This document shows positions 1 to 64,000 of a DNA stretch of 64,000 nucleotides, one piece after another (positions within the stretch are counted from its first letter, which is position 1; every line of letters begins with the position of its first letter). The notes beneath the pieces were generated by a model, which ran no database searches, was not told where the DNA came from, and saw only the letters and a list, made by a program, of their open reading frames with translations. This DNA is from an uncultured Acidobacteriaceae bacterium (lineage in GTDB: Bacteria; Acidobacteriota; Terriglobia; Terriglobales; Acidobacteriaceae). The stretch spans positions 169,347 through 233,346 of the forward strand of contig CAIVDV010000013.1 in the NCBI GenBank assembly GCA_903904755.1, given 5' to 3'. Both the position numbers and the translations under genes were made by a program.

Positions 1-36
1 GCCGACTTCTTCGCCCGCAAACTCGCCCCCAAATAG
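1..36 (+). CDS. 3' end of a truncated upstream gene
   Basis: An open frame runs in from the left edge and stops at TAG, leaving only eleven codons (ADFFARKLAPK). Codon choice matches the neighbouring genes, so it is probably the true C-terminus of a gene lying mostly outside the window. Nothing about its function can be said. Confidence 0.45.
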   Translation, partial: ADFFARKLAPK

Positions 37-64
37 TCCAAATCTGCACAAAAAAGGGCTTCAC

Positions 65-202
65 AGGCTGCTGAAAAAACTCGCTTTTGCGGTAGGCCGG
101 GGTTTTACCCCCGGCATAACGCCAATGGAATCAACGGGCCTTTAGCCCCCGTGGGATGCTTTTCGCGGCTTTCTCCCGAATATCACCCTTTTCCAGCAGC
201 CT
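65..202. repeat. MITE-like palindromic element with 14-bp terminal inverted repeats
   Basis: The element begins AGGCTGCTGAAAAA and ends TTTTCCAGCAGCCT, which are inverted copies with one mismatch. Inside are two hairpins: GGCCGGGG/CCCCGGC around TTTTAC, and a GGGCCTTTAGCCCC module. A close relative with the same order of parts lies at 44566..44699, and a relative with the same ends but a different first hairpin lies at 30250..30400. It contains no ORF of its own and occupies half of the gap before mazE. The rest of that gap (203..323) is A+T-rich just before mazE and probably holds its promoter. Confidence 0.75.
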
Positions 203-323
203 CTTCAGCCCCTGCCCACTGTCAGCACTGGAATTCCTTTTCTACAAAGCCCTTTCCTCACTCTCATCCGGCGACGGCCGCCCAAAATAAGTTATACTTT
301 CATATAATCAAGGAGAGGGCGCA

Positions 324-581
324 ATGCTCACCACAAACTTGCGAAAAGTCGGCGGCTCGGTCATGCTCGCGGTTCCGCCCGCACTCCTCAGCCTGCTCCA
401 GTTGCAGGCTGGCTCCACCGTCGCTGTCGCTGTCGAGGATGGCCGCCTCGTTGTCGCCCCCAGCCTCCGCCCACGCTACACCCTGGCCGACCTGCTCGAC
501 GCCGGCGACTATGCCCACCAGCCTGCCCCTGAAGATCGCGAATGGGTCGACGGCGCTCCCGTCGGCGGGGAACTCCTGTGA
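324..581 (+). CDS. mazE: MazE/AbrB-type antitoxin
   Basis: An 85-residue protein opening with the SpoVT/AbrB-like DNA-binding fold typical of MazE (NLRKVGGSVMLAVPPALL), followed by an acidic, disordered-looking tail ending in a Trp-containing segment that in this family would wrap the toxin. It should bind and neutralise the MazF encoded immediately downstream and repress the shared promoter. The start at 324 has AAGGAGAGG eight bases upstream. The A+T-rich stretch at about 290-308, including TATAAT and an AAGT/ACTT dyad, is the likely promoter-operator. The stop codon overlaps the toxin's GTG start (GTGA). Confidence 0.88.
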   Translation: MLTTNLRKVGGSVMLAVPPALLSLLQLQAGSTVAVAVEDGRLVVAPSLRPRYTLADLLDAGDYAHQPAPEDREWVDGAPVGGELL

Positions 582-904
582 ACCGCGGCGACATTTACAT
601 GGTCTCGCTCGACCCTACCCTCGGCCATGAGCAGCAAGGCCATCGCCCGGTTCTCATCGTCTCCCCCACCAAATTCAACCGGGCCACGCGCCTCCCCATC
701 GTCCTGCCCATCACCTCCGGCGGAGATTTTGTCCGCCGCATCGGCTTTGCCGTCCCCATCTCCGGCATTCAAACCACCGGCGTCATCCGTTGCGACCAGC
801 CCCGCGTTCTCGATATCCAGGCCCGCAACAGCCGCAAGATCGACACCCTCCCCGCCGCAATTCTGGAAGATGTCCTGGCCCGAACCGCCGTTCTCTTCGC
901 GTGA
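578..904 (+). CDS. mazF: MazF/PemK-type mRNA interferase toxin
   Basis: A 108-residue protein of the PemK/MazF family, whose members cut single-stranded RNA at short motifs. The family signature is clear: NRGDIYMVSLDPTLGHEQQGHRPVLIVS at the N-terminus (the RGD and GHEQQGxRP elements hold the conserved catalytic Arg and loop), followed by LPITS and RCDQPRVLD. Translation probably starts at GTG 578, overlapping the antitoxin stop, giving MNRGDIY; the ORF track's longer version starts upstream inside mazE. The overlap implies translational coupling. Nothing suggests inactivation. Confidence 0.9.
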   Translation: MNRGDIYMVSLDPTLGHEQQGHRPVLIVSPTKFNRATRLPIVLPITSGGDFVRRIGFAVPISGIQTTGVIRCDQPRVLDIQARNSRKIDTLPAAILEDVLARTAVLFA

Positions 905-913
905 GGCTTCCCC

Positions 914-2308
914 CTACCCGCCCTCACCCTCACGGTGCGTCTCCAGATTCTCAAACCGCGTATACTGCGCCAGAAACGCCAGCTTCACCGTATCCGTCGG
1001 CCCGTTTCTCTGCTTCGCAATAATGATCTCCGCCACATTCTGCTCATCCGGATTCTCTTCCTTGTCCCGGTTGTAATAACTCTCCCGATGGATGAACGCA
1101 ACAATATCCGCGTCCTGCTCAATCGACCCCGACTCGCGCAAATCGCTCAGCATCGGCCGCTTGTCATCCCCGCGCCGCTCACTCGCACGCGACAACTGGC
1201 TCAGCGCAATCACCGGCACTTCCATCTCCTTGGCCAGTGCCTTCAACCCCCGCGAAATCGCCGATACCTCCTGCGTCCGGCTCTCAAACCGCTTCCCGCT
1301 CCCGCCCCCCGACGAGGCCGTCATCAGCTGCAGATAATCCACCACAATCAGGTCAATCTTGCCGTGCTCCTGCCGCAGCCGCCGCGCCTTCGCCCGCATC
1401 TCCGCCAGCGATATGCCCGGCGTATCGTCGATGTACACCTTCGACTCCACCAGCTCTTCCAGCGCCCGCCTCAGCTTGTCCTGGTCATCCCGCCCCAGAA
1501 AGCCCGTCTGAAGCTTCCTCTGGTCCACCCACGCCTGGCTCGCCAGCATACGTCGCAGCAGCGCTTCCTTGCTCATTTCCAGCGAGAAAATCGCCACCAC
1601 CGCACCGCTCTTGATTGCCGCATTCTGCGCAATATTAATCGCCCACGCCGTCTTGCCCATCGATGGACGCGCCGCAATAATAATCAGGTCGCTCTTCTGC
1701 AACCCGCTCGTCATCTTGTCAAAATCTTTGTAATGCGTCTCCAGCCCCGTCACTTCCCGGGCCTGCTGGTACAGCGCGTCAATGCTGCCAAACGACCCCG
1801 CCACAATATCCGCCAGCGGCGCCAGTCCGTTGTTGACGCTCTTTTCCCCAATCACCAGCAACTGCGACTCGGCCGCATTCAGCACATCCAGCGCCGTCTC
1901 GCTCTGGTCCCCCGCCCGGGCAATCACACTGGCGCAGATCAGCATCATCTGCCGCAGCAGGCTCTTGTCCTTCACAATCCTGATGTACTCTTCAATCACC
2001 GGCCGCCGCGGCAAACCCTCCGTCAACGACGCCAGGTACGCCACCCCACCCACCGCTTCCACTTCCTTGTACTTCGCCAGCTCGTTGGTCAGCGTCACCA
2101 GGTCCACCGCCGTGCCCGTGCCGCTCAACTCCGTCATCCGCTGGTAAATCCGCCGGTGCGAGTCCAGCGAAAAATCCTCGGCCACCAGTGCCGCTTCCAC
2201 CTCTGAAAGGCTCTGGTTGTCCAACAGAACCGCGCCGAGAATCGTCCTCTCCGCGTCCAGGTTCGCCGGTAAGCCCGCATCCAGCGGGTAGCTCGTCGTC
2301 GTTGCCAT
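914..2308 (-). CDS. dnaB: replicative DNA helicase
   Basis: A 464-residue DnaB. It unwinds the fork 5'-3' as a homohexamer and recruits primase. An N-terminal all-helical domain (LDAERTILGAVLLDN) leads to the RecA-like motor with Walker A in ARPSMGKTAWAINIA, Walker B in IDLIVVDYLQLM and the C-terminal QRNGPTG-like loop (KQRNGPTDTV). The start is set at ATG 2308 because GGGAG lies five bases upstream and because the protein then opens directly before the conserved domain; the ORF extends 13 codons further but without a site. It converges on mazF with a nine-base gap. Confidence 0.96.
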   Translation of the reverse strand: MATTTSYPLDAGLPANLDAERTILGAVLLDNQSLSEVEAALVAEDFSLDSHRRIYQRMTELSGTGTAVDLVTLTNELAKYKEVEAVGGVAYLASLTEGLPRRPVIEEYIRIVKDKSLLRQMMLICASVIARAGDQSETALDVLNAAESQLLVIGEKSVNNGLAPLADIVAGSFGSIDALYQQAREVTGLETHYKDFDKMTSGLQKSDLIIIAARPSMGKTAWAINIAQNAAIKSGAVVAIFSLEMSKEALLRRMLASQAWVDQRKLQTGFLGRDDQDKLRRALEELVESKVYIDDTPGISLAEMRAKARRLRQEHGKIDLIVVDYLQLMTASSGGGSGKRFESRTQEVSAISRGLKALAKEMEVPVIALSQLSRASERRGDDKRPMLSDLRESGSIEQDADIVAFIHRESYYNRDKEENPDEQNVAEIIIAKQRNGPTDTVKLAFLAQYTRFENLETHREGEGG

Positions 2309-2461
2309 ATCTCCCAGTCTAGTGAAATCCGCCGCCCACTCCCCCAATTCCTGCCTGTGAATTGCCCGCCTTCACCGTGGAAATCCCGCCCCCGGCCACT
2401 CCCGCTTCATCTCAGGCTCACCTCTCCGGTCTATCATCGTCTCAAGGACGTGCTTCAAAAT

Positions 2462-3046
2462 ATGCGAATCTTTGCCCCTGTCGTGCTTGCCGCTCTCGCT
2501 CTCTCCGCCCTTCCCATCGCCGCCCAGCAGCCAGATGCCGGCCAAATCCCCGTCACCTCCACCGCCAGCCCCGCCATCCAGGAGCTGCAAAAGGTCGAGG
2601 ACAACTGGTCCTCAGCCATCACCAACCACGACCAGTACGCCCTCGAGCTCGTCCTCTCCCCCCTCTTCGTCGACATCTCCGCCGCCGGCGTCGTCACCAC
2701 CCGCGACCAGCAAATCGCCGAGCTCATCAACCCCGCCAACAAGGGCGACGCCAGCGCCACCCTCGAGCAGAAAATCATCACCGTCCGCCCCCTCGGCGAC
2801 ATCACCGTCGCCAACGGAACCTACACCTTCACCCACCGCGTCAACGGCGTCGTCCTCGAAGAACGTGGCGTCTTCACCCACGTCTTCCAGCGCCTCCACG
2901 GCAACTGGGTCTGCGTCAACGCCCAGCGCACCGCCGTCCGCGACGAAGCCCCCAAGTCCGGCAAGGCCAGCAAGCCCAAATCCCAGGCCGAACTCCCCTT
3001 CCACATCCCCCTCTTCTCCAAATCCGACAAAAACAAAGACCAGTAG
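2462..3046 (+). CDS. secreted DUF4440 / SnoaL-like protein
   Basis: A 194-residue exported protein. The first 20 residues form a signal peptide (MRIFAPVVLAALALSALPIA, then AAQQ). The mature part looks like a DUF4440/SnoaL-like NTF2 fold: KVEDNWSSAITNHDQYALELVLSP, then a TRDQQIAELI segment and VNGVVLEERGVFTHVFQRLHGNWVCVNAQRTAV. This fold commonly serves as a small-molecule pocket and the substrate cannot be read from sequence. The C-terminal 30 residues are Lys/Ser/Pro-rich. ATG 2462 is preferred because the signal peptide starts there; GTG 2450 is a possible alternative with AAGGA close upstream. Confidence 0.7.
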   Translation: MRIFAPVVLAALALSALPIAAQQPDAGQIPVTSTASPAIQELQKVEDNWSSAITNHDQYALELVLSPLFVDISAAGVVTTRDQQIAELINPANKGDASATLEQKIITVRPLGDITVANGTYTFTHRVNGVVLEERGVFTHVFQRLHGNWVCVNAQRTAVRDEAPKSGKASKPKSQAELPFHIPLFSKSDKNKDQ

Positions 3047-3201
3047 GCCGGCGTTATTAAACTTTCCTTCACAGCCGCTCCCTTATTAAACGTTTCCGCC
3101 CTTTCCTTTAATAAGGCGAAACCTTAAGAAAGAAAAACGCCAATTTCTTGAAGAACACAACGCCGAGCAGGCTGAGGATTACCTCCGAAGAAGCAAGTCT
3201 T

Positions 3202-3268
3202 GTGAAAGGGCATGACTTCAGTCGTGCCGCAAAGTCTGGATAAGAAGCGATGGGCTTCAGCCCCTGCA
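3202..3268. repeat. palindromic repeat modules (CATGACTTCAGTCGTG and GGGCTTCAGCCC types)
   Basis: TGTGAAAGGGCATGACTTCA with AGTCGTGCCG forms one hairpin and GGGCTTCAGCCCC a second, about 25 bases apart. The same pair, in the same order, recurs at 44329..44420, 44469..44560, 50545..50620 and 50818..50880. The remaining intergenic sequence (3047-3344) shows only TTATTAAAC direct repeats and no ORF. Confidence 0.75.
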
Positions 3269-3344
3269 TTCTGCTGGCGTCCCATGCCATGCAACAAGAT
3301 GCTTTTTTCGCCCATCCCTCCAAATCCAGCCCTTCCCCCACCTC

Positions 3345-5438
3345 TTACGCCCCAACTCCCTCCCGCCCCTTCCCCTGCACCTTGATCGAAATATGCACCA
3401 GCCCCAGCGCCGCCGGCGTCACCCCGGGTATCCGGCTCGCCTGCCCAATCGTCCCCGGCCGCACCCGCATCAGCTTCTCCTGCATCTCCCGGCTCAACCC
3501 GCTGATCACCGTGTAATCCAGCCACTCCGGTATCCGCACACCCTCCGCCGCCTTCAGCCGCTCAATCGACTTCTTCTGCTGCTCCAGATACCCGGCAAAC
3601 TTGATCTCCGTCTCCACCGCCCGCGCCTCGTTCTTCGGCTGGCTCGCCAACTGCCCTTCCCCCGCCGCAGCCGTCGCATCCACCAGCGGCCGCAACTCGT
3701 CATCCGCCACCAACTCCGCCTCCAGCGCCCGCAGCACCGCCCCAATCTCCACCTCGGGCCGCTTCAGCAGCATCGCCCACGTATGCCCCGCCACGCTTGC
3801 AAACTCCAGCCCCGGCACCGCCACCGCCAGCCCCGCAGCATCCACCTTCCGCGTCGTCAGCAAGGTCTTCAGTCTCCCCATCCGGCCCTGCCTCGCCTCA
3901 TACTCCGCCCACGCCCGATCATCAATCAGCCCCAGCCGCCGCCCATACGGCGTCAACCGCTGGTCCGCATTGTCTATCCGCAAATGCAGCCGGAACTCCG
4001 CCCGGCTCGTAAACATCCGGTACGGCTCGTTCGTCCCCTTCGAAATCAAATCGTCAATCAATATCCCCGTATACCCCTCAGTCCGGTCCAGCGTAAACGC
4101 CGGCTCACCCTTCACCTTCAGCGCGGCATTAATCCCCGCCATAATCCCCTGGCACGCCGCCTCCTCATACCCGCTCGTCCCGTTGATCTGCCCCGCCAGA
4201 TACAACCCCTCCATGCTCTTCACCTTCAGCGCCCGGTCCAGCTCCGTCGCGTCCACACTGTCATACTCAATCGCATATCCCGGCCGCAGCATCTCCGCCT
4301 GCTCCAGACCCGGTATCGAACGCACAATCGCATCCTGCACCTCCATCGGCAGGCTCGTGCTCATCCCGTTGATATAAACCTCGTGGGTAGTAAGACCCTC
4401 CGGCTCCAGGAAAAACTGGTGCTGCGTCTTGTCTGGAAACTTCACAATCTTGTCTTCAATCGACGGGCAATACCGCGGCCCTATCCCCTCAATCTGCCCG
4501 GAATACATCGCCGACCGGTGTACATTCTCGCGGATAATCTTGAGCGTCTCCGGCGTCGTCCACGCAATGTGGCAACTGATCTGCCGCTGCTCAATCCGCT
4601 TCGTCCGGAAGCTGAATGGCGTCGGGTCCGCATCCCCCGGCTGCTCCTCAAACTGCTCCCACCGAATCGTCCTTCCATCCAGCCTCGGCGGAGTCCCCGT
4701 CTTCAGCCGCGTCGTCCGCAGCCCCAGCCGCCGCAGCGCCTCACCCAGCAGCACACTCGCCGGCTCCCCCGACCGCCCCGCCGGATACCGCTCCTCCCCG
4801 CAATGGATCAGCCCATTCAGAAACGTCCCCGTCGTAATCACCGTCGCCCGCGCCAGCAACCGCCGCCCATCCCGCAACTTCACCCCCAGCACCCGCCGCT
4901 TCACCTCGTGCCCCAAAGAAGAAATGTTCGGGTGCCCCATCCATGACGCGCCTTCTGCGTCATGGGTGGGATGAGAAATCTCCGGGTGCCGTGCCTTTCC
5001 TAGCTCCGCTAACCCCGCTAACTCCGCTAGCTCCGCTTCCGTCTCCTCCACCACCAAATCCACCGCCTCCGCCTGCTTGATATGCAGATTCGCCTGCCCC
5101 TCCAGCACCTGCCGCATCTTCACCCGGTACAACGCCTTGTCACACTGCGCCCGCGGCGACCACACCGCCGGCCCCCGCGACGTATTCAGCAGCCGGAACT
5201 GAATCCCCACCGCATCGGCCACCTCGCCCATCACCCCGCCCAGCGCATCCACCTCCCGCACCAGGTGCCCCTTGGCAATCCCCCCAATCGCAGGATTGCA
5301 GCTCATCTGCGCAATCAAATCCAGATTCATCGTGATGATGGCCGTCTTCAGCCCCATCCGCGCCGCCGCCATCGCCGCCTCGCACCCGGCATGACCAGCC
5401 CCCACCACCGCCACATCAAACTCTTCCACAAAGCTCAT
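3345..5438 (-). CDS. mnmG: tRNA uridine-34 carboxymethylaminomethyl-modifying enzyme, FAD subunit
   Basis: MnmG (GidA), which with MnmE installs the 5-carboxymethylaminomethyl group on wobble U34. The N-terminal Rossmann dinucleotide motif is [14 protein letters not shown], and other signatures are [30 protein letters not shown] and the C-terminal helical MnmE/tRNA-binding region. At 697 residues it is about 70 longer than usual. Roughly 46 of the extra residues (133-178) are low-complexity or unrelated and coincide with two dispersed palindromic/tandem repeats (see 4905..5042). The catalytic elements on both sides stay in one frame, so the protein is probably still made. A second relative of this family, trmFO, lies at 16 kb. 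Confidence 0.96.
4905..5042. repeat. dispersed-repeat insertion inside mnmG, in frame
   Basis: Two intergenic repeat types occur here within coding sequence. One is a hairpin at 4932..4971 (GTGCCCCATCCATGACGC / GCGTCATGGGTGGGA), the same module as at 5495, 53375 and 60534. The other is a 9-bp-period tandem block at 5000..5038 (CTCCGCTAA-type units), of which 35 bases are identical to 53474..53508. The insertion adds about 46 residues, including the AELAEL repeat on the coding strand, between a conserved VDLVVE strand and the conserved LGVKLRDG strand of MnmG. Confidence 0.75.
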
Positions 5439-5494
5439 TCCCCCATTCTACGGAAAACCCAACTCCCGCCCATCCAACCCCCACCAATACTGCT

Positions 5495-5672
5495 GTGCCC
5501 CATCCATTCCACAGCCCCACCGTGGAATGGGTGGCAACCGCAAACACCCCGTGCACCATCACCCATCAACGTCGGGTGCCACCGGTCCCTCGCACTTGGG
5601 GACCGGTGCCGAATTCGAGCATAGCTCGAACCGCATTTGCCTTTCATGTTGTCACTCCCGCAGGGAGTCTGC
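5495..5672. repeat. composite of four palindromic modules
   Basis: Between mnmG and the AIM24 gene lie, in order: a hairpin GTGCCCCATCCATTCCAC / GTGGAATGGGTGGCA (5495..5536); a hairpin ACCGGTCCC / GGGGACCGGT (5581..5607); TTCGAGC-ATA-GCTCGAA (5613..5630); and GTCACTCCCGCAGGGAGTC (5651..5669). The last three occur in the same order at 50.7 kb and, with an extra hairpin inserted, at 61.8 and 62.3 kb. No ORF is supported in the gap 5439-5752. Confidence 0.75.
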
Positions 5673-5752
5673 TTTCTCCCCCCACCCGCGATATACTTCC
5701 CACGAACCCATTTCCACTGTTCCCGAACCCCCTTCCCAAGGAGCAACCCGTC

Positions 5753-6514
5753 ATGCAAAGCCGCATTGTGGGCACCACCATGCCCGTCCTCGAATTCCTC
5801 CTCGACCACAACGACTGCGTCATCTCCGAAGCCGGCGAACTCAGCTGGATGTCCCAGTCCGTCCAGATGACCACCCACACCCAGTTCGGCGGCGGCGGCG
5901 GATTCTTCGGCGCACTCAAGCGCGTCGCCTCCGGCGGCTCCCTCTTCATGACCGAGTACCGCGCCCTCGGTGCCCCCGGCGAAGTCGCCTTCGCCACCCG
6001 CGTCCCCGGCCACATCGTCCCCGTCGAAATCGGCCCCGGCCACGAAATCCTCATCCACCGCCACGGCTTCCTCTGCGCCACGGACCAGATCCAGCTCACC
6101 ATCGGCTTCCAGCAGTCCCTCGGCGCAGGCATCTTCGGCGGCGACGGATTCCTCCTCCAAAAGGTCTCCGGCGTCGGCACCTTCTGGCTCGAACTCTCCG
6201 GCGAAGTCATCGTCAAGGACCTCGCCCCCGGCGAAATCCTCCAGGTACACCCCGGCCACGTCGGCGCATTCCAGTCCAGCGTCAACTTCCAAATCACCAC
6301 CGTCCGCGGCATCAAGAACATGGTCTTCGGCGGCGACGGAATCTTCCTCGCCATGCTCCAGGGCCCCGGACGCGTCTGGCTCCAAACCCTCCCCATCTCC
6401 AAGCTCGCCCACCAGCTCCAGCGCTATATGCCCTCCGGCGGCGGCGACCGCGGCTCCACCATCCAGGGCGGCGTAGTCGGCGGCCTCATCGGCTCCCTGC
6501 TCGACAATCAGTAG
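5753..6514 (+). CDS. AIM24 / TIGR00266 family protein
   Basis: A 253-residue protein of the AIM24 family (jelly-roll beta fold). Recognisable features are the N-terminal LEFLLDHNDCVISEAGELSWMS segment, the Gly-rich FGGGGGFFGALKRVASGGSLFMTEY, and the paired GDGFLLQKVSGVGTFWLELSG and GDGIFLAMLQGPGRVWLQTLP strands. The biochemical role of bacterial members is not established. The C-terminus ends in a Gly-rich stretch (GGVVGGLIGSLLDNQ). AAGGAG ten bases upstream fixes the ATG at 5753; the longer ORF would read through the repeat composite. A strong hairpin terminator follows. Confidence 0.88.
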   Translation: MQSRIVGTTMPVLEFLLDHNDCVISEAGELSWMSQSVQMTTHTQFGGGGGFFGALKRVASGGSLFMTEYRALGAPGEVAFATRVPGHIVPVEIGPGHEILIHRHGFLCATDQIQLTIGFQQSLGAGIFGGDGFLLQKVSGVGTFWLELSGEVIVKDLAPGEILQVHPGHVGAFQSSVNFQITTVRGIKNMVFGGDGIFLAMLQGPGRVWLQTLPISKLAHQLQRYMPSGGGDRGSTIQGGVVGGLIGSLLDNQ

Positions 6515-6552
6515 CTGCCAACCAGTAAGCGCAACCCAGCCGGCAAAACAAA

Positions 6553-6583
6553 ACGGGGGAGAGGCCACCAGCCTCTCCCCCGT
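6553..6583. terminator. intrinsic terminator between AIM24 gene and queD
   Basis: ACGGGGGAGAGGC pairs perfectly with GCCTCTCCCCCGT across a five-base loop, followed by CGTCTTT on the plus strand. It sits between the convergent stops of the AIM24 gene and queD and may serve both. Confidence 0.8.
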
Positions 6584-6605
6584 CGTCTTTCCCCAAACTC
6601 ACGCC

Positions 6606-6983
6606 CTACTCGTAGTACGTCGCCGTCGTCGTATCCGTCTCCCAAATCGTGCAATCCTTCACCCGCACACGGCCCCCGGTCATCTCCAGCAACTGCGCAC
6701 TCGTCTGCTGGTAAAAGTAGCAGGCAATGTTCTCCGCGGAAGGATTCAGCTCAATCCACGGCTCAATATCGTTCAGCATCTGGTGGTCAATCCGGTCAAT
6801 CACCGGCCGCATCACCGTCTTCAGCAGCTTGAAGTCCAGCAGCAACCCGGTCGCATCCAGCTCGCGGCCAATCAGCGTCACCCGCACCTTGTAGTTGTGC
6901 CCGTGCGGATTCTCGCACTTGCCCCGGTAGTTGCGCAGGTAATGCCCTGAGGAGAAACCCGCCTCGACGGTGACTTCATACAT
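6606..6983 (-). CDS. queD: 6-carboxytetrahydropterin synthase / 6-pyruvoyl-tetrahydropterin synthase family
   Basis: A 125-residue protein of the PTPS/QueD fold, which makes 6-carboxy-5,6,7,8-tetrahydropterin from 7,8-dihydroneopterin triphosphate for queuosine synthesis. The zinc ligands are visible as SSGHYL and PHGHNY, with the catalytic cysteine in GKCENPHGH (the CxxxHGH arrangement), plus IDHQMLND and NPSAENIA. Length is normal for QueD. Other queuosine genes are not in the window, so the assignment to QueD over other PTPS subgroups rests on the motif pattern alone. Confidence 0.9.
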   Translation of the reverse strand: MYEVTVEAGFSSGHYLRNYRGKCENPHGHNYKVRVTLIGRELDATGLLLDFKLLKTVMRPVIDRIDHQMLNDIEPWIELNPSAENIACYFYQQTSAQLLEMTGGRVRVKDCTIWETDTTTATYYE

Positions 6984-7043
6984 GGTTGTAGCTGCTTTCC
7001 TGGGTAGCGGTATCCCCGGCTCAAGGCCGGGCCTGCTCTTATT

Positions 7044-7313
7044 TTAGGGCTTCCGCCGCCGCTGCCGCTCCGCAATCCGCCGCGCCTCGCTTCGCCTGTC
7101 CACCTGCTCAAAAAGATGGCTCATCACCCCCACCAGCGCAGACAGCAGCCCACCCAGCAGCAGCACCAACGACAGCGACTTCCACAACGACCCATTCGCC
7201 GGCAAACCCGGCTGAAAACTCGACGGCACAAAAATCATCCCGCAACTCACCAGCGCGAAGAATCCAAGAGTGGCCGCAAGTATGTAAAAGTGTCTCGACA
7301 TGGCATCGCCCAC
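7044..7313 (-). CDS. small inner-membrane protein, function unknown
   Basis: An 89-residue protein with two predicted membrane spans (ILAATLGFFALVSCGMIFV and LWKSLSLVLLLGGLLSALVGVM) and a strongly basic C-terminus (RRSEARRIAERQRRRKP), so the tail should face the cytoplasm. I do not recognise the family. The start is uncertain: GTG 7313 has AAGGAG four bases upstream, while ATG 7301 has the same site 16 bases upstream. It lies upstream of queD on the same strand with about 60 bases between. Confidence 0.6.
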   Translation of the reverse strand: MGDAMSRHFYILAATLGFFALVSCGMIFVPSSFQPGLPANGSLWKSLSLVLLLGGLLSALVGVMSHLFEQVDRRSEARRIAERQRRRKP

Positions 7314-7350
7314 CGGGCTCCTTCGATTGTATCGCCCCTCAACTCCCCGC

Positions 7351-7379
7351 TTGACGCTCTGCAGGTGGCCTCCGACAAT
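7351..7379 (+). promoter_or_regulatory. probable sigma-70-type promoter of the antitoxin-toxin pair
   Basis: TTGACG and GACAAT are separated by 17 bases and lie directly before the antitoxin ATG at 7385. Transcription would begin at or next to the start codon, implying a leaderless message. Confidence 0.45.
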
Positions 7380-7384
7380 AGACT

Positions 7385-7522
7385 ATGGCTTCGAACCCTC
7401 CCGACCGCAACCAAGATGACTTTGCCCGATTGGTTCAAGCCCGCATCGACCAGTTCGCCCGTGGCGAGTTCCTGGAAGGTGCCGAAATGGAATCGCGGTT
7501 TGAGAGGATGCTGCAAAGGTGA
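7385..7522 (+). CDS. short antitoxin-like protein of a ParE/RelE-type pair
   Basis: A 45-residue charged protein (MASNPPDRNQDDFARLVQAR..., ending RFERMLQR) too short for the ORF track. Its size, charge and position, with its stop overlapping the start of a ParE-like gene by one base, fit an antitoxin that has kept only the toxin-wrapping part. It has no visible DNA-binding domain. Because the toxin carries a nonsense codon, the pair is probably no longer active. Confidence 0.55.
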   Translation: MASNPPDRNQDDFARLVQARIDQFARGEFLEGAEMESRFERMLQR

Positions 7523-7794
7523 TGCAGCTGCGGTGGTCACCTGCCGCGGCCATCGATCTGGAACATCTCTATTCCTGTCTGCAACGCAATCACCCCTCTT
7601 TTGCCGTACCTACCATGCGTCGTATTTATGCTGCGGCAAATGAGTTGAGTAAGTTTCCATCAAAAGGTCGAAAGGGCAGAATTCCAAACACCAGCGAACT
7701 GGTTCTGGCTCCATTGCCCCTTGTCGCTTACGCGGTCTAAGGTGAGCATGTGCATATTTTCCGCATTGTGCATGGCGCTCAGGATTGGGTCTGA
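7522..7794 (+). pseudogene. ParE/RelE-type toxin interrupted by an in-frame stop
   Basis: MQLRWSPAAAIDLEHLYSCL opens a typical ParE/RelE-superfamily toxin. The reading frame hits TAA at 7738..7740, just after LVLAPLPLVAYAV. In the same frame, directly after that stop, the next 17 codons read GEHVHIFRIVHGAQDWV and end with TGA at 7792..7794, which is the normal C-terminal strand and motif of this family. A single substitution in one codon therefore removes the last strand. I treat the locus as a recent nonsense pseudogene; a truncated 72-residue product is possible. Confidence 0.75.
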
Positions 7795-7802
7795 GTATCC
7801 CG

Positions 7803-9872
7803 CTACTCCCCAAAAAACTCCGCCACATCCCCAATGCTCTGCGTCACCCGGTACGGCGGCAAACTCGCCAAAAACGTCTGCCCATACCGCATCTGCCGTA
7901 TCCGCGGATCCAGCAGCACCAGCACGCCCCGGTCCTCCAGGCTCCGAATCAACCGCCCAAACCCCTGCTTCAGCGTAATCACCGCCTCCGGCACCTGGTA
8001 GTCAAAAAACGGCTTCCCCCCCGCCTCCTCAATCGCCCGCATCCTCGCCGACACCACCGGATCATTCGGCACCGCAAACGGCAGCCGGTCAATAATCACG
8101 CAGCTCAGCGCCTCACCCTGCACGTCCACTCCCTGCCAAAAGCTCGCCGTGCCAAACAGAATCGCATTCGGCGTCTCCCGGAACTGATCCAGCAGCACAT
8201 TCCTCGGCGCCGTCCCATGCAGCAATATCGGGTAATCCAGCACCGGCAGCAGCAGCTCATACAGCTGCCGCATCTGCGCGTAGCTGGTAAACAGGCAAAA
8301 CGCCCTGCCCTTCGTAATCTCCACCACCCGCCGTATGCACCGCGCCGCAAACTGTTGAAAATCCGGCGACCTCGGATCCGGCATCTCCGGCGGCAGATAC
8401 AGCAGCGCCTGCTTGGCATAGTTGAAGTGCGAGGGAACCACCAGCTCCCGCGCCAACGACAGGTCATCCCCCAACCCCAGCCGCTTCCGGATATGCGTAA
8501 ACCCGCCCTGCACCGTCAGCGTGGCAGAGGTCAACACCACCGTCGGGAAGTTCTGGAAAAGCTGCTCATCCAGCAGTGCCGACACATCAATCGGCGTCGC
8601 CTGCACAAAAATCGCCCGCCCCTGGTGCATCATCGCCTCGCGGCTCTTGTTTCCCCCGCCGCTTTGTCCTCGCCGCTCCAGCCAATACACCATGTTGCTT
8701 GAGCTTGACTCCAGCACAAACTCCAGGTCGCCCTTCAGCGATGCCACCCGCTTCCGCAGCCCCGGCGCCTCATCCACTCCGCGCAACTGGTCCAGCTCCG
8801 CGTCCAGCCGTACCAGCCCATTCCGCAGGCTCAGGTACAGGTCCCCCTGCGTCTCCAGGAACTCCTCCCGCGCATCAAACGGCTGCCGCCCATCAAACGC
8901 AATCGGCAACTGCGCAAAAAACAGCCGCGACTTGTCCCGCAACTGCTGCGCGCTGAAGTACGCTCCCGTAGCCAGCGAATCCTTGCTCTTCAGCACCGTC
9001 TCCGTGTCCCGCGCCAGCTCCTCAAACCGCAAATTGCTCACCGACACGCCAAAGTAGCTGCTCGCCACCTCTTCCAGTTCGTGCGCCTCGTCAAAAATCA
9101 CCGCCGCCGCCTCCGGCAGCACTCCTGCATCGGGCGCTCCCGCCGCCTGCTGCCGCACCGCCAAATCCGCAAAAAACAGGTGGTGGTTCACAATCACCAC
9201 ATCTGCCTCCTGCGCCCGCCGTCGCATCTCCGTAATAAAACACCGCTGATAATCCGGGCACGTCGATCCCAGGCACGCCTCACTCCGCGCATCCAGCCGC
9301 GACCACAACTGGCTCGCCTCCGGTATCCCCGCCAGCTCTGCCCGGTCCCCCGTCTCCGTCTCCCGCTCCCACTCTGAAATCTTCTTGAACTGGTCTATCT
9401 CCTCCAGCCCCGACAAAATCGGCTGCCGCGTCAGAGTCACCAGCTTGTGCCGGCACAAATAATTGGCTCGCCCTTTCATCGTGCAAACCCGCAACTCACC
9501 TAGCAGCGACTCCAGAAACGGCACATCCCGCAGATACAACTGGTCCTGCAGCGCCTTCGTCCCAGTCGAAACAATCACCCGCCGCCCCGTCTCCAGCGCC
9601 ATCCGCAACGCCGGCAGCAGATACGCCAGCGTCTTGCCCGTACCCGTCCCAGCCTCCACAACTAGATGACGCCCCTCGTCCAGCGCCCGCTCCACCGCCT
9701 TCGCCATCTCCAACTGCCCCGGCCGGTACTCATACGGCAACGACGAATTCTCCAGCATCCCCCCCGGCGCAAAAAACGCATACAGCGTCGGCAACGACCC
9801 TGCGGGTGCTCGATTCTGCTCGGAGTTCTCGGCCACGCGCCCGCCTTTTTCCCACTGGGGAAGTGACTTCAT
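7803..9872 (-). CDS. DinG/YoaA-family ATP-dependent DNA helicase
   Basis: A 689-residue superfamily-2 helicase of the XPD/DinG type, acting 5'-3' on forked or damaged DNA. Motif I is VEAGTGTGKTLAYLLP, motif II is IFDEAHELEE, the Q-region is PYEYRPGQLEMAKAV, and the C-terminal motifs VVLTSATL, FGTASFWQGVDVQGEAL and QGFGRLIRS are all present. Cysteines in CLGSTCPDYQRC and the preceding YLCRHK fit the Fe-S cluster of this family. ATG 9872 gives MKSLPQWEK; the frame extends 17 codons upstream without a better site. The stop lies nine bases beyond the decayed toxin's stop, converging with it. Confidence 0.9.
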   Translation of the reverse strand: MKSLPQWEKGGRVAENSEQNRAPAGSLPTLYAFFAPGGMLENSSLPYEYRPGQLEMAKAVERALDEGRHLVVEAGTGTGKTLAYLLPALRMALETGRRVIVSTGTKALQDQLYLRDVPFLESLLGELRVCTMKGRANYLCRHKLVTLTRQPILSGLEEIDQFKKISEWERETETGDRAELAGIPEASQLWSRLDARSEACLGSTCPDYQRCFITEMRRRAQEADVVIVNHHLFFADLAVRQQAAGAPDAGVLPEAAAVIFDEAHELEEVASSYFGVSVSNLRFEELARDTETVLKSKDSLATGAYFSAQQLRDKSRLFFAQLPIAFDGRQPFDAREEFLETQGDLYLSLRNGLVRLDAELDQLRGVDEAPGLRKRVASLKGDLEFVLESSSSNMVYWLERRGQSGGGNKSREAMMHQGRAIFVQATPIDVSALLDEQLFQNFPTVVLTSATLTVQGGFTHIRKRLGLGDDLSLARELVVPSHFNYAKQALLYLPPEMPDPRSPDFQQFAARCIRRVVEITKGRAFCLFTSYAQMRQLYELLLPVLDYPILLHGTAPRNVLLDQFRETPNAILFGTASFWQGVDVQGEALSCVIIDRLPFAVPNDPVVSARMRAIEEAGGKPFFDYQVPEAVITLKQGFGRLIRSLEDRGVLVLLDPRIRQMRYGQTFLASLPPYRVTQSIGDVAEFFGE

Positions 9873-10091
9873 TCTAGCGGGATAGGGGTGCCTGGGTCTG
9901 AGTACCTGAGATTCGTCAAGCACATCCCTGCCATGCGGCTCCAGATTCGCAACAGTCGCGGGAATTCAACGGATGGATGGACAGAAACGGCATTGTCGGA
10001 AAGCGATTCTTCATTCAGTCCAGAACGCAATCCACCAGCCTGTACCTCTGCCTGCCGTGAATTCGTCCCAAAGAGCAATCAACCACTCCTC

Positions 10092-10141
10092 TTATTTTCA
10101 TTTTTACAAAATAATGAAAATAACAGACTCTCTTATTTTCA
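10092..10141. promoter_or_regulatory. cluster of TTATTTTCA boxes downstream of the Fic gene
   Basis: Three copies of a nine-base box lie here: TTATTTTCA (10092..10100), its inverse TGAAAATAA (10115..10123) and TTATTTTCA again (10133..10141). The first two form a dyad. The same box in both orientations makes a larger cluster on the other side of the Fic gene (11334..11443). The rest of the gap 9873-10181 shows nothing else I can name. Confidence 0.55.
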
Positions 10142-10181
10142 TTTTCCACTCCATCTCGCCAGCCAAGCTCCCCCGTCACTC

Positions 10182-11318
10182 TCACTCCCCAAACCCCAGC
10201 CGCACCGGCTCCTCCAGAACCTCTAGCAGCTTCCACGCGCAGTACACCCGCCCGCGCCGCGCCTCCGACGCCGCACGCACAATCCCCAGAGCCTCCAGCC
10301 GCTCCAGAGATCTCTGAGCCGTCGTAAACGCAACCCCCAACTCCTCCGCAGCCCCGGAGATCGTCAAAAATGGGTTCTCTGACAACCGCTCCAGCACACG
10401 CAGATCCAGCTTCGCCTTCGAAGCCACCTTTCGCCAATCCTGCAGCAGTTGGCGAATCCGGCTCGATCGCTCCAGTGCGTCCGTCGCAATCCAGGCCACG
10501 CCATGCAGAAAATACTCCACCCACTCCGCCCACGCTCCACGCTCACTCACCCCACGCAGCCGCCTGTAATACTCCGGCCGCGACGCCTCAAAGAACGCTG
10601 AGAGATACAGCAGCGGGGTCGGCAAAACCCTCTTCTCTATCAAAAACAGCGTAATCAGCAGCCGCCCAACCCGCCCGTTCCCATCCAGAAACGGATGAAT
10701 CGCTTCAAACTGGTAATGCGCCATCGCAATCGTAATCAGCGGTGGGTACCGCGATTCATTCAAGAACCGCTCCCACGCCGCCAGGCACGGCGCAATCTCG
10801 CCGGGTGGCGGCGGCACGTAGGTCGCAGTCGTCACCGTGCTGCCCGGCCGGCCAATCCAGTTCTGAATCGTCCGAAACTCCCCCGGCGCCGCATTGTGGC
10901 CCCGCACCCCCGTCATAAGCTTTTCGTGGATCTCCCGCACCAGCCGTACGCAAATCGGCAACTCCCGCAACCGCGCCATCCCGTGTTCCAGCGCCGCCAC
11001 ATAGTTGCCCACCTCGCGCAGATCGTCCGGGCTGCGCTCGACTGCCGCGCCCGCCTCGGCCGCCAGCAGTTCCCCCAGGCTCGCCTGCGTCCCTTCTATC
11101 CGGCTTGACTCCACCGCCTCGCTGCGCACAAACGGCCGCAACAACACATGCGGGTTCGGCAACCATGCTCCCTCGGCCGCCAGCATCCCCATCACCCCAT
11201 CGGCCTCTGACAGCGCCCGCACCAGCTCCGTCGTCCACTCAAAATCCGGTGGCAACGGCGCCGGTACATACGCTGAGTACCCCTCGAACCGGACTGTCGC
11301 ACCGTGCACAGCACCCAT
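10182..11318 (-). CDS. Fic-domain protein with N-terminal inhibitory motif and C-terminal winged helix
   Basis: A 378-residue Fic protein. Family members usually transfer AMP from ATP to a hydroxyl of a target protein. An N-terminal Fic_N region carries the inhibitory motif S-S-R-I-E-G (residues about 71-76), so this looks like a class II, self-inhibited enzyme. The Fic core shows the complete active-site loop HPFLDGNGRVGRLL, preceded by the flap region (RTIQNWIG). The last 80 residues (LTISGAAEELGVAFTTAQRSLERLEALGIV) form a winged helix-turn-helix. The gene is bracketed by repeated TTATTTTCA boxes, suggesting autoregulation through the C-terminal domain. The target protein is unknown. Confidence 0.9.
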   Translation of the reverse strand: MGAVHGATVRFEGYSAYVPAPLPPDFEWTTELVRALSEADGVMGMLAAEGAWLPNPHVLLRPFVRSEAVESSRIEGTQASLGELLAAEAGAAVERSPDDLREVGNYVAALEHGMARLRELPICVRLVREIHEKLMTGVRGHNAAPGEFRTIQNWIGRPGSTVTTATYVPPPPGEIAPCLAAWERFLNESRYPPLITIAMAHYQFEAIHPFLDGNGRVGRLLITLFLIEKRVLPTPLLYLSAFFEASRPEYYRRLRGVSERGAWAEWVEYFLHGVAWIATDALERSSRIRQLLQDWRKVASKAKLDLRVLERLSENPFLTISGAAEELGVAFTTAQRSLERLEALGIVRAASEARRGRVYCAWKLLEVLEEPVRLGFGE

Positions 11319-11333
11319 CCCGCACCTTCAAAA

Positions 11334-11443
11334 GTGAAAATAACCCTCTCCACTATTTTCATTATTCATCATTTTCAAAAATACTCCCATAATTATTTTC
11401 ACTTATCCAATAAAATGAAAATAACATCACTCCTTATTTTCAC
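11334..11443. promoter_or_regulatory. cluster of TTATTTTCA/TGAAAATAA boxes upstream of the Fic gene
   Basis: Within 110 bases there are four full copies of the box in alternating orientation (11335..11343, 11393..11401, 11416..11424, 11434..11442) and two partial copies (CTATTTTCAT at 11353, ATTTTCA at 11371). The segment is strikingly A+T-rich against its surroundings and lies directly before the Fic start codon. It looks like an operator array rather than a coding sequence. Confidence 0.6.
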
Positions 11444-11452
11444 TTTCCCACC

Positions 11453-11875
11453 TCACTCCAGCAAATCCAGCGTACCCTCGTCCCCTTCGCCATCAAAAAA
11501 CCGCACCAGCGCCTCCTCAAACACCCGTTCCCGCACCGTCACCGCCGCAAACAGCGTCATTGACGACCGGAACTTCAGGCTGTCCACCTCGCCAAATATC
11601 TCCTCGCTCCTCCGCCTCGGCACCGCCAGCACCAGCCGCGTCCACTCCACCAGCCTCGCGCCCAGCTCCGGATGCCGAAGATATGCCGCAGCCTCCTCCC
11701 GCGAACCAATCCCATAGAAGCGCGAGTTCTCGCTCTGCCCCAACCCGCGCAACTGCGGAAAGACAAACCACATCCAGTGCCCACGCTTGCGCCCCGCCCG
11801 CAACTCGCTCCTCACCTGCTCCACCACCCGCTCCTGTGCCTCCACAAACCGCTCCAAATCGAATCCGTCCGCCAT
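11453..11875 (-). CDS. DUF1810 family protein
   Basis: A 140-residue protein with the DUF1810 signature: FDLERFVEAQERVVEQVRSELRAGRKRGHWMWFVFPQ near the N-terminus, then GLGQSENSRFYGIGSREEAAAYLRHPELGARL and DSLKFRSSMTLFAAV. The family is widespread and small, and its biochemical role is not established. ATG 11875 gives MADGFDLERF, where the conserved domain begins; the longer frame has no support. The gene ends ten bases beyond one of the TTATTTTCA boxes and runs in the same direction as the Fic gene. Confidence 0.85.
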   Translation of the reverse strand: MADGFDLERFVEAQERVVEQVRSELRAGRKRGHWMWFVFPQLRGLGQSENSRFYGIGSREEAAAYLRHPELGARLVEWTRLVLAVPRRRSEEIFGEVDSLKFRSSMTLFAAVTVRERVFEEALVRFFDGEGDEGTLDLLE

Positions 11876-11909
11876 TCCAGTCCCCCCTTTCCGCATTGCC
11901 CAGCACAAG

Positions 11910-11931
11910 TGGACTAAGTATACTTAGTCCA
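11910..11931. promoter_or_regulatory. perfect 22-bp palindromic operator overlapping the Phd start codon
   Basis: TGGACTAAGTA is followed immediately by its exact reverse complement TACTTAGTCCA, the last base being the A of the antitoxin ATG. Phd/YefM antitoxins repress their own promoters by binding such dyads; the position here would also mask the start codon region. Confidence 0.75.
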
Positions 11932-12242
11932 TGGCATACACCGTCCATCAGGCCAAGACCCACTTCTCCCGCCTCCTTCGCGAAGCCGAGGCCGGCCAGG
12001 AGGTCATTGTCATGCGCGGCAACCAGCCCGTTGCCAAAGTCGTACCCTTTGCACCCGCCGAACAGCCCGCCAAGCGCACCCTGGGCGGATTTACTCACCT
12101 GCCCCAAGCTGACCCAGCCATCTTCGCCCCCCTCACCGACGAGCAAATGGTCGAGTACGGCTTCGGATCGATGCTCCCCGATGCGGAACCGCACGTGGAA
12201 AGTAAGTCCAAGGATCAGTCCGCCCCGGAACAAGTGGCATGA
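11931..12242 (+). CDS. Phd/YefM-family antitoxin
   Basis: A 103-residue antitoxin. The N-terminal half is the Phd/YefM DNA-binding dimer fold (YTVHQAKTHFSRLLREAEAGQEVIVMRGNQPVAKVVPF). The C-terminal half, with DPAIFAPLTDEQMVEYGFGSMLPD, should wrap the PIN toxin encoded next. The start codon abuts a perfect palindrome and there is no clear ribosome-binding site, so translation may be leaderless. The stop overlaps the toxin start (ATGA). Confidence 0.88.
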   Translation: MAYTVHQAKTHFSRLLREAEAGQEVIVMRGNQPVAKVVPFAPAEQPAKRTLGGFTHLPQADPAIFAPLTDEQMVEYGFGSMLPDAEPHVESKSKDQSAPEQVA

Positions 12243-12625
12243 GATACCTGCTCGACACCCACACCTACTACTGGTTCCGCCAATCCCCTGCCCAATTGCC
12301 TCCCAGGATCATCAGCTTGTTGACGGATGCGAAGACTGAGATTCTGGTTTCCCCGGTAATTCCCTGGGAGCTCTCAATCAAAGTGAGCATCGGCAAGCTG
12401 GACGCAATGGAACTGCTGGTCGATTTTGAGCTTCGGGAAACCGCAGCAGGCCTCTCGCTCATCACCATCAACACTGCCGAAGTCATCCGCTCTGGCCTGC
12501 TGCCATCTCATCACCGCGACCCCTTCGACCGCCTCCTCATCGCCCAATCCCTCACTCTCAACGCCCCTATCCTCTCCGCAGACACCATCTTTGACCGATA
12601 CGGCGTGCAGCGTATCTGGAACTAA
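12239..12625 (+). CDS. PIN-domain RNase toxin (VapC-like)
   Basis: A 128-residue PIN-domain nuclease. The acidic metal-binding residues are visible in MRYLLDTHTYYW (first Asp), PWELSIKVSIGKL (Glu) and HHRDPFDRLLIAQSL (Asp pair), with the last acidic position in ILSADTIFDRYGV. It resembles the Phd-associated PIN subgroup more than classical VapC. Likely target is RNA; the specific site is unknown. It is translationally coupled to the antitoxin by a four-base overlap. Confidence 0.9.
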   Translation: MRYLLDTHTYYWFRQSPAQLPPRIISLLTDAKTEILVSPVIPWELSIKVSIGKLDAMELLVDFELRETAAGLSLITINTAEVIRSGLLPSHHRDPFDRLLIAQSLTLNAPILSADTIFDRYGVQRIWN

Positions 12626-12720
12626 GAGACAATAGAAAGACGAGGGTCCGCCGGTCTCCCCTCGGGCTATACGCCGCCGCGCGTAAAACGCCCCCAACGA
12701 GTCGGCCACTGGAGCCCGTT

Positions 12721-14316
12721 TTGTCGAAGTATCACAAGTCCGTTGTCCCCTCTACGCCCGCCAGCTCGCACCTGCCGCTGGTCGCCATCTGTGGTCGCCC
12801 CAACGTGGGCAAGTCCACCCTCTTCAATCGCCTCACCCACTCCCGCCGCTCCATCGTCGGCGACGAGCCCGGCATCACCCGCGACCGCATCTACGGCGAC
12901 GTTGAGTGGGACGGCCGCATCATCCGACTCGTCGACACCGGCGGCATCATCCCCGACGATACTGCCCTCATCCCCAGCGAGATCTACTCCCAGGCCAAAA
13001 CCGCCCTCGCCGAAGCTGACCTGCTCCTGCTCGTCGTCGACGCCCGTACCGAGCTCGCCTCCACCGACATTGACCTCGCCCGCATCCTCATCCGCGGCGG
13101 CAAGCCCGTCTATCTCGTCATCAACAAGGTCGAGACCGACGCCGTCGCCGCATGCGCTGAGAACTTCCGCCGCCTCGGCATCAAGGAGGTCTTCATGATC
13201 TCCTCCGAGCACGGCCGCGGCATCGGCGACCTCCTCGATGCCATCTTCGATCGCCTCCCCGCCCCCGTTGGCTTCGCCGCCGAGCCCGTCATCCCCTTTG
13301 ACGACACACTCGACCCCGACGAAGCCGACCTCGAAGACGTCGTCTTCGACGAGGACCAGGAAGACTCCACCGCCGAAGACATGGGCCCCGAATACGACGA
13401 GGACGAGGACCCGCTCGACGAAGAGACCGGCGAGGCCGAGGAAGCCGCCGACCGCGACCATCCCCTGCACCGCTCCCATGGCGAATACGAGATGGAAGAG
13501 ACCGCCGTCGCCATCATCGGCCGCCCTAACGTCGGCAAATCCACCATGCTCAACGCCCTCACCGGTACCCAGCGTGCCATCGTCTCCCCCATCGCCGGCA
13601 CCACCCGCGACGCCGTCGACGAAGTCATCGAGTTTGAAGGCAAGAAAATCCGCCTAATCGATACCGCCGGCATCCGCCGCAAGGGCAAAACTCACCTCAT
13701 GGCCGAAAAGCTCTCGGTCGTCATGGCCCGCCGACATCTGGAATCCTGCGATGTTGCCCTGCTCATGATCGACGCCGTCGAAGGCGTCACTGCCTCCGAC
13801 GCTCACATCGGCGGATACGCCCACGAAAGCGGACGCTCCGTCATCATCGTCATCAACAAGTGGGATCTCATGACCACAAACCGCACCGACGGCAAGCCCC
13901 CCGCCGACCGTCTTCTCTACGAAGAGCAGGTGCGCCACGCCCTCAAGTATCTCGACTACGCGCCCATCATCTTCGTCTCCGCCTCAGAAGAGCAGAACCT
14001 CGACAAGGTGCTCAAGGCCGTCCGCCGCGTCGCCGGCAACCGCCGAAAGCGCGTCACCACCGGCCAAATCAACCGCTTCCTTGACACCATCGACTTCCAG
14101 CGCGCCCCCGTGCCCATGTCCCGCCGCATGCGCATCTTCTACATCACCCAGGCTGCCGTCGCCCCGCCCACCTTCGTCCTCTTCGTTGACCGCGACGTCA
14201 AACTCCACTTCGCCTTCGAGCGCTTCCTCGAAAATCAGATGCGCAGCGCCTTCGGCTTTGAAGGCACCCCCATCTGGTTCAAAGTCCGCGCCCGCAACAA
14301 GAAAAAGGAAAAGTAG
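12721..14316 (+). CDS. der: ribosome-biogenesis GTPase Der (EngA)
   Basis: A 531-residue double GTPase required for 50S subunit maturation. Both G domains show GRPNVGKST and DTGG/DTAG (VDTGGIIPDD; IDTAGIRRKG), with NKVE and NKWD as G4. A KH-like domain closes the protein (RAPVPMSRRMRIFYITQA...). The linker between the G domains is unusually long and acidic (about 70 residues of mostly Asp/Glu), making the protein about 80 residues longer than typical Der. Translation starts at TTG 12721, supported by GGAG six bases upstream; no in-frame ATG or GTG precedes the conserved region. Confidence 0.95.
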   Translation: MSKYHKSVVPSTPASSHLPLVAICGRPNVGKSTLFNRLTHSRRSIVGDEPGITRDRIYGDVEWDGRIIRLVDTGGIIPDDTALIPSEIYSQAKTALAEADLLLLVVDARTELASTDIDLARILIRGGKPVYLVINKVETDAVAACAENFRRLGIKEVFMISSEHGRGIGDLLDAIFDRLPAPVGFAAEPVIPFDDTLDPDEADLEDVVFDEDQEDSTAEDMGPEYDEDEDPLDEETGEAEEAADRDHPLHRSHGEYEMEETAVAIIGRPNVGKSTMLNALTGTQRAIVSPIAGTTRDAVDEVIEFEGKKIRLIDTAGIRRKGKTHLMAEKLSVVMARRHLESCDVALLMIDAVEGVTASDAHIGGYAHESGRSVIIVINKWDLMTTNRTDGKPPADRLLYEEQVRHALKYLDYAPIIFVSASEEQNLDKVLKAVRRVAGNRRKRVTTGQINRFLDTIDFQRAPVPMSRRMRIFYITQAAVAPPTFVLFVDRDVKLHFAFERFLENQMRSAFGFEGTPIWFKVRARNKKKEK

Positions 14317-14333
14317 CCTCCCTCAACCCGCCC

Positions 14334-14368
14334 AAACGGCCGCTGGCGAACCTCGTCAGCGGCCGTTT
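14334..14368. terminator. intrinsic terminator after der
   Basis: AAACGGCCGCTG pairs with CAGCGGCCGTTT over an 11-base loop, followed by TTCCTTT. It overlaps the 3' end of the converging gene at 14356 and is nearly symmetrical, so it may act in both directions. Confidence 0.75.
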
Positions 14369-14862
14369 TCCTTTGTCGGCATTCGCGGCCACCAGCGATT
14401 CACCCGCACGCAAAATCCCGTGTACTCCGCCCCATACCGCCTCTGCAGCGTCGGCTCCTCATACTTGCGAATAAACAAATCAAATCCCAGCCCAATCGCC
14501 AGCGTATACGCCAGCATCCACGCGCTTCGGAACAGCAAAGCCTCGCCCAGCAGCACAACCACATCGCCCACATACATCGGGTTCCGGACCCATCTGTACA
14601 GACCGCTCACCACCAGCCGCTCCGTCGGTACCGTCGGGAAAAGCGACCCTCTCCCCACCCGCACAAACCGCACAATCGACTCCAGCAGCGGCACCAGCCC
14701 AACCCCAATCAGCCCCCACGCCACCACCTGCCAACCCATTGGCTGCCTGTGCGCAATCCTCAGTCCGGTGATGCCCCACGGCCCCAGCACCAGCACTACA
14801 CCCGGCCCGCCAAACACCGTAAACAGGACTGAAGCTGCAATGCTGCGTCGCAGTGTCGCCAT
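14356..14862 (-). CDS. isoprenylcysteine methyltransferase-like membrane protein
   Basis: A 168-residue membrane protein of the ICMT/PEMT-like methyltransferase superfamily. It has four hydrophobic segments and the SAM-binding signature near the C-terminus: LVVSGLYRWVRNPMYVGDVVVLLGEALL, then FIRKYEEPTLQRRYGAEYTGFCVRVNRWWP. Bacterial members act on unknown small or lipid substrates. It starts ten bases after the stop of the upstream membrane gene, so the two are probably co-transcribed. A second family member lies at 45.6 kb. Confidence 0.8.
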   Translation of the reverse strand: MATLRRSIAASVLFTVFGGPGVVLVLGPWGITGLRIAHRQPMGWQVVAWGLIGVGLVPLLESIVRFVRVGRGSLFPTVPTERLVVSGLYRWVRNPMYVGDVVVLLGEALLFRSAWMLAYTLAIGLGFDLFIRKYEEPTLQRRYGAEYTGFCVRVNRWWPRMPTKENGR

Positions 14863-14871
14863 CGCTCGCTC

Positions 14872-15951
14872 TCAGCTCAGCGGGGGAGTCTTCCCCGCAT
14901 CCGCCGGCCAACCGCCCGCATATCCCGTCGGTGGAATCACAGCAGAAGTCGGCGGCCACACAACCTCTGCCATCTGCGGAAATCTCCCCGCATAAAACAG
15001 CAGCGCATAATTGCGCCGGAAGGTACCCAGAGTTCCCCCTATCCCTATCCCCACAACAATCAGAAGGAACACCGCCAGCACCAGCGCCGGAATCCCCAGC
15101 AGATACAGCATCGTGGTCGAAATCGCCTTCAGAAGCAATCCCACCAACACACCCACAATCCCCAGCACAAGAATGGGCACCAGCATCACCAGCACTCCCA
15201 GAATTGTCCCCGCCACCCCCAGCAGCCACTTCATAAACCAGAAAAGCAGGAACTCCCACGGCTCCGTGGCAATATCCTGCCACGCATCACCGGCTGCTTC
15301 CGCAATGGAGGCATCCTCCAATGCCATTCTGGGCAGCAGCAGACAGCGCATCGCCGTCTCCGCCAACCCAAGCGCAATCGCGAAAACAATGAAAAACGGC
15401 GCCAGCACCCCTATCAGCGGCAGAAAATCCATGAAATGCGACGGGTGGTCAGTACCCAGCGCCAGGAACAGCGGTTTGAAGCGGCTCCATACGCAAAAGC
15501 CCACAACACCCAGCACAACCCAGCATCCAATCCCAACCAGCACCGTCATCCACAGGTACCGCATCGCCTGCCGGTGATACCGGCCCCACGCCTCGCCAAT
15601 CCGGTCCCGCCGCCTCAACACACAATCAAAAAAACTGAAGCGCAGCCGGATCAGGAGGTAGTTGATCACCAAGCCAATGGGAATCACAATCAGCATCACC
15701 AGTGCCGAGATGGCGAGAATCACCCCGATCGCCGGCATGGAAATATGCGGCCAGTGGAAAGTGGGCATCGCGCCCCCAGTGCCCCCGGATGGCATGCGGC
15801 TGTTGAAGTTACAACTGCTCATCCCCCCGTCCACCAGGCAGGCAACCAGCGTCAGCTTCAGAAAACGGCCCCACTGGAAGGGTTGAAAGAGATACGCTTT
15901 GGTGCGTTCAATCGCGGGGCTGATCGCTTGCAGTGCAGAATAGCGGCTCAT
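14872..15951 (-). CDS. polytopic membrane protein, function unknown
   Basis: A 359-residue membrane protein with about six hydrophobic segments, for example MPAIGVILAISALVMLIVIP, IGVLAPFFIVFAIALGL and the long LLGVAGTILGVLVMLVPILV. The N-terminus (SAISPAIERTKAYLFQPFQWGRF-like) and overall layout resemble the DUF7544/glycerophosphodiesterase-type membrane domain group, but I see no catalytic motif. It is followed by the ICMT-like gene with nine bases between them. Confidence 0.6.
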   Translation of the reverse strand: MSRYSALQAISPAIERTKAYLFQPFQWGRFLKLTLVACLVDGGMSSCNFNSRMPSGGTGGAMPTFHWPHISMPAIGVILAISALVMLIVIPIGLVINYLLIRLRFSFFDCVLRRRDRIGEAWGRYHRQAMRYLWMTVLVGIGCWVVLGVVGFCVWSRFKPLFLALGTDHPSHFMDFLPLIGVLAPFFIVFAIALGLAETAMRCLLLPRMALEDASIAEAAGDAWQDIATEPWEFLLFWFMKWLLGVAGTILGVLVMLVPILVLGIVGVLVGLLLKAISTTMLYLLGIPALVLAVFLLIVVGIGIGGTLGTFRRNYALLFYAGRFPQMAEVVWPPTSAVIPPTGYAGGWPADAGKTPPLS

Positions 15952-16062
15952 AGGATTCTCGCCGCAAGCCTAACACAGAAACTTCGCATATCAAGCTCAA
16001 TCGGGAAACTCCGCTCGCCACTGGATTCCACGCCCCAGGTCCCGCACCTGACACGGCGCCCC

Positions 16063-17433
16063 TTAATCCGAAACCGAACGACTCGCCCGTCGGCTCTGCC
16101 ACCACCCATCAAACGACGCCAGCGCCCGCTCGCATACCATCCGGTGCCGCTCCTTCTTGTCCCGCACCTTCTTGCGCAGTTCTTCTTCCAGCGGCACCAG
16201 CAGGTCAAACGTGATATTCGCCGGCTGAAAATCCTCCGCATCCGCATGCGTAATGTAGTGCGTCAGCGAACCCAGCGCGCTCTCCCTTGGCGCAGCCTCC
16301 GGCTCACGGCCCTGCGCCAGCTCCGCCGCATACAGCCCCGCCAGCAGCCCCGACGCAATCGACTCCGTATACCCCTCAACTCCTGAAATCTGCCCCGCAA
16401 ACAGGACCATCGGATGCGTCTTCAGCCGCAACCGGTCATCCAGCAGCTTCGGCGAGCAGATATACGTATTCCGGTGGATCTGCCCGTATCGCAGAAACTT
16501 CGCATTCTCCAGCCCCGGTATCAGCCGCAGCACACGCGCCTGTTCCCCATACTTCAGGTGATTCTGGAACCCCACCAGGTTATAGCTGTCCGCCCGCAGA
16601 TTCTCCTTGCGCAACTGCACCACCGCATACGGATACCGCCCCGTCTTCGGATCATCCAGCCCCACCGGCTTCATCGGCCCAAACCGCAGCGTATCCACTC
16701 CCCGCTTCGCCAGCACCTCAATCGGCAGGCAGCCCTCAAAGTACTCAGCCTTCTCCCACTCTTTGGCCTCGGCCGCCTCCGCCGTCACCAGCGCCTCGTA
16801 AAACGCCCCATACTCCTCCCGCGTCATCGGGCAATTGATGTAGTCCGCCGTTCCCTTACCCCAGCGCGCCGCAAAGTACACCCGCTCCATGTCAATTGTC
16901 TCGGCATCCACAATCGGCGAAATCGAGTCATAAAACGCCAGTTGCCCCGCCCCGGTGAGTTCGGCAATCCGCCGGCTCAGCGCGTCGGAAGTCAACGGCC
17001 CGCTCGCCACAATCGTGAGCACATCCCCGCTCAGATCCAGCTTCGTCACTTCCTCCCGAATCACCCTGATCCGCAGTTCCGCCGCTATCGCCTCCGCAAT
17101 CTTCTTGGAAAACTCCACCCGGTCCACTGCCAGCGCATGTCCCGCCGGAACCGCCGTCGCATCCGCCAGTGCAAGCAGCCGGCTCCCTGCCCGCCGCATC
17201 TCCTGCTTCAGCAGCCACGGCGCGGTATTCGGGCTCTCGCTCTTCAGGCTGTTGCTGCACACCAGCTCCCCAAACTCCGTCGTCTCATGCGCCGGGGTCA
17301 ATATCTTCTCCCCATCCACCTCCCGCCGCATCTCATACAACTCAACCTCGCAGCCCATCGCTGCCGCCGTCAGTGCCGCCTCCGGCCCCGCCAGCCCACC
17401 GCCAATCACTCGCACCTTCCGCACACCGCTCAA
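16063..17433 (-). CDS. trmFO: folate-dependent tRNA (uracil-54) methyltransferase, FADH2-oxidising
   Basis: About 456 residues of TrmFO (Gid), which makes ribothymidine at position 54 using methylene-THF and FADH2. Clear signatures are VRVIGGGLAGPEAALTAAAMGCEVELYEMR, HETTEFGELVCSNSLKSES, FAARWGKGTADYINCPM and the C-terminal LFAGQISGVEGYTESIASGLLAG. No ATG precedes the conserved FAD motif. TTG 17433 is chosen because AGGAG lies six bases upstream; the track's start at TTG 17439 would leave no spacing. It is related in sequence to mnmG in this window but has its own substrate motifs. Confidence 0.94.
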   Translation of the reverse strand: MSGVRKVRVIGGGLAGPEAALTAAAMGCEVELYEMRREVDGEKILTPAHETTEFGELVCSNSLKSESPNTAPWLLKQEMRRAGSRLLALADATAVPAGHALAVDRVEFSKKIAEAIAAELRIRVIREEVTKLDLSGDVLTIVASGPLTSDALSRRIAELTGAGQLAFYDSISPIVDAETIDMERVYFAARWGKGTADYINCPMTREEYGAFYEALVTAEAAEAKEWEKAEYFEGCLPIEVLAKRGVDTLRFGPMKPVGLDDPKTGRYPYAVVQLRKENLRADSYNLVGFQNHLKYGEQARVLRLIPGLENAKFLRYGQIHRNTYICSPKLLDDRLRLKTHPMVLFAGQISGVEGYTESIASGLLAGLYAAELAQGREPEAAPRESALGSLTHYITHADAEDFQPANITFDLLVPLEEELRKKVRDKKERHRMVCERALASFDGWWQSRRASRSVSD

Positions 17434-17486
17434 GAACAACTCCTATTCAATCCTGCCGCACACTCGGCACACTCATCTGCTTGAGG

Positions 17487-17771
17487 CTAGAGGGAAAAAA
17501 GCTGGCTATGTGAACCCATACGTACCAGCCGCAGAGTGCATTCATCTGGCAATTTATAGATGAGCAACAAATCTGGCTTCAGATGACATTCTCTGTGGCC
17601 CTTCCAGTTCCCACCCAGCACATGATCCCGAAATCTGGCAGGCAATGGAGCGTCCATCGCCAGCAACTCTGTTACCTCGGCGAACAGGCCCTCAATGTCT
17701 TGATGGCGCGGGGTCGCCTGGACTCGCCTGTAGTCGCGCTTGAAAGCAGAAGTGAACTCAATCTTCCGCAT
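17487..17771 (-). CDS. yafQ: YafQ-family mRNA interferase toxin
   Basis: A 94-residue RelE-superfamily toxin of the YafQ type. The family layout is plain: KIEFTSAFKRDYRR at the N-terminus, AMDAPLPARFRDHVLGGNWKGHRECHLKPDLLLIYKL in the middle and LRLVRMGSHSQLFSL at the end. The conserved His-Glu-His positions (GHRECHL) and the terminal GSHSxLF are the residues associated with ribosome-dependent mRNA cutting in YafQ. It overlaps its antitoxin by 14 bases. Confidence 0.9.
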   Translation of the reverse strand: MRKIEFTSAFKRDYRRVQATPRHQDIEGLFAEVTELLAMDAPLPARFRDHVLGGNWKGHRECHLKPDLLLIYKLPDECTLRLVRMGSHSQLFSL

Positions 17772-18018
17772 GCAAAAGTGCCATCATTTCTTGAACATTG
17801 GCAGCCCTGGTAACCTCACCGCGCTCACCGGCCTCAATGGCTTCGGCGGTGGCTCGGTTGGGAACTCGCAGCTCAAATGGCATCGCTTTTTCCGCCGCAA
17901 TTCGGGTCAGCAAAATCCGTACAGCATCCGAGACGGTCAGCCCCATGCTGGCCAGTGCCTCAGCGGCTTGATCCTTCACGTCACCATCCACACGAATGTG
18001 CACCATGTTGCTCGCCAT
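17758..18018 (-). CDS. dinJ: RelB/DinJ-family antitoxin
   Basis: An 86-residue antitoxin with an N-terminal ribbon-helix-helix domain (VHIRVDGDVKDQAAEALASMGLTVSDAVRILLTRIAAEKAMPF) and a charged C-terminal tail that should wrap YafQ. The segment MGLTVSDAVRILLTR is typical of DinJ. The promoter region contains a short dyad (18033..18045), probably the operator. A plausible alternative start at the internal ATG (MVHIRVD) differs by four residues only. Confidence 0.9.
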   Translation of the reverse strand: MASNMVHIRVDGDVKDQAAEALASMGLTVSDAVRILLTRIAAEKAMPFELRVPNRATAEAIEAGERGEVTRAANVQEMMALLHAED

Positions 18019-18032
18019 GAAAACACCTCATA

Positions 18033-18045
18033 TATACATTGTATA
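18033..18045. promoter_or_regulatory. dyad operator upstream of dinJ
   Basis: TATAC-ATT-GTATA forms a perfect five-base dyad 15 bases from the antitoxin start, in an A+T-rich patch that also offers a -10-like hexamer. DinJ-type proteins bind such dyads to repress their own operon. Confidence 0.5.
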
Positions 18046-18068
18046 CTTCGCGCAGAAACCTCTTCAGG

Positions 18069-18578
18069 TTATGACACAGGGCCCTCCACCAACCCCGGCG
18101 CCCACTCTGCCAACGCCGCAATCGCATCCCCCGTCATCCGCACATTCCGCCACTCATCCAGGAAACTCGCCCCCAGCGCCCGGTAAAACTCCACCGCCGG
18201 CGTATTCCAGTCCAGCACCTCCCACTGCAACCGCGGACACCCCTTCTCCACAGCAATCGCAGCCACCTGCGCCAGCAGTGCCTTCCCTATCCCCAACCCT
18301 CGAAATTCCGGCTGCACAAACAAATCCTCCAGATACAGCCCCGGCCGCCCCAGCCACGTCGAATAGTTGAAAAAGTAGAACGCAAACCCCGCCGCGCGCC
18401 CGTCATGCTCGGCTATCAAACAATGGAAAAACGGCTCCGGCCCAAATCCGTCGCGCATCAGGTCGCCTTCCGTCGCCGTCACCGCATCCGGCTCCCGTTC
18501 ATAGATAGCCAGTCCGCGAATCAACTCCAGGATCAGTGGCACATCGGCGGCCACAGCTTTCCGTAATATCGTTGCCAT
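18069..18578 (-). CDS. GNAT-family N-acetyltransferase
   Basis: A 169-residue GNAT enzyme, probably of the small-molecule (diamine/spermidine-like) acetyltransferase subgroup. It has LRKAVAADVPLILELIRGLAIYEREPDAVTATE at the start and the acetyl-CoA binding motif LEDLFVQPEFRGLGIGKALLAQVA, with a C-terminal LQWEVLDWNTPAVEFYRALGA. Substrate is not determined. ATG 18578 (MATILRK) is where the domain starts; ATG 18587 three codons upstream is possible. It runs in the same direction as dinJ-yafQ, upstream of them, and is probably independent. Confidence 0.85.
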   Translation of the reverse strand: MATILRKAVAADVPLILELIRGLAIYEREPDAVTATEGDLMRDGFGPEPFFHCLIAEHDGRAAGFAFYFFNYSTWLGRPGLYLEDLFVQPEFRGLGIGKALLAQVAAIAVEKGCPRLQWEVLDWNTPAVEFYRALGASFLDEWRNVRMTGDAIAALAEWAPGLVEGPVS

Positions 18579-18587
18579 GCCTTCCAT

Positions 18588-18976
18588 TCTATGGGAGTTA
18601 AACCTCCCAAGCCCTCCCCTGCCCCCTCCCCGGCAAGCCGAAAAGGTGTGACGCACAACACAATTCCCGCAGCCCGCCGGCACTGTACCATGGTTAGGTG
18701 GGCTATGCTGTCGCCAAGCTGCGCCGCCCCAGGGTCTGCCACCCGTTTGCGGTCCATACCGCCAGTTGGATTCAGCCCTTGAACCGGAGGCACCTTTGGC
18801 GTTAACGTGGTCATGCTGCCGATAAGCTCGCCGTCAGGTGCTTCAACTCACTCCGGCACAGCAACTCGGCTACCGTTTCCGGGTTCATCCCTGTGCCAAC
18901 CACTCGTGGGGAAGGCCTGACATCGACTTTTGCACCACGCGATTCTTGCGATCTCAAGTTTGTAAGGAGAAGAAAC
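18588..18976. other. 389-base gap before the TPR gene
   Basis: No ORF on either strand has a credible start, domain or codon pattern here, and I see none of the palindromic modules. The last 15 bases hold TAAGGAGAAG, the ribosome-binding site of the next gene. The A+T-richer stretch at about 18930-18965 could hold its promoter, but no convincing -35/-10 pair stands out. Confidence 0.4.
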
Positions 18977-20083
18977 ATGAAGTTCAAAGTATTGCTCACG
19001 CTCGCCGCGGCCGCTCTGTTCACCGTGGCCGGCATGGCCCAGGATGCAGCGCCGGTCGGCAAAGTCCATGGCCGCGTTACCGACCCCACCGGTGTGCCGA
19101 AGACCCAGGGCACCGTAAGCCTCTCCTCCGACAGCGGACGCACTCTCAAGTACAGCTTCCCCGTCTCCGCCACTGGTGATTTCACTGGCTCTGGCATCAC
19201 CCCCGGAACCTACTCCATCATCTTCCGCCTCCCTGACACCGCCGAGGGCAAGTTCATCGACCTCATCGACAACGTCAAGATTGTCGCCGCGCAGGACACC
19301 CTGCAGGACGTCGACATGAGCCGCAAGGAGTACATCGAAAAAATGACTCCCGAGCAGCAGAAGCAGGTCGAGGAGTTCAAGAAGAAGAACGCCGAAATCA
19401 TGAAGGGCAACGCAGTTATCAAGCAGCTCAACGCTGACCTGCTCCAGGCCCGCCAGGACAACAAGGACAAAAAGTACGACGAAGCCGAGCAGCTCATGCT
19501 CAAAGACACCCAGATGCGTCCCGATGGCGTTCTCCTCTGGTACGAACTCGGCGGCGCGCAGCTTGGCCTCAAGAAGCACGACGAAGCCATCCTCACCTAC
19601 AAAAAGGTCCTCGAGCTCGACGCCGCTTCCAAGAAGCCCAACATCGACCTCCAGGGCGGCGCACACGCCGGCCTCGGCGAAGCACTTGCCCGTGACGGCA
19701 AGGCCGACGACGTAGCCGCGGCTGTTGCCGAATACGATGAGGCCGCCAAGGTCAACCCGACCCGCGCCGCTTTCTACCTCACCAACGAGGCCGTCGTCTT
19801 CCAGAACACCAACAACACTGACGCACAGTCCATCGCGTCCGACAAGGCCATCGCCGCCGATCCCAAGAACCCGCTGCCTTACTACCTCAAGGGCCAGTCC
19901 CTCGTCGGCAAGGTCACGCAGGATCCCAAGACCAAGGCCTGGGTACTCCCCGCCGGCCTCGCCGATGCCTACAACACCTACCTCAAGCTGGCCCCGACCG
20001 GCCCCTACGCCGCCGAAATCACCAGCATCATGGCCGAGCTCACCAAGCCCGTCCAGACCACCTTCAAGGCCACCAAGAAGTAA
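18977..20083 (+). CDS. secreted TPR protein with N-terminal carboxypeptidase-regulatory-like domain
   Basis: A 368-residue exported protein. Residues 1-21 are a signal peptide (KFKVLLTLAAAALFTVAGMAQ). A beta domain follows (GKVHGRVTDPTGVPKTQGTVSLSS ... GDFTGSGITPGTYSIIFRLP), of the CarboxypepD_reg-like type common in acidobacterial secreted proteins. A Lys/Glu-rich helix (TPEQQKQVEEFKKKNAEIMK) then leads to TPR-like repeats (LLWYELGGAQLGLKKHDEAILTYKKVLEL and later AAFYLTNEAVVFQNTN). It probably acts as a periplasmic scaffold; its partner is unknown. AAGGAGAAG six bases upstream fixes the start, although the ORF is longer. Confidence 0.85.
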   Translation: MKFKVLLTLAAAALFTVAGMAQDAAPVGKVHGRVTDPTGVPKTQGTVSLSSDSGRTLKYSFPVSATGDFTGSGITPGTYSIIFRLPDTAEGKFIDLIDNVKIVAAQDTLQDVDMSRKEYIEKMTPEQQKQVEEFKKKNAEIMKGNAVIKQLNADLLQARQDNKDKKYDEAEQLMLKDTQMRPDGVLLWYELGGAQLGLKKHDEAILTYKKVLELDAASKKPNIDLQGGAHAGLGEALARDGKADDVAAAVAEYDEAAKVNPTRAAFYLTNEAVVFQNTNNTDAQSIASDKAIAADPKNPLPYYLKGQSLVGKVTQDPKTKAWVLPAGLADAYNTYLKLAPTGPYAAEITSIMAELTKPVQTTFKATKK

Positions 20084-20105
20084 CCCGCCCTCAACCGGAA
20101 TCCAG

Positions 20106-20131
20106 CGGCCGCTCCCAACCGGGGGCGGCCG
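20106..20131 (+). terminator. intrinsic terminator after the TPR gene
   Basis: CGGCCGC pairs with GCGGCCG across a 12-base loop, then TTCCGCTTT follows. It lies 22 bases after the TPR gene stop. Confidence 0.6.
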
Positions 20132-20211
20132 TTCCGCTTTCACCCGCCAACATCACCCCAACCCGGCATCTTCCCCATACCCGCGCCTTTCAGGGCTAAA
20201 ATCGTCAAGGT

Positions 20212-21525
20212 ATGCGAAACCCGCTTTTGAGCTACGATGAGGCCGCCGAGCAGGTGAACCGGTTTGTGCTCGCCCTCGCCACTGGCACTGAGATTCCCGC
20301 AGCCCTCGGCCAGCCTCCATCGCCCGCGGCCCCTCCCACTTCGCGAATCTCTGAGCTCCTCCCCCTGGAATCCGCCTGCGGCCGCGTCCTCGCCACCCCC
20401 ATCACCGCCGACCGCGACCAGCCCGCTTTCCCCCGCTCCACCCGCGACGGCTTCGCCTGCCGCGCTGCTGAGGCCAACACCCACGGCTGGCTCTTCCAGG
20501 CCGGGCTCGTTCGCGCCGGCCAACTCCCCGACCGCCCCCTCGCAACCGGGGAAATCCTCGAAATCATGACCGGCGCAACCCTGCCCGAAGGCGCAGACTG
20601 CGTCCTCATGCTGGAGCACGTTGAGCACGGCGACGGCTTTGTCCGCCAGCTTGTCGGTCGCACCATCGCCCCCGGCGACAACTTCGTCCCCCGCGGCGCA
20701 GAGTGCCGCGTCGGCGACACCCTCGTGCCCGCCGGCGTTCGCCTCACACCAGCCCAAATCGCCGTCGCCGCCCAATGCGGTTACCGCGAACTCGCCGTCC
20801 ACCCCCGACCCCGCGTCGCCATCCTCTCCAGCGGCGACGAACTCGTCCCCCACGACCAGGTGCCCGGCCCCGGCCAAATCCGTAACTCCAACACCCCCAT
20901 GCTCGCCGCCATGGTCGCCGCCGCCGGAGCCGTGCCAGTCCCCATGGCCATCGTGCACGACACCCCCGACGCCCTCGACTCCGCCATCCGCGCCGCCCTT
21001 GAACCCGCCGCCCGTATCGATCTGCTCCTCATCACCGGCGGAATCTCCGTCGGAAAATTCGACCTCGTCGCCCCCGCGCTCACCCGCTGCGGCGCTCGCT
21101 TCTTCTTCGGTGGCGTCGCCATCCAGCCCGGCAAACCCGTCGCCTTCGGCAGCCTCACCCGCACCGCCCAGCCCGGCTCCGCCCCCGGCCCGCTCCCATT
21201 CTTCGCGCTCCCCGGCAACCCCATCTCCAGCGCCGTCACCTTTCAGCTCTTTGCCCTGCCCCTGCTCACTGCACTCGCTGAGGACACCGCCATCCAGCCC
21301 CGTTTTGCCCGCGCCCGCCTCATCGGCACATGGAAAGGCAAATCCGGCCTCATGCGCTTCCTCCCCGCCTGGTGCGACTTCCAACCCCACCCCACCGTCC
21401 AGCTCATCCCCTGGCAGGGCTCCGGAGACCTCGCCGCCTTCGCCGCCTCCAACTGCTACCTCGTCGTTCCCGCCGATAAAGACACTCTCGAAGACGCCAA
21501 ATCCGTCACCATCCTGCTCCGCTAG
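20212..21525 (+). CDS. moeA: molybdopterin molybdenumtransferase
   Basis: A 437-residue MoeA, which inserts molybdate into adenylylated molybdopterin. Diagnostic segments are SACGRVLATPITADRDQPAFPRSTRDGFA, GEILEIMTGATLPEGADCVLMLEHVE, ILSSGDELVPHDQVPGPGQIRNSN, LLITGGISVGKFDLV, VAIQPGKPVAFG and LPGNPISSAVTFQLF. The usual 'SAMDGYA' appears as 'STRDGFA', but the Asp-Gly pair is kept. No other molybdenum cofactor genes are in the window. Its stop overlaps the stop of the convergent glycosidase gene by four bases. Confidence 0.93.
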   Translation: MRNPLLSYDEAAEQVNRFVLALATGTEIPAALGQPPSPAAPPTSRISELLPLESACGRVLATPITADRDQPAFPRSTRDGFACRAAEANTHGWLFQAGLVRAGQLPDRPLATGEILEIMTGATLPEGADCVLMLEHVEHGDGFVRQLVGRTIAPGDNFVPRGAECRVGDTLVPAGVRLTPAQIAVAAQCGYRELAVHPRPRVAILSSGDELVPHDQVPGPGQIRNSNTPMLAAMVAAAGAVPVPMAIVHDTPDALDSAIRAALEPAARIDLLLITGGISVGKFDLVAPALTRCGARFFFGGVAIQPGKPVAFGSLTRTAQPGSAPGPLPFFALPGNPISSAVTFQLFALPLLTALAEDTAIQPRFARARLIGTWKGKSGLMRFLPAWCDFQPHPTVQLIPWQGSGDLAAFAASNCYLVVPADKDTLEDAKSVTILLR

Positions 21526-23042
21526 TCCTCGCCAGTCCAGCGCGTCAATCCCGGCGGCGCGTATCCCGCATCCTCCGCATCCAGCACCAGCACCCAGTCC
21601 GGACCATTCGGCGGCGTCCGAAATTCAGCTTTCGGGCTCGACTCAAAGCTCCCAATCCGGCTGCCTACCCCGCTCCTGGGGTCGTACCACCACGCCTGAA
21701 ATCGCCTTCCCCGCAGCTTGCGCAGGTCAACCGTCACATTCTGGTCCTCGCGCGGAACATACACAAACGCATAACTCCCCTCTCGGTCGCGAATTGCCTG
21801 CATATGGCTCCCACCTTGTCCCGGGTCTCCCACAATCAGGCTCTGATCCGGCGTTCGGCGGAAAAACGGCCGCGACTCCACCAGTTCCCGCAGAAACCTC
21901 ATCTGCCTCCCGCCCGGTCGATTCAGCGCATCCACCCAATCCCGGTCGGCCCACAGCAGCGGTTCGTTCCGCGGCCCGAAAAACCCCCAAACCGAGTTGT
22001 GCCCGTATGTCACTCCGCACGCCCCCGCAAACACGCTCCGGTACACCTGCTTCCTCACATCCAAATCCCGAAAAAATCCCGTCGCAGGATCCCACTTCGG
22101 CCACTGGTTATAGGCCGTGTCCTCGTAGTTCGGCTCCAGATCCAGCGTCGGCTTGGCCGGGGTCTTGGCGTAATCCCGCGCGACCCATTCCCACACCGGA
22201 ACATCATGCCCCCCGCCATGTCCGCTCTGCATTCCATTCACCGTCAGCCACGGCTCTTCATGCAAATACAGCGAAGACGATTCCGACCCTCCCTGCGGGT
22301 GATACACAATCAATGGTTTCCGTCCCCCACCCTGCTCAATGCCGGCCGCAACCTCCCGCCAAATCGGTGTCCAGTCCGCATCCGCCGCAAAACCCGCCTG
22401 CTTCGCCAGGTTCTGCAGATAGTCGTTGTGCATCCCGGCCAACCGCGCTGGCCTGTCCCCACCCAGCATCCACACCACATTCGTGTGCCCCTTCAGCCGG
22501 CTCGCAAGATATCGCGCAAACTCATGAGCATCGGCCAGGTTATCCATCCGGAAAAGTCGCGGTCCCGTACCCCACGGCGCAGTCAGCTTGTCGCCCCATA
22601 TTGGCACCAGTGCCACATACAGCCCGCGGCTTTCCGCCTCATCCACCAGTTCCACAATTCGGTCAAAATAAGCCGGATTTGGCTGCTTCGGGTCGTTCTC
22701 AATCAACGGCTTCAATCCCAGTGCACTCGGCGCAGACACGCCGTCAAACTCGCTCAGCACCACCGTCTGAATCACAGTGAAACCCTGCTCAGACCGGGTC
22801 CGCAAATAGTAGCTGGCTTCATCCCGGGTCGTGTGGTGAATCAGCTCCCAGGCCGTATCCCCCAGCCAGAAGAACGGCTTCCCCTCATCCGTCTCCAGAG
22901 AGTGTCCATCCGCGTGCACACGCAGGGCAGGCAAATGGTGCTTTCCCCCCTCCACTCCCTGCGCAAAAGCAGCCGTAGGAATCACCGAGGCAAGCAAAAC
23001 ACCCAAAAGCAAACCCCTCAAACACCAACCGGCTTGTGCCAT
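21522..23042 (-). CDS. secreted glycoside hydrolase, DUF4038 / GH140-like
   Basis: A 506-residue exported enzyme with a signal peptide (CLRGLLLGVLLASVIPTAAFAQ). The body is the DUF4038 (apiosidase-like, GH140) TIM-barrel: PFFWLGDTAWELIHHTTRDEASYYLRTRSEQGFTVIQTVVL, RGLYVALVPIWGDKL, NVVWMLGGDRPA, KPTLDLEPNYED and GVTYGHNSVWGFF. The C-terminus (YAFVYVPREDQNVTVDL ... GRRFQAWWYDPRSG) matches the putative collagen-binding domain often fused to it. Characterised relatives release apiose from pectin side chains, so plant polysaccharide use is the best guess. Confidence 0.85.
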   Translation of the reverse strand: MAQAGWCLRGLLLGVLLASVIPTAAFAQGVEGGKHHLPALRVHADGHSLETDEGKPFFWLGDTAWELIHHTTRDEASYYLRTRSEQGFTVIQTVVLSEFDGVSAPSALGLKPLIENDPKQPNPAYFDRIVELVDEAESRGLYVALVPIWGDKLTAPWGTGPRLFRMDNLADAHEFARYLASRLKGHTNVVWMLGGDRPARLAGMHNDYLQNLAKQAGFAADADWTPIWREVAAGIEQGGGRKPLIVYHPQGGSESSSLYLHEEPWLTVNGMQSGHGGGHDVPVWEWVARDYAKTPAKPTLDLEPNYEDTAYNQWPKWDPATGFFRDLDVRKQVYRSVFAGACGVTYGHNSVWGFFGPRNEPLLWADRDWVDALNRPGGRQMRFLRELVESRPFFRRTPDQSLIVGDPGQGGSHMQAIRDREGSYAFVYVPREDQNVTVDLRKLRGRRFQAWWYDPRSGVGSRIGSFESSPKAEFRTPPNGPDWVLVLDAEDAGYAPPGLTRWTGED

Positions 23043-23046
23043 AGAC

Positions 23047-23679
23047 CTACTCCTTGCTTTCTACCCCGTTCTTGCCCCGCTTCCTCAATGCCCACACCGC
23101 AATCGCCGCAAAAACCAGCGTCAGCCCCGTCAGGAACAGCACCAGGTGGTGGTGCACCACATCGCCCACCACGCCCACCGCGCCCGGCCCCAGCTTCAGC
23201 ACCAGCAGCGACAGAATCAGCCACCGAATCAGCCTTCCCAGGAACACCGCCAGCATATAGGGCGCTACCCGCATCTCAAACACACCGGCGGCAAACACAA
23301 ATGCCTTCCACGGCGTCGGCGGCGGCAGCATGCTCGGAACCAGCACCGCCAGAAACTCCTGCTTCTCAAACCGCAACTGCATCGCCTCAAACCGCTTCCG
23401 GTCCACCCGCTTCAGCAGAAACAGCTCCCCCCCGGCCCGCCCCAGCCCATACGGAACCAGCCCGCCAATCGCCGACCCCGCCGCACCCATCAGGCAATAC
23501 ACCCAGAAATGCCCCTGGTCCGACCAAACATATCCGGCCAGAATCAAGTCCATCGGCACCGGCAGGCTCGACGAGTCCAGCAGCGCCACCAGCCCCACTC
23601 CCCAAAATCCGAGTTTGGCCAGCGCCGGCAGCAGAACCAGCTTCCAGCGGTCCATCAACAGGGCAAAAAAATGCTTCAA
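23047..23679 (-). CDS. VTT-domain (DedA-like) membrane protein
   Basis: A 210-residue membrane protein with a VTT/SNARE-associated fold: FWGVGLVALLDSSSLPVPMDLILAGYVW, YCLMGAAGSAIGGLVPYGLGRAGGELFLLK, and SMLPPPTPWKAFVFAAGVFEMR with the conserved loop and Arg. Members of the wider family move phospholipid carriers across the membrane; this branch is uncharacterised. The predicted start is TTG 23679 with GGAG seven bases upstream. It lies just upstream of the glycosidase gene in the same direction (four bases between). Confidence 0.82.
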   Translation of the reverse strand: MKHFFALLMDRWKLVLLPALAKLGFWGVGLVALLDSSSLPVPMDLILAGYVWSDQGHFWVYCLMGAAGSAIGGLVPYGLGRAGGELFLLKRVDRKRFEAMQLRFEKQEFLAVLVPSMLPPPTPWKAFVFAAGVFEMRVAPYMLAVFLGRLIRWLILSLLVLKLGPGAVGVVGDVVHHHLVLFLTGLTLVFAAIAVWALRKRGKNGVESKE

Positions 23680-23978
23680 TCACAGCTCCACACGCGGCCG
23701 GATAGGAATGGCCAGCGGATTCCCGCCCAGCCCAACCACTGACTTTTTCCCGCGAATTTCCTCAAACCGAAGCCCAAAATGCGGCTTCCACCGTCCAACT
23801 GGACAGTGTTCATTCTATGCTGGCCCGCCTGCCCGCGAAATCCCGCTTCCCTGTGGCCTCCCCAACCCTGCGGATGAGAGAATAAGCTGTATCCGAACGG
23901 ACCCAAACAACAGCAGGGCCAGTGCCGAATCCAAACTTCGGCCCACCGCAGCCCCGCAGCAGGAACCCTGATTCACAA

Positions 23979-25037
23979 ATGCCTCTCTTCGAATCTCCAA
24001 CCGAACCCCAGCGGCCAGACGAACCCGGCAAGGAAGCCGAGACCTCGCAGCAGCGCCCCACTGCCTCCTCCGGCACCAGCCGCTGGACCGACTACAGCAC
24101 CTGGGAACTCCTCGAAAAAATCAGCGAGTACGAAGACGAGCGCCGCCGCCAGCGCATCCGCGAAGGCATCTGGATCTCCATCATCCTCCACATGATCCTC
24201 TTCAGCGGCATGACCTGGATCCCCCGATACATCCTCCACTCCCCCCAGGTCATCGACCCCTTCGACGCCATCAACAAGCGCAAGGACCTCACCTACCTCG
24301 ACCAGCTCCCCGACGCCCTGCGCCAAATCCAAAAGCCCAAGCCGGCCCCCGTCAAGCCCAACCAGCAGGTCATCGACAAAAAGACGATGGACCAGATGAA
24401 GGCCGACCAGGCCCTCAAACAACTGGAAAAGCCCACGCCTCCCCCCGAGGAGCCCAAGCCCGAGCCCACCCCGGCGCCCGTCACCCCGCCGCCCCCGGCC
24501 ACCACCGCGCCCCCCCAGCCGCAGCCCCAGCTCGCCTTTGAGCAGCCGCGCCCCGCCCCCGTCCCCGCCAAGCCCAACTTCAGCCTCAACCAGGGATCCT
24601 CCAACGACCGCCTCCTCCAGGCCATGCGCGACGCCGCCCACAACCAGAACAGCGGCAACGCCAGCGGCGGCAACCTCCGCCAGCATCCCTCCGCCGCCGG
24701 CGGGGCTGAAATCCTCACCGACACCCAGGGCATCGACTTCGGCCCCTGGCTCCAGAAAGTCGTCCGCGAAACCTACCGCACCTGGGACCCCCTCATCCCC
24801 GAGGAAGTCAACCCGCCCATCAGCAAGCGCGGCCAGGTCGAAATCGTCTTCACCGTCCTCCCCAACGGACGCCTCCAACCTGGCGGCATGACCGAAACCG
24901 GCCGCTCCGGCGATGTCGCCCTTGACCGCGCCGCCTGGGGTGCCATCACCTCCGCCGACTACCCACCCCTCCCCCGCGACTTCCACGGCCCCTACATCCA
25001 GCTACGCTTCCGATTCCAATACAACACCGGCGATTAG
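23979..25037 (+). CDS. TonB-like energy transducer
   Basis: A 352-residue protein with a cytoplasmic N-terminus, a single membrane span (IWISIILHMILFSGMTWIP), and a long Pro/Lys/Glu-rich periplasmic stretch (KPTPPPEEPKPEPTPAPVTP). The C-terminal domain is TonB-like (WLQKVVRETYRTWDPLIPEE ... GQVEIVFTVLPNGRLQPGGM ... LDRAAWGAITSADYPPLP). It would couple the proton motive force to outer-membrane transporters, or act in an envelope complex; no ExbB/ExbD or receptor gene is adjacent. ATG 23979 is preferred over GTG 23922. Confidence 0.82.
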   Translation: MPLFESPTEPQRPDEPGKEAETSQQRPTASSGTSRWTDYSTWELLEKISEYEDERRRQRIREGIWISIILHMILFSGMTWIPRYILHSPQVIDPFDAINKRKDLTYLDQLPDALRQIQKPKPAPVKPNQQVIDKKTMDQMKADQALKQLEKPTPPPEEPKPEPTPAPVTPPPPATTAPPQPQPQLAFEQPRPAPVPAKPNFSLNQGSSNDRLLQAMRDAAHNQNSGNASGGNLRQHPSAAGGAEILTDTQGIDFGPWLQKVVRETYRTWDPLIPEEVNPPISKRGQVEIVFTVLPNGRLQPGGMTETGRSGDVALDRAAWGAITSADYPPLPRDFHGPYIQLRFRFQYNTGD

Positions 25038-25127
25038 AGCCTGCCCACTGCCCAATTCCCCCGCAGGCATCACCGCACACCCAACCCCTTTTCCTGTACA
25101 CTTCTTTCGTTCCTCAAGGAGTCGATT

Positions 25128-26222
25128 ATGTCCCATGTATCCGTAAAAACCGTTTTAGCTGGTGCTATGGCCGCCGTGCTGGCCCTCTGTGCCCCCCTCG
25201 CCCTGAACGCTCAGGCCGACAAGGCCCACGCCCTGCTCGACAAGGTCAAGGCCGTCAACGGCCTCACTGGCGCAGACGCATGGCACATCAAGGCCAACTA
25301 CACCCTCTACGACCCCGCCAAGGGAATCGTCACCTCCCAGGGAACCCTCGAAGAGTGGTCCACCGGCCCCTGGAACTACCACCGCATCTATACCGAAAAG
25401 AAGATCTCCGCCGAAGAGTGGAGCGCCGGACACGGCAAGATGTTCAAGTCCAAGGAGCCCAAGCTCGACCTCCTCTCCCTCGACAAGAACGTCGCCCAGC
25501 CCCTCACCAACCCCCTCGCCCTCGCCGCCAACTTCAAGCCCGGCGTAGATCTCCAGGGCGTTGCCGGCAACTTCAACGGCGAAGTCCTCAACTGCCTCAG
25601 CGCCGCTGACCCCGCCGCAGCAGCCAAGGGACTCAACCCCGACCTCCTCTTCGAGCGCTATTGCTTCGACGTCAAGGACTCCACCCTCCGCTACACCACC
25701 ACCAGCACCACCATGACCAGCTTCTCTGAGTTCAAGCCCCTCGGCACCCACCAGGTCGCAACCAAGGTCGAGGTCAAGCCCTACAACAAGCTCGGCGCCC
25801 AGCTTGAAATCACCCTCCTCGAGCCCCTCCCGGCCGGCAGCGATGCTCTTGTCGCCCCCGCAGCCAAGGGCACGGCTCCCATGGCCTGGCCCCACCAGCC
25901 AGGCGACGACCCGCTTGTCCCCGTCAAAATAACCGCCTGCGACTACTCCATGGCAGCCCGCGATGCCCACGAACTCGGTGCCGTCATGATTCCCGTCGTC
26001 ATCCAGAAGAACGGCAGCGTCAAGAGCAACGGCATGCCCATGGGCCCGTGGCATCTTTCTTCGGCAGCCAGCGACTGCATCGGAAGCTGGAAGTTCCAGC
26101 CCTTCCTTCTCGACGGCCAGCCCACTGACACCTCCGACATCCTCATCTACACCTTCGACATGAAGCCCTTTGACGGCAAAATCGGCATCGCATCCCAAAC
26201 CCCTGCCCCGCCCGCCAAATAA
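25128..26222 (+). CDS. secreted protein with TonB-C-like terminal region
   Basis: A 364-residue exported protein with signal peptide (VLAGAMAAVLALCAPLALNAQA). The N-terminal part (LLDKVKAVNGLTGADAWHIKANYTLYDP ... GTLEEWSTGPWNYHRIYTEK) resembles an outer-membrane lipoprotein-carrier-type beta sheet. The C-terminal part (VMIPVVIQKNGSVKSNGMPMGPWHLSSAASDCIGSWKFQPFLLDGQPT) resembles the TonB C-terminal fold used in many acidobacterial proteins. I know no function. It follows the TonB-like gene by 90 bases. AAGGAG ten bases upstream supports the start. Confidence 0.65.
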   Translation: MSHVSVKTVLAGAMAAVLALCAPLALNAQADKAHALLDKVKAVNGLTGADAWHIKANYTLYDPAKGIVTSQGTLEEWSTGPWNYHRIYTEKKISAEEWSAGHGKMFKSKEPKLDLLSLDKNVAQPLTNPLALAANFKPGVDLQGVAGNFNGEVLNCLSAADPAAAAKGLNPDLLFERYCFDVKDSTLRYTTTSTTMTSFSEFKPLGTHQVATKVEVKPYNKLGAQLEITLLEPLPAGSDALVAPAAKGTAPMAWPHQPGDDPLVPVKITACDYSMAARDAHELGAVMIPVVIQKNGSVKSNGMPMGPWHLSSAASDCIGSWKFQPFLLDGQPTDTSDILIYTFDMKPFDGKIGIASQTPAPPAK

Positions 26223-26247
26223 GCTTCCATCACTCCAACTCTCCACC

Positions 26248-26276
26248 GGCCCCACGGGAATCCCTCCCCTGGGGCC
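26248..26276 (+). terminator. intrinsic terminator
   Basis: GGCCCCA pairs with TGGGGCC over a 15-base loop and is followed by TTTTCCTT. Confidence 0.7.
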
Positions 26277-26331
26277 TTTTCCTTGCCCGCCGGTCCCTCA
26301 GCTCCCCCTCAAAAAAATCCGCACTTCCCGC

Positions 26332-26362
26332 TTGACCCTTACGTTACGTCATGCCCCACACT
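26332..26362 (+). promoter_or_regulatory. MerR-type promoter-operator
   Basis: TTGACC and CACACT are separated by 19 bases, the lengthened spacing typical of MerR-controlled promoters. The spacer carries the dyad ACGT-T-ACGT. It lies about 25 bases upstream of the regulator's start codon, so it is probably self-controlled. Confidence 0.55.
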
Positions 26363-26386
26363 TCCTTTAGTCAAGGAAATCCACCC

Positions 26387-27151
26387 ATGCTCCGTATCCA
26401 GCAATTCGCAAAACTCGCCAACGTCACCGTGCGAACCCTGCACCACTACGACCGCCTCGGCCTCTTCCCCGCCCAGCACCGCTCCCCCAGCGGCTACCGC
26501 CTCTACCGCCTCGAAGACCTCGCCCAACTCGAGCGCATCCTCGTCCTCCGCTACCTCGGCATTCCCCTCAAAGAAATCGCCGCCCTCCTCACCCACCCCT
26601 CCAGCGCGCACCAACCTTCCCTCGCCGAAACCCTCGACCGCCAAACCACAGTCCTCCAGGAGCGCCGCAACGGCATCAACCGCGTCCTCACCGCCATCGC
26701 AAACGCCCGGCAACACCTCAACCAGCAACACCAACCGGACTGGGAACTCTATCAATCCATCCTCAAGGAGATTAACATGCAGGAAAATCAGGACTGGACC
26801 GCCAAGTACTACTCCCCCGAAGCCAAAGAGGCCATCGAACAGCACCAGCAGCAATGGTCGCCCGACATGCAGGCCAGGGTCACCGCCGACTGGCAGCAGA
26901 TCTACGCCGACGTCCAAAGCGCCCTCGATCGCGGCGTTGAGCCCACTAGCCCCGAAGGTCAGGCACTCGCAGACCGCTGGATGGCCCTCGTCGGCGGCTT
27001 TACCCGCGGCAACCCCCAGGTTCTCGATGGCCTCAACAAACTCTACGCCGACCGTGCCAACTGGCCAGCCGACAAAGTCAAACCGGAAATCCAGCAGAAC
27101 ATGCCCAAACCCGAGTACATGGCCTTCGTCCGCGCCGCCCGGCAAAAGTAG
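26387..27151 (+). CDS. MerR-family regulator with TipAS-type ligand domain
   Basis: A 254-residue regulator. Residues 1-70 are the MerR winged helix (RIQQFAKLANVTVRTLHHYDRLGLFPAQHRSPSGYRLYRLEDLAQLERI), then a coiled dimerisation helix. The C-terminal half is a TipAS-like domain (YYSPEAKEAIEQHQQQWSPDMQARVTADW ... ALADRWMALVGGFTRGNPQVLDGLNKLY), which binds thiopeptide-like or other ligands in characterised cases. ATG 26387 with AAGGA upstream is preferred to the longer ORF. Its own promoter has MerR-type spacing. Confidence 0.88.
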   Translation: MLRIQQFAKLANVTVRTLHHYDRLGLFPAQHRSPSGYRLYRLEDLAQLERILVLRYLGIPLKEIAALLTHPSSAHQPSLAETLDRQTTVLQERRNGINRVLTAIANARQHLNQQHQPDWELYQSILKEINMQENQDWTAKYYSPEAKEAIEQHQQQWSPDMQARVTADWQQIYADVQSALDRGVEPTSPEGQALADRWMALVGGFTRGNPQVLDGLNKLYADRANWPADKVKPEIQQNMPKPEYMAFVRAARQK

Positions 27152-27433
27152 CCGAACTCCCCCCCGTGGGCTTTCCTCCCCTGCCGCGCGTTCCCGCATC
27201 CCCCGCTGGAACTCGCGGCTCCCCTCCCCTCCCCCGCCTCCATTCTTTCTGCATCACTCCCAGCCGAATGTCTTAAAATGAGTCCGTTGGGACGAATTTG
27301 CCGTCCGCAGTTTCCGCAGAACCAGCGCGCCTCCCAAGCTGCCTCCGCTGAACCTCGCCCATGCGCAACTTCCATCCTTGGCTCTCCGTGGTTTACCGTT
27401 GAACAGCATTTTCTGCCCAGAAAGGCACCCGCG

Positions 27434-30205
<2,772 letters not shown>

Positions 30206-30249
30206 CCCCCAGCACACCCACAAAGAAGCGGGGCGCAACCAGCGCCCCC

Positions 30250-30400
30250 AGGCTGCTGAAAAACTCCAATAAGGGGATGTTTTGTGAAGGGGCACGACTT
30301 CAGTCGTGCCGATAAGTCCAGTTAAATCAACGGGGCTTTAGCCCCTGAGGGATGTCTTTTCCCCTCGATTCCGCCAAAAGACTGCCTTTTTCAGCAGCCT
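30250..30400. repeat. 151-bp MITE-like element with perfect 14-bp terminal inverted repeats
   Basis: The element starts AGGCTGCTGAAAAA and ends with the exact reverse complement TTTTTCAGCAGCCT. It contains the hairpin GGCACGACTTCAGTCGTGCC, then a shared AATCAACGGGGCTTTAGCCCC stretch. Compared with 65..202 and 44566..44699 the ends and the CTTTAGCCC module are kept while the first hairpin differs. No ORF inside is credible. The rest of the gap 30206-30466 has nothing else. Confidence 0.8.
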
Positions 30401-30466
30401 GGCCCCGTTCCTTTTTCCCCGGCATTCGAAATCGCATCAAACCCCACGCGGGCGTAAACTTCGCCC

Positions 30467-30922
30467 ATGCGCCCCCTCGCCGCCATCCTGTTTCTTGCTG
30501 CGGCACTCGCTCTGCCCGCACAACCCCGCCACCACCCAGTCGTCTTCGAGGCAACAGTCACCCGCATCGACACCTGGGGCCCCATCAAAATCTCCTGCGG
30601 CATCGCCATCGTCTACCGCCTCGCCGAATACTCCGTCACCCATTCGATCAAAGGTCGGCTCCATCCCGGCGACCCAATCACCGTGGAACACCTCGCCTGC
30701 AACGGCGACGAACTCGACCACCTGAAACCCGGAGACCACGTCCTCATCAACGCCCAGCGGCTCAACCACCCGGACCTGCGGAACTGGAACTCCGATTCGC
30801 GCTGGCGACAGGTACAACCGCCCCCCACCTCAAACGGCACAATCGCAATTCCGGAAAGCAACACCGTTCCCGTCAACTACTTCTCCGACAAGCCTCCTCA
30901 AATACTCCCCGCCAGCCACTGA
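30467..30922 (+). CDS. small secreted protein, function unknown
   Basis: A 151-residue exported protein with a signal peptide (RPLAAILFLAAALALPAQP). The mature part (VVFEATVTRIDTWGPIKISCGIAIVYRLAEYSVTHSIKGRLHPGDPITVEHLACNGDELDHLKPGDHVLIN) looks like an OB-like or small beta barrel and has two cysteines. I do not recognise the family. It ends just before the operator of the vapBC pair. Confidence 0.6.
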   Translation: MRPLAAILFLAAALALPAQPRHHPVVFEATVTRIDTWGPIKISCGIAIVYRLAEYSVTHSIKGRLHPGDPITVEHLACNGDELDHLKPGDHVLINAQRLNHPDLRNWNSDSRWRQVQPPPTSNGTIAIPESNTVPVNYFSDKPPQILPASH

Positions 30923-30930
30923 ACCGAAAA

Positions 30931-30960
30931 CGGTATTACAATAAAAAATGAGTAATACCG
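30931..30960. promoter_or_regulatory. inverted-repeat operator upstream of the vapB-like gene
   Basis: CGGTATTAC at 30931..30939 and its exact inverse GTAATACCG at 30952..30960 flank an A+T-rich dozen bases. The spacing and position, 13 bases before the antitoxin start, suit autorepression by the AbrB-like antitoxin. Confidence 0.65.
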
Positions 30961-30972
30961 GAGGGCATTGCA

Positions 30973-31239
30973 ATGGAAACGACACTCACCAGCAAGGGCC
31001 AGGCCACCATCCCAAAGCACATTCGCGACTCTTTCGGCCTCAAACCCGGCTCCCGACTCAGATTCGATCTCAATGCCGCCGGGGAACTTGTCATGATTCC
31101 AGCCGACCCGGAATCTCAAAGAGCGGTCCTCAACCGAGCCAAAAACTTCGAAATCGCACTTCAGGCTCTGCGCGACCGATTCGAACCACTCGCGGGGACA
31201 ACGGATGAGGTGATGGAAATCCTCCGCGGCGAAGGCTGA
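30973..31239 (+). CDS. AbrB/VapB-type antitoxin
   Basis: An 88-residue antitoxin with a SpoVT/AbrB fold at the N-terminus (TLTSKGQATIPKHIRDSFGLKPGSRLRFDLNAAGELVMIPA) and a charged, helical tail (LNRAKNFEIALQALRDRFEPLAG) for toxin binding. An inverted repeat upstream is its probable binding site. Its stop overlaps the ATG of the PIN toxin by one base (TGATG). Confidence 0.88.
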   Translation: METTLTSKGQATIPKHIRDSFGLKPGSRLRFDLNAAGELVMIPADPESQRAVLNRAKNFEIALQALRDRFEPLAGTTDEVMEILRGEG

Positions 31240-31637
31240 TGATATTCGTTGATTCCAATATTCTGCTCGACATATGGGCACCAGATCCGGTCTGGGCACC
31301 GTGGTCGCAAACTATGCTTCGCCGAATGGCAGTCCAGGATCAGTTGGTCATCAATCCCATCATTTATGCCGAAATCTCGATTCAATACTCCGTACAGTTC
31401 GTAGTGGACACATTGCTTAAGGAAATGGGAATTTTGGTACTCGACCTGCCAAACGATGCCTCCTTCATGGCAGGCAAGGCATTTCGCCAATACCGCAAAC
31501 AGGGCGGACCCCGCACAAACGTCCTCCCCGACTTCTTCATCGGTGCCCACGCAGCAGTCCTCGGCGCCACTCTGCTCACCCGCGACACCCGCCGCTACAG
31601 CACCTACTTCCCAAGCATCCCCCTGATCACGCCCTGA
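31239..31637 (+). CDS. VapC-type PIN-domain RNase toxin
   Basis: A 132-residue PIN-domain nuclease, probably cutting tRNA or rRNA as VapC toxins do. Metal-binding acids are seen in MIFVDSNILLDIW (Asp), NPIIYAEISIQY (Glu), LPDFFIGAHAAVLGATLLTRDTRRY (the last two Asp positions). It starts one base inside the stop codon of its antitoxin. Sequence differs strongly from the PIN toxin at 12.2 kb, so these are independent acquisitions. Confidence 0.88.
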   Translation: MIFVDSNILLDIWAPDPVWAPWSQTMLRRMAVQDQLVINPIIYAEISIQYSVQFVVDTLLKEMGILVLDLPNDASFMAGKAFRQYRKQGGPRTNVLPDFFIGAHAAVLGATLLTRDTRRYSTYFPSIPLITP

Positions 31638-31745
31638 AAAAACGCTCCGGCACGAAGTTCGAACCACCCAGCAACCACCGGCCTCCCGGCTCCGGTCCTC
31701 CCGATTCCCTCCCCCCAACACCACCAATCGCGGTATAAAGAAGAC

Positions 31746-32033
31746 ATGACAGTCGAAGAGGTCAAACAGCGGACAACCCCCGTCTTCCAGGAGTTTGGCG
31801 TGCTCCACGCGGCCATCTTCGGCAGCGTCGCGCGAGGAGAAGACCATCCCGGCAGTGATGTGGACCTGCTCGTTCGCCTCGGCCGTCCCACAGGCATGGT
31901 CGCCTATATGCGCCTGGTGGAACGCCTCGAGCACTCCCTCGGACGCAAAGTCGACCTCGTCACCGAGCAAAGCCTCAATCCCCGCATCAAGCCGTTCGTC
32001 CTCAAGGACCTTGAAGATATCTATGAAGGATGA
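31746..32033 (+). CDS. mntA: MntA-type minimal nucleotidyltransferase antitoxin
   Basis: A 95-residue minimal nucleotidyltransferase. The GSx10DxD motif is intact in FGSVARGEDHPGSDVDLLVRLG. Characterised relatives polyadenylylate (AMPylate) the partner HEPN toxin to switch it off. It lies 108 bases after vapC and is followed, overlapping, by a HEPN gene, which fits the MntA-HepT arrangement. The overlap (11 bases) suggests coupled translation. Confidence 0.85.
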   Translation: MTVEEVKQRTTPVFQEFGVLHAAIFGSVARGEDHPGSDVDLLVRLGRPTGMVAYMRLVERLEHSLGRKVDLVTEQSLNPRIKPFVLKDLEDIYEG

Positions 32034-32361
32034 CGGCGTTTATCTCGAACAAATCCTGGATTGCATCGGGAAAATCCGCGAATTCACCGCAGGAATGGAC
32101 CTCGCGGCCTTCTTGCTGGACCGCAAGACCCAAAGTGCCGTTATTCTGCAACTGGCGCTGATAGGTGAGCTTGCCAAGCGTGTTTCGCCGGCTGCAAAAA
32201 CATCCATCGATGTTCCGTGGAAGGAAATCGCAGGGTTCCGCGACCGTGCAATCCACGACTACTTCCAGATTGACTTGCGCATTGCCTGGGACACCATCGC
32301 CCTTGACCTGCCAGAGTTGGACAGTGCACTCCGCACCTATCTCAACTCACGGAAGCAGTAA
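32023..32361 (+). CDS. hepT: HepT-type HEPN RNase toxin
   Basis: A 112-residue HEPN (DUF86-like) protein. The catalytic RX4H motif with the adjacent tyrosine is present in GFRDRAIHDYFQIDL, the tyrosine being the residue modified by MntA in studied systems. Helices match the family (YLEQILDCIGKIREFTAGMDLAAFLLDRKTQSAVILQLALIGELAKRVS). The ORF track lists only a longer version running through mntA in another frame; ATG 32023 is the true start by its position and domain. Together with mntA it is a complete toxin-antitoxin pair. Confidence 0.85.
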   Translation: MKDDGVYLEQILDCIGKIREFTAGMDLAAFLLDRKTQSAVILQLALIGELAKRVSPAAKTSIDVPWKEIAGFRDRAIHDYFQIDLRIAWDTIALDLPELDSALRTYLNSRKQ

Positions 32362-32378
32362 GGCAAATCTCCCCCCCA

Positions 32379-33563
32379 TCACACCCTCAAAAACACCTTC
32401 CTCCGGTACATCCAGTACAGCACCCCCCACTCCACCCCCAGCGTCAGCGCTCCAATCGTGAACGGCTCCACCGCCGTCCCCAGCCCATTCAGCACACCCA
32501 TCCACAAATGAATCCGCAGGCTCGACTGGATAAAGTCGATCGTCAGGTGCGCCATCAGGTACGCCGCAATCGAGTTCATCCCCACCACCATCAGCGGAAA
32601 CACCAGCCGTGCCCGCAACGGACTCCGCATCCACCAGTTAAACCCCGCCAGAAACAGGAAGCACACACCGCCTGAGAACAGCGTCCAGCTCGGCGTCCAT
32701 ATGCGCTTCACAATCGGGCAAACCCCCGTCACATGCAGCAGGCCGCCCACCGCAATCAGCACCACCGCAGCCGCCACGTAGCGGCGTATCGGCCGCTCGT
32801 CGGAATCCCGTGACCACTGCCCCGCCACCAGCCCCAGCAGCATCGTCCCCAGCGTCGGAATGAAGCTCAGCGTCAGGTACCCGCCCCCGTTGTACAGGAA
32901 CCGCGAAGGCCGCGGCAGCAAATTCAAAAACCACACATCAAACGCCTGCCCCAGGTTCGCATTCTTGTTCCAGTGCGCCGCAAACCCCGTAAACAGATGC
33001 CCCTTCCAATCCTCCGGAACCCCCACCGCAGCCCAGTCAAACCCCGGTCCTGCGGCCGGATACAGAGCCCACGCCAGCCAGTACGCAAACAGAATCCCGC
33101 CCAGCGCCACATACTGCCAGCGCGGCCGTGCAAACGCCAGCAGAAACGCAAACGTATACCCCAGCCCAATCTGCGTCAGCGTATCCTCAAACGTGAAATT
33201 TGTCATCGGCGAGTACAGCGACCGCAAAAAGAACCCCAGCCCAATCAGCACCAGCGACCGCCACATCGTATGCAGCAGCATATGCCGGAAGCTCTCATGC
33301 TTCCGCTTCCGCGCCGCAATCGAGTACGGCAGCGCCACCCCGGCCAGGAACGTGAACCCCGGCTGTATCGTGTCGTGCAGGTGCATCCCCGTCCACTCCA
33401 CGTGGCTCTGCTGCGTCGCCAGAAAGCTCCACACCCCGCTCCCCGGCAGCGCTCGGGAAACCTCCCCAAAACTCAGCACCTCGCCCATCATCAGCAACAT
33501 CACCAGCCCGCGATACGCATCCACAGCACTGTTGCGGATGGGCAAAGTAACAGAATCAGACAT
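32379..33563 (-). CDS. membrane acyltransferase (DUF5009 / heparan-alpha-glucosaminide N-acetyltransferase-like)
   Basis: A 394-residue protein with about ten membrane segments. Features of the DUF5009/HGSNAT-like acyltransferase group are visible: SAVDAYRGLVMLLMMGEVL, HDTIQPGFTFLAGVALPYSIAARKRK, RSLVLIGLGFFLRSLYSP and GYLTLSFIPTLGTMLLGLVAGQW. It probably transfers an acyl group from acetyl-CoA to a surface sugar or small molecule. AAGGAG seven bases upstream fixes the start at 33563; the track version adds about 100 unsupported residues. It is divergent from valS. Confidence 0.82.
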   Translation of the reverse strand: MSDSVTLPIRNSAVDAYRGLVMLLMMGEVLSFGEVSRALPGSGVWSFLATQQSHVEWTGMHLHDTIQPGFTFLAGVALPYSIAARKRKHESFRHMLLHTMWRSLVLIGLGFFLRSLYSPMTNFTFEDTLTQIGLGYTFAFLLAFARPRWQYVALGGILFAYWLAWALYPAAGPGFDWAAVGVPEDWKGHLFTGFAAHWNKNANLGQAFDVWFLNLLPRPSRFLYNGGGYLTLSFIPTLGTMLLGLVAGQWSRDSDERPIRRYVAAAVVLIAVGGLLHVTGVCPIVKRIWTPSWTLFSGGVCFLFLAGFNWWMRSPLRARLVFPLMVVGMNSIAAYLMAHLTIDFIQSSLRIHLWMGVLNGLGTAVEPFTIGALTLGVEWGVLYWMYRRKVFLRV

Positions 33564-33766
33564 TCGAAACTCCTTTGAGTTGGCTCCGTGGGGGAACCAG
33601 AGGATTGTGCCAGTCCCGCCCGTACCGCCGTCAAGCTGAAAACGTTGCACAATGCGGGGATGCCCTCGCCGACCTCGCCCCGTGCTATCGTAAGGGGTTG
33701 GCCCTCGATGCAAATGGCCCCTGTTTCCGGCCTTTCTGCATACAAATCCCGGCCAGAACTGACCCC

Positions 33767-36565
33767 ATGCCGCACGAACTTCCCAAAACCTACGATCCCA
33801 CCGCCATTGAAGACCACTGGGCCGAATACTGGGTCCGCGAGCAGCTCTTTCACCAGCCATCCGCCCAATCCACGGATCCAGGCTCGGAGCCTGCCGAAGG
33901 CGATTCCCTGGCCGGGCAGGCCTTCACCATCCTGCTGCCCCCGCCCAACGTCACCGGCCGCCTCCACATGGGACACATGCTCAACCAGACTGAGATGGAC
34001 ATCCTCTCCCGGTGGCACCGCATGTCTGGCCAGCCCACCCTCTGGCTCCCCGGCACCGACCACGCCGGCATCGCCACCCAGATGATGGTCGAGCGCCAAC
34101 TCGCCGCTGAAGGCACCACCCGCCAGCAGCTCGGCCGCGACGCCTTCCTCTCCCGTGTCTGGGACTGGAAAAAACTCTACGGCGGCGCAATCCTCGACCA
34201 GATGAAGCGCCTCGGCGCCTCCGTCGACTGGGGCCGCGAATACTTCACCATGGACGAAAACCTCTCCGTTGCCGTCCGCGAAGCCTTCGTCCGCCTCTAT
34301 CACCAGGGACTCATCTACCGCGGCGCATACATCGTCAACTGGTGCCCCCGCTGCCAAACCGCCATCAGCGACCTCGAAGTCGTCCACGAAGAGCAGAACG
34401 GCAAGCTCTGGGAAATCCGCTACCCCGTCACCGGCTCGCCCACCGAATCGCTCACAATCGCCACCACCCGACCCGAAACCATGCTCGGCGACGTCGCCGT
34501 GGCCATCCACCCCGAAGACGAGCGTTACCTCCACCTCCACGGCAAAAAGCTCCAGTTGCCCCTCGTCGGCCGCGAAATCCCCATCATCCTCGACGAGTGG
34601 GTCAGCCGCGACTTCGGCACCGGCGCCGTCAAGGTCACCCCTGCCCACGACCCCAACGACTTCGCCCTCGGCCAGCGCCACAACCTCCCCTCCATCAACA
34701 TCATGGACGACGAGGGCAAAATCAACGCCGCCGGCGGCAAGTACCAGGGCCAGGACCGCTACGTCGCCCGCAAGCGCATCCTTGAGGACCTCGAAGCCCT
34801 CGAACTCCTCGGCACCATCCGCGACCACAAAAACGCCGTCGGCCAGTGCGACCGCTGCAAAACCGTCGTCGAGCCGCGCCTCTCCACCCAGTGGTTCCTC
34901 AAAATTCAGCCCCTCGCCGACAGGGCCATCGCCGCCGTCGAGGAAGGACACATCCGCTTCACCCCCGACCAGTACAAAAAGACCTACCTCAACTGGATGA
35001 CCAACATCCACGACTGGTGCCTCTCCCGTCAGCTCTGGTGGGGCCATCGCATCCCCGCCTGGTTCTGTGCCGACTGCCTCAAAATCACCGTCCCCAAGCC
35101 CGGCTCATCATCTACCCCAGTCTCTGACCCCGCCGCCTGCTCCCACTGCGGCTCCGCCCAGCTCACCCAGGAAACCGACGTCCTCGATACCTGGTTCTCC
35201 TCCGGCCTGCTGCCCGTCTCCGTCTTCGGCTGGCCCAACCCCACCGCCGACTTCCACACCTTCTACCCCACCAGCCTCCTCGTCACCGGCTTTGACATCC
35301 TCTTCTTCTGGGTCGCCCGCATGATCATGCTGGGCTGCTGGTTCTCGAAAGACGTTCCCCTTCCCGACGGCTCCGCCCGTCCACTCGCAGAGACCGTCCC
35401 ATTCCGCGAGGTCTACATCCACGCCCTCGTCCGCGACGCCAACCGCGAAAAAATGTCCAAAACCAAGGGCAACGTCATCGACCCCATCGAGATTGTCAAG
35501 CAGTACGGCACCGACGCCGTACGCTTCACCCTCGCCTCCATGGCATCGCCGGGCACCGACATCGCCTTCAACGTCGCCCGCACCGAAGGCTACCGTGCCT
35601 TCGCCAACAAAATCTGGAACGCCGCGCGCCTCGTCTTCATGAACATCGACCGCGCCGCCGAATCCGGCATTGCCATTGACACCGCCGCCCTCGGCGCCAT
35701 GCCAACCGCCCCCGCCGACGCCCCCATCGAAGCCCGCTGGATTGTCGCCGAACTCCACAAAACCGCCGCCCTCGTCAACGAAGCCCTCACCAACTACCGC
35801 TTCGATGAGGCCGCCAGCTTCATCTACCAGTTCGTCTGGGGTGGCTTCTGCGACTGGTACCTTGAGTCCGTCAAGCTCCGCCTCGACTTCAGCGAAGCCG
35901 CCGACAAGGCCGCCACCACCGCCGCCCTCAACACCCTGGTTCAGGTCTTTGAGGCCCAGCTTCGCCTCCTCTCCCCGTTCATGCCCTTCCTCACCGAGGA
36001 AATCTGGCACGCCATCTACGACGGCAACCCGCCGGCCAAATCCATCGCCCTCACCGCCTACCCCGCCGCCGGCCAACCCAACGCCACCGCCCTTGCCGAG
36101 ATGGAAGCCCTCCAGGGCCTCATCAGCGGCCTCCGCGCCCAGCGCAAAGAGCGCGGCGTCCCCGAAAAGGAAGCCGTCCCCGCGCAATTCGCCGGCTCCT
36201 CGGACCTCGCAGCCCTCTTCGCCGCCAATCTCGACCTCATCCGCTCCCTCGCCAGGGTTACCACGCTGGAACACCTTCCAGCCTCAGCCTTTGACGGCCG
36301 CGCCGGAGCGCGTAATGATGCTGCCTGGACCCTCGACGTCACCTACGAAAAGCAGATCGACGTCCCCGCCGAGCGCGACCGCCTCACCAAGGAAATCGCC
36401 CGGCTCGAAAAGGGCCTCGCCTCCGCCGACCGCCAGTTGGGCAACGATGCCTTCCTGGCCAAGGCCCCGTCCAACGTTGTAGAAGGGCTCAAGAAACAGC
36501 AGGCTGAAACCCGCCAGCTTCTCGACAAGGCTCAGGCCGCGCTGGCGGCACTCCCCCAGGAATAG
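33767..36565 (+). CDS. valS: valyl-tRNA synthetase
   Basis: A 932-residue class I aminoacyl-tRNA synthetase. The nucleotide-binding signatures are HMGHMLNQTEMDILSRWHRM (HIGH type) and EKMSKTKGNVIDP (KMSKS type). The editing domain (RPETMLGDVAVAIHPEDERY) and the C-terminal coiled coil (RDRLTKEIARLEKGLASADRQLGN) are in place. ATG 33767 gives MPHELPKTYDPTAIEDHWAEYW, the usual beginning of the family. It heads a row of same-strand genes with nadC, birA, coaX and an rRNA methyltransferase. Confidence 0.96.
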   Translation: MPHELPKTYDPTAIEDHWAEYWVREQLFHQPSAQSTDPGSEPAEGDSLAGQAFTILLPPPNVTGRLHMGHMLNQTEMDILSRWHRMSGQPTLWLPGTDHAGIATQMMVERQLAAEGTTRQQLGRDAFLSRVWDWKKLYGGAILDQMKRLGASVDWGREYFTMDENLSVAVREAFVRLYHQGLIYRGAYIVNWCPRCQTAISDLEVVHEEQNGKLWEIRYPVTGSPTESLTIATTRPETMLGDVAVAIHPEDERYLHLHGKKLQLPLVGREIPIILDEWVSRDFGTGAVKVTPAHDPNDFALGQRHNLPSINIMDDEGKINAAGGKYQGQDRYVARKRILEDLEALELLGTIRDHKNAVGQCDRCKTVVEPRLSTQWFLKIQPLADRAIAAVEEGHIRFTPDQYKKTYLNWMTNIHDWCLSRQLWWGHRIPAWFCADCLKITVPKPGSSSTPVSDPAACSHCGSAQLTQETDVLDTWFSSGLLPVSVFGWPNPTADFHTFYPTSLLVTGFDILFFWVARMIMLGCWFSKDVPLPDGSARPLAETVPFREVYIHALVRDANREKMSKTKGNVIDPIEIVKQYGTDAVRFTLASMASPGTDIAFNVARTEGYRAFANKIWNAARLVFMNIDRAAESGIAIDTAALGAMPTAPADAPIEARWIVAELHKTAALVNEALTNYRFDEAASFIYQFVWGGFCDWYLESVKLRLDFSEAADKAATTAALNTLVQVFEAQLRLLSPFMPFLTEEIWHAIYDGNPPAKSIALTAYPAAGQPNATALAEMEALQGLISGLRAQRKERGVPEKEAVPAQFAGSSDLAALFAANLDLIRSLARVTTLEHLPASAFDGRAGARNDAAWTLDVTYEKQIDVPAERDRLTKEIARLEKGLASADRQLGNDAFLAKAPSNVVEGLKKQQAETRQLLDKAQAALAALPQE

Positions 36566-36577
36566 GACGCAAGCACC

Positions 36578-37468
36578 ATGGAATGGAAAAGCAGCCGTAT
36601 GGACGCCCTGCTGGAGCAGGCCCTCATTGAAGACAAGGCACCGGGCGACACCACCACCAACCTCACCATCGACCCCGAACTGCGCGCCACCGCCACCATC
36701 CTCGCCCGCCAGGACATGATCGTCTGCGGCCTCGGCTGCGTTCCCCGCATCTTCGACATCTTCTCCAAACTCGACATTCACCCCTCCTCCAACAACCGCT
36801 TTGAGATCATCAGCCACTCCGAAATCTTCGACGGCGTCCGCGTCCACGACGGTCAGGTTCTCGCCGTCATCCGCCACAACGCCCGCTCCCTCCTCAGTTG
36901 CGAGCGCGTCATCCTCAACCTCATGCAGCACCTCAGCGGCATCTCCACCCTCACCCGCAAATACGTTGACCGCATCCAGGGCACCAGCGCCCACGTCCTT
37001 GACACCCGCAAAACCGTCCCCGGCCTCCGCGCCCTTGAGAAATACGCCGTCCTCTGCGGCGGCGGCACCAACCACCGCCTCGACCTCGCCGACGGCATCC
37101 TCATCAAAAACAACCACATCTCCCTCGGCGGCGGCATCCCCCAGGTCCTCACCAAGGCCCTCGCAAACCGCTTCCCCGGCAAGCGAATCCAAATCGAAGT
37201 CCGCAGCCTCCTCGAACTCGAGCAGGCCATCGAGTACGGCGCTGAAGCCATCCTCCTCGACAACATGAGCCCATCCCTCGTCGCCGACTGCGTCGCCCGT
37301 GTCAAGCTGGAAAGGCGATGGATTCCCACCGAAGCCTCCGGCGGCATCGTCCTCGAAAACATCCGCGACTACGCCGAAACCGGCGTCGAATTCATCTCCG
37401 TCGGCGCGCTCACCCACTCCGCCACCGCCGCTGACATCAGCATGCGCATCACGGCTGAGGGCCGCTAA
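36578..37468 (+). CDS. nadC: nicotinate-nucleotide pyrophosphorylase (carboxylating)
   Basis: A 296-residue NadC, converting quinolinate and PRPP to nicotinate mononucleotide for NAD synthesis. The active-site sequence HVLDTRKTVPGLRALEKYAVLCGGGTNHRLDL and DGILIKNNHISL are conserved, as are EVRSLLELEQAIEYGAEAILLDNMSP and ASGGIVLENIRDYAETGVEFISVG. It follows valS by 12 bases and precedes birA by four, so co-transcription is likely. Confidence 0.95.
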   Translation: MEWKSSRMDALLEQALIEDKAPGDTTTNLTIDPELRATATILARQDMIVCGLGCVPRIFDIFSKLDIHPSSNNRFEIISHSEIFDGVRVHDGQVLAVIRHNARSLLSCERVILNLMQHLSGISTLTRKYVDRIQGTSAHVLDTRKTVPGLRALEKYAVLCGGGTNHRLDLADGILIKNNHISLGGGIPQVLTKALANRFPGKRIQIEVRSLLELEQAIEYGAEAILLDNMSPSLVADCVARVKLERRWIPTEASGGIVLENIRDYAETGVEFISVGALTHSATAADISMRITAEGR

Positions 37469-37472
37469 CCCC

Positions 37473-38264
37473 ATGGACCGCGCCGCTCTGGAAAAAGCTC
37501 TGGGCGGCACTGTCTTTGCCGGGCGTCTCCACCACTTCACCACCATCGGCTCCACCAACACCCGCGCCCTCGAGCAGGCCCGCCTCGGCGCTCCCCACGG
37601 CAGCTACTACCTCGCCGATGAGCAAACCGCCGGCCGCGGACGCAGCAATCACCCCTGGCACTCTGCCTCCGGTGACGGCCTCTACCTCAGCGCACTCCTC
37701 CGCCTGCCACTCTCCGCCCAGCAGCTCGTCTGGATGCCCCTCCTCGCCGGCCTCGTCGCCCACAACGCCATCGCCGCCGTCACCAGCCTCCATCCCGACA
37801 TCCGCTGGCCCAACGACCTCCTCATCCGCGACCGCAAAACCGGCGGCATCCTCGTCGAAGCCCTCGCCGAGCAGGATGGCCTCCGCCCCGTCGTCATGGG
37901 CGTCGGCATCAACCTCCACCAAACCAGCTTCCCCCCCGGCCTCGCCACCCCCGCCACCTCGCTCGACCGCGAAACCGGCACCCGCATCAGCCGCCAGCAA
38001 CTCCTCGTAGCTCTCCTGCAGTCGCTCCATCGCGAACTCCTCCCCCTCGCCTCCGAGTCCGCTCGCTCCGCCGCGCTCGCTGCAATCCCCGCCCGCATCG
38101 CCGCCTGCTCCTCCTGGATTCAGGGCCGCCAGGTCGCCGTCCACGGCCCTCACGCCTGCACCGGAACCACCCTCGGCCTCGACGAACGCGGCTACCTCCG
38201 CGTCCAAACCGCAGACGGCCCCGTCACCATCACCACCGGCGGCCTCCGCACCCTGGAAAACTGA
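37473..38264 (+). CDS. birA: biotin-[acetyl-CoA-carboxylase] ligase, monofunctional
   Basis: A 263-residue biotin protein ligase that attaches biotin to carrier proteins such as AccB. The catalytic loop is TAGRGRSNHPWHSASGDGLYLSALLR, followed by IRWPNDLLIRDRKTGGILVE and VMGVGINLHQ. It lacks the N-terminal winged helix of E. coli BirA, so it should not be a transcriptional repressor. A short C-terminal SH3-like domain is present (GRQVAVHGP ... LGLDERGYLRVQTADG). ATG 37473 is chosen; the longer ORF overlaps nadC with no site. Confidence 0.93.
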   Translation: MDRAALEKALGGTVFAGRLHHFTTIGSTNTRALEQARLGAPHGSYYLADEQTAGRGRSNHPWHSASGDGLYLSALLRLPLSAQQLVWMPLLAGLVAHNAIAAVTSLHPDIRWPNDLLIRDRKTGGILVEALAEQDGLRPVVMGVGINLHQTSFPPGLATPATSLDRETGTRISRQQLLVALLQSLHRELLPLASESARSAALAAIPARIAACSSWIQGRQVAVHGPHACTGTTLGLDERGYLRVQTADGPVTITTGGLRTLEN

Positions 38265-38289
38265 CACCCCCACCCGAAGAGGATTCCCT

Positions 38290-39162
38290 ATGCTTCTCGC
38301 GCTCGATGTCGGCAACACCAATACGGTCCTGGGACTCTACAAAATCTCCGACCCCGCCGCCGATGGCAAATCCCCCTCCGCCGGCCTCGGCGCAGAAGGC
38401 CTCGTCGCCCACTGGCGCGTCTCCACCCACCGCACCCAAACCGCCGACGAATACGGCGTCTTCTTCGTCAATCTCTTCAACCTCAACGGCATCTCCACCT
38501 CCGCCGTTACCCACATCATCATCTCCTCCGTCGTCCCCCAGGTCGACTCCACCCTCAAATCCGTCTGCGAAACCTACTTCAAGGTCCAGCCCATCTTCGT
38601 CGAACCCGGCATCCGCACCGGCATGCCCGTCCTCGTCGATAACCCCGCCGAACTCGGCGCAGACCGCCTCGTCAACGCCATCGCCGCCTTCGAAAAATAC
38701 GGCGGCCCCGCCATCGTCGTCGACTTCGGCACCGCCACCACCTTCGACCTCGTCTCCGCCAAAGGCGAATACCTCGGCGGCATCATCTCCCCCGGCCTCG
38801 GCATCAGTGCCGACGCCCTCTTCTCCAAAGCCGCCCGCCTCGGCCGCGTCGATATCCGCCGCCCCGCCCGCGTCATCGGCACCAACACCGTCTCCCACAT
38901 CCAGAGCGGCCTCTACTACGGCTACATCGGCCTCACCGACGGCATCCTCGACCGCATCCTCGCCGAGTACCTCGCCGACAACGGCCCCAGCGCCCCCACC
39001 CCCAAAATCATCGCCACCGGCGGCCTCGCCTCCCTCATCGCCCCGGACTCAAAGCACATCGACCTCCAGGACGACATGCTCACCCTCGACGGCCTCCGCC
39101 TCGTCTTCGAACGCAACCGCCCCGACGCCGTCCGCCCCCGTCCCCGCGCCAAAATCCGCTGA
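38290..39162 (+). CDS. coaX: type III pantothenate kinase
   Basis: A 290-residue ASKHA-fold kinase phosphorylating pantothenate in coenzyme A synthesis. Signatures are LLALDVGNTNTVLGLY (phosphate loop), NPAELGADRLVNAIAA, VVDFGTATTFDLVSAKGEYLGGIISPG and IATGGLASLIAP. It is slightly longer than many type III enzymes because of an insertion after residue 20 (DPAADGKSPSAGLGAEG). It follows birA by 25 bases. Confidence 0.95.
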   Translation: MLLALDVGNTNTVLGLYKISDPAADGKSPSAGLGAEGLVAHWRVSTHRTQTADEYGVFFVNLFNLNGISTSAVTHIIISSVVPQVDSTLKSVCETYFKVQPIFVEPGIRTGMPVLVDNPAELGADRLVNAIAAFEKYGGPAIVVDFGTATTFDLVSAKGEYLGGIISPGLGISADALFSKAARLGRVDIRRPARVIGTNTVSHIQSGLYYGYIGLTDGILDRILAEYLADNGPSAPTPKIIATGGLASLIAPDSKHIDLQDDMLTLDGLRLVFERNRPDAVRPRPRAKIR

Positions 39163-39179
39163 GCCCTTTTCGAGATTCC

Positions 39180-39881
39180 GTGCAGAACTACTTCAACTAC
39201 TTCACCGAAATCGAAGAGCACTTCCAGCGCCGCCGCGGCTCCCTGCTCATGCTCTCCACCCTCGACTGGGCCCTCATCGAAACCTGGCGCGACGCCGGCA
39301 TCCCCCTCGAAGTCGTCCTCCGCGGCATCGACTCCGCCTTCGACAAATATGAGGCTCGCGCCCAGCGCGCCCGCCAGCGCCGCGTCAACGGCCTCGCCTG
39401 GTGCGCCCAGGCCGTCATCGAAGCCGCCGAAGAACAGCGCGAAGCCGCCATCGGCACCGCCCCCGCCGCCGCCAAAACCGACTCCGCCCAATCCGGCTTC
39501 GAAGCCGCCCGCATCGCCGCCCACCTCCGCGAAGCCGCCACAGCCCTCGCCGTCTCCACCCTCGCGCCCCAGGCCTGCGCCGCCCTCGCCGCCCGTCTTG
39601 AAGAACTCGCTGCCTCCGTCCTCGCCACCCCGCCCAACCTTGAAGACCTCGAGCGCAACCTCACCGTCCTCGAAGAAAAACTCTTCGCCTCCCTCACCAC
39701 CGAGGCCCCCGAAGAACTCCTCCTCCGCTTCAAAACCGAGGCCGCCCGCGAGCTCGCCGCCTACCGCTCCCGCATGGGCGCAGTCCAACTCCGCCAAATC
39801 GAGCAGCAGTTCGTCCACAAGCGCCTCCTCGAGCACGGCCAGCTCCCCCGCCTCAGCCTCTTCTACATGAGGCAGCAATGA
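39180..39881 (+). CDS. conserved-looking protein of unknown function
   Basis: A 233-residue cytoplasmic protein starting at GTG 39180 with NYFNYFTEIEEHFQRRRGSLLMLSTLDWALIETWRDAGIPLEVVLRGIDSAFDKYE. The middle is Ala/Glu-rich and helical, consistent with a coiled coil, and the C-terminus is charged (YRSRMGAVQLRQIEQQFVHKRLLEHGQLPR). It has no membrane span or catalytic motif that I recognise. Its position is tight: 17 bases after coaX and overlapping the methyltransferase start by four bases, so it probably works with translation or cofactor genes. Confidence 0.75.
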   Translation: MQNYFNYFTEIEEHFQRRRGSLLMLSTLDWALIETWRDAGIPLEVVLRGIDSAFDKYEARAQRARQRRVNGLAWCAQAVIEAAEEQREAAIGTAPAAAKTDSAQSGFEAARIAAHLREAATALAVSTLAPQACAALAARLEELAASVLATPPNLEDLERNLTVLEEKLFASLTTEAPEELLLRFKTEAARELAAYRSRMGAVQLRQIEQQFVHKRLLEHGQLPRLSLFYMRQQ

Positions 39882-41170
39882 CCCTCGCTCCCACCCAGCC
39901 GCCCCTCACCCTCACCCTCGAAAAGCCCGTCTACGGCGGCGACTGCCTCGCCCGCCTCGACGGCAAAACCGTCTTCGTCCCCCTCACCCTCCCCGGCGAA
40001 ACCGTCTCCGCCCACATCACCGAGCAAAAGCGCAACTTCGCCCGCGCCGAGGCCGACTCCATCCTCACCCCCTCCCCCCATCGCACCGCCCCCCCCTGCC
40101 CTCACTTCGGCACCTGCGGCGGCTGCCACCTCCAGCACGCCGACTACCCCACCCAGCTCGCCCTCAAGCGCCAGGTCCTCGCAGAAACCCTCACCCGCGC
40201 CGGCGTCACCCTCCCCGACCCCATCACCATCCTCTCCGCCGAACCCTGGGCCTACCGCAACCGCATCCGGCTCGCCGTCACCCCCTCCGGCAACCTCGGC
40301 TATCGCTCCCGCCGCTCCCACGACATCACCCCCATCTCCCAGTGCCCCATCGCCGCCCCCATCCTTTGGGAAACCGCGCAGCTCCTCGCCCCCCATCTCC
40401 CCTCCGCACCCGTCCCCATTGCGGAAGTCGAGCTCTTCACCAACGGCACGCAGGTCCTCGTCACCCTCTTCACCTCCGCCGAAGCAGCAGACACCCAGCC
40501 CTGGCTCCACCACCTCCTCCCCACCCTCCCCGCCGTCACCAGCCTCCGCCTCCAGCAGGACGACGCTCACCTCCACCCCCGCATCCTCGCCCACTCCGGC
40601 GACCCCGCCTTCCTCTACACCGCCGCCGGCTTCCCCTACCGCGTCGAACACGGCTCCTTCTTCCAGGTCAACCGCTTCCTCCTCGACACCTTCGTCGCCC
40701 ACGTCCTCAACTCCATCCCTGCCGCCAGCCCCACCAACCTCGCCTGGGACCTCTACGCCGGCGTCGGCCTCTTCGCCCGCCCCCTCACCCAGCGCTTCGC
40801 CCGCGTCCTCGCCGTCGAGCCCGCCCCCACCTCCTTCGCCGCCCTCCGCGAGAACCTCGCCAACACCACCGGCACCGCCATCGGCTCCACCACCCTCGAC
40901 TTCCTCCGCCGCAACCGCCAGGAGCGTGAACCCCGCCCCGACTTCCTCGTCCTTGACCCGCCCCGCGCCGGCCTCGGCGACGAAGTCTGCACCCTCCTCG
41001 CCGCCATCCACACCCCCGTCATGGCCTACGTCTCCTGCGACCCCGCCACCCTCGCCCGCGATCTCGCCCTCCTCGCCCGCGAGCGCTTCCAACTCGCCTC
41101 CATCACCCTCGCCGACCTCTTTCCCAACACCTACCACCTCGAAACCATCGCCATCCTCGCCCGCCGCTAA
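39878..41170 (+). CDS. 23S rRNA (uracil-5-)-methyltransferase, RumA/RlmD family
   Basis: A 430-residue RumA/TrmA-family m5U methyltransferase. An N-terminal TRAM domain (LTLEKPVYGGDCLARLDGKTVFVPLTLPGE) leads to a 4Fe-4S site (PCPHFGTCGGCHLQHADY) and the SAM domain (NLAWDLYAGVGLFARPL, DFLVLDPPRAG, VMAYVSCDPATLARDL with the catalytic Cys). The C-terminus ends LFPNTYHLETIAIL. It could be RlmD or RlmCD-like; the target uridine cannot be told from sequence. The start overlaps the preceding gene's stop (ATGA). Confidence 0.9.
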   Translation: MTLAPTQPPLTLTLEKPVYGGDCLARLDGKTVFVPLTLPGETVSAHITEQKRNFARAEADSILTPSPHRTAPPCPHFGTCGGCHLQHADYPTQLALKRQVLAETLTRAGVTLPDPITILSAEPWAYRNRIRLAVTPSGNLGYRSRRSHDITPISQCPIAAPILWETAQLLAPHLPSAPVPIAEVELFTNGTQVLVTLFTSAEAADTQPWLHHLLPTLPAVTSLRLQQDDAHLHPRILAHSGDPAFLYTAAGFPYRVEHGSFFQVNRFLLDTFVAHVLNSIPAASPTNLAWDLYAGVGLFARPLTQRFARVLAVEPAPTSFAALRENLANTTGTAIGSTTLDFLRRNRQEREPRPDFLVLDPPRAGLGDEVCTLLAAIHTPVMAYVSCDPATLARDLALLARERFQLASITLADLFPNTYHLETIAILARR

Positions 41171-41187
41171 TCTGCAAGTTCATCCGT

Positions 41188-41281
41188 TGTGAAGGGTACG
41201 GGCTTTAGCTTGGAAGGGTACGGGCTTTAGCCCGTACATTTAAGTCATCTGGAATCAATCGGGCTTTAGCCCCTGAGGGAC
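41188..41281. repeat. three copies of the GGGCTTTAGCCC-type module
   Basis: Two near-identical GAAGGGTACGGGCTTTAGC starts lie in tandem, the second completed by CCCGTAC, then AATCAATCGGGCTTTAGCCCCTGAGGGA. The same module closes the MITE-like elements and stands at 55690. It fills most of the gap between the methyltransferase and comEC. Confidence 0.7.
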
Positions 41282-41372
41282 CATCCACCTTCATCCCGCC
41301 TCCCCATAGCCCCAAAATAGAATTCCTGCTACCCTTCTTCCAGCTTTCCACTCTCATTGCCCGGCCACGCGT

Positions 41373-44120
41373 ATGCCCCCTCGCGCCTCCATCAGCCACG
41401 GCATCACTCTCGTCCCGCTCTTCTACGCGGCCCTCCTTGTCATCGCCGGCATCACAGTCGGCCACGCCCTCTACCTCCGCCCCTCCTGGCTCCTCGCCGG
41501 CCTCCTCCCCCTCGCCGCCGTCGCCATCTACACCGCCCGCACCACCCCCCGCCTCGCCTGGCTCCCCGTCGCCGCCGTCTGGCTCACCCTCGGCGCCTGG
41601 GCCGTCCAAACCGAACCCCAGCCCGCCGTCTCACCCCTCGCCCCCTTCATCCAGGACAACCTCCTCCGCACCGTCCAGGGCCGCATCGTCGCTGCCGGCC
41701 CCCGCCACCCCACCCAGCCGGAAGAAGACCCCGACGCACCCGACACCGAACCCTCCGCCGCCACCCAGCGTGTCGATCTCGACATCTCCGCCGTCGAAAC
41801 CCTTTCTGACACCCGCGACCAGCTCACCCCCCTCCCCCCCTCCCCCGGCACCCCCACCCACCTCCGCCTCACCATCCACTGGCCCGCCGCCGGCTCCCTC
41901 ACCTGCGGCCAGCAGGTCCAGGCCATCGTCCAGCTCACCCCGCCAGAAACCTTCCGCGATCCCGGCGTCTGGGACCAGGCCACCTTCCTCGAATCCCAGG
42001 GCATCGCCGCTACCGCCGCCGTCCACGCCGGTCCCCGCCTCACCCTCACCCCCGGCCCCGTCCCCCTTACCGCCGCCTGCCTCCTCAACCGCTGGCAGCA
42101 GCGCGCCGTCTCCCGGCTCGAATCCCTCCCAGCCCTCACCCGCCACCTACCCGCCGCCTTCCGCATCACCCCCGACGACGCGGCCATGCTCGCCGCCCTC
42201 ATCGCCGGCGACCGCGGCTTCCTCACCTCCGGCCTCCGCTCCGGCTTTGAGCGCACCGGCTCCTTCCACCTCATCGTCGTCTCCGGCCTCCACCTCGCCG
42301 TCCTCGCCGGCTGCGTCTTCGCCCTCGCCCGCCGCCTGCGCCTCGGCCGCCTTCCCGCCACCCTCGCCACTCTCGCCATCGCCCTCGCCTACGCCCTCTT
42401 CACCGGCTGGGCCATCCCCGCCCAGCGCTCCTTCTGGATGATTGCCCTCTACCTCACAGGCCGCCTCCTCTATCGCGACCGCAACCCCCTCAATGTCATC
42501 GGCTTCGCCACCCTTTGCATCCTCGCCGTCAGCCCCGCCGCCCTCTTCACCGCCAGCCTCCAAATGACCCTCCTCTCCGTCGCCGCCATCGCCGGCATCG
42601 CCCTCCCTATCCTCGACGCCACCACCCGCCCCCTCCGCGAGGCCACCCGCGACCTCGACGCCATCCCCCTCGACATCCTCCTCCCCCCCCGCATCGCCCA
42701 CTTCCGCGTCATCCTCCGCCTCCTCTCTATCCACGCCGAGCCCGCCCTCAACCGCTGGCTCGCCTGGCACGTCCTCCCCCGCCTCCTCGCCGCCACCCTC
42801 CGCCTCGGCGAAATCATCTTCCTCTCCATCGTCGTCGAGCTCGCCCTCGCCCTCCCCATGGCCCAAAACTTCCACCGCATCACCCTCTACGCCCTCCCCG
42901 TCAACATGGTCCTCGTTCCCGTCCTCGCTCTCCTCGTCCCCCTCGCCATGCTTCTCCTCCTCGCCGTCTCCATCTGGCCCGCTGCCGCCATCCTCCCCGC
43001 AGCAGCCACCGCCCTCGTCCTCCACCTCAGCACCGCCGCCATCCGCTGGCTCGGCTCCCGCTGGCTCGCAGACTTCCGCATCCCCGCCCCATCTCCCCTC
43101 CAAACCCTCGCCGCCTTCGCCCTCTTCGCCCTCGCCCTCGTCCTCGCCCGCAACACCTCCCTCCCACCCCGCCTCCAGCGCCGCCTCGCCTTCGCCGCCG
43201 TCGCCGCCATGGCCCTCGTCAGCCTCTTCCCGCGCCCCATCCAGCACCCCGCCGGCGCCCTCCTCTTCCAGGTCATCGACGTCGGCCAGGGCGACTCCCT
43301 CCTCCTCATCACCCCCGAAGGCAAAACTCTCCTAATCGACGCCGGCGGCCAACCCAACTTCTACGACCATTCCGCTTCCCCAACCACCTCAAACTTCGAC
43401 ATCGGCGACCAGGTCGTCTCCAACGTCCTCTGGGCCCGCGGCATTCGCACCCTCGACGCCGTCGCCCTCTCCCACGCCCACCAGGACCACATGGGCGGCC
43501 TCCCCGCCATCCTCCGCAACTTCCACCCCCGCCAGCTCTGGGTCGGCAACAATCCCCCCATCCCCGCCTACCGCGCCCTTCTCGCCCAGGCCCAATCCCA
43601 GGGCACCGCCATCCAGCACCTCACCGCCGGGCAATCCCTCACTCTCGGCGCAGTCTCCTTCCGCGTCCTCGCCCCCCTGCCCGCCTACCAGCCCGGCCCC
43701 CAGCCCATCAACAACGACTCCCTAATCCTCCAGGCCACCTACGGCGTCACCTCCCTCCTCCTGCCCGGAGACGCCGAAGCCCCCGAAGAGGCATCCATCC
43801 TCCCCGAGGGCTCCCTCGCCAGCACCGTTCTCAAAGTCGGCCACCACGGCAGCATCACCAGCACCGGCCCCGCCCTGCTCGCCGCCGTCCACCCCGCCTT
43901 CGCCCTCATCTCCTGCGGACGCCACAACCACTTCGGCCATCCCCGCCCGGAAACCCTCGCAGCCCTCCAGGCCGCCCACGTCTTCACCCTCCGCACAGAC
44001 ACCGCCGGCACCGCCTGCCTCACCCTCGACGGCCACTCCGTCTCCCTCGCCCCCCTCTGCGGCACACCCCTCCCCCGCCCTTACCCCATTCTCGCGCCCA
44101 CCTCGAACCCCGCGCCGTAG
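41373..44120 (+). CDS. comEC: ComEC/Rec2-family DNA internalisation protein
   Basis: A 915-residue competence protein forming the inner-membrane channel for single-stranded DNA. An N-terminal DUF4131 domain with three membrane segments is followed by the ComEC 'competence' helices (IVVSGLHLAVLAGCVFALAR ... FTGWAIPAQRSFWMIALYLTGRLL). The C-terminal metallo-beta-lactamase-like domain carries VIDVGQGDSLLLITPEGKTLLIDAGG, SHAHQDHMGGLP and KVGHHGSITSTG. The last few codons and the stop codon (TSNPAP, TAG) belong to a dispersed palindromic repeat that starts inside the gene (44109..44200). No other competence gene is near. Confidence 0.93.
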   Translation: MPPRASISHGITLVPLFYAALLVIAGITVGHALYLRPSWLLAGLLPLAAVAIYTARTTPRLAWLPVAAVWLTLGAWAVQTEPQPAVSPLAPFIQDNLLRTVQGRIVAAGPRHPTQPEEDPDAPDTEPSAATQRVDLDISAVETLSDTRDQLTPLPPSPGTPTHLRLTIHWPAAGSLTCGQQVQAIVQLTPPETFRDPGVWDQATFLESQGIAATAAVHAGPRLTLTPGPVPLTAACLLNRWQQRAVSRLESLPALTRHLPAAFRITPDDAAMLAALIAGDRGFLTSGLRSGFERTGSFHLIVVSGLHLAVLAGCVFALARRLRLGRLPATLATLAIALAYALFTGWAIPAQRSFWMIALYLTGRLLYRDRNPLNVIGFATLCILAVSPAALFTASLQMTLLSVAAIAGIALPILDATTRPLREATRDLDAIPLDILLPPRIAHFRVILRLLSIHAEPALNRWLAWHVLPRLLAATLRLGEIIFLSIVVELALALPMAQNFHRITLYALPVNMVLVPVLALLVPLAMLLLLAVSIWPAAAILPAAATALVLHLSTAAIRWLGSRWLADFRIPAPSPLQTLAAFALFALALVLARNTSLPPRLQRRLAFAAVAAMALVSLFPRPIQHPAGALLFQVIDVGQGDSLLLITPEGKTLLIDAGGQPNFYDHSASPTTSNFDIGDQVVSNVLWARGIRTLDAVALSHAHQDHMGGLPAILRNFHPRQLWVGNNPPIPAYRALLAQAQSQGTAIQHLTAGQSLTLGAVSFRVLAPLPAYQPGPQPINNDSLILQATYGVTSLLLPGDAEAPEEASILPEGSLASTVLKVGHHGSITSTGPALLAAVHPAFALISCGRHNHFGHPRPETLAALQAAHVFTLRTDTAGTACLTLDGHSVSLAPLCGTPLPRPYPILAPTSNPAP

Positions 44121-44200
44121 GCGCAGCGTATCTTAGCCCAGCGATTCATCGCTGGGAATGCGCAACCCAAATCCCCGGAGTCCCGTAGGGACGGCGCCCC
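44109..44200. repeat. palindromic composite overlapping the comEC stop codon
   Basis: A CCGCGCCGTAGGCGC segment, the hairpin CCCAGCGATTCATCGCTGGG and a GTCCCGTAGGGAC hairpin occur in order. The same three, with only a few changes, occur at 62081..62172 in non-coding sequence. The similarity runs through the comEC TAG at 44118..44120, so the stop is part of the repeat. Confidence 0.7.
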
Positions 44201-44285
44201 TACCCCCACCAAAATCCCCTCATCTCATCTTCTGAGCGCAGCGAAGAATCTGCTTCTGTCTTTCCCCAAATGAAAAGGACGAGCT

Positions 44286-44564
44286 TCACACGCTGCTGAC
44301 AAACTCTACTGGAGTGATGTTTTGTGAAAGGGCACGACTTCAGTCTTCGGGGGCTTTGTGAAAGGGCACGACTTCAGTCGTGCCGCAGATGCGCGATAAG
44401 AGAGAGCGGGCTTCAGCCCCTGCAAACCGCCGGCGACCGAAAGAATCTCATCCAACGCTTCCGCAATGTTTTGTAACAGGCCACGACTTCAATCTTGGGG
44501 GCTTTGTGAAAGGGCACGACTTCAGTCGTGCCGCAAATGCTCGATACAAAGGGGCGGGCTTCAC
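44286..44564. repeat. two 78-bp blocks of CACGACTTCAGTCGTG-type hairpins
   Basis: A block starting TTTTGTGAAAGGGCACGACT at 44329 and a diverged copy starting TTTTGTAACAGGCCACGACT at 44469 each contain a defective and then a complete GGCACGACTTCAGTCGTGCC hairpin separated by GGGGGCTTTGTGAAA. Each is followed by a GGGCTTCA module. A weak left end of the MITE type (CGCTGCTGACAAAC) stands at 44290. The gap 44201-44285 has nothing I can name. Confidence 0.65.
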
Positions 44565-44565
44565 A

Positions 44566-44699
44566 TGCTGCTGAAAAACTCTTTTTTTGGTAGGCCGGGG
44601 TTTTAACCACGGCATAAAGCCAATGGAATCAACGTGGCTTTAGCCCATGAGGTATGATTTTCGCGGCTTTTTCCCGCACATCACCCTCTTTCAGCAGCC
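44566..44699. repeat. MITE-like element, second copy of the 65..202 type
   Basis: The element begins TGCTGCTGAAAAA and ends TTTCAGCAGCC. Its interior (GGTAGGCCGGGGTTTTA, GGCATAA-GCCAATGGAATCAACG, a CTTTAGCCC module, then TTTTCGCGGCTTT) follows the order of 65..202 almost base for base, with about one difference in seven. This conservation across 44 kb argues for copying rather than chance. Confidence 0.75.
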
Positions 44700-44739
44700 G
44701 ATTCAGCCCATCAGGAAACCACCCAGGCTTCCCCGCCGC

Positions 44740-45510
44740 CTACTTCGCCTCGTTCGACACCAGCCGAAAAGTAATCGTCCCCCAGAACAACCGCGCCCGC
44801 ATCTGTACCGGCAAATGCCGCTCGTCATCCGTGTACCAAATCCAGATATTCCCCCGGTTCTTCACCACACCCGCATCCGCCGTCGGCTGCACCCGCACCG
44901 TCTGGAACGTCCCCGCCTGCGTCTTCAGCTCTTCCTTGCCCTCCACCTTCATCGTCACCAGCACGCTGCGCAACGGGTCCGCCACCGGCAACAAGAAGCT
45001 CTGCCCCACCACCATCGGCTGGCTCGCGGCATAGAACACCCCCGACAGCAAATCCGTCAGGCACGACGGAATCCCAGACTCCAGCCGCTTGGTCTGCCCG
45101 CTCACCATATTCTTCTCGTCCAGCACGCTCTTGCCCTGCTGGTAGTCCAGCTTCATCGTGGAGTTGATCTGCCGCCGTCCCTCCACCGTCTGCTTGTCAA
45201 ACTCTGCCGTGCAGCCCCGCTCCCGGTCAAACGACGCCTGGAAGTGGTCGCTCACATGGAACAGCATGTTGATTGCGCCCAGCGTCTCCGCCGTAGCCGT
45301 CACCTTCTCCTGCCCGCCCTGCTGCTCAAAGTGCACCACCGCCGTTCCCGCCGGAAACACCCGCCAGTCCACCGCATACGTCAGCGTCTGCTTCGCGGCA
45401 AAGCTGTACCCCGCCCGTGGAGCCGGCAGCGACTGCATCTGCTGCGCTCCCGCACTCGCGGCAACGGCAAACACCAAAGCAAACAAAGCAAAATGAAAGC
45501 GAAATCTCAG
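44740..45510 (-). CDS. secreted DUF3108 family protein
   Basis: A protein of about 256 residues with the DUF3108 pattern: AKQTLTYAVDWRVFPAGTAVVHFE, FHVSDHFQASFDRERGCTAEFDKQTVEGRR, DLLSGVFYAASQPMVVGQSFLLPVAD and NIWIWYTDDERHLPVQMRARLFWGTITFRLV. The family is periplasmic, often beside LPS genes, and uncharacterised. A signal peptide starts at RFRFHFALFALVFAVAASAGA. The best site is AAGGAG seven bases before a CTG codon at 45510; no ATG, GTG or TTG sits there. GTG 45555 and the track start at 45660 are alternatives. It is downstream of the LPS genes on the same strand. Confidence 0.75.
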   Translation of the reverse strand: MRFRFHFALFALVFAVAASAGAQQMQSLPAPRAGYSFAAKQTLTYAVDWRVFPAGTAVVHFEQQGGQEKVTATAETLGAINMLFHVSDHFQASFDRERGCTAEFDKQTVEGRRQINSTMKLDYQQGKSVLDEKNMVSGQTKRLESGIPSCLTDLLSGVFYAASQPMVVGQSFLLPVADPLRSVLVTMKVEGKEELKTQAGTFQTVRVQPTADAGVVKNRGNIWIWYTDDERHLPVQMRARLFWGTITFRLVSNEAK

Positions 45511-45613
45511 AACAAAGCTCCTTACCCCAGGTACTGCAAAAAAACCGCCAAACACTCCGGCGGAAAATGAAAATAATCCGGCCCCGGCAGCCCTGCACTC
45601 ACCCCGGCCAGGC

Positions 45614-46210
45614 CTACTGCCAAATCCCGTGAAGAAAATACGCAAGGCCCAAACTGCCATACAGCAGCAGGGCCCCTATCGCTGAATTGTACTCGCGATG
45701 CCGCCGGTAAAGCTCCATCGAAAATCGCCCCGGCTCGCCCGTCGCCCCATCCGGCGCCTCAGCCGCCGTCACCCGCGGTATCAGCCGCGGAACCTGCCGG
45801 CAGTAATCCTCAAATCCCGCAAACGTCGCCCGCAGAAACCGCTCTTCCGAGGCAATCACCGGCACATAAATCACCACAAAAAACACCACCAGCACCAGCG
45901 AAAACCACACGTTCTCCAGCGCCAGCGCAAATCCCATCGCAATCAGAATCGACCCCAGGTACAGCGGATTCCGCGTATGCGCATACGGCCCGGTCCGCGT
46001 CAGCTCCCGGTTCTTCTTCACATACCCCGCAGCATAGCTCCGCATCAGCACCCCGGCCGCAACAAACGGCACACTCGCCACCATCCACTTCAGCTCCGGC
46101 CGCTGCCGGTACAGCGAAACCAGATACAGCGCCGCCGCCACAAACCCCAGCGGTACGCGAATCCGCCGCGCCACCCGCTGCCACCGCGTCATCCAGTCCA
46201 TCTCGCTCAT
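45614..46210 (-). CDS. isoprenylcysteine methyltransferase-like membrane protein
   Basis: A 198-residue membrane protein of the ICMT-like family, with four or five spans. The SAM-binding region reads RELTRTGPYAHTRNPLYLGSILIAMGFALALE, then IASEERFLRATFAGFEDYCRQVPRLIPR. It begins at ATG 46210, overlapping the stop of the preceding glycosyltransferase gene, so it belongs to the LPS operon. A lipid or LPS-linked substrate is plausible but unproven. Confidence 0.82.
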   Translation of the reverse strand: MSEMDWMTRWQRVARRIRVPLGFVAAALYLVSLYRQRPELKWMVASVPFVAAGVLMRSYAAGYVKKNRELTRTGPYAHTRNPLYLGSILIAMGFALALENVWFSLVLVVFFVVIYVPVIASEERFLRATFAGFEDYCRQVPRLIPRVTAAEAPDGATGEPGRFSMELYRRHREYNSAIGALLLYGSLGLAYFLHGIWQ

Positions 46211-47298
46211 TGCAATCCCTCGCTTCTCGCCCCATCTGCTATCACAGCCACATCCCACGCCGCTTGCAGCACCGCCTCTGGCTGAATCGTCAGCAGCCCC
46301 GCCTCCGTATCCGGCTTGCGGCTGTGGTCCCGCACGCTCACCGGGCTCCGCAGCACCCGGAACTCGCTCCCGTACGGCCCATTCCTGTGCGGATCAGTCG
46401 GCCCGTAAATCCCCACCACCGGCTTGCCCAGCGCGCACGCCAGGTGCAGCGGCCCCGTATCTCCGCCAATCATCAGTGCAATCCGCCGCGTCAGCGATAT
46501 CAGTTGCGGCAGCGTGCAAACCACCGTCTCCGCCATCCCGCCGCTGTACGCCACCACACGCGCCGCCAGCGCATCCTCGCCCGGCCCGGCATTCACCATC
46601 ACCCGCGCCCCCGCCTTGGTCAACTCACGCGCCACCAGCCCATACCGCTCCGCAGGCCAGCACTTCGCTCCCCAGCCCGCTCCCGGATTCAGCAGCACCA
46701 CCGGCCGCCCGCCGCTCTTCGGCACAATATGGTCGCACCATACCTCCGCGCCCGCATCCACCGGCAGCCACGGCTGCTCCGGCATCAGCAAATCCCCGGC
46801 CACGTCGCTTGCCAGCTCCATCGCCTTCTCAATCACGTGCGCGCCAATCGTCTCAATCCGCTCCGTATACAGGAACCGCGCAGGCCCTTCCCACGGCTGC
46901 GAGTCGCCAATCGTCCGGTGACATCCCGTCATCCGCGACAGCACTGCCGACCGTATCGAACCCTGCAAGTCCAGCACCGCGTCGTAGTCTGAAGCCCTCA
47001 ACTCCCGCCGGGTCGCCAAAATCCCATCCCACGTCACCTTCGTCAGCGGGCGCTTGCTCCACGCCTTCGTCGGAACAAAATGTATCTGATCCACCAGCGG
47101 ACGCTGAACGCTCCTGCGTCCCTCCGCCTCACCGGCCTCCGCCGTCAGCAAGGCCCGCCAGCGCGGCTCCACCGCCCAGCCAATATGCCACGCCGGATGC
47201 GCCTTCCGCAGCGCCGTCACCGCCGGCAGCGCGTGCAGAATATCGCCCATGGCACCCAAACGCACCACCAGCAGACGAAATTGGACCCGGTTGCTCAA
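46207..47298 (-). CDS. family-9 glycosyltransferase, heptosyltransferase-like
   Basis: A 363-residue GT-B enzyme of glycosyltransferase family 9, which adds heptose (or a related sugar) to the LPS inner core. Marks are LLVVRLGAMGDILHALPAVTALRKAHP, YDAVLDLQGSIRSAVLSRM, VVLLNPGAGWGAKCWPAERYG and IGGDTGPLHLACALGKPVVGIYGPTDPHRNGPYG. The initiator appears to be TTG 47298. It sits between lpxK and an ICMT-like gene, in keeping with inner-core assembly. It could be heptosyltransferase I or an acidobacterial equivalent; the sugar cannot be fixed. Confidence 0.88.
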   Translation of the reverse strand: MSNRVQFRLLVVRLGAMGDILHALPAVTALRKAHPAWHIGWAVEPRWRALLTAEAGEAEGRRSVQRPLVDQIHFVPTKAWSKRPLTKVTWDGILATRRELRASDYDAVLDLQGSIRSAVLSRMTGCHRTIGDSQPWEGPARFLYTERIETIGAHVIEKAMELASDVAGDLLMPEQPWLPVDAGAEVWCDHIVPKSGGRPVVLLNPGAGWGAKCWPAERYGLVARELTKAGARVMVNAGPGEDALAARVVAYSGGMAETVVCTLPQLISLTRRIALMIGGDTGPLHLACALGKPVVGIYGPTDPHRNGPYGSEFRVLRSPVSVRDHSRKPDTEAGLLTIQPEAVLQAAWDVAVIADGARSEGLQ

Positions 47299-47332
47299 GC
47301 CTTCATTTTCTCACAGCAGGTTTTCTTCGCGG

Positions 47333-48307
47333 CTACCGCCCCACCAGCACCCGAAGCCGATTCAGCACCGCCACCGCATCCTCCAGCTCTACGGTCAACC
47401 CCGCCACCCGCACCAGCGCCACCTGCTGCAGCACCGTAACCAGCGGCCCCAGACGCGCCTGGTCCTTCGCCGTCATCACAAACGCCGTCACCCCAGCCGC
47501 CTTCCCCTCAGCCGCCAGCTCACCCAACTCCACTGCGCTCCAGGCATAGTGATCCGGAAACGCCCGCCGCACCGCCACCTGCAAGCCCCCCGCCTCCAGC
47601 CCCGCAAAAAACTGCTCCGGCCGCGCAATTCCGCAAAACGCCATTACCGCCCCCGTCAACTTCGGCACCACCATCCGCCGCCGGTACCGCCATATCGGCC
47701 TCGACACCCCGTCCGCCCGGTTCATCTCCGCCAGAACCCCAGCCGCAGCATCATCCCCGGCCTCCACCGCAAACACCGTCGCCCGCCGCAGCGCCCCCCG
47801 GCTCTCACGCAAATTCCCGCCCGGCAGCAGACTATCCCCCAAATCCTCGCTGCTCACCAGCACAATATCCTCATCCCGCCCCAGTTGCCTGTGCTGGAAT
47901 CCGTCATCCAGCAAGTGCAGCCGCGCCCCTTCCAGCTCCCCCAACTGCCCCGCCGCCAGCCGCTCCGCCGCCACATACACCGGCACATCCGCCTCCCGCG
48001 CAATCACCACCGGCTCGTCGCCAAACTCCTCCGCGGTCCCGTCCATCCGCACCCGCGAAGCCACCTTCTCCCGCCGCCCATACCCCCGCGACAGCACATC
48101 CACCTGCACCCCATCCGCAGCCAGCAGCTTCGCCACCGCAATCACAAACGGAGTCTTCCCCGCCCCGCCCGCGCTGATATTCCCCACGCTCACCACCGGC
48201 CGCCCCAGCCGCTTCACCCGCTCCAGCCCAGTCGCCAGCGCCAGCCTGCGCAGCCCCACCCCGACCGCATACAGCGGCACCAGCCCCGCCAGCCACGGCC
48301 GCCTCAC
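47333..48307 (-). CDS. lpxK: tetraacyldisaccharide 4'-kinase
   Basis: A 324-residue LpxK, phosphorylating the lipid A precursor at the 4' position at the inner membrane. The P-loop region is VSVGNISAGGAGKTPFVIAVAKLL, followed by DVLSRGYGRR, DEPVVIAREADVPVYVAAERL and HLLDDGFQHRQLGRDEDIVLV. The N-terminal hydrophobic helix (WLAGLVPLYAVGVGLRRLAL) anchors it. The start overlaps the waaA stop by four bases. Confidence 0.94.
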   Translation of the reverse strand: MRRPWLAGLVPLYAVGVGLRRLALATGLERVKRLGRPVVSVGNISAGGAGKTPFVIAVAKLLAADGVQVDVLSRGYGRREKVASRVRMDGTAEEFGDEPVVIAREADVPVYVAAERLAAGQLGELEGARLHLLDDGFQHRQLGRDEDIVLVSSEDLGDSLLPGGNLRESRGALRRATVFAVEAGDDAAAGVLAEMNRADGVSRPIWRYRRRMVVPKLTGAVMAFCGIARPEQFFAGLEAGGLQVAVRRAFPDHYAWSAVELGELAAEGKAAGVTAFVMTAKDQARLGPLVTVLQQVALVRVAGLTVELEDAVAVLNRLRVLVGR

Positions 48308-49593
48308 TGCCCACCCCGTTCCGCCGCAACCTCGGCAATCGTCTCCACCGCCCGCGCCGTCGCCCCGGCCTCGTGCTCAAACACCCGCTTCCCCGCCTCG
48401 CCCAGCTCCCGCGCCGCGTGCTCATCCGTCAGCAGCCCCGCAATCCCCGCCGCCAGCCCTTCCCGGCTCACCACCAGCAACCCGCCGCCGGCAACCATCT
48501 CCTCCACAATCGCCCGAAAATTCTCCCAGCTCTCCCCCATCACCACCGGCACCCCAAACTGCGCCGGCTCCAGCGGATTGTGTCCCCCTGCCGCCACCAG
48601 GCTCCCGCCCACAAATGCCACCGCCGCCAGCCCATACACACTCGCCAGTTCCCCAATCGTATCCAGCAGCACAATCTCACCCGGCGCAACCTCCGCCCCG
48701 CCCATCTCGCTCCGCCGCCGCCACACCACTCCCACTCGCTCCAGCAGCTCCGCCACTGCCCCAAAACGCTCCGGATGCCGTGGCGCCAGCACCATCGCCA
48801 GCTCCGGCTCCGCCCTCATCAGCTCCGGCCACGCCCCAAGCAGCATCGCCTCTTCCCCATCCAGCGTGCTCCCCGCCACCAGCAGCCGACGCCCAGCCGC
48901 CTGCACCCGCAGCAGCCTGGTCGCCTCCGCCTCCACCGTCGCCCGCACATCAAACTTCAGGTTCCCCCCCACCATCGCCCGCTCCACTCCCAGCGCCCGC
49001 AGCCGCTCCGCGTCCACCTCCGTCTGCGCCAGCACCGCCGTCAGCTTCCGCAATATCGGCCGCCACAGCCCCCGAATCGCCCGGTACCGCGGCCACGATC
49101 GATCCGAAATACGCGCATTCACCACCACCACCGGCACCCCGCGCCTCCCGCAGCCCGCCAGCAGATTCGGCCAGAACTCCGTCTCCGCCAGCACCAGCAC
49201 CGCTGGCCGCACCGCCCGCAAATACGCCCCCGTCGCCCACGGCAAATCCAGCGGACAATAAAACACCCGCCCCGCCCCAAACCGCTCCCGAGCCAGCGCC
49301 TGACCCGTCCGCGTCGTCGTGCTCACCATCACCCGAAACTCCGGCAAATTCCCATCCAGCTCCGACACCAGACGGCTCACCGCCAGCACTTCTCCCACAG
49401 AAACTGCATGAAGCCAGATAACCGGCCGACCCCGCTCTGCGTCCAAACTCCTGAGCAATCCCGCAGGCACACCCCCCAATCGCGCTCGCAGCCCCTCGCG
49501 GTACTTCTCCGTCGTCGCCAGCCGCCACAGCCACCACGGCGCGCTCACCAACAGGCCCGCCAGCAGCATCAGGTTGTACAGGAGCAGGATCAT
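48304..49593 (-). CDS. waaA: 3-deoxy-D-manno-octulosonic acid transferase
   Basis: A 429-residue WaaA (KdtA), adding Kdo to lipid IV-A. An N-terminal membrane anchor (ILLLYNLMLLAGLLVSAPWWLWRL) precedes WLHAVSVGEVLAVSRLV, FRVMVSTTTRTGQALARERFG, LVLAETEFWPNLLAGCGRRGVPVVVVNARISDRS, and the CMP-Kdo site (LGELASVYGLAAVAFVGGSLVAAGGHNPLEPAQFGVPVVMG). ATG 49593 opens directly at the anchor; the track's longer version has no support. It heads the minus-strand cluster waaA-lpxK-GT9-ICMT-like, with lpxK overlapping. Confidence 0.94.
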   Translation of the reverse strand: MILLLYNLMLLAGLLVSAPWWLWRLATTEKYREGLRARLGGVPAGLLRSLDAERGRPVIWLHAVSVGEVLAVSRLVSELDGNLPEFRVMVSTTTRTGQALARERFGAGRVFYCPLDLPWATGAYLRAVRPAVLVLAETEFWPNLLAGCGRRGVPVVVVNARISDRSWPRYRAIRGLWRPILRKLTAVLAQTEVDAERLRALGVERAMVGGNLKFDVRATVEAEATRLLRVQAAGRRLLVAGSTLDGEEAMLLGAWPELMRAEPELAMVLAPRHPERFGAVAELLERVGVVWRRRSEMGGAEVAPGEIVLLDTIGELASVYGLAAVAFVGGSLVAAGGHNPLEPAQFGVPVVMGESWENFRAIVEEMVAGGGLLVVSREGLAAGIAGLLTDEHAARELGEAGKRVFEHEAGATARAVETIAEVAAERGGQ

Positions 49594-49696
49594 GGCTAAA
49601 TCGCCCTCCGCCGGCCCAACCCAACCCTCCGGCGTCACCCTTAGAATACAGACGCCCTCTGGCCTCCCGCTCCCGTCTCTGTTACAGTTGCCCCCG

Positions 49697-50377
49697 ATGA
49701 TCCAACCGCGCCCCACACGCCTTGCAGCCGCCGCTTTCGCCCTCGCCCTCTCCACCCTGGCCTTCTTACCGGCCACCGCCCGCGCCGCAGACCACAAAGC
49801 CCCGCCCGTTCAGCCCGCCACTGACTTCACCGCCCTCGAAGTCCACGCCGACGAGCACCTCGCCGTCGCCGCCGAGCCCTACGACACCCACGACAAATCC
49901 GCCCTCTTCCGCATCGACTACCTCGCCCACGGCGTCATCCCCATCCGCCTCATCGTCACCAACCTCGGCGACAAGCCCGTCTCCCTCAAGGACGCCCGCA
50001 TCATCTTCGTCACCGCCCAGGGCGACCGCATCCAGGCCGCCGACCCCGAAGACGTTGAGCGACTCATCAGCCTCCACGACAAACAGGGCACCAAAATCCC
50101 CCTCCCCGGCCCACTCCCCTCCATCCACCTCAAGCCCAAAGCCAGCGACAAAGACGTCGAACAGGACTTCGACCAGTTCGAGTACCAGGCTCTCGTCGTC
50201 GAACCCCACTCCACACAGGCCGGCTTCCTCTTCTACGACGTCTCCGGCCTCACCCACCCCCTCAAAGGCGCAACCCTCAACCTCCGCAAACTCCGCACCG
50301 CCGACGGCCAGGAACTCTTCGCCTTCGAAATCTCCTTCGACAAGTACCTCAAATCCAAATCCCCCCAGATGAACTAG
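49697..50377 (+). CDS. secreted protein of unknown function
   Basis: A 226-residue exported protein with a signal peptide (TRLAAAAFALALSTLAFLPATARA). The mature part has beta-rich sequence (HLAVAAEPYDTHDKSALFRIDYLAHGVIPIRLIVTNLGDKPVSLKDARIIFVTAQGDRI) and a C-terminal YEYQALVVEPHSTQAGFLFYDVSG-like region, resembling an immunoglobulin-type domain. I know of no function. It is divergent from waaA with 103 bases between the starts. Confidence 0.7.
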   Translation: MIQPRPTRLAAAAFALALSTLAFLPATARAADHKAPPVQPATDFTALEVHADEHLAVAAEPYDTHDKSALFRIDYLAHGVIPIRLIVTNLGDKPVSLKDARIIFVTAQGDRIQAADPEDVERLISLHDKQGTKIPLPGPLPSIHLKPKASDKDVEQDFDQFEYQALVVEPHSTQAGFLFYDVSGLTHPLKGATLNLRKLRTADGQELFAFEISFDKYLKSKSPQMN

Positions 50378-50382
50378 CACGC

Positions 50383-50940
50383 ATTCGAACAAAGCTCGAA
50401 CCCGCCTTGGCCTTTGCTTTTGCTTTTGGCCTTTGCTTCTCTTGTTGTCATTCCCAACAGGGAATCTGCTTCTGCCTTTGCTTCTGCTTCTGCCTTTGCC
50501 TTTCTGTCTGTCATTCCCAACAGGGAATCTGCTGTCGCCTTTGCCTTGTAAAAGGGCATGACTTCAGTCATGCCGCAAACGCTCGATAAAAGAAAGAGGG
50601 CTTCAGCCCCTGCACACAGCCACCGCCAAAAGAAGTTCCATGAGCCGCGTTCCAAGTGCTTTAGGACAATCGCCGGGTGCCACCGGTCCCTCGCACTTGG
50701 GGACCGGTGACGCATTCGAGCAACGCTCGAACCCGCCCTCGCCCTTGCTTTTGCTTTTGGCCTTTGCTTTTCTGTCTGTCATTCCAACAGGGAATCTGCT
50801 GTTGCCTTTGCCTTGTAAAAGGGCATGACTTCAGTCATGCCGCAAACGCTCTATAAAAGACGGAGGGCTTCAGCCCCTGCACACAGCCAGCGCCAAAAGA
50901 AGTTCAATGAGCCGCGCTCCAAGTGCATTGGGACAATCGC
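50383..50940. repeat. directly repeated composite of palindromic modules
   Basis: Two units lie in tandem (50383..50673 and 50712..50940), each with TTCGA(G/A)C-GCTCGAA, an ATTCC-AACAGGGAAT-CTGCT hairpin, a TGCCTTTGCCTTGTAAAAGG stretch, CATGACTTCAGTCATG and GGGCTTCAGCCCCTGCACAC. The last hundred bases of the two units are over 90 percent alike. The GTGCCACCGGTCCC / GGGGACCGGT hairpin lies between them. The region is CT-rich and contains no gene. Confidence 0.75.
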
Positions 50941-50959
50941 ACCAAGCAACATCCCGAAC

Positions 50960-51163
50960 ATGCCTCTTGATATCGTCCGAAAGCCTACGCCAGAAGAAGA
51001 GGAACTTCTCCGAAAGCGTGAAGAACTAGCCACCATTCGAGCTGCTTTGGCGGAGCGCGAACTGGAACTTGCCGATTTTCGCGCCCAGTTGAAAAGCTTT
51101 GAGGGTCGCTACCTGCGTCAGGTCGTCCGTCGATACGCGGGCATAGCCGTATTGCATGGTTGA
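50960..51163 (+). pseudogene. N-terminal fragment of a coiled-coil (J-domain-protein-like) gene
   Basis: The frame MPLDIVRKPTPEEEELLRKREELATIRAALAERELELADFRAQLKSFEGRYLRQV is a regular helical start resembling the N-terminal part of longer proteins that end in a J domain; the family name is from memory and tentative. After RYLRQV the frame runs into unrelated sequence (VRRYAGIAVLHG) and stops. At that point the opposite strand carries the start of a serine recombinase, so I read this as the stump left by an insertion or deletion. Confidence 0.5.
51119..51157 (-). pseudogene. N-terminal scrap of a serine recombinase (resolvase)
   Basis: On the minus strand the codons read MQYGYARVSTDDL, the classic start of resolvase/invertase proteins with the catalytic serine in place. 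The frame then enters the reverse complement of the J-domain-like gene. Only about a dozen codons survive, so it cannot be active, but the match to the family start is too exact to be chance. Confidence 0.6.
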
Positions 51164-51266
51164 ATATGGCCCTGACATTTGACCCATGCAAGCCCTTGAA
51201 AACATGGGGCCGTGCTCGTGGGTCAAGACTGACCCTTTGTGACCCAAAGCCCGCTCTCTTACCTGC

Positions 51267-51875
51267 CTAAATTTTGTCTGGATTATTCGCACCTAGCCAA
51301 CTGGCATCAGGAGCAATTTTCGCGAACGCAACCAAACCCAAATGGAAAAGAATGGTGCATCGCGTTGTGAATCGCCTGCCGTCCAATGTCGAGTACGTCA
51401 GACTGAATTTCAGCGTGTTGCGAAGTGGGGTGCCCGCGTCGTCCGTGGGAGCGAAGGACAGCCCCGCAACTTTCAAGAAAGTGAACGCCGCATCCCGGTC
51501 AAACTGATTGCCGGGTGTGCATCTGTGCTGAGCAGCACGCACCTCGCACCCTTCGCCTATGACAAATATCCGCTCCGTGATGAGGCGCTCGGAATATCGC
51601 TCCGATGGAACGAGAGGCCCTTCAATTTCCGAGATGTCGATGTCAAATGCCGGACTTGAGCCGACGTTCCGTATCACAAAGCCGCTTTGCCCGTCCGCAT
51701 CCGTTTCGAGATTCCAATCCCCTTCAACAACTAGCACCGGCCTTGGGCGTTGCAACTTAACTTGCTCCCACGCCGCGTCACCTTGCCTCTTTGCAGCAAT
51801 GGCAGACCACCACGCCGCACATGCAGCGGCAAAGGTAAAGAGCGCGATTGCGAGATTGATTTTCTCTGCTGACAT
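51267..51875 (-). CDS. membrane-anchored protein, function unknown
   Basis: A 202-residue protein with one N-terminal membrane span (INLAIALFTFAAACAAWWSAIAA) and a soluble part (VKLQRPRPVLVVEGDWNLETDADGQSGFVIRNVGSSPAFDIDISEIEGP) that looks beta-rich. The G+C content is visibly lower than in the core genes, as in its neighbour. The start is MSAEKIN at 51875. It lies inside the mobile-element scar and is probably cargo. Confidence 0.55.
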   Translation of the reverse strand: MSAEKINLAIALFTFAAACAAWWSAIAAKRQGDAAWEQVKLQRPRPVLVVEGDWNLETDADGQSGFVIRNVGSSPAFDIDISEIEGPLVPSERYSERLITERIFVIGEGCEVRAAQHRCTPGNQFDRDAAFTFLKVAGLSFAPTDDAGTPLRNTLKFSLTYSTLDGRRFTTRCTILFHLGLVAFAKIAPDASWLGANNPDKI

Positions 51876-51906
51876 CACGGGGCTACGTCTTCAGTGAGAG
51901 TCATGG

Positions 51907-52959
51907 CTACTCCAATCTCTGCGCTGTCTGGAGAAGTTGTTGTTGCTTGCCGTGCTCTTCCTGATAAATCCGCTCAAGATGAGCGAGACCGTCTGACATA
52001 GCACTGAATTTCTGCCTGAATGGACCCACTGCGCTATCAAGCCGACCACAAGCCCCATTGACGTTTTGAACCTCTGCCGGGGTCAGATGGCCGCTGTTTT
52101 GCGATACAGCACGACATTGCTGCTCAAAAGCCGTTGCTTGGTCTGCCATGGGCTTCACATTCGTTTCAAGAGATGATTGAAGTGACTCTCCCTGATAGTG
52201 CATTTGGTCCGTCTGAATTGACGCCTGATTTGCAGCAACGGAAAGCTGCCCGCGTGAGACTTCCGCATTGGGATTCCCTGCTAGTCTGCGTTCGCGTGCG
52301 ACATACTCGCCTACCCTCGCAGTGATTCCCTCATAGCCCTTTTCCGCGCCGGGGATCCTGCCAAGGTGAACATCTGCCTGTGAGTCGAATTGGGCCATTC
52401 TTCGGATGAGCTGGTCAACCTGTGAAACAAAGTTTGCCTGTGCCTGGAATGTTCTTTGCTGTGCTTGGGCAACCGCCTTCGCTTGGGTGATGCTTTGGGA
52501 CCGAGCATTCAATGCAGCCACTTTCGCCTGAAACTCAGCGGGCGTTGAGCGCGTGAAAGTCAGCGGAATGGATTGCGCCCCGGTCAGTGTCAACACCTTC
52601 CCGCTCAGCGTTCCCGAGAGGACAAATGATTCCAAGCCAAAGAACCGGCTGCCCTGGATTGTCACGTTCTCCCCGTCAACGGCCCCGGTGATTGACACGG
52701 AATTTTGTTCTATGGTGCCGTCCGGCTTTAGGGCGTTTGTTGCAATTTGGCCCGTCAGATGACTGTCTGGCGTCCGAACGACCTGGAGCCACACCACGGC
52801 GCTGTTGTCACTGGCGAGATAGGACCCGGAGATGTTGCTGTGACAACCGGCCATCAAGACCACGGCAAACGCACCGCAAGCAGGCAGCACACCCGATAGA
52901 AACCTCTTGCATCTGGACATAACAAACATGATATGCGAAGCACTCTTTGTTTGGCTCAT
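51907..52959 (-). CDS. putative lipoprotein with long helical C-terminal part
   Basis: An exported lipoprotein of about 350 residues. The lipobox is LMAGC in FAVVLMAGCHSN. After it comes a beta-like segment (SGSYLASDNSAVVWLQVVRTPDSHLTGQIATNALKPDGTIEQNSVSITGAVDGENVTIQG), then a Gln-rich helical region (QAKAVAQAQQRTFQAQANFVSQVDQLIRRMAQFDSQ). The start is uncertain: ATG 52959 is taken, but ATG 52920 (MSRCKRFLSGV) would give a more usual lipoprotein signal. G+C is lower than in surrounding core genes, supporting transfer. I do not recognise the family. Confidence 0.6.
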   Translation of the reverse strand: MSQTKSASHIMFVMSRCKRFLSGVLPACGAFAVVLMAGCHSNISGSYLASDNSAVVWLQVVRTPDSHLTGQIATNALKPDGTIEQNSVSITGAVDGENVTIQGSRFFGLESFVLSGTLSGKVLTLTGAQSIPLTFTRSTPAEFQAKVAALNARSQSITQAKAVAQAQQRTFQAQANFVSQVDQLIRRMAQFDSQADVHLGRIPGAEKGYEGITARVGEYVARERRLAGNPNAEVSRGQLSVAANQASIQTDQMHYQGESLQSSLETNVKPMADQATAFEQQCRAVSQNSGHLTPAEVQNVNGACGRLDSAVGPFRQKFSAMSDGLAHLERIYQEEHGKQQQLLQTAQRLE

Positions 52960-53053
52960 TCTCAATTGACGCTCAACCTCCGAATGGCGTGCTCATAGGC
53001 CATACGGTTACGCGGGCGGGGTGCCGGGGCCAGAGGGGCGGCGGCTTGCTCCC

Positions 53054-53416
53054 TTAGAGACCCAAGCCAATATCCAAACTCTGCTCCTGCTTCGCCGCGA
53101 TCTCCCGCTGCGGCGTGACTGCCTGCTCCTGCTTCTGTTCCGGCTTCATCTCCGGCGCATGGGCGCTCGTGTGCGATACATCATGCCCCAGCGCCGCTCC
53201 CAGCTTCTCGCGGTCGTTGGTGAAGATTTGCGCGTCGTATGCGCCGCGTGAGACGGCAACGTAGGCCATGCGGTTGTTGAGCAGGTCTTTGGCCCCCAGC
53301 TCGGTATCGGCGTGGATCAGCACACGGTCGGCGGTCTGCCCCTGGCTGGAAGGCCTCGTCACGGCGTAGCCGGTGCCCCATCCATCCGGCGCACCTTGCC
53401 GGATGGGTGCGACCAA
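53054..53416 (-). pseudogene. C-terminal fragment of a MobF/TrwC-type conjugative relaxase
   Basis: The minus-strand frame reads YAVTRPSSQGQTADRVLIHADTEL, then NNRMAYVAVSRGAYDAQIFTND and a Gln/Glu-rich tail. These are the last helicase motifs (V and VI) and tail of TrwC/TraI-type relaxase-helicases. Everything before YAVT is missing: the frame continues into a GTGCCCCATCC-type hairpin repeat (53375..53413) and then repeat DNA. So the gene has been cut exactly where the repeat sits, leaving about 100 codons. Confidence 0.75.
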
Positions 53417-53510
53417 CCACCCCCTGGACTGATCTTGCCCTCACACCACATTCGAGCGCAGCTCAATCCCCCTGGCTCCGCTAACCCCGCTAACTCCGCT
53501 AGCTCCGCTG
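53375..53510. repeat. repeat block shared with the mnmG insertion
   Basis: It contains the GTGCCCCATCCATCCGGC / GCCGGATGGGTGCG hairpin (53375..53413), TTCGAGCGCAGCTCAA (53451..53466) and a 9-bp-period tandem block (53472..53510), 35 bases of which equal those inside mnmG. The spacing between hairpin and tandem block (about 60 bases) is like that in mnmG (about 30), though the middle differs. It abuts the truncated relaxase. Confidence 0.7.
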
Positions 53511-53869
53511 CCTTTGTCAACCCCCCAGATTCCCCCCACCCCGCCAACCCCAACAAAACAAACCATATCCCCGCCCATAAATCCCCTCTCACCCCTGCCG
53601 GCTATTAGGCCCACAAGGCGCACAATGGTAGCAATCATTCAAAAAAGGGGGGGGAGATCTTCATGCCCCCAACCATCCAGAATCCCGGCCCATCTCCCCC
53701 AAAACGCGCAAAAAGGGCACAAAAACGGTACAAAATGCACCAGGTAACCACCGACTAACCTCAACCCCATCAACAACATAGGAGTCAAAAAATGGCAAAA
53801 AATACCCCCCCCCCACCCCTTTCGATGTGGTTACCTCTTCAAAACCAAGCACTCAAAGCCCGCACCCGC
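53511..53869. other. C-rich gap with homopolymer runs and a long-range inverted repeat
   Basis: There are runs of eight G (53647..53654) and ten C (53805..53814). AGGTAACCAC at 53742 and its inverse GTGGTTACCT at 53828 bracket 76 bases that include a GGAGTCAAAAAATGGC stretch. Short ORFs here lack a convincing start or composition, so I call none. The role of the inverted repeat is unknown. Confidence 0.4.
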
Positions 53870-54466
53870 CTACTCCCCAACCTGATAAAAACTCACCCCC
53901 GCATCCCCCTGCTTCAGCTCCCGCACCCGCACCAGCACCCCATACCGCTCCTGCAGCGCATCCTTCTTCCGGTGCTCGGCTACCACCAGCGCCCCCTCCG
54001 CCAGCAGCCTCACCCCCGCCCCACCCAGCAGTTCCAAAGTTTGTGAATACTCCGCCTCCGCCTCATACGGCGGATCCAGAAACACCACCCCATACCGCAC
54101 TCCCGCCTGCGCCTCCACCGCCCTCCGCAAAAACGACCCCACCGACCGCTTCTCCACCGTCACCCCCCGCCGAATCCCCAACCCCGCCAGATTCTTCCCC
54201 AGCACCGCCAGCGCCGCCTGCCCCTGCTCCACAAACGTCACCTGCGCCGCCCCCCGGCTCACCGCCTCAATGCCCACCCCCCCTGACCCCGCATACAAAT
54301 CCAGAAACGCCGCCCCCCCCACCCGGTCCACCGCCCCCTGCGTCAAAACATTAAACAGCGTCTCCCGCAGCCGGTCCGTCGTCGGCCTCGTCGCCAACCC
54401 CGCCGGAGCCACCAGCCCGCGCGATTTCAAACGCCCCGCAATCACTCGCATCTTGTTCTTGAGCAT
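53870..54466 (-). CDS. rsmD: 16S rRNA (guanine-966-N2)-methyltransferase
   Basis: A 198-residue RsmD. The conserved start MRVIAGRLKSRGLVAP, the substrate loop TRPTTDRLRETLFNVL, the SAM-binding LDLYAGSGGVGIEAVSRGA and the catalytic VVFLDPPYEAE are all present. Length is normal. ATG 54466 is taken; ATG 54451 five codons later (MRVIAG) is equally possible. It is divergent from the M50-like gene, with starts about 40 bases apart. Confidence 0.93.
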   Translation of the reverse strand: MLKNKMRVIAGRLKSRGLVAPAGLATRPTTDRLRETLFNVLTQGAVDRVGGAAFLDLYAGSGGVGIEAVSRGAAQVTFVEQGQAALAVLGKNLAGLGIRRGVTVEKRSVGSFLRRAVEAQAGVRYGVVFLDPPYEAEAEYSQTLELLGGAGVRLLAEGALVVAEHRKKDALQERYGVLVRVRELKQGDAGVSFYQVGE

Positions 54467-54508
54467 AACGGATGCCCACAATCCCAACCCAGCCCGTACA
54501 ATCGAGCT

Positions 54509-55621
54509 ATGCGTGGCTGGTCAATCCCTCTCGGGCGCTGGATGGGCGTCGAAATCCGGATTCACACTTTCTTCCTGGTGCTGGCCATCGTCTGCATGTT
54601 GCAGGGCCAATCCGCTGGCAACGGCCTTGCCGGCCTCGGCCTCTGGCTGCTCATCCTCTCCGCCGTCGCCGTCCGCGAGGCCGCCCGCCTCATGGTCGCC
54701 GCATGGCTCGGCCTCCGCATACGCTCCATCCTTCTGCTGCCCATCGGCGGCTTCTTCGCCTGGGCCAATCCTGAAAGTCAGGAGCAGGCCAACCACGGCC
54801 GCGCCCAGTGGGCCCTCGCCCTCGCCGGCCCCCTCGCCAGCCTCTCCACAGCCCTCCTCATGGCCGCCACCTTCACCGGCGTCAGCGCCAGCTTCCCCCT
54901 CATCAGCTTCCCCCTGGTCACCCCCATGGCCCTCATGCGCAGCATGGTCTGGATCAACGCCTTCCTCGGCCTCCTCCACCTGCTCCCCGCCTACCCGCTC
55001 GACCTCGGCCGCATCCTCCACAACCGCTTCAACCCCGCCAGCCAAACCACCCTCGCCAGCCGCGTCTTCAACGCCCTCGGCCAGGGCCTCGCCCTCGCCG
55101 CCATCTTCACTGGCTTCGCCCTCCACGACACCATCCTGCCCATCGTCGGCTTCTTCATCTTCATCGGTGCCCAGGTTGAAGACCAGGGCGTCTTCTACCA
55201 GTCCGTCGTCGATACCGTCCGCATGAAGGAAGTCATGCTCACCGACTTCACCACCCTCTCCCCCTCCGACACCCTCGCTGACGCCATGACCCGCTGCGTC
55301 CACTCCCTCCAGGAGGACTTCCCCGTCGTTCGTGGCACCCAGCTCGTCGGCATCATCAACCGCCAGCGCATCCTTGAAACCCTCCGCGAAGAAGGCAACG
55401 GCTACGTCCAGGCCGCCATGAGCCGCAACTTCCAGGTCGCCCGCCCCGATGACACCCTCGGCGCCATCATCCGGCGCATCACCGCCGGCCGCGGCCTCAC
55501 CCTCATCCCCGTCGCGGAAGGCGATCGCATCGTCGGCATGGTCACCGTACAAAACCTCATGACCTCCGTCTCCCTCGCCGGCGAACAACGCAAAATCGAA
55601 CGCATAGAAGCCGCCGAGTAG
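54509..55621 (+). CDS. M50-like membrane protein without the HExxH zinc motif, plus two CBS domains
   Basis: A 370-residue protein with the fold order of site-2-protease-like M50 enzymes of the SpoIVFB/Rv2869 type: GRWMGVEIRIHTFFLVLAIVCML, a second span, GGFFAWANPESQ, WALALAGPLASLSTAL and LLHLLPAYPLDLGRILHNRF, then two CBS domains (MLTDFTTLSPSDTLADAMTRCVHSLQEDFPVV and FQVARPDDTLGAIIRRITAGRGLTLIPV). The catalytic HExxH is replaced by REAAR (AVAVREAARLMVA), and LDGGR by LDLGR. It is therefore probably a pseudoprotease that senses adenine nucleotides and binds membrane substrates without cutting them. Confidence 0.82.
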   Translation: MRGWSIPLGRWMGVEIRIHTFFLVLAIVCMLQGQSAGNGLAGLGLWLLILSAVAVREAARLMVAAWLGLRIRSILLLPIGGFFAWANPESQEQANHGRAQWALALAGPLASLSTALLMAATFTGVSASFPLISFPLVTPMALMRSMVWINAFLGLLHLLPAYPLDLGRILHNRFNPASQTTLASRVFNALGQGLALAAIFTGFALHDTILPIVGFFIFIGAQVEDQGVFYQSVVDTVRMKEVMLTDFTTLSPSDTLADAMTRCVHSLQEDFPVVRGTQLVGIINRQRILETLREEGNGYVQAAMSRNFQVARPDDTLGAIIRRITAGRGLTLIPVAEGDRIVGMVTVQNLMTSVSLAGEQRKIERIEAAE

Positions 55622-55639
55622 ACGCGGCTCAGTCGAGCA

Positions 55640-55720
55640 TTTTGTTTTGTGAAAGGGCACGACTTCAGTCGTGCCGATCAGCCTCTTGGAATCAGAGGGC
55701 TTTAGCCCCTGAGGGACGAA
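55640..55720. repeat. CACGACTTCAGTCGTG and GGGCTTTAGCCCC modules at the parD 3' end
   Basis: TTTTGTGAAAGGGCACGACT completing a GGCACGACTTCAGTCGTGCC hairpin is followed by GGAATCAGAGGGCTTTAGCC and CCTGAGGGACG. The order is the same as inside 30250..30400. The minus-strand parD-like ORF reads into it and takes its stop codon from it. Confidence 0.75.
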
Positions 55721-56058
55721 TTTCTATCTGGTCTCAGCCCAAATCTGCCGGTTCTCGTAGCATTTTTAGCCCCCGAGGTTGAGCTGCTCAACCTGCCAGT
55801 TTCTCCCTCATCCGACCCTAGACCCAATCCGTCCATCAGCTGTTCAAAGCTGAATCCCTCCGCAATCCCGCTAGCATCCCCCTCATCAATCGCCGCCCGC
55901 AACGCCGCCAGCTTCGCCTCATACTCCCGCTCTTCCCGCTCCAGCAGCCGCAACCCCGCACGCACCACCTCACTGGCATTCTCATACCGCCCGCTCGCCA
56001 GCTTCTCCCCCACAAACCTGTCCAGCTCTTCCGTCAAATTCACATTCCGCGTCGGCAT
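55702..56058 (-). CDS. orphan ParD-type antitoxin with repeat-derived tail
   Basis: MPTRNVNLTEELDRFVGEKLASGRYENASEVVRAGLRLLEREEREYEAKLAALRAAIDEGDASGIAEGFSFEQL is a normal ParD/CopG-like ribbon-helix-helix antitoxin. It then continues for about 45 more codons (ending DRNSSLRG) and stops in a CTTTAGCCCC-type repeat module. No ParE toxin follows. I infer that the toxin gene was lost and replaced by repeat DNA. ATG 56058 is where the family starts; the longer ORF is not needed. Confidence 0.75.
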   Translation of the reverse strand: MPTRNVNLTEELDRFVGEKLASGRYENASEVVRAGLRLLEREEREYEAKLAALRAAIDEGDASGIAEGFSFEQLMDGLGLGSDEGETGRLSSSTSGAKNATRTGRFGLRPDRNSSLRG

Positions 56059-56167
56059 TCTTCCACCCTCCTCCGCCACCCAACGCCGCCAGCTTACGCC
56101 CATTGGCAATTCTTGCCAATCCAAATCCACCCACCTCCCCACCCCACCGCGCTATCCTTGAACTCAC

Positions 56168-57088
56168 ATGTCCGGCGACGAACATCTCGAATCCGCACAG
56201 GCCACCCGCCCCCTCGCCCCCGGCCTCTACCTCGTCGGCACCCCCATCGGCAACCTTGAGGACATCACCCTCCGCGCCCTCCGCGTCCTCCGCCAGGCTG
56301 ACCGCATCGCCTGCGAAGACACCCGCCAGACCCAAAAGCTCCTCAACCACTTTGAAATCTCCACCCCCACCCTCAGTTGCCACCAGCACAACGAGCGCGA
56401 GCGCGCCGCCGAACTCATCGCCGACATCCAGGCCGGCAAGCGCATCGCCCTCGTCTCCGACGCTGGCATGCCCGGCATCAGCGACCCCGGCGGATGGCTC
56501 GTCGCCGCCGCCATCGCCGCCAACCTCCTCGTCTACCCCATCCCCGGTGCCAACGCCGCCATCAGCGGCCTCGTCGCCAGCGGACTCTCCACCGCCGCCT
56601 TCCACTTCCTCGGTTTCCTGCCGGAAAAAGCCGGTGCCCGCCGTACCCGCCTGGAAGACCTCGCCAAATCCGCCCAGGCCGCCGCCACCCAGGGCCAACC
56701 ACCCGCCACCCTCATCTTTTACGAGGCGCCCCACCGCATCCTTGAAACCCTCGCCGACCTCGCCAGCGTCTGGGGCCCCGCTGTCCGCGTCGTCGTCGCC
56801 CGCGAGCTCACCAAACTCCATGAAGAGTTCCACCGCGGCACCGTCACCCAGGTCCGCGACGACCTCGCCGCCCGCGATCGCATCCGCGGCGAAATCACCC
56901 TCCTCGTCGAACCCGTCATGGCCGCAGCCACGGCCACAGCCCCCGTCAGCCTCACCGCCCGCCTCCGCCAACTCGCGGAATCCGAAGGCCTCGACGAAAA
57001 AGACGGCCTCAAGCGCCTCGCCCGCGAACTCGGCCAATCCAAAAGCGACCTCTACCGCGAACTCCAGCGCGAACGCGCCCGCCGCTAG
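56168..57088 (+). CDS. rsmI: 16S rRNA (cytidine-1402-2'-O)-methyltransferase
   Basis: A 306-residue RsmI. The tetrapyrrole-methylase fold is marked by LYLVGTPIGNLEDITLRALRVL, ACEDTRQTQKLLNHF, LVSDAGMPGISDPGGWLV, VYPIPGANAAISGLVASGL and the C-terminal YEAPHRILETL and VVVARELTKLHEEF. It lies alone between parD and a PilZ gene, on the opposite strand to both. Confidence 0.95.
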   Translation: MSGDEHLESAQATRPLAPGLYLVGTPIGNLEDITLRALRVLRQADRIACEDTRQTQKLLNHFEISTPTLSCHQHNERERAAELIADIQAGKRIALVSDAGMPGISDPGGWLVAAAIAANLLVYPIPGANAAISGLVASGLSTAAFHFLGFLPEKAGARRTRLEDLAKSAQAAATQGQPPATLIFYEAPHRILETLADLASVWGPAVRVVVARELTKLHEEFHRGTVTQVRDDLAARDRIRGEITLLVEPVMAAATATAPVSLTARLRQLAESEGLDEKDGLKRLARELGQSKSDLYRELQRERARR

Positions 57089-57094
57089 ACGGCC

Positions 57095-58165
57095 TCAGCC
57101 CGCCGCCACAGCCTCCGCCGGCGCCTCATCCACACTCGGCCGCAGCGCCTCCGCCTCGGCAATCTCCTGGATCAACTCCTTCAGTTGCTCCCGCTTCCGC
57201 TCGCTCATATCCAGAAACCGAACCCCGATTGTGTGCCGGTCCAGAATCACCTGGCTCACCCCGCCCAGCCGGAACGGTAGCCCCCTCAGATAAAACTCCG
57301 TCTCCACCCGCACATAAATCCCCACGCTGAATCGGTCGTTCGTCCGCAGTTTGCACCCGCCCAGGCTCAAATCCTGAATCCGGCTCGCCATCGAGATCCC
57401 CGTATTCACCAGCAGCAGCTTCGCACTCGTATCCACGTTATGACGGTTACAAGCCCGCAGATTCTTCACTTCCAGCGCAGTCGGCTCCGCCTTTTCCACC
57501 GCTGCCGCCATCACAGCCGGCACTGGCTCAGCTTCCTTCACCGCAGCAACCTCAGCCTGTGGCATGGTCGCCGCAACCCTCACGGGAACAAACACCGGCT
57601 CAGCCACTGACTCCGCTACCACCCCTGGAACTGCCTCATCCACCACAGCCGCCACTTCCTCCGCCTGCTCTGCTTGATGCCCAACCCTCTCGGCCGGCCC
57701 CTCCGCAGCCTTCCGCGCACTCTCCTCGGCAATCTCCGCCAGCAGCTCGCGCAGCTCTCCCCGCTTCCGCTCCGTCATCTCCTGGAATTTGATTGCGTAA
57801 TATTTCCCGCCGCGCGTCCCCTGCGAAACCCCGACGATCCGGAACTGGATGCCGCGCAGCTCAAACAGCAGCTCCACACGCATCCGGATCGTAATCATCA
57901 CCACATGGTCGGTCACCAGGCGGCAGCCGCCCATGCTCAGGTCCACCAGGTGACCCATCACACGCGCCGCCCCGGTCAGGGGAATCACCGTCACCACACA
58001 ATCCGCAGGATAACGCGGATACGCCCGGCGGTCTGGCCCCTCATACGGGGCTGGCACACCATCCTTCGCTTTGCCATGGCTCACGCCATGGCCATGTCCT
58101 GACCCGTGTCCTGTTCCGTGCCCAGCGCCGTGACCCGCTCCATGCCCTCTGTGGTGTCCGCTCAT
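57095..58165 (-). CDS. tandem PilZ-domain protein with His/Gly-rich N-terminus
   Basis: A 356-residue cytoplasmic protein. Residues 3-30 are a His-Gly repeat (HHRGHGAGHGAGHGTGHG and on). Two PilZ domains follow. The first has PDRRAYPRYPADCVVTV with an RxxxR and DLSMGGCRLV; the second has NLRACNRHNVDTSAKLLL and DLSLGGCKLR. Each has the residues used to bind cyclic di-GMP. Between them is a Val/Ala/Glu/Pro-rich linker of about 90 residues. The ribosome-binding site GGGAGGG five bases upstream sets the start at 58165. Likely a c-di-GMP receptor; the metal-binding look of the N-terminus is inference. Confidence 0.85.
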   Translation of the reverse strand: MSGHHRGHGAGHGAGHGTGHGSGHGHGVSHGKAKDGVPAPYEGPDRRAYPRYPADCVVTVIPLTGAARVMGHLVDLSMGGCRLVTDHVVMITIRMRVELLFELRGIQFRIVGVSQGTRGGKYYAIKFQEMTERKRGELRELLAEIAEESARKAAEGPAERVGHQAEQAEEVAAVVDEAVPGVVAESVAEPVFVPVRVAATMPQAEVAAVKEAEPVPAVMAAAVEKAEPTALEVKNLRACNRHNVDTSAKLLLVNTGISMASRIQDLSLGGCKLRTNDRFSVGIYVRVETEFYLRGLPFRLGGVSQVILDRHTIGVRFLDMSERKREQLKELIQEIAEAEALRPSVDEAPAEAVAAG

Positions 58166-58242
58166 CGCTTCCCTCCCTGCCAGCCTCACCGGCTCACTGG
58201 CCGGGAGACCCCTCGCAGGGAGGGGGAAGCTAAGCCACCGTT

Positions 58243-58704
58243 CTAGTGGCCCGCAGCCTGCTCCCAGGGTCGAACTCCAGCCGACGGGCTGGCATCCCTG
58301 CCCTTCACCCGGTCATACTCATACACGTCGCTCGTCGTTCCAAGCGACTCGTTGTACAGGCTCACGCCCCCAGTCACCAGTGCCAGCTCCTCGCTGAACT
58401 GGTGAATCGACCGCAACTGCTCCGCCGTCGCCGGAAATTCGTACTGCCCGTTCGCAATAAACTTCTGATAGCCCCGGTCCAGCAAACGCGCAATCTGCCC
58501 GCCAACCAGCACCCCGGGACTCTGCCGGTAGGCCACTACTGCCCCCTGCCGGTCCACCGAATCCTCCGCCACCGGAACGACTTCAGCTGCGACGCCATAC
58601 TTGACCGCTCGCAATCCACCGCCTGCCCGGCTTACCTCAAACGAATGCGCTCCCAGTGCCGACGCTATCTCGTCCAGCGTCACTGCCTTCTTCTTGCGCG
58701 CCAT
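58243..58704 (-). CDS. protein of unknown function
   Basis: A 153-residue soluble protein starting MARKKKAVTLDEIASALGAHSFEVSRAGGGLRAVKYGVAAEVVPVAEDSVDRQGAVVAYRQSPGVLVGGQIARLLDRGYQKFIANGQYEFPATAEQLRSIHQFSEELA. The regular helices and the basic first residues suggest a nucleic-acid or protein-binding role, but I recognise no family. It lies 77 bases upstream of the PilZ gene and runs the same way. Confidence 0.65.
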   Translation of the reverse strand: MARKKKAVTLDEIASALGAHSFEVSRAGGGLRAVKYGVAAEVVPVAEDSVDRQGAVVAYRQSPGVLVGGQIARLLDRGYQKFIANGQYEFPATAEQLRSIHQFSEELALVTGGVSLYNESLGTTSDVYEYDRVKGRDASPSAGVRPWEQAAGH

Positions 58705-58962
58705 CTTGACTGTCCAATCCACCTGCCCCGCTCCCGCCTTCCAGCGGCCCGCAACGCACAGTGATGTATAAGGTATCGGCACTCTACCCGATTGCTTCAA
58801 CTCTCGCACACCCGCTCCCGACACCGCAATTCCATCCCCGGAATCCAACCCGCCCCGCTTCCCCCACAAGCCCCGCCAATCCCGGTAAAATACCTTCAGT
58901 CAAAAAACCGGCACTCTTCCCGCACCCAGCCGAAGACCCTGCCCTCTCCAGGAGCCATGCCC

Positions 58963-59289
58963 ATGTCCAGCCCCATCCCTCAAATCTCCGTTCGGGAACT
59001 CAAGTCACGCCGCGACGCCGCCGAATCCTTCCTCCTCCTCGACGTCCGAGAACCCTGGGAAGCCCAAACCGCCTCCATCGGCGGCAAGCTCATCCCCCAG
59101 GGCGAACTCCCCAACCGCCTCTCCGAGCTCGACCCCGCACAGGAAATCATCGTCCACTGCCGCTCTGGCGTCCGCAGCCAGCGCGCCGCAGAATTCCTCC
59201 AGCAATCCGGCTACTCCCGCGTCTCCAACCTCGCAGGCGGCATCCTCGCCTGGTCCGACGAAATCGACCCCTCCATCCCCAAATACTAG
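58963..59289 (+). CDS. rhodanese-like protein
   Basis: A 108-residue single rhodanese domain. The catalytic cysteine lies in IIVHCRSGVRSQRAAEFLQQSGYSRVSNLAGGILAWSDEID, the active loop CRSGVR being typical of active sulfurtransferases, and the domain starts with ISVRELKSRRDAAESFLLLDVREPWE. AGGAG eight bases upstream supports ATG 58963. Its sulfur acceptor is unknown. Confidence 0.88.
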   Translation: MSSPIPQISVRELKSRRDAAESFLLLDVREPWEAQTASIGGKLIPQGELPNRLSELDPAQEIIVHCRSGVRSQRAAEFLQQSGYSRVSNLAGGILAWSDEIDPSIPKY

Positions 59290-59469
59290 CCCCGCCCAAA
59301 ACTATCCCCTGCCCCTTGCCCCCTGCCCCCTGACCACTGACCACTGTCCACTCGTTAACAATTCCGTCATAATCCCCCGCGTCCCTTGACGACTCCTCCT
59401 CTCCATAGGCATACTCCGATGTTGTGCTGGCCGGAACTTATCTTCTTACCCCGGCAGGAGTTATACCCC

Positions 59470-60504
59470 ATGGATATCGTGGTTCTGCGCATTCTTTTCG
59501 TTACCCTCATTGCGTCTGTTTGCTATTTCCTTCGACCTTTCGGGGTTTCTTCCCCCCTCGCAGCCGGTATCGGAGCCTTCGCCTCCTGTGCCGTCATCGT
59601 CTTTGAATACCGCGTCCGCGCCCTCAATCTCCGCCGCCTCATCGGCGCAGTCGCCGGCAGCGTCCTCGGCATCATCGGCGCATCCCTCTTCTGCATGGTC
59701 CTCCGCGCCGCCCTGCCCACCGGATCCTCGTCGGCCGCCATCCAGGTCTTCGTCCTCACACTCATGACCTACTGCGGCCTCCTCGTCGGCACCTCCAAGG
59801 GCGAACTCCTCAACCCCGCCGCCCTCGGCACCATCTTCCAGGGCGAAAAATCCTCCCGCAAATCCTTCAAAGTCCTCGACACATCCGTCATCATCGACGG
59901 CCGCATCGCCGACGTTGCAGAGACCGGCTTCCTCGACGGAACCTACGTCGTCCCCGAATTCGTCCTCCGCGAGCTCCAGGTCGTCGCCGACTCCACTGAC
60001 AGCTCCAAACGCCAGCGCGGACGCCGCGGACTCGACATGCTCCAGCGCATGCAGTCCAACACCCACCTCCAAATCCAGATCGTCCCCGACGACTTCCCCT
60101 CAATCAAGGAAGTTGACCTCAAGCTCCTCGAACTCGCCAAAAAGTGGGAAGCCAAAGTCGTCACCAACGACTTCAACCTCAACAAGGTCGCCCACCTCCA
60201 CCGCGTCGAGGTCCTCAACGTCAACGACCTCGCCAACGCCCTCAAGCCCGTCGTCCTCCCCGGCGAAAAAATGTCCATCCTCATCCTCAAGGAAGGCAAG
60301 GAATACAACCAGGGCGTCGGCTACCTCGATGACGGCACCATGGTCGTCGTCGACCACGCCCGCAAGGTCATCGGACGCTCCGTCGAAATCACCGTAACCA
60401 GCGTCCTCCAAACCGCCAGCGGAAAAATGATCTTCGGCCGACTCGACGACCCCAACGCCCGCCCAGAAAGCGGCCGCTCCATCCCCGCCGAATTCGCCCA
60501 CTAG
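59470..60504 (+). CDS. membrane-anchored PIN-TRAM domain protein (YacL-like)
   Basis: A 344-residue protein with four membrane spans at the N-terminus ([21 protein letters not shown] ... [22 protein letters not shown] ... [18 protein letters not shown]), a PIN nuclease domain ([58 protein letters not shown] ... [13 protein letters not shown]) and a TRAM domain ([46 protein letters not shown]). This is the YacL arrangement found in many bacteria. AGGAG ten bases before ATG 59470 fixes the start. Confidence 0.9.
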
Positions 60505-60533
60505 CCCCTTCCACTCCCCGCCTCCAGGTATCC

Positions 60534-60569
60534 GTGCCCCATTCATCCCCGCTTTTGGGATGGGTGTGA
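60534..60569. repeat. single GTGCCCCATTCATCC-type hairpin
   Basis: GTGCCCCATTCATCCC and GGGATGGGTGTG pair around CGCTTTT. It is the same module as at 4932, 5495 and 53375, with base changes matched on both arms. Confidence 0.65.
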
Positions 60570-60694
60570 ATTACCGTCCCCCAAACACCCACCCCTTCCC
60601 CACCTGCCACCTGCCCCCCGCCCCCTGATCCCTGCCCCTGTCCCCTCACACGATAAAATAGTCCCGTACGGATTTCCTCCACCAGGACTCACCC

Positions 60695-61618
60695 ATGACC
60701 GCGACACCCGCCTCCGCACTCACCTCCGCCATCGGCGCCGCCGCCGAAAAAGCCGGCCTCTCCCTCGTCGCCACCTCCCACGGCACCGACTTCCACGGCC
60801 AGCCCACCTCCATCTTTGAGTTCGCCGCCCCCTCCGCGGCACGCAACCTCCGCCTCGAACTCTCCGCCGGCTTCGACTTCCACAAGCCCGACCTCCTCCC
60901 AGCCATGACCTCCCATCTCGCCGAGGAGGCCAAGCGCCTGCGCAATCCCCGCCCCGACTGCTACGTCACCATCGAGGGCCTCCCCGTCTCCCTGCGCAAC
61001 TTCCGCTGGCCCTTCCATCGCTCCACATCCGGCGCAGACACCTTCATCGTCCACGGCGAAGCCCACCTCGAAGACGGCACCAACTCCCCCCTCCACGCCC
61101 TCATCTCCGCCGCCATGACCGTCACCTTCGCTGAAATCGTCCCCGCCCCCGAGCAGCCCTACGCGGAAACCTTCCTCTACAACGCCGTCCGCAAAACCTT
61201 CGACAACGGCCAGCTCGAACTCGTCAAAAGCGGCAACCGCCAGCCCGTCTTCGTCACCACACGCTACTACTCCCGCTGGCAGAAAAAGTTCTTCTTCAAC
61301 GACACTGACGACGCCACCCGCCTCGAATACCTCCTCCTCAAGACCTACTGGCTCTCCGGCGTCCTCGGCCAAAACCAGCCCGTCTGGATCGCCGACCCCC
61401 GCGACGCACAGTACCTCAACACCACTGAAGCCGAACTCATCCGCATGGCAGCCGACGAAGCCGGCCAGGGCCTCCTCACCCTCACCGGCGACTATGCCGC
61501 ACCCACCCCCACCCTCCTCGCCCGCGCCGAAGACTACGTCGCCCGCATGAACAAAGCCCTCGACATCACCAAACCCAAATTCAACGAGTCCATGCGCTCC
61601 GGCCACGCCAATATGTGA
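60695..61618 (+). CDS. protein of unknown function
   Basis: A 307-residue soluble protein (start MTATPASALTSAIGAAAEKAGLSLVATSHGTDFHGQPTSIFEF) with no signal peptide. Sequence such as LRNPRPDCYVTIEGLPVSLRNFRWPFHRSTSGADTFIVHGEAHLEDGT and VWIADPRDAQYLNTTEAELIRMAADEAGQGLLTLTGDYAAP does not resemble a family I know. Codon usage matches the core genes. The stop codon lies within TGTGACC, the start of an IS3-like left end, so the last residues may have been altered by the insertion. Confidence 0.75.
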   Translation: MTATPASALTSAIGAAAEKAGLSLVATSHGTDFHGQPTSIFEFAAPSAARNLRLELSAGFDFHKPDLLPAMTSHLAEEAKRLRNPRPDCYVTIEGLPVSLRNFRWPFHRSTSGADTFIVHGEAHLEDGTNSPLHALISAAMTVTFAEIVPAPEQPYAETFLYNAVRKTFDNGQLELVKSGNRQPVFVTTRYYSRWQKKFFFNDTDDATRLEYLLLKTYWLSGVLGQNQPVWIADPRDAQYLNTTEAELIRMAADEAGQGLLTLTGDYAAPTPTLLARAEDYVARMNKALDITKPKFNESMRSGHANM

Positions 61619-61776
61619 CCTTGCCCCCGAAAAGCGTACCTCACATAGAGCTCTGAGATACTGGCGAAGGAGCGGCGAAGATGGTGCGTATACCGAGGAA
61701 GATTTACACCTGCGAGTTCAAGATGGAAGCGGTTCGGCTGGTTGAGTCGAGCCAGAGTGTTGCGTCGGCGGCGCGG
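61619..61776 (+). mobile_element. remnant of the left end of an IS3-type insertion sequence
   Basis: After TGACCTTGCCCCCGAAAAG, which resembles an IS3-family left end, ATG 61681 opens MVRIPRKIYTCEFKMEAVRLVESSQSVASAAR, the helix-turn-helix start of IS3-family OrfA transposases, with GGAG upstream. After AAR the frame enters the palindromic composite at 61776 and reads nothing related. The IS has been reduced to about 160 bases, and it supplies or overlaps the stop codon of the preceding gene. Confidence 0.7.
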
Positions 61777-61925
61777 GCCGGCGGGTGCCACCGGTCCGGG
61801 GTCCCCGAGGACAGGTCCACGTCCTCGGGGTGGTGCTCCCTCGCACTCGGGAACCGGTGACGCATTCGAGCAACGCTCGAACCCGCTCCTGCCTCTCTTG
61901 CTGTCATCCCCGACAGGGAATCTGC
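61776..61925. repeat. composite with a 42-bp hairpin nested in the ACCGGTCC module
   Basis: In the simple copies (5581, 50682) ACCGGTCC is followed directly by CTCGCACT. Here 42 bases (61798..61839) stand between, with stem CCCCGAGGAC / GTCCTCGGGG and loop AGGTCCAC. The usual TTCGAGC-GCTCGAA and ATCCCCGACAGGGAAT modules follow. An almost identical 150-base copy lies at 62342..62491. Confidence 0.8.
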
Positions 61926-62080
61926 TTCCGCCTTTGCCCTTTTCCTCGTCAGTCCCCAGGGCAACCCGCCACCACACCCGAACCCACCACCAACCCCGCC
62001 GGATGCACCAAATCTGGGGGCGCTCTTTGCGGTCAGATGTGGGTGCCCCCGTCCCCACCCTCTTCCAGCGCACCTCGCAC

Positions 62081-62172
62081 CCCGCGCCGTAGGCGCACCG
62101 TACCTTAGCCCAGCGATTCATCGCTGGGTACGCACATCCAACAACACCCCGGAGTCCCGCAGGGACGGTGGA
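62081..62172. repeat. second copy of the comEC-end composite
   Basis: CCGCGCCGTAGGCGC, CCCAGCGATTCATCGCTGGG and a GTCCCGCAGGGAC hairpin appear in the order seen at 44109..44200. Here the DNA is non-coding, showing that the sequence at the comEC end is a mobile or copied repeat and not comEC sequence proper. Confidence 0.7.
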
Positions 62173-62226
62173 CAGCCGACTCACCCCTCCAAGTTTTTTA
62201 CCCAACCTACTACAACCGCCGGGGTG

Positions 62227-62308
62227 CCCAACCCTCGCCACACCTTTGTTTTTGTGGCTAGGGACCCCCGCAGACAGGTCTGCGCCTGCGGGGAAATCGA
62301 GGGTGGGT
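62227..62308. repeat. hairpin with AGGTCTGC loop nested between outer CCCTCG arms
   Basis: An outer stem CCCAACCCTCG / CGAGGGTGGG encloses an inner hairpin CCCCGCAGAC / GCCTGCGGGG (62266..62293) with loop AGGTCTGC, a variant of the 42-bp hairpin. A short GCCACA / TGTGGC stem stands before it. The outer arms resemble the GTGCCCCATCC-type module. Confidence 0.6.
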
Positions 62309-62341
62309 AAGCCAAATCTCCCACATTCGTCATCCAGAGCG

Positions 62342-62491
62342 GGCCGGCGGGTGCCACCGGTCCGGGGTCCCCGAGGACAGGTCCACGTCCTCGGGGTGGT
62401 GCTCCCTCGCACTTGGGGACCGGTGACGCATTCGAGCAACGCTCGAACCCGCTCCTGCCTCTCTTGTTGTCATCCCCGACAGGGAATCTGC
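62342..62491. repeat. second copy of the nested composite
   Basis: It repeats 61776..61925 with only a few base differences over 150 bases, including the same 42-bp hairpin at the same place inside the ACCGGTCC module. The two copies lie in direct orientation 566 bases apart. Confidence 0.8.
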
Positions 62492-62683
62492 TCCGCCCTT
62501 CCTCTTCCAGTCGTCATTCCCCAGGGCAACCCGTCACCACCCCCGACCCCACCGCCGGAAACGCCGCCGCCAACCCCGCCCCGCCCAACGTCCCCTTCGC
62601 CACCCGGCGACCCTCGGCATCATACAGATACTCTGTCGCACCGCTGCCACCCACCAGCGACTCCACAGCGATCGTACTCTTCC

Positions 62684-62725
62684 GGGGCCCCCACAGACAG
62701 GTCCACGTCTGTGGGGTGGTTCGCC
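62684..62725. repeat. 42-bp hairpin inserted in frame in the RHS gene
   Basis: Stem CCCCACAGAC / GTCTGTGGGG with loop AGGTCCAC, flanked by GGGGC and GGTGGTTCGCC. It aligns end to end with the 42-base insert at 61798..61839 although half of each stem differs. Being 42 bases long it adds exactly 14 codons. Confidence 0.75.
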
Positions 62726-62916
62726 CTTCCGGGTCATACACATACCGGTTGTTGGCATCCTGGGTCACGTTCCCCGCTCCGTCATAGCTCACCAGCGCAC
62801 TGGCCAGCCGATTGTTCCCCGCACTACTCACCGCCGTCGCCGTATACTGCACCCCTACCGCAGCACCCACTGCACACGGCGTCGAAGTAGCGCTGGAAGT
62901 CATCGCATCAACACGC

Positions 62917-63007
62917 AGAAGTCTACATAACCAGGCATGAGACCCGCTATCAAAGCGGGTCTCAAAAAGCTCCTCGAAGCCTGAATCCCATCGAGGAGAT
63001 GACTTCT
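62917..63007. repeat. 91-bp double-hairpin element inside the RHS gene
   Basis: AGAAGTC at one end and GACTTCT at the other enclose two hairpins: TGAGACCCGC / GCGGGTCTCA with a seven-base loop, and CTCCTCGA / TCGAGGAG. It separates two RHS segments that lie in different frames. No other copy is in the window. Confidence 0.6.
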
Positions 63008-63160
63008 AAAATACGCCTCCAGCGTACGGTTGCCAAAGGCGTCGTACGTCCAGCAGCCGTCCTCGGGCTCGGGAGAGGCAAAGGCAAGAACAGGGCCTGC
63101 ATCACCTCCCCCCAACCTTCCGGAACCAGGGACGGCAGGGCACCCGATTGGTCACTGGGC

Positions 63161-63544
63161 TCAGGTTGGGCCGCCCGCCTTAAGCCTACTTCGCTCGCGA
63201 CGATAGATGAATATATACACGAAGGCAGAGCCGAACGACAGGCCAATTACTTGCAACAGGACAAGGATAACTTGCCGAAAAGTCGCACGTCTTTCTCCGC
63301 GAAAGGAGTATATCATCATTCCCGCCCAGAGAAATGCTTGCGAACACATTGTGGCACAGATAGCAGCAAAGATCACGACGAACGTTAAGATGGAAAATCC
63401 CCCTGCAACGAACTGCAAGGACCAATCAGGGTCCCAAAAAATCCCGGCCAAGTCCACACATAGGATGACAAACGTGAGAACAGTGGATACCGAAAACATC
63501 CAATTAGCCCTATCAGAGACTACCCAACTTAATTTCCTCGCCAT
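63161..63544 (-). CDS. small membrane protein, possible immunity protein
   Basis: A 127-residue protein with three membrane spans (FSVSTVLTFVILCVDLAGIF, FSILTFVVIFAAICATMC and VILVLLQVIGLSFGSAFVYIFIY) and a basic C-terminus (RRERSRLKAGG). GAGGTG precedes the chosen ATG at 63544. G+C is clearly lower than in core genes. It lies just upstream of an RHS fragment on the same strand, the usual place of an immunity gene belonging to a preceding RHS tip. No family is recognised, so that role is only inference. Confidence 0.5.
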   Translation of the reverse strand: MARKLSWVVSDRANWMFSVSTVLTFVILCVDLAGIFWDPDWSLQFVAGGFSILTFVVIFAAICATMCSQAFLWAGMMIYSFRGERRATFRQVILVLLQVIGLSFGSAFVYIFIYRRERSRLKAGGPT

Positions 63545-63661
63545 ATTCACCTCGTTCAAAACAAAATTCAGCTGTAAGATTTCAATGCGCCGCACCGCTC
63601 TCTCGGGTTACGCCATTCAAACTAGCTGCACTGATGACGGTTCACCAAAGGATAGATTAAG

Positions 63662-63907
63662 CTAGTTCTGGCTCCGGGGTGTTCTCAATTGAAAGTTCAA
63701 CAAAGGAACTTCTGGCGCATTTGGCGCGTGAATTGCCCCATTGAAGATGTCCCTTGTCCCGCCGACAACGGCAGGTAGGAATGTCTTGAGCGCCTTGAGG
63801 ATTTCTGTGGTGCTAGCCATGACCTCAAAACCAGCCCCAGGGCCTCTGTACAGGGAAGCGCTTAACAGCCCGTGGTGCAAGTAGCTGAATTCCAGAAGTT
63901 CCGGCAT
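63662..63907 (-). CDS. short ORF of unknown function
   Basis: An 81-codon frame (MPELLEFSYLHHGLLSASLYRGPGAGFEVMASTTEILKALKTFLPAVVGG) on the same strand as the RHS fragment, in a region of lower G+C. A later ATG (MASTTEILKALKTFL) is also possible. There is no recognisable domain. It may be a remnant or a small effector-linked protein. The last bases to the window edge (63908-64000) show nothing clear. Confidence 0.3.
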   Translation of the reverse strand: MPELLEFSYLHHGLLSASLYRGPGAGFEVMASTTEILKALKTFLPAVVGGTRDIFNGAIHAPNAPEVPLLNFQLRTPRSQN

Positions 63908-64000
63908 CGGGACTTGATGCGATGATCGTCGCCGTTTGAGTTGAGACCCGTGGGTGTGCGGGGTTCAAGCTTTCAGTGAGGCCGATTCCGGCCGGTAAGC

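What the first reader, a model, noticed from the sequence alone, without database searches (positions are those of the whole stretch)
61776..62725. A 42-bp hairpin whose stem varies with compensating changes while the loop stays AGGTCCAC
Seen: three copies have stems CCCCGAGGAC/GTCCTCGGGG (61803), CCCCACAGAC/GTCTGTGGGG (62689) and CCCCGCAGAC/GCCTGCGGGG (62266, one mismatch), with loop AGGTCCAC or AGGTCTGC. Paired bases change together, which indicates selection or a copying mechanism acting on the folded form. The unit sits precisely inside another palindrome at 61798 and 62386 and inside an RHS coding region at 62684. Known: REP sequences are mobilised as hairpins by TnpA-REP (RAYT) enzymes, and IS200/IS605 ends are recognised as folded single strands. 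Inference: this may be a folded-DNA mobile unit served by an enzyme encoded elsewhere.
Basis: partly seen in the sequence, partly recalled or inferred. Interest (0 to 1): 0.8.

Follow-up and report, generated by a model that had tools for sequence, protein, structure and literature searches.

The report
Tiny hairpin mobile elements of Acidobacteriaceae
The three hairpins are copies of a 38-base "jumping" DNA hairpin, part of a previously unnamed family spread through soil Acidobacteriaceae and some viral contigs, which slips precisely into other palindromes and even, in frame, into essential genes, by a machinery that is not known.

Summary
The unit is CCGGGG[T/C]CCCC-stem-loop-stem-GGGGTGG (38 nt here; 34-47 nt elsewhere). 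The window holds three intact copies plus one degenerate relative. Strict copies recur across Acidobacteriaceae genomes and viral contigs. A pattern fixing only the ends is found in 67 of 150 family genomes, with zero hits for the reversed control. Stem and loop sequences differ freely between lineages, but the arms stay complementary (95% paired; covariation 0.407 against 0.131 shuffled). So the AGGTCCAC loop marks one subfamily, not the element. Mobility is shown by empty and filled sites: the window's own host palindrome is 33 bp empty and 75 bp filled, orthologous genes lack the insert, and 3-5 bp target duplications exceed shuffles. Copies favour the loops of other palindromes. Many sit in frame in housekeeping genes (alaS, gltX, glyQ, gatB, murD, ispE, rnr), adding a GVPxDRSSSxGW-type peptide. 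The RAYT/IS200 link is not supported: a 97-copy genome has no detectable Y1 transposase, and Y1 genes are not flanked by the hairpin. Reverse transcriptase does not track copy number either. I read it as a non-autonomous, structure-recognised mobile hairpin with an unidentified enzyme, comparable to RPEs and SDRs but not a member of either.

The parts
61796..61833 (+). Element copy 1, CCGGGGTCCCCGAGGACAGGTCCACGTCCTCGGGGTGG, 38 nt
   Evidence: Pattern match; CM match 59.4 bits in own genome; 42 bp longer than the empty palindrome
61787..61860 (.). Host palindrome GTGCCACCGGTCC..GGGAACCGGTG, split by copy 1 at the inner end of its 5' arm (approximate bounds)
   Evidence: Direct reading; 40 related places in own genome; empty form 33 bp, filled 75 bp
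62362..62399 (+). Element copy 2, identical to copy 1
62353..62426 (.). Second filled host palindrome, in a 162-bp duplicate of the first (approximate bounds)
62682..62719 (+). Element copy 3, CCGGGGCCCCCACAGACAGGTCCACGTCTGTGGGGTGG, antisense inside an RHS/YD-repeat coding remnant (reads ..YDPEGRTTPQTWTCLWGPRKSTIAVES.. on the minus strand)
   Evidence: RHS repeat match just below the Pfam cut-off (20.6 against 22 bits). A second RHS-like remnant in this genome carries a copy at the same place (L001)
62261..62293 (+). Degenerate relative GGGACCCCCGCAGACAGGTCTGCGCCTGCGGGG, without CCGGGG and TGG ends
   Evidence: 28.5 bits, E 2.5e-4
5576..5608 (+). Empty host palindrome GTGCCACCGGTCCCTCGCACTTGGGGACCGGTG
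   Evidence: Repeat family D11
50677..50709 (+). Empty host palindrome, same sequence
   Evidence: Repeat family D11

Best explanation
The hairpins are copies of a non-autonomous, ultra-small mobile element of Acidobacteriaceae. Shown: fixed ends CCGGGG[T/C]CCCC and GGGGTGG; an interior free in sequence but constrained to be self-complementary; insertion as a unit, with 3-5 bp (sometimes 0 or 7 bp) of target duplicated; enrichment at loops of other palindromes; in-frame residence in genes. Inferred: one strand, the one written here, is recognised folded, because G.T pairs are tolerated on it while the opposite strand would have A.C mismatches. A trans-acting activity recognises the hairpin foot plus the end sequences and joins it to exposed single strands, such as the loops of extruded or lagging-strand hairpins, through short staggered breaks. 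The element spreads without coding for anything, and coding insertions persist when the total insert is a multiple of three (38+4 = 42). The enzyme is not identified. Known Y1 (RAYT/IS200) and reverse-transcriptase families do not track with copy number.
For: Copies in genomes and viral contigs. Ends-only pattern: 67 of 150 family genomes, 0 control matches in any. Covariation: stem pairs GC/CG/AT/TA interchange in 192 copies; A2 96.4% paired, score 0.263 against 0.088; independent 43-nt subfamily 95.3% paired, 0.407 against 0.131 shuffled and at most 0.078 slid. Empty and filled palindromes: 20/62, 28/70, 33/75 and 27/65-66 bp. Orthologous empty sites for rnr and an ISAs1-type transposase gene. 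Duplication: exact 4 nt in 11 copies against 0.9 expected; independent set, 5 nt with at most 1 mismatch in 12 against 1.55. Loop nesting: 17 against 1.8 and 14 against 1.15. In-frame insertions in alaS, gltX, glyQ, gatB, murD, ispE and rnr. Wobble asymmetry: G.T 159 against A.C 34.
Against: No enzyme found and no movement observed. Many copies show no recognisable duplication, and at the window's two palindromes the 4 extra bases (TGCT) match the expected CGGT only partly. In one genus (g35) the copies looked at sit in a roughly 100-bp composite repeat, so there it may spread as a passenger. Shuffle controls do not remove relatedness fully, although flank-identical copies were dropped. The G.T bias is partly one stem position. 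DDE transposases were not tested.
Confidence: 0.78

Rival explanations
1. A REP element in the strict sense, moved by a RAYT (TnpA-REP) or another Y1 transposase through single-stranded hairpins.
For: Short hairpin with a conserved motif beside its foot; one strand favoured; insertion into hairpin loops suits single-strand targets. GTGG-type tags exist in Opitutus REPs (PMC3733652) and a GTGG variant redirects TnpA-REP cleavage to CC (PMC8266576).
Against: 97-copy genome G533 has no PF01797 match, nor do G320 and G196 with 5 copies each. Copy number does not follow Y1 number (rho 0.20, p 0.23). No hairpin bounds a Y1 gene in 79 loci. The motif is not a GTAG tag 5' of the hairpin. Dimers in inverse orientation, typical of REPs, were not seen; arrays are head-to-tail. 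A target duplication is present.
Confidence: 0.15
2. A MITE-like relic of a DDE-type insertion sequence with short asymmetric ends (both ends begin CC and reach CCCC), moved by that transposase in trans.
For: 3-5 bp duplications and fixed ends.
Against: Duplication length varies from 0 to 7; interior complementarity is maintained far beyond the ends, which duplex-recognising transposases would not need; no enriched gene family next to copies.
Confidence: 0.2
3. Movement through an RNA copy, as proposed for Nostoc small dispersed repeats: the transcribed hairpin is reverse transcribed into staggered breaks.
For: Variable short duplications; G.U-compatible pairs on one strand.
Against: G421 (24 copies) and G525 (23) have no RVT_1 match; no correlation with RT number (rho 0.02).
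Confidence: 0.12
4. No transposition: hairpins arise or are duplicated by replication slippage and template switching, and arm-templated correction makes the paired changes.
For: Head-to-tail arrays at 41-43 bp spacing; microhomology (CC) at one junction.
Against: The same ends recur at unrelated sites in dozens of genera and in viral contigs. Correction would remove G.T pairs and show no strand bias, but 31% of copies have G.T at the first variable pair (83 of 269).
Confidence: 0.08
5. A structured RNA (attenuator or sRNA) with a host function.
For: Covarying stem.
Against: No Rfam match to the element; copies lie within coding regions, in both orientations, in other repeats and in viral contigs; patchy even within a genus.
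Confidence: 0.04

Closest known systems
Rickettsia palindromic elements (RPE)
   Same: Palindromes inserted in frame into housekeeping genes, coding for a shared peptide; no transposase known (PMC10969869, PMC3733652).
   Different: RPEs are described as about 150 bp, here 34-47 nt; different host group and sequence; here conserved ends with a free, covarying interior and a 3-5 bp duplication.
Small dispersed repeats (SDR) of Nostoc (Elhai et al. 2008, from own knowledge; paper not held)
   Same: Ultra-short hairpins with compensatory changes, nested in other repeats, mobile.
   Different: 21-27 nt, cyanobacterial, no shared sequence as far as I recall; in-frame residence in many essential genes is not a theme there as far as I recall.
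REP / REPIN with RAYT; CGTC-tagged repeats
   Same: 20-50 nt palindromes with a motif beside the stem. CGTC repeats have no dedicated transposase and an unpaired CCA tail (PMC3733652), like the CCA read on our minus strand.
   Different: No GTAG tag 5' of the hairpin and no CGTC end; stem foot is C4/G4, not AT; not dimers in inverse orientation; copies within genes; duplication at target.
MITEs
   Same: Non-autonomous, short duplications.
   Different: Far shorter than the 70-300 bp given in PMC3733652; no clean terminal inverted repeats; whole body must pair.

Membership tests
REP served by RAYT (TnpA-REP) | GTAG-like tetranucleotide 5' of the hairpin | tested here: not met
   5' sequence is CCGGGG[T/C]; consensus over 192 and 107 copies
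REP served by RAYT (TnpA-REP) | Y1 transposase gene flanked by the repeat | tested here: not met
   79 Y1 loci, 3 weak hairpins, none bounding the gene
REP served by RAYT (TnpA-REP) | Y1 transposase present in repeat-rich genomes | tested here: not met
   G533 97 copies, 0 Y1; G320 and G196, 5 copies each, 0 Y1; a past, now lost gene is not excluded
IS200/IS605 derivative | Insertion without target duplication | tested here: not met
   3-5 bp duplications above chance; the defining feature is own knowledge
IS200/IS605 derivative | Folded single strand recognised by the enzyme | not testable with these tools
   Covariation and G.T bias are compatible
Rickettsia palindromic element | Palindrome inserted in frame in protein genes | tested here: met
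   alaS, gltX, glyQ, gatB, murD, ispE, rnr
Rickettsia palindromic element | Size of about 150 bp | tested here: not met
   34-47 nt with defined ends
Nostoc SDR | 21-27 nt with the SDR sequences | tested here: not met
   34-47 nt, fixed CCGGGG/GGGGTGG ends; no SDR sequence was held for direct comparison
CGTC repeats | Terminal CGTC and AT-rich stem foot | tested here: not met
   Foot is CCCC/GGGG, end ACCCCGG
Any Rfam RNA family | Covariance model match | tested here: not met
   Only the neighbouring Acido-Lenti-1 found at E up to 1

The most novel reading that the evidence does not exclude
A distinct class of ultra-small mobile DNA, recognised by the shape and ends of a folded single strand, integrating into single-stranded hairpin loops with short staggered duplications through an enzyme family not yet associated with such elements, and repeatedly remodelling essential proteins of Acidobacteriaceae.
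Probability: 0.35. Interest if true: 0.9.

Novelty: new variant of a known kind. Interest (0 to 1): 0.74.

Why it matters
How RPE-, SDR- and CGTC-type palindromes move is an open question. This family offers a case with many copies, exact ends, empty and filled sites, target duplications and a free interior, including finished-quality genomes where known Y1 or reverse-transcriptase genes are absent. That narrows the search for the enzyme and makes the question testable. It also shows 14-residue insertions tolerated in aminoacyl-tRNA synthetases, MurD and RNase R.

Tried and rejected
Gene families enriched near copies: none beyond related phages sharing the same insertion. Y1 loci scanned for flanking hairpins: none; the L271 hairpin is a lone degenerate copy at the start of a ppdK-like gene about 600 bp away (own reading), and the L233 and L408 hits are further copies with other loops, not transposon ends. 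First idea of a 6-8 nt duplication with a 36-nt core was replaced by a 38-nt element with 3-5 nt, because CC before GGGG is part of the element. The strict GACAGGTC pattern understated the family; ends alone define it. Literature: no paper found naming this element; the peptide string gave 0 papers. Annotated phages: no match to the window stretch. Elhai 2008 not held.

Full report
Observation. The pattern CCCCNNNGACAGGTCYRCGYCNNNGGGG matches four times in the window, with 0.00 expected from shuffles. The four are 61803, 62266, 62369 and 62689. The 61803 and 62369 copies lie in a 162-bp block duplicated at 96% identity, so they are not independent. The 62266 hairpin lacks the conserved ends and is a weak relative.

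Extent. A search of the own genome finds 9 strict copies and 12 by covariance model. Seven of 100 family genomes have strict copies, with none for the reversed control. IMG/VR viral contigs carry 45 stretches, including one 134-kb contig with about a dozen; whether that contig is truly viral was not tested. Over 396 genomes of the phylum, 34 are positive, 30 of them in the same family.

Definition. Column counts over 192 distinct copies give CCGGGG[T/C]CCCC-NNN-GACAGGTC-NNN-GTC-n'n'n'-GGGGTGG. In genus g35 the inner GAC/GTC becomes AAC/GTT, again a paired change. A search with the ends alone, CCGGGGYCCCCN{12,34}GGGGTGG, hits 67 of 150 family genomes in 38 of 79 genera, with no reversed-control match in any genome. 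Stems and loops then differ by lineage, at 34-47 nt. The AGGTC loop therefore belongs to one subfamily. In the viral set about a third of the ends-only hits are not palindromic (60 of 91 are), so that count is an upper bound.

Covariation. In A2 (50 sequences) 96.4% of cells pair and the covariation score is 0.263 against 0.088 in shuffles. In an independent 43-nt subfamily (41 sequences) 95.3% pair, eight pairs change on both sides, and the score is 0.407 against 0.131 shuffled and at most 0.078 slid. G.T pairs number 159 against 34 A.C in 269 distinct elements. This bias fits selection on the folding of one strand better than arm-to-arm correction.

Mobility. Host palindromes exist empty and filled: GGCACGACTTCAGTCGTGCC 20 and 62 bp; CCCCAGGTCCCGATTCTGGGACCTGGGA 28 and 70; the window palindrome 33 and 75; GTGGCTTTTTCCTCAAGAAAAAGCCAC 27 and 65-66. 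The empty window palindrome is present at 5576 and 50677. In orthologous genes, joined-flank queries match continuous empty sites. RNase R of L011 has a 42-bp in-frame insert absent from relatives, flanked by CACT(AC), and a transposase gene of ISAs1 type (own reading) has one after DGK. Target duplication: exact 4 nt in 11 of 118 copies against 0.9 expected, with one mismatch 37 against 7.4. In a second, independent set the figures are 22 against 6.5 for 4 nt and 12 against 1.55 for 5 nt, each with at most one mismatch. The duplicated length varies, and many copies show none. At the window's two palindromes the 4 extra bases match the expected ones only partly.

Targets. Copies sit in the loops of other palindromes more often than chance: arms of at least 7 bp, both within 8 nt of the element, 17 against 1.8 and 14 against 1.15. 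They are also found in genes. NCBIfam identifies the hosts as AlaS, GltX, GlyQ, GatB, MurD, IspE, RNase R and a threonine/serine dehydratase. The added peptide is GVPxDRSSSxGW or close to it. Some of these genes are essential in other bacteria (own knowledge).

Enzyme. Y1 transposases (PF01797) are present in 88% of family genomes regardless of the element. In genus g35, G533 has 97 copies and no Y1 match, and copy number is uncorrelated with Y1 (rho 0.20, p 0.23) or reverse transcriptase (rho 0.02). Of 79 Y1 loci none is bounded by the hairpin. No gene family is enriched beside copies. The caveat is that nearly all copies looked at in G187, G246, G421 and G533 are embedded in a roughly 100-bp composite intergenic repeat, so copy number there may reflect the composite's spread, not that of the bare element.

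Comparison. It works like an RPE (in-frame palindromes) and like a Nostoc SDR (ultra-short, covarying, nested). It is not a RAYT-type REP by the features tested. I found no paper describing it in the library searched, which does not hold most subscription journals.

Verdict. A real, mobile, non-autonomous hairpin family; the mechanism of movement is inferred and the enzyme unknown.

Noticed in passing
62083-62128 and 44111-44156 (minus strand): Two Rfam Acido-Lenti-1 matches. They read as AGCCCAGCG..CGCTGGGT palindromes, and similar AGCCCAG..CTGGGT palindromes elsewhere carry the element in their loop (L485, L490, L494). This RNA family may in part be an intergenic palindromic repeat.
   Followed up: partly
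L302-L361 and L426-L445 (genomes G187, G246, G421, G533 and relatives): In genus g35 the element is the centre of a roughly 100-bp mosaic repeat, GGTATACAAGTCACGAAGTGACCGCC..element..GCGCAGTGGGCCCGTCCGGCAGGAC; one genome has 97 detected element copies.
   Followed up: partly
3200-3282, 44356-44586, 50546-50895, 30278-30334, 55643-55699: Another intergenic repeat with the palindrome GGCACGACTTCAGTCGTGCC, itself a target of the element in relatives (L131, L160).
   Followed up: partly
L363 (G429:C15) and L285 (G358:C113): Copies inserted in what read as ISAs1-type and IS256-type transposase genes, so the element can hitch-hike on insertion sequences.
   Followed up: partly
L011 and L222: RNase R genes of two species carry the element at the same place, suggesting long persistence or a repeated target.
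   Followed up: no
L063, L071, L083, L086, L091, L096, L102 (IMGVR_UViG_3300035696_000011): One 134-kb contig classed as viral holds about a dozen strict copies with varied stems; a large phage rich in the element, or a misclassified host contig.
   Followed up: no
L253 (G000:C15): A Y1 transposase gene of the own genome lies beside its own repeated sequence (MPEISPESRRDGA-coding), unrelated to the hairpin.
   Followed up: no
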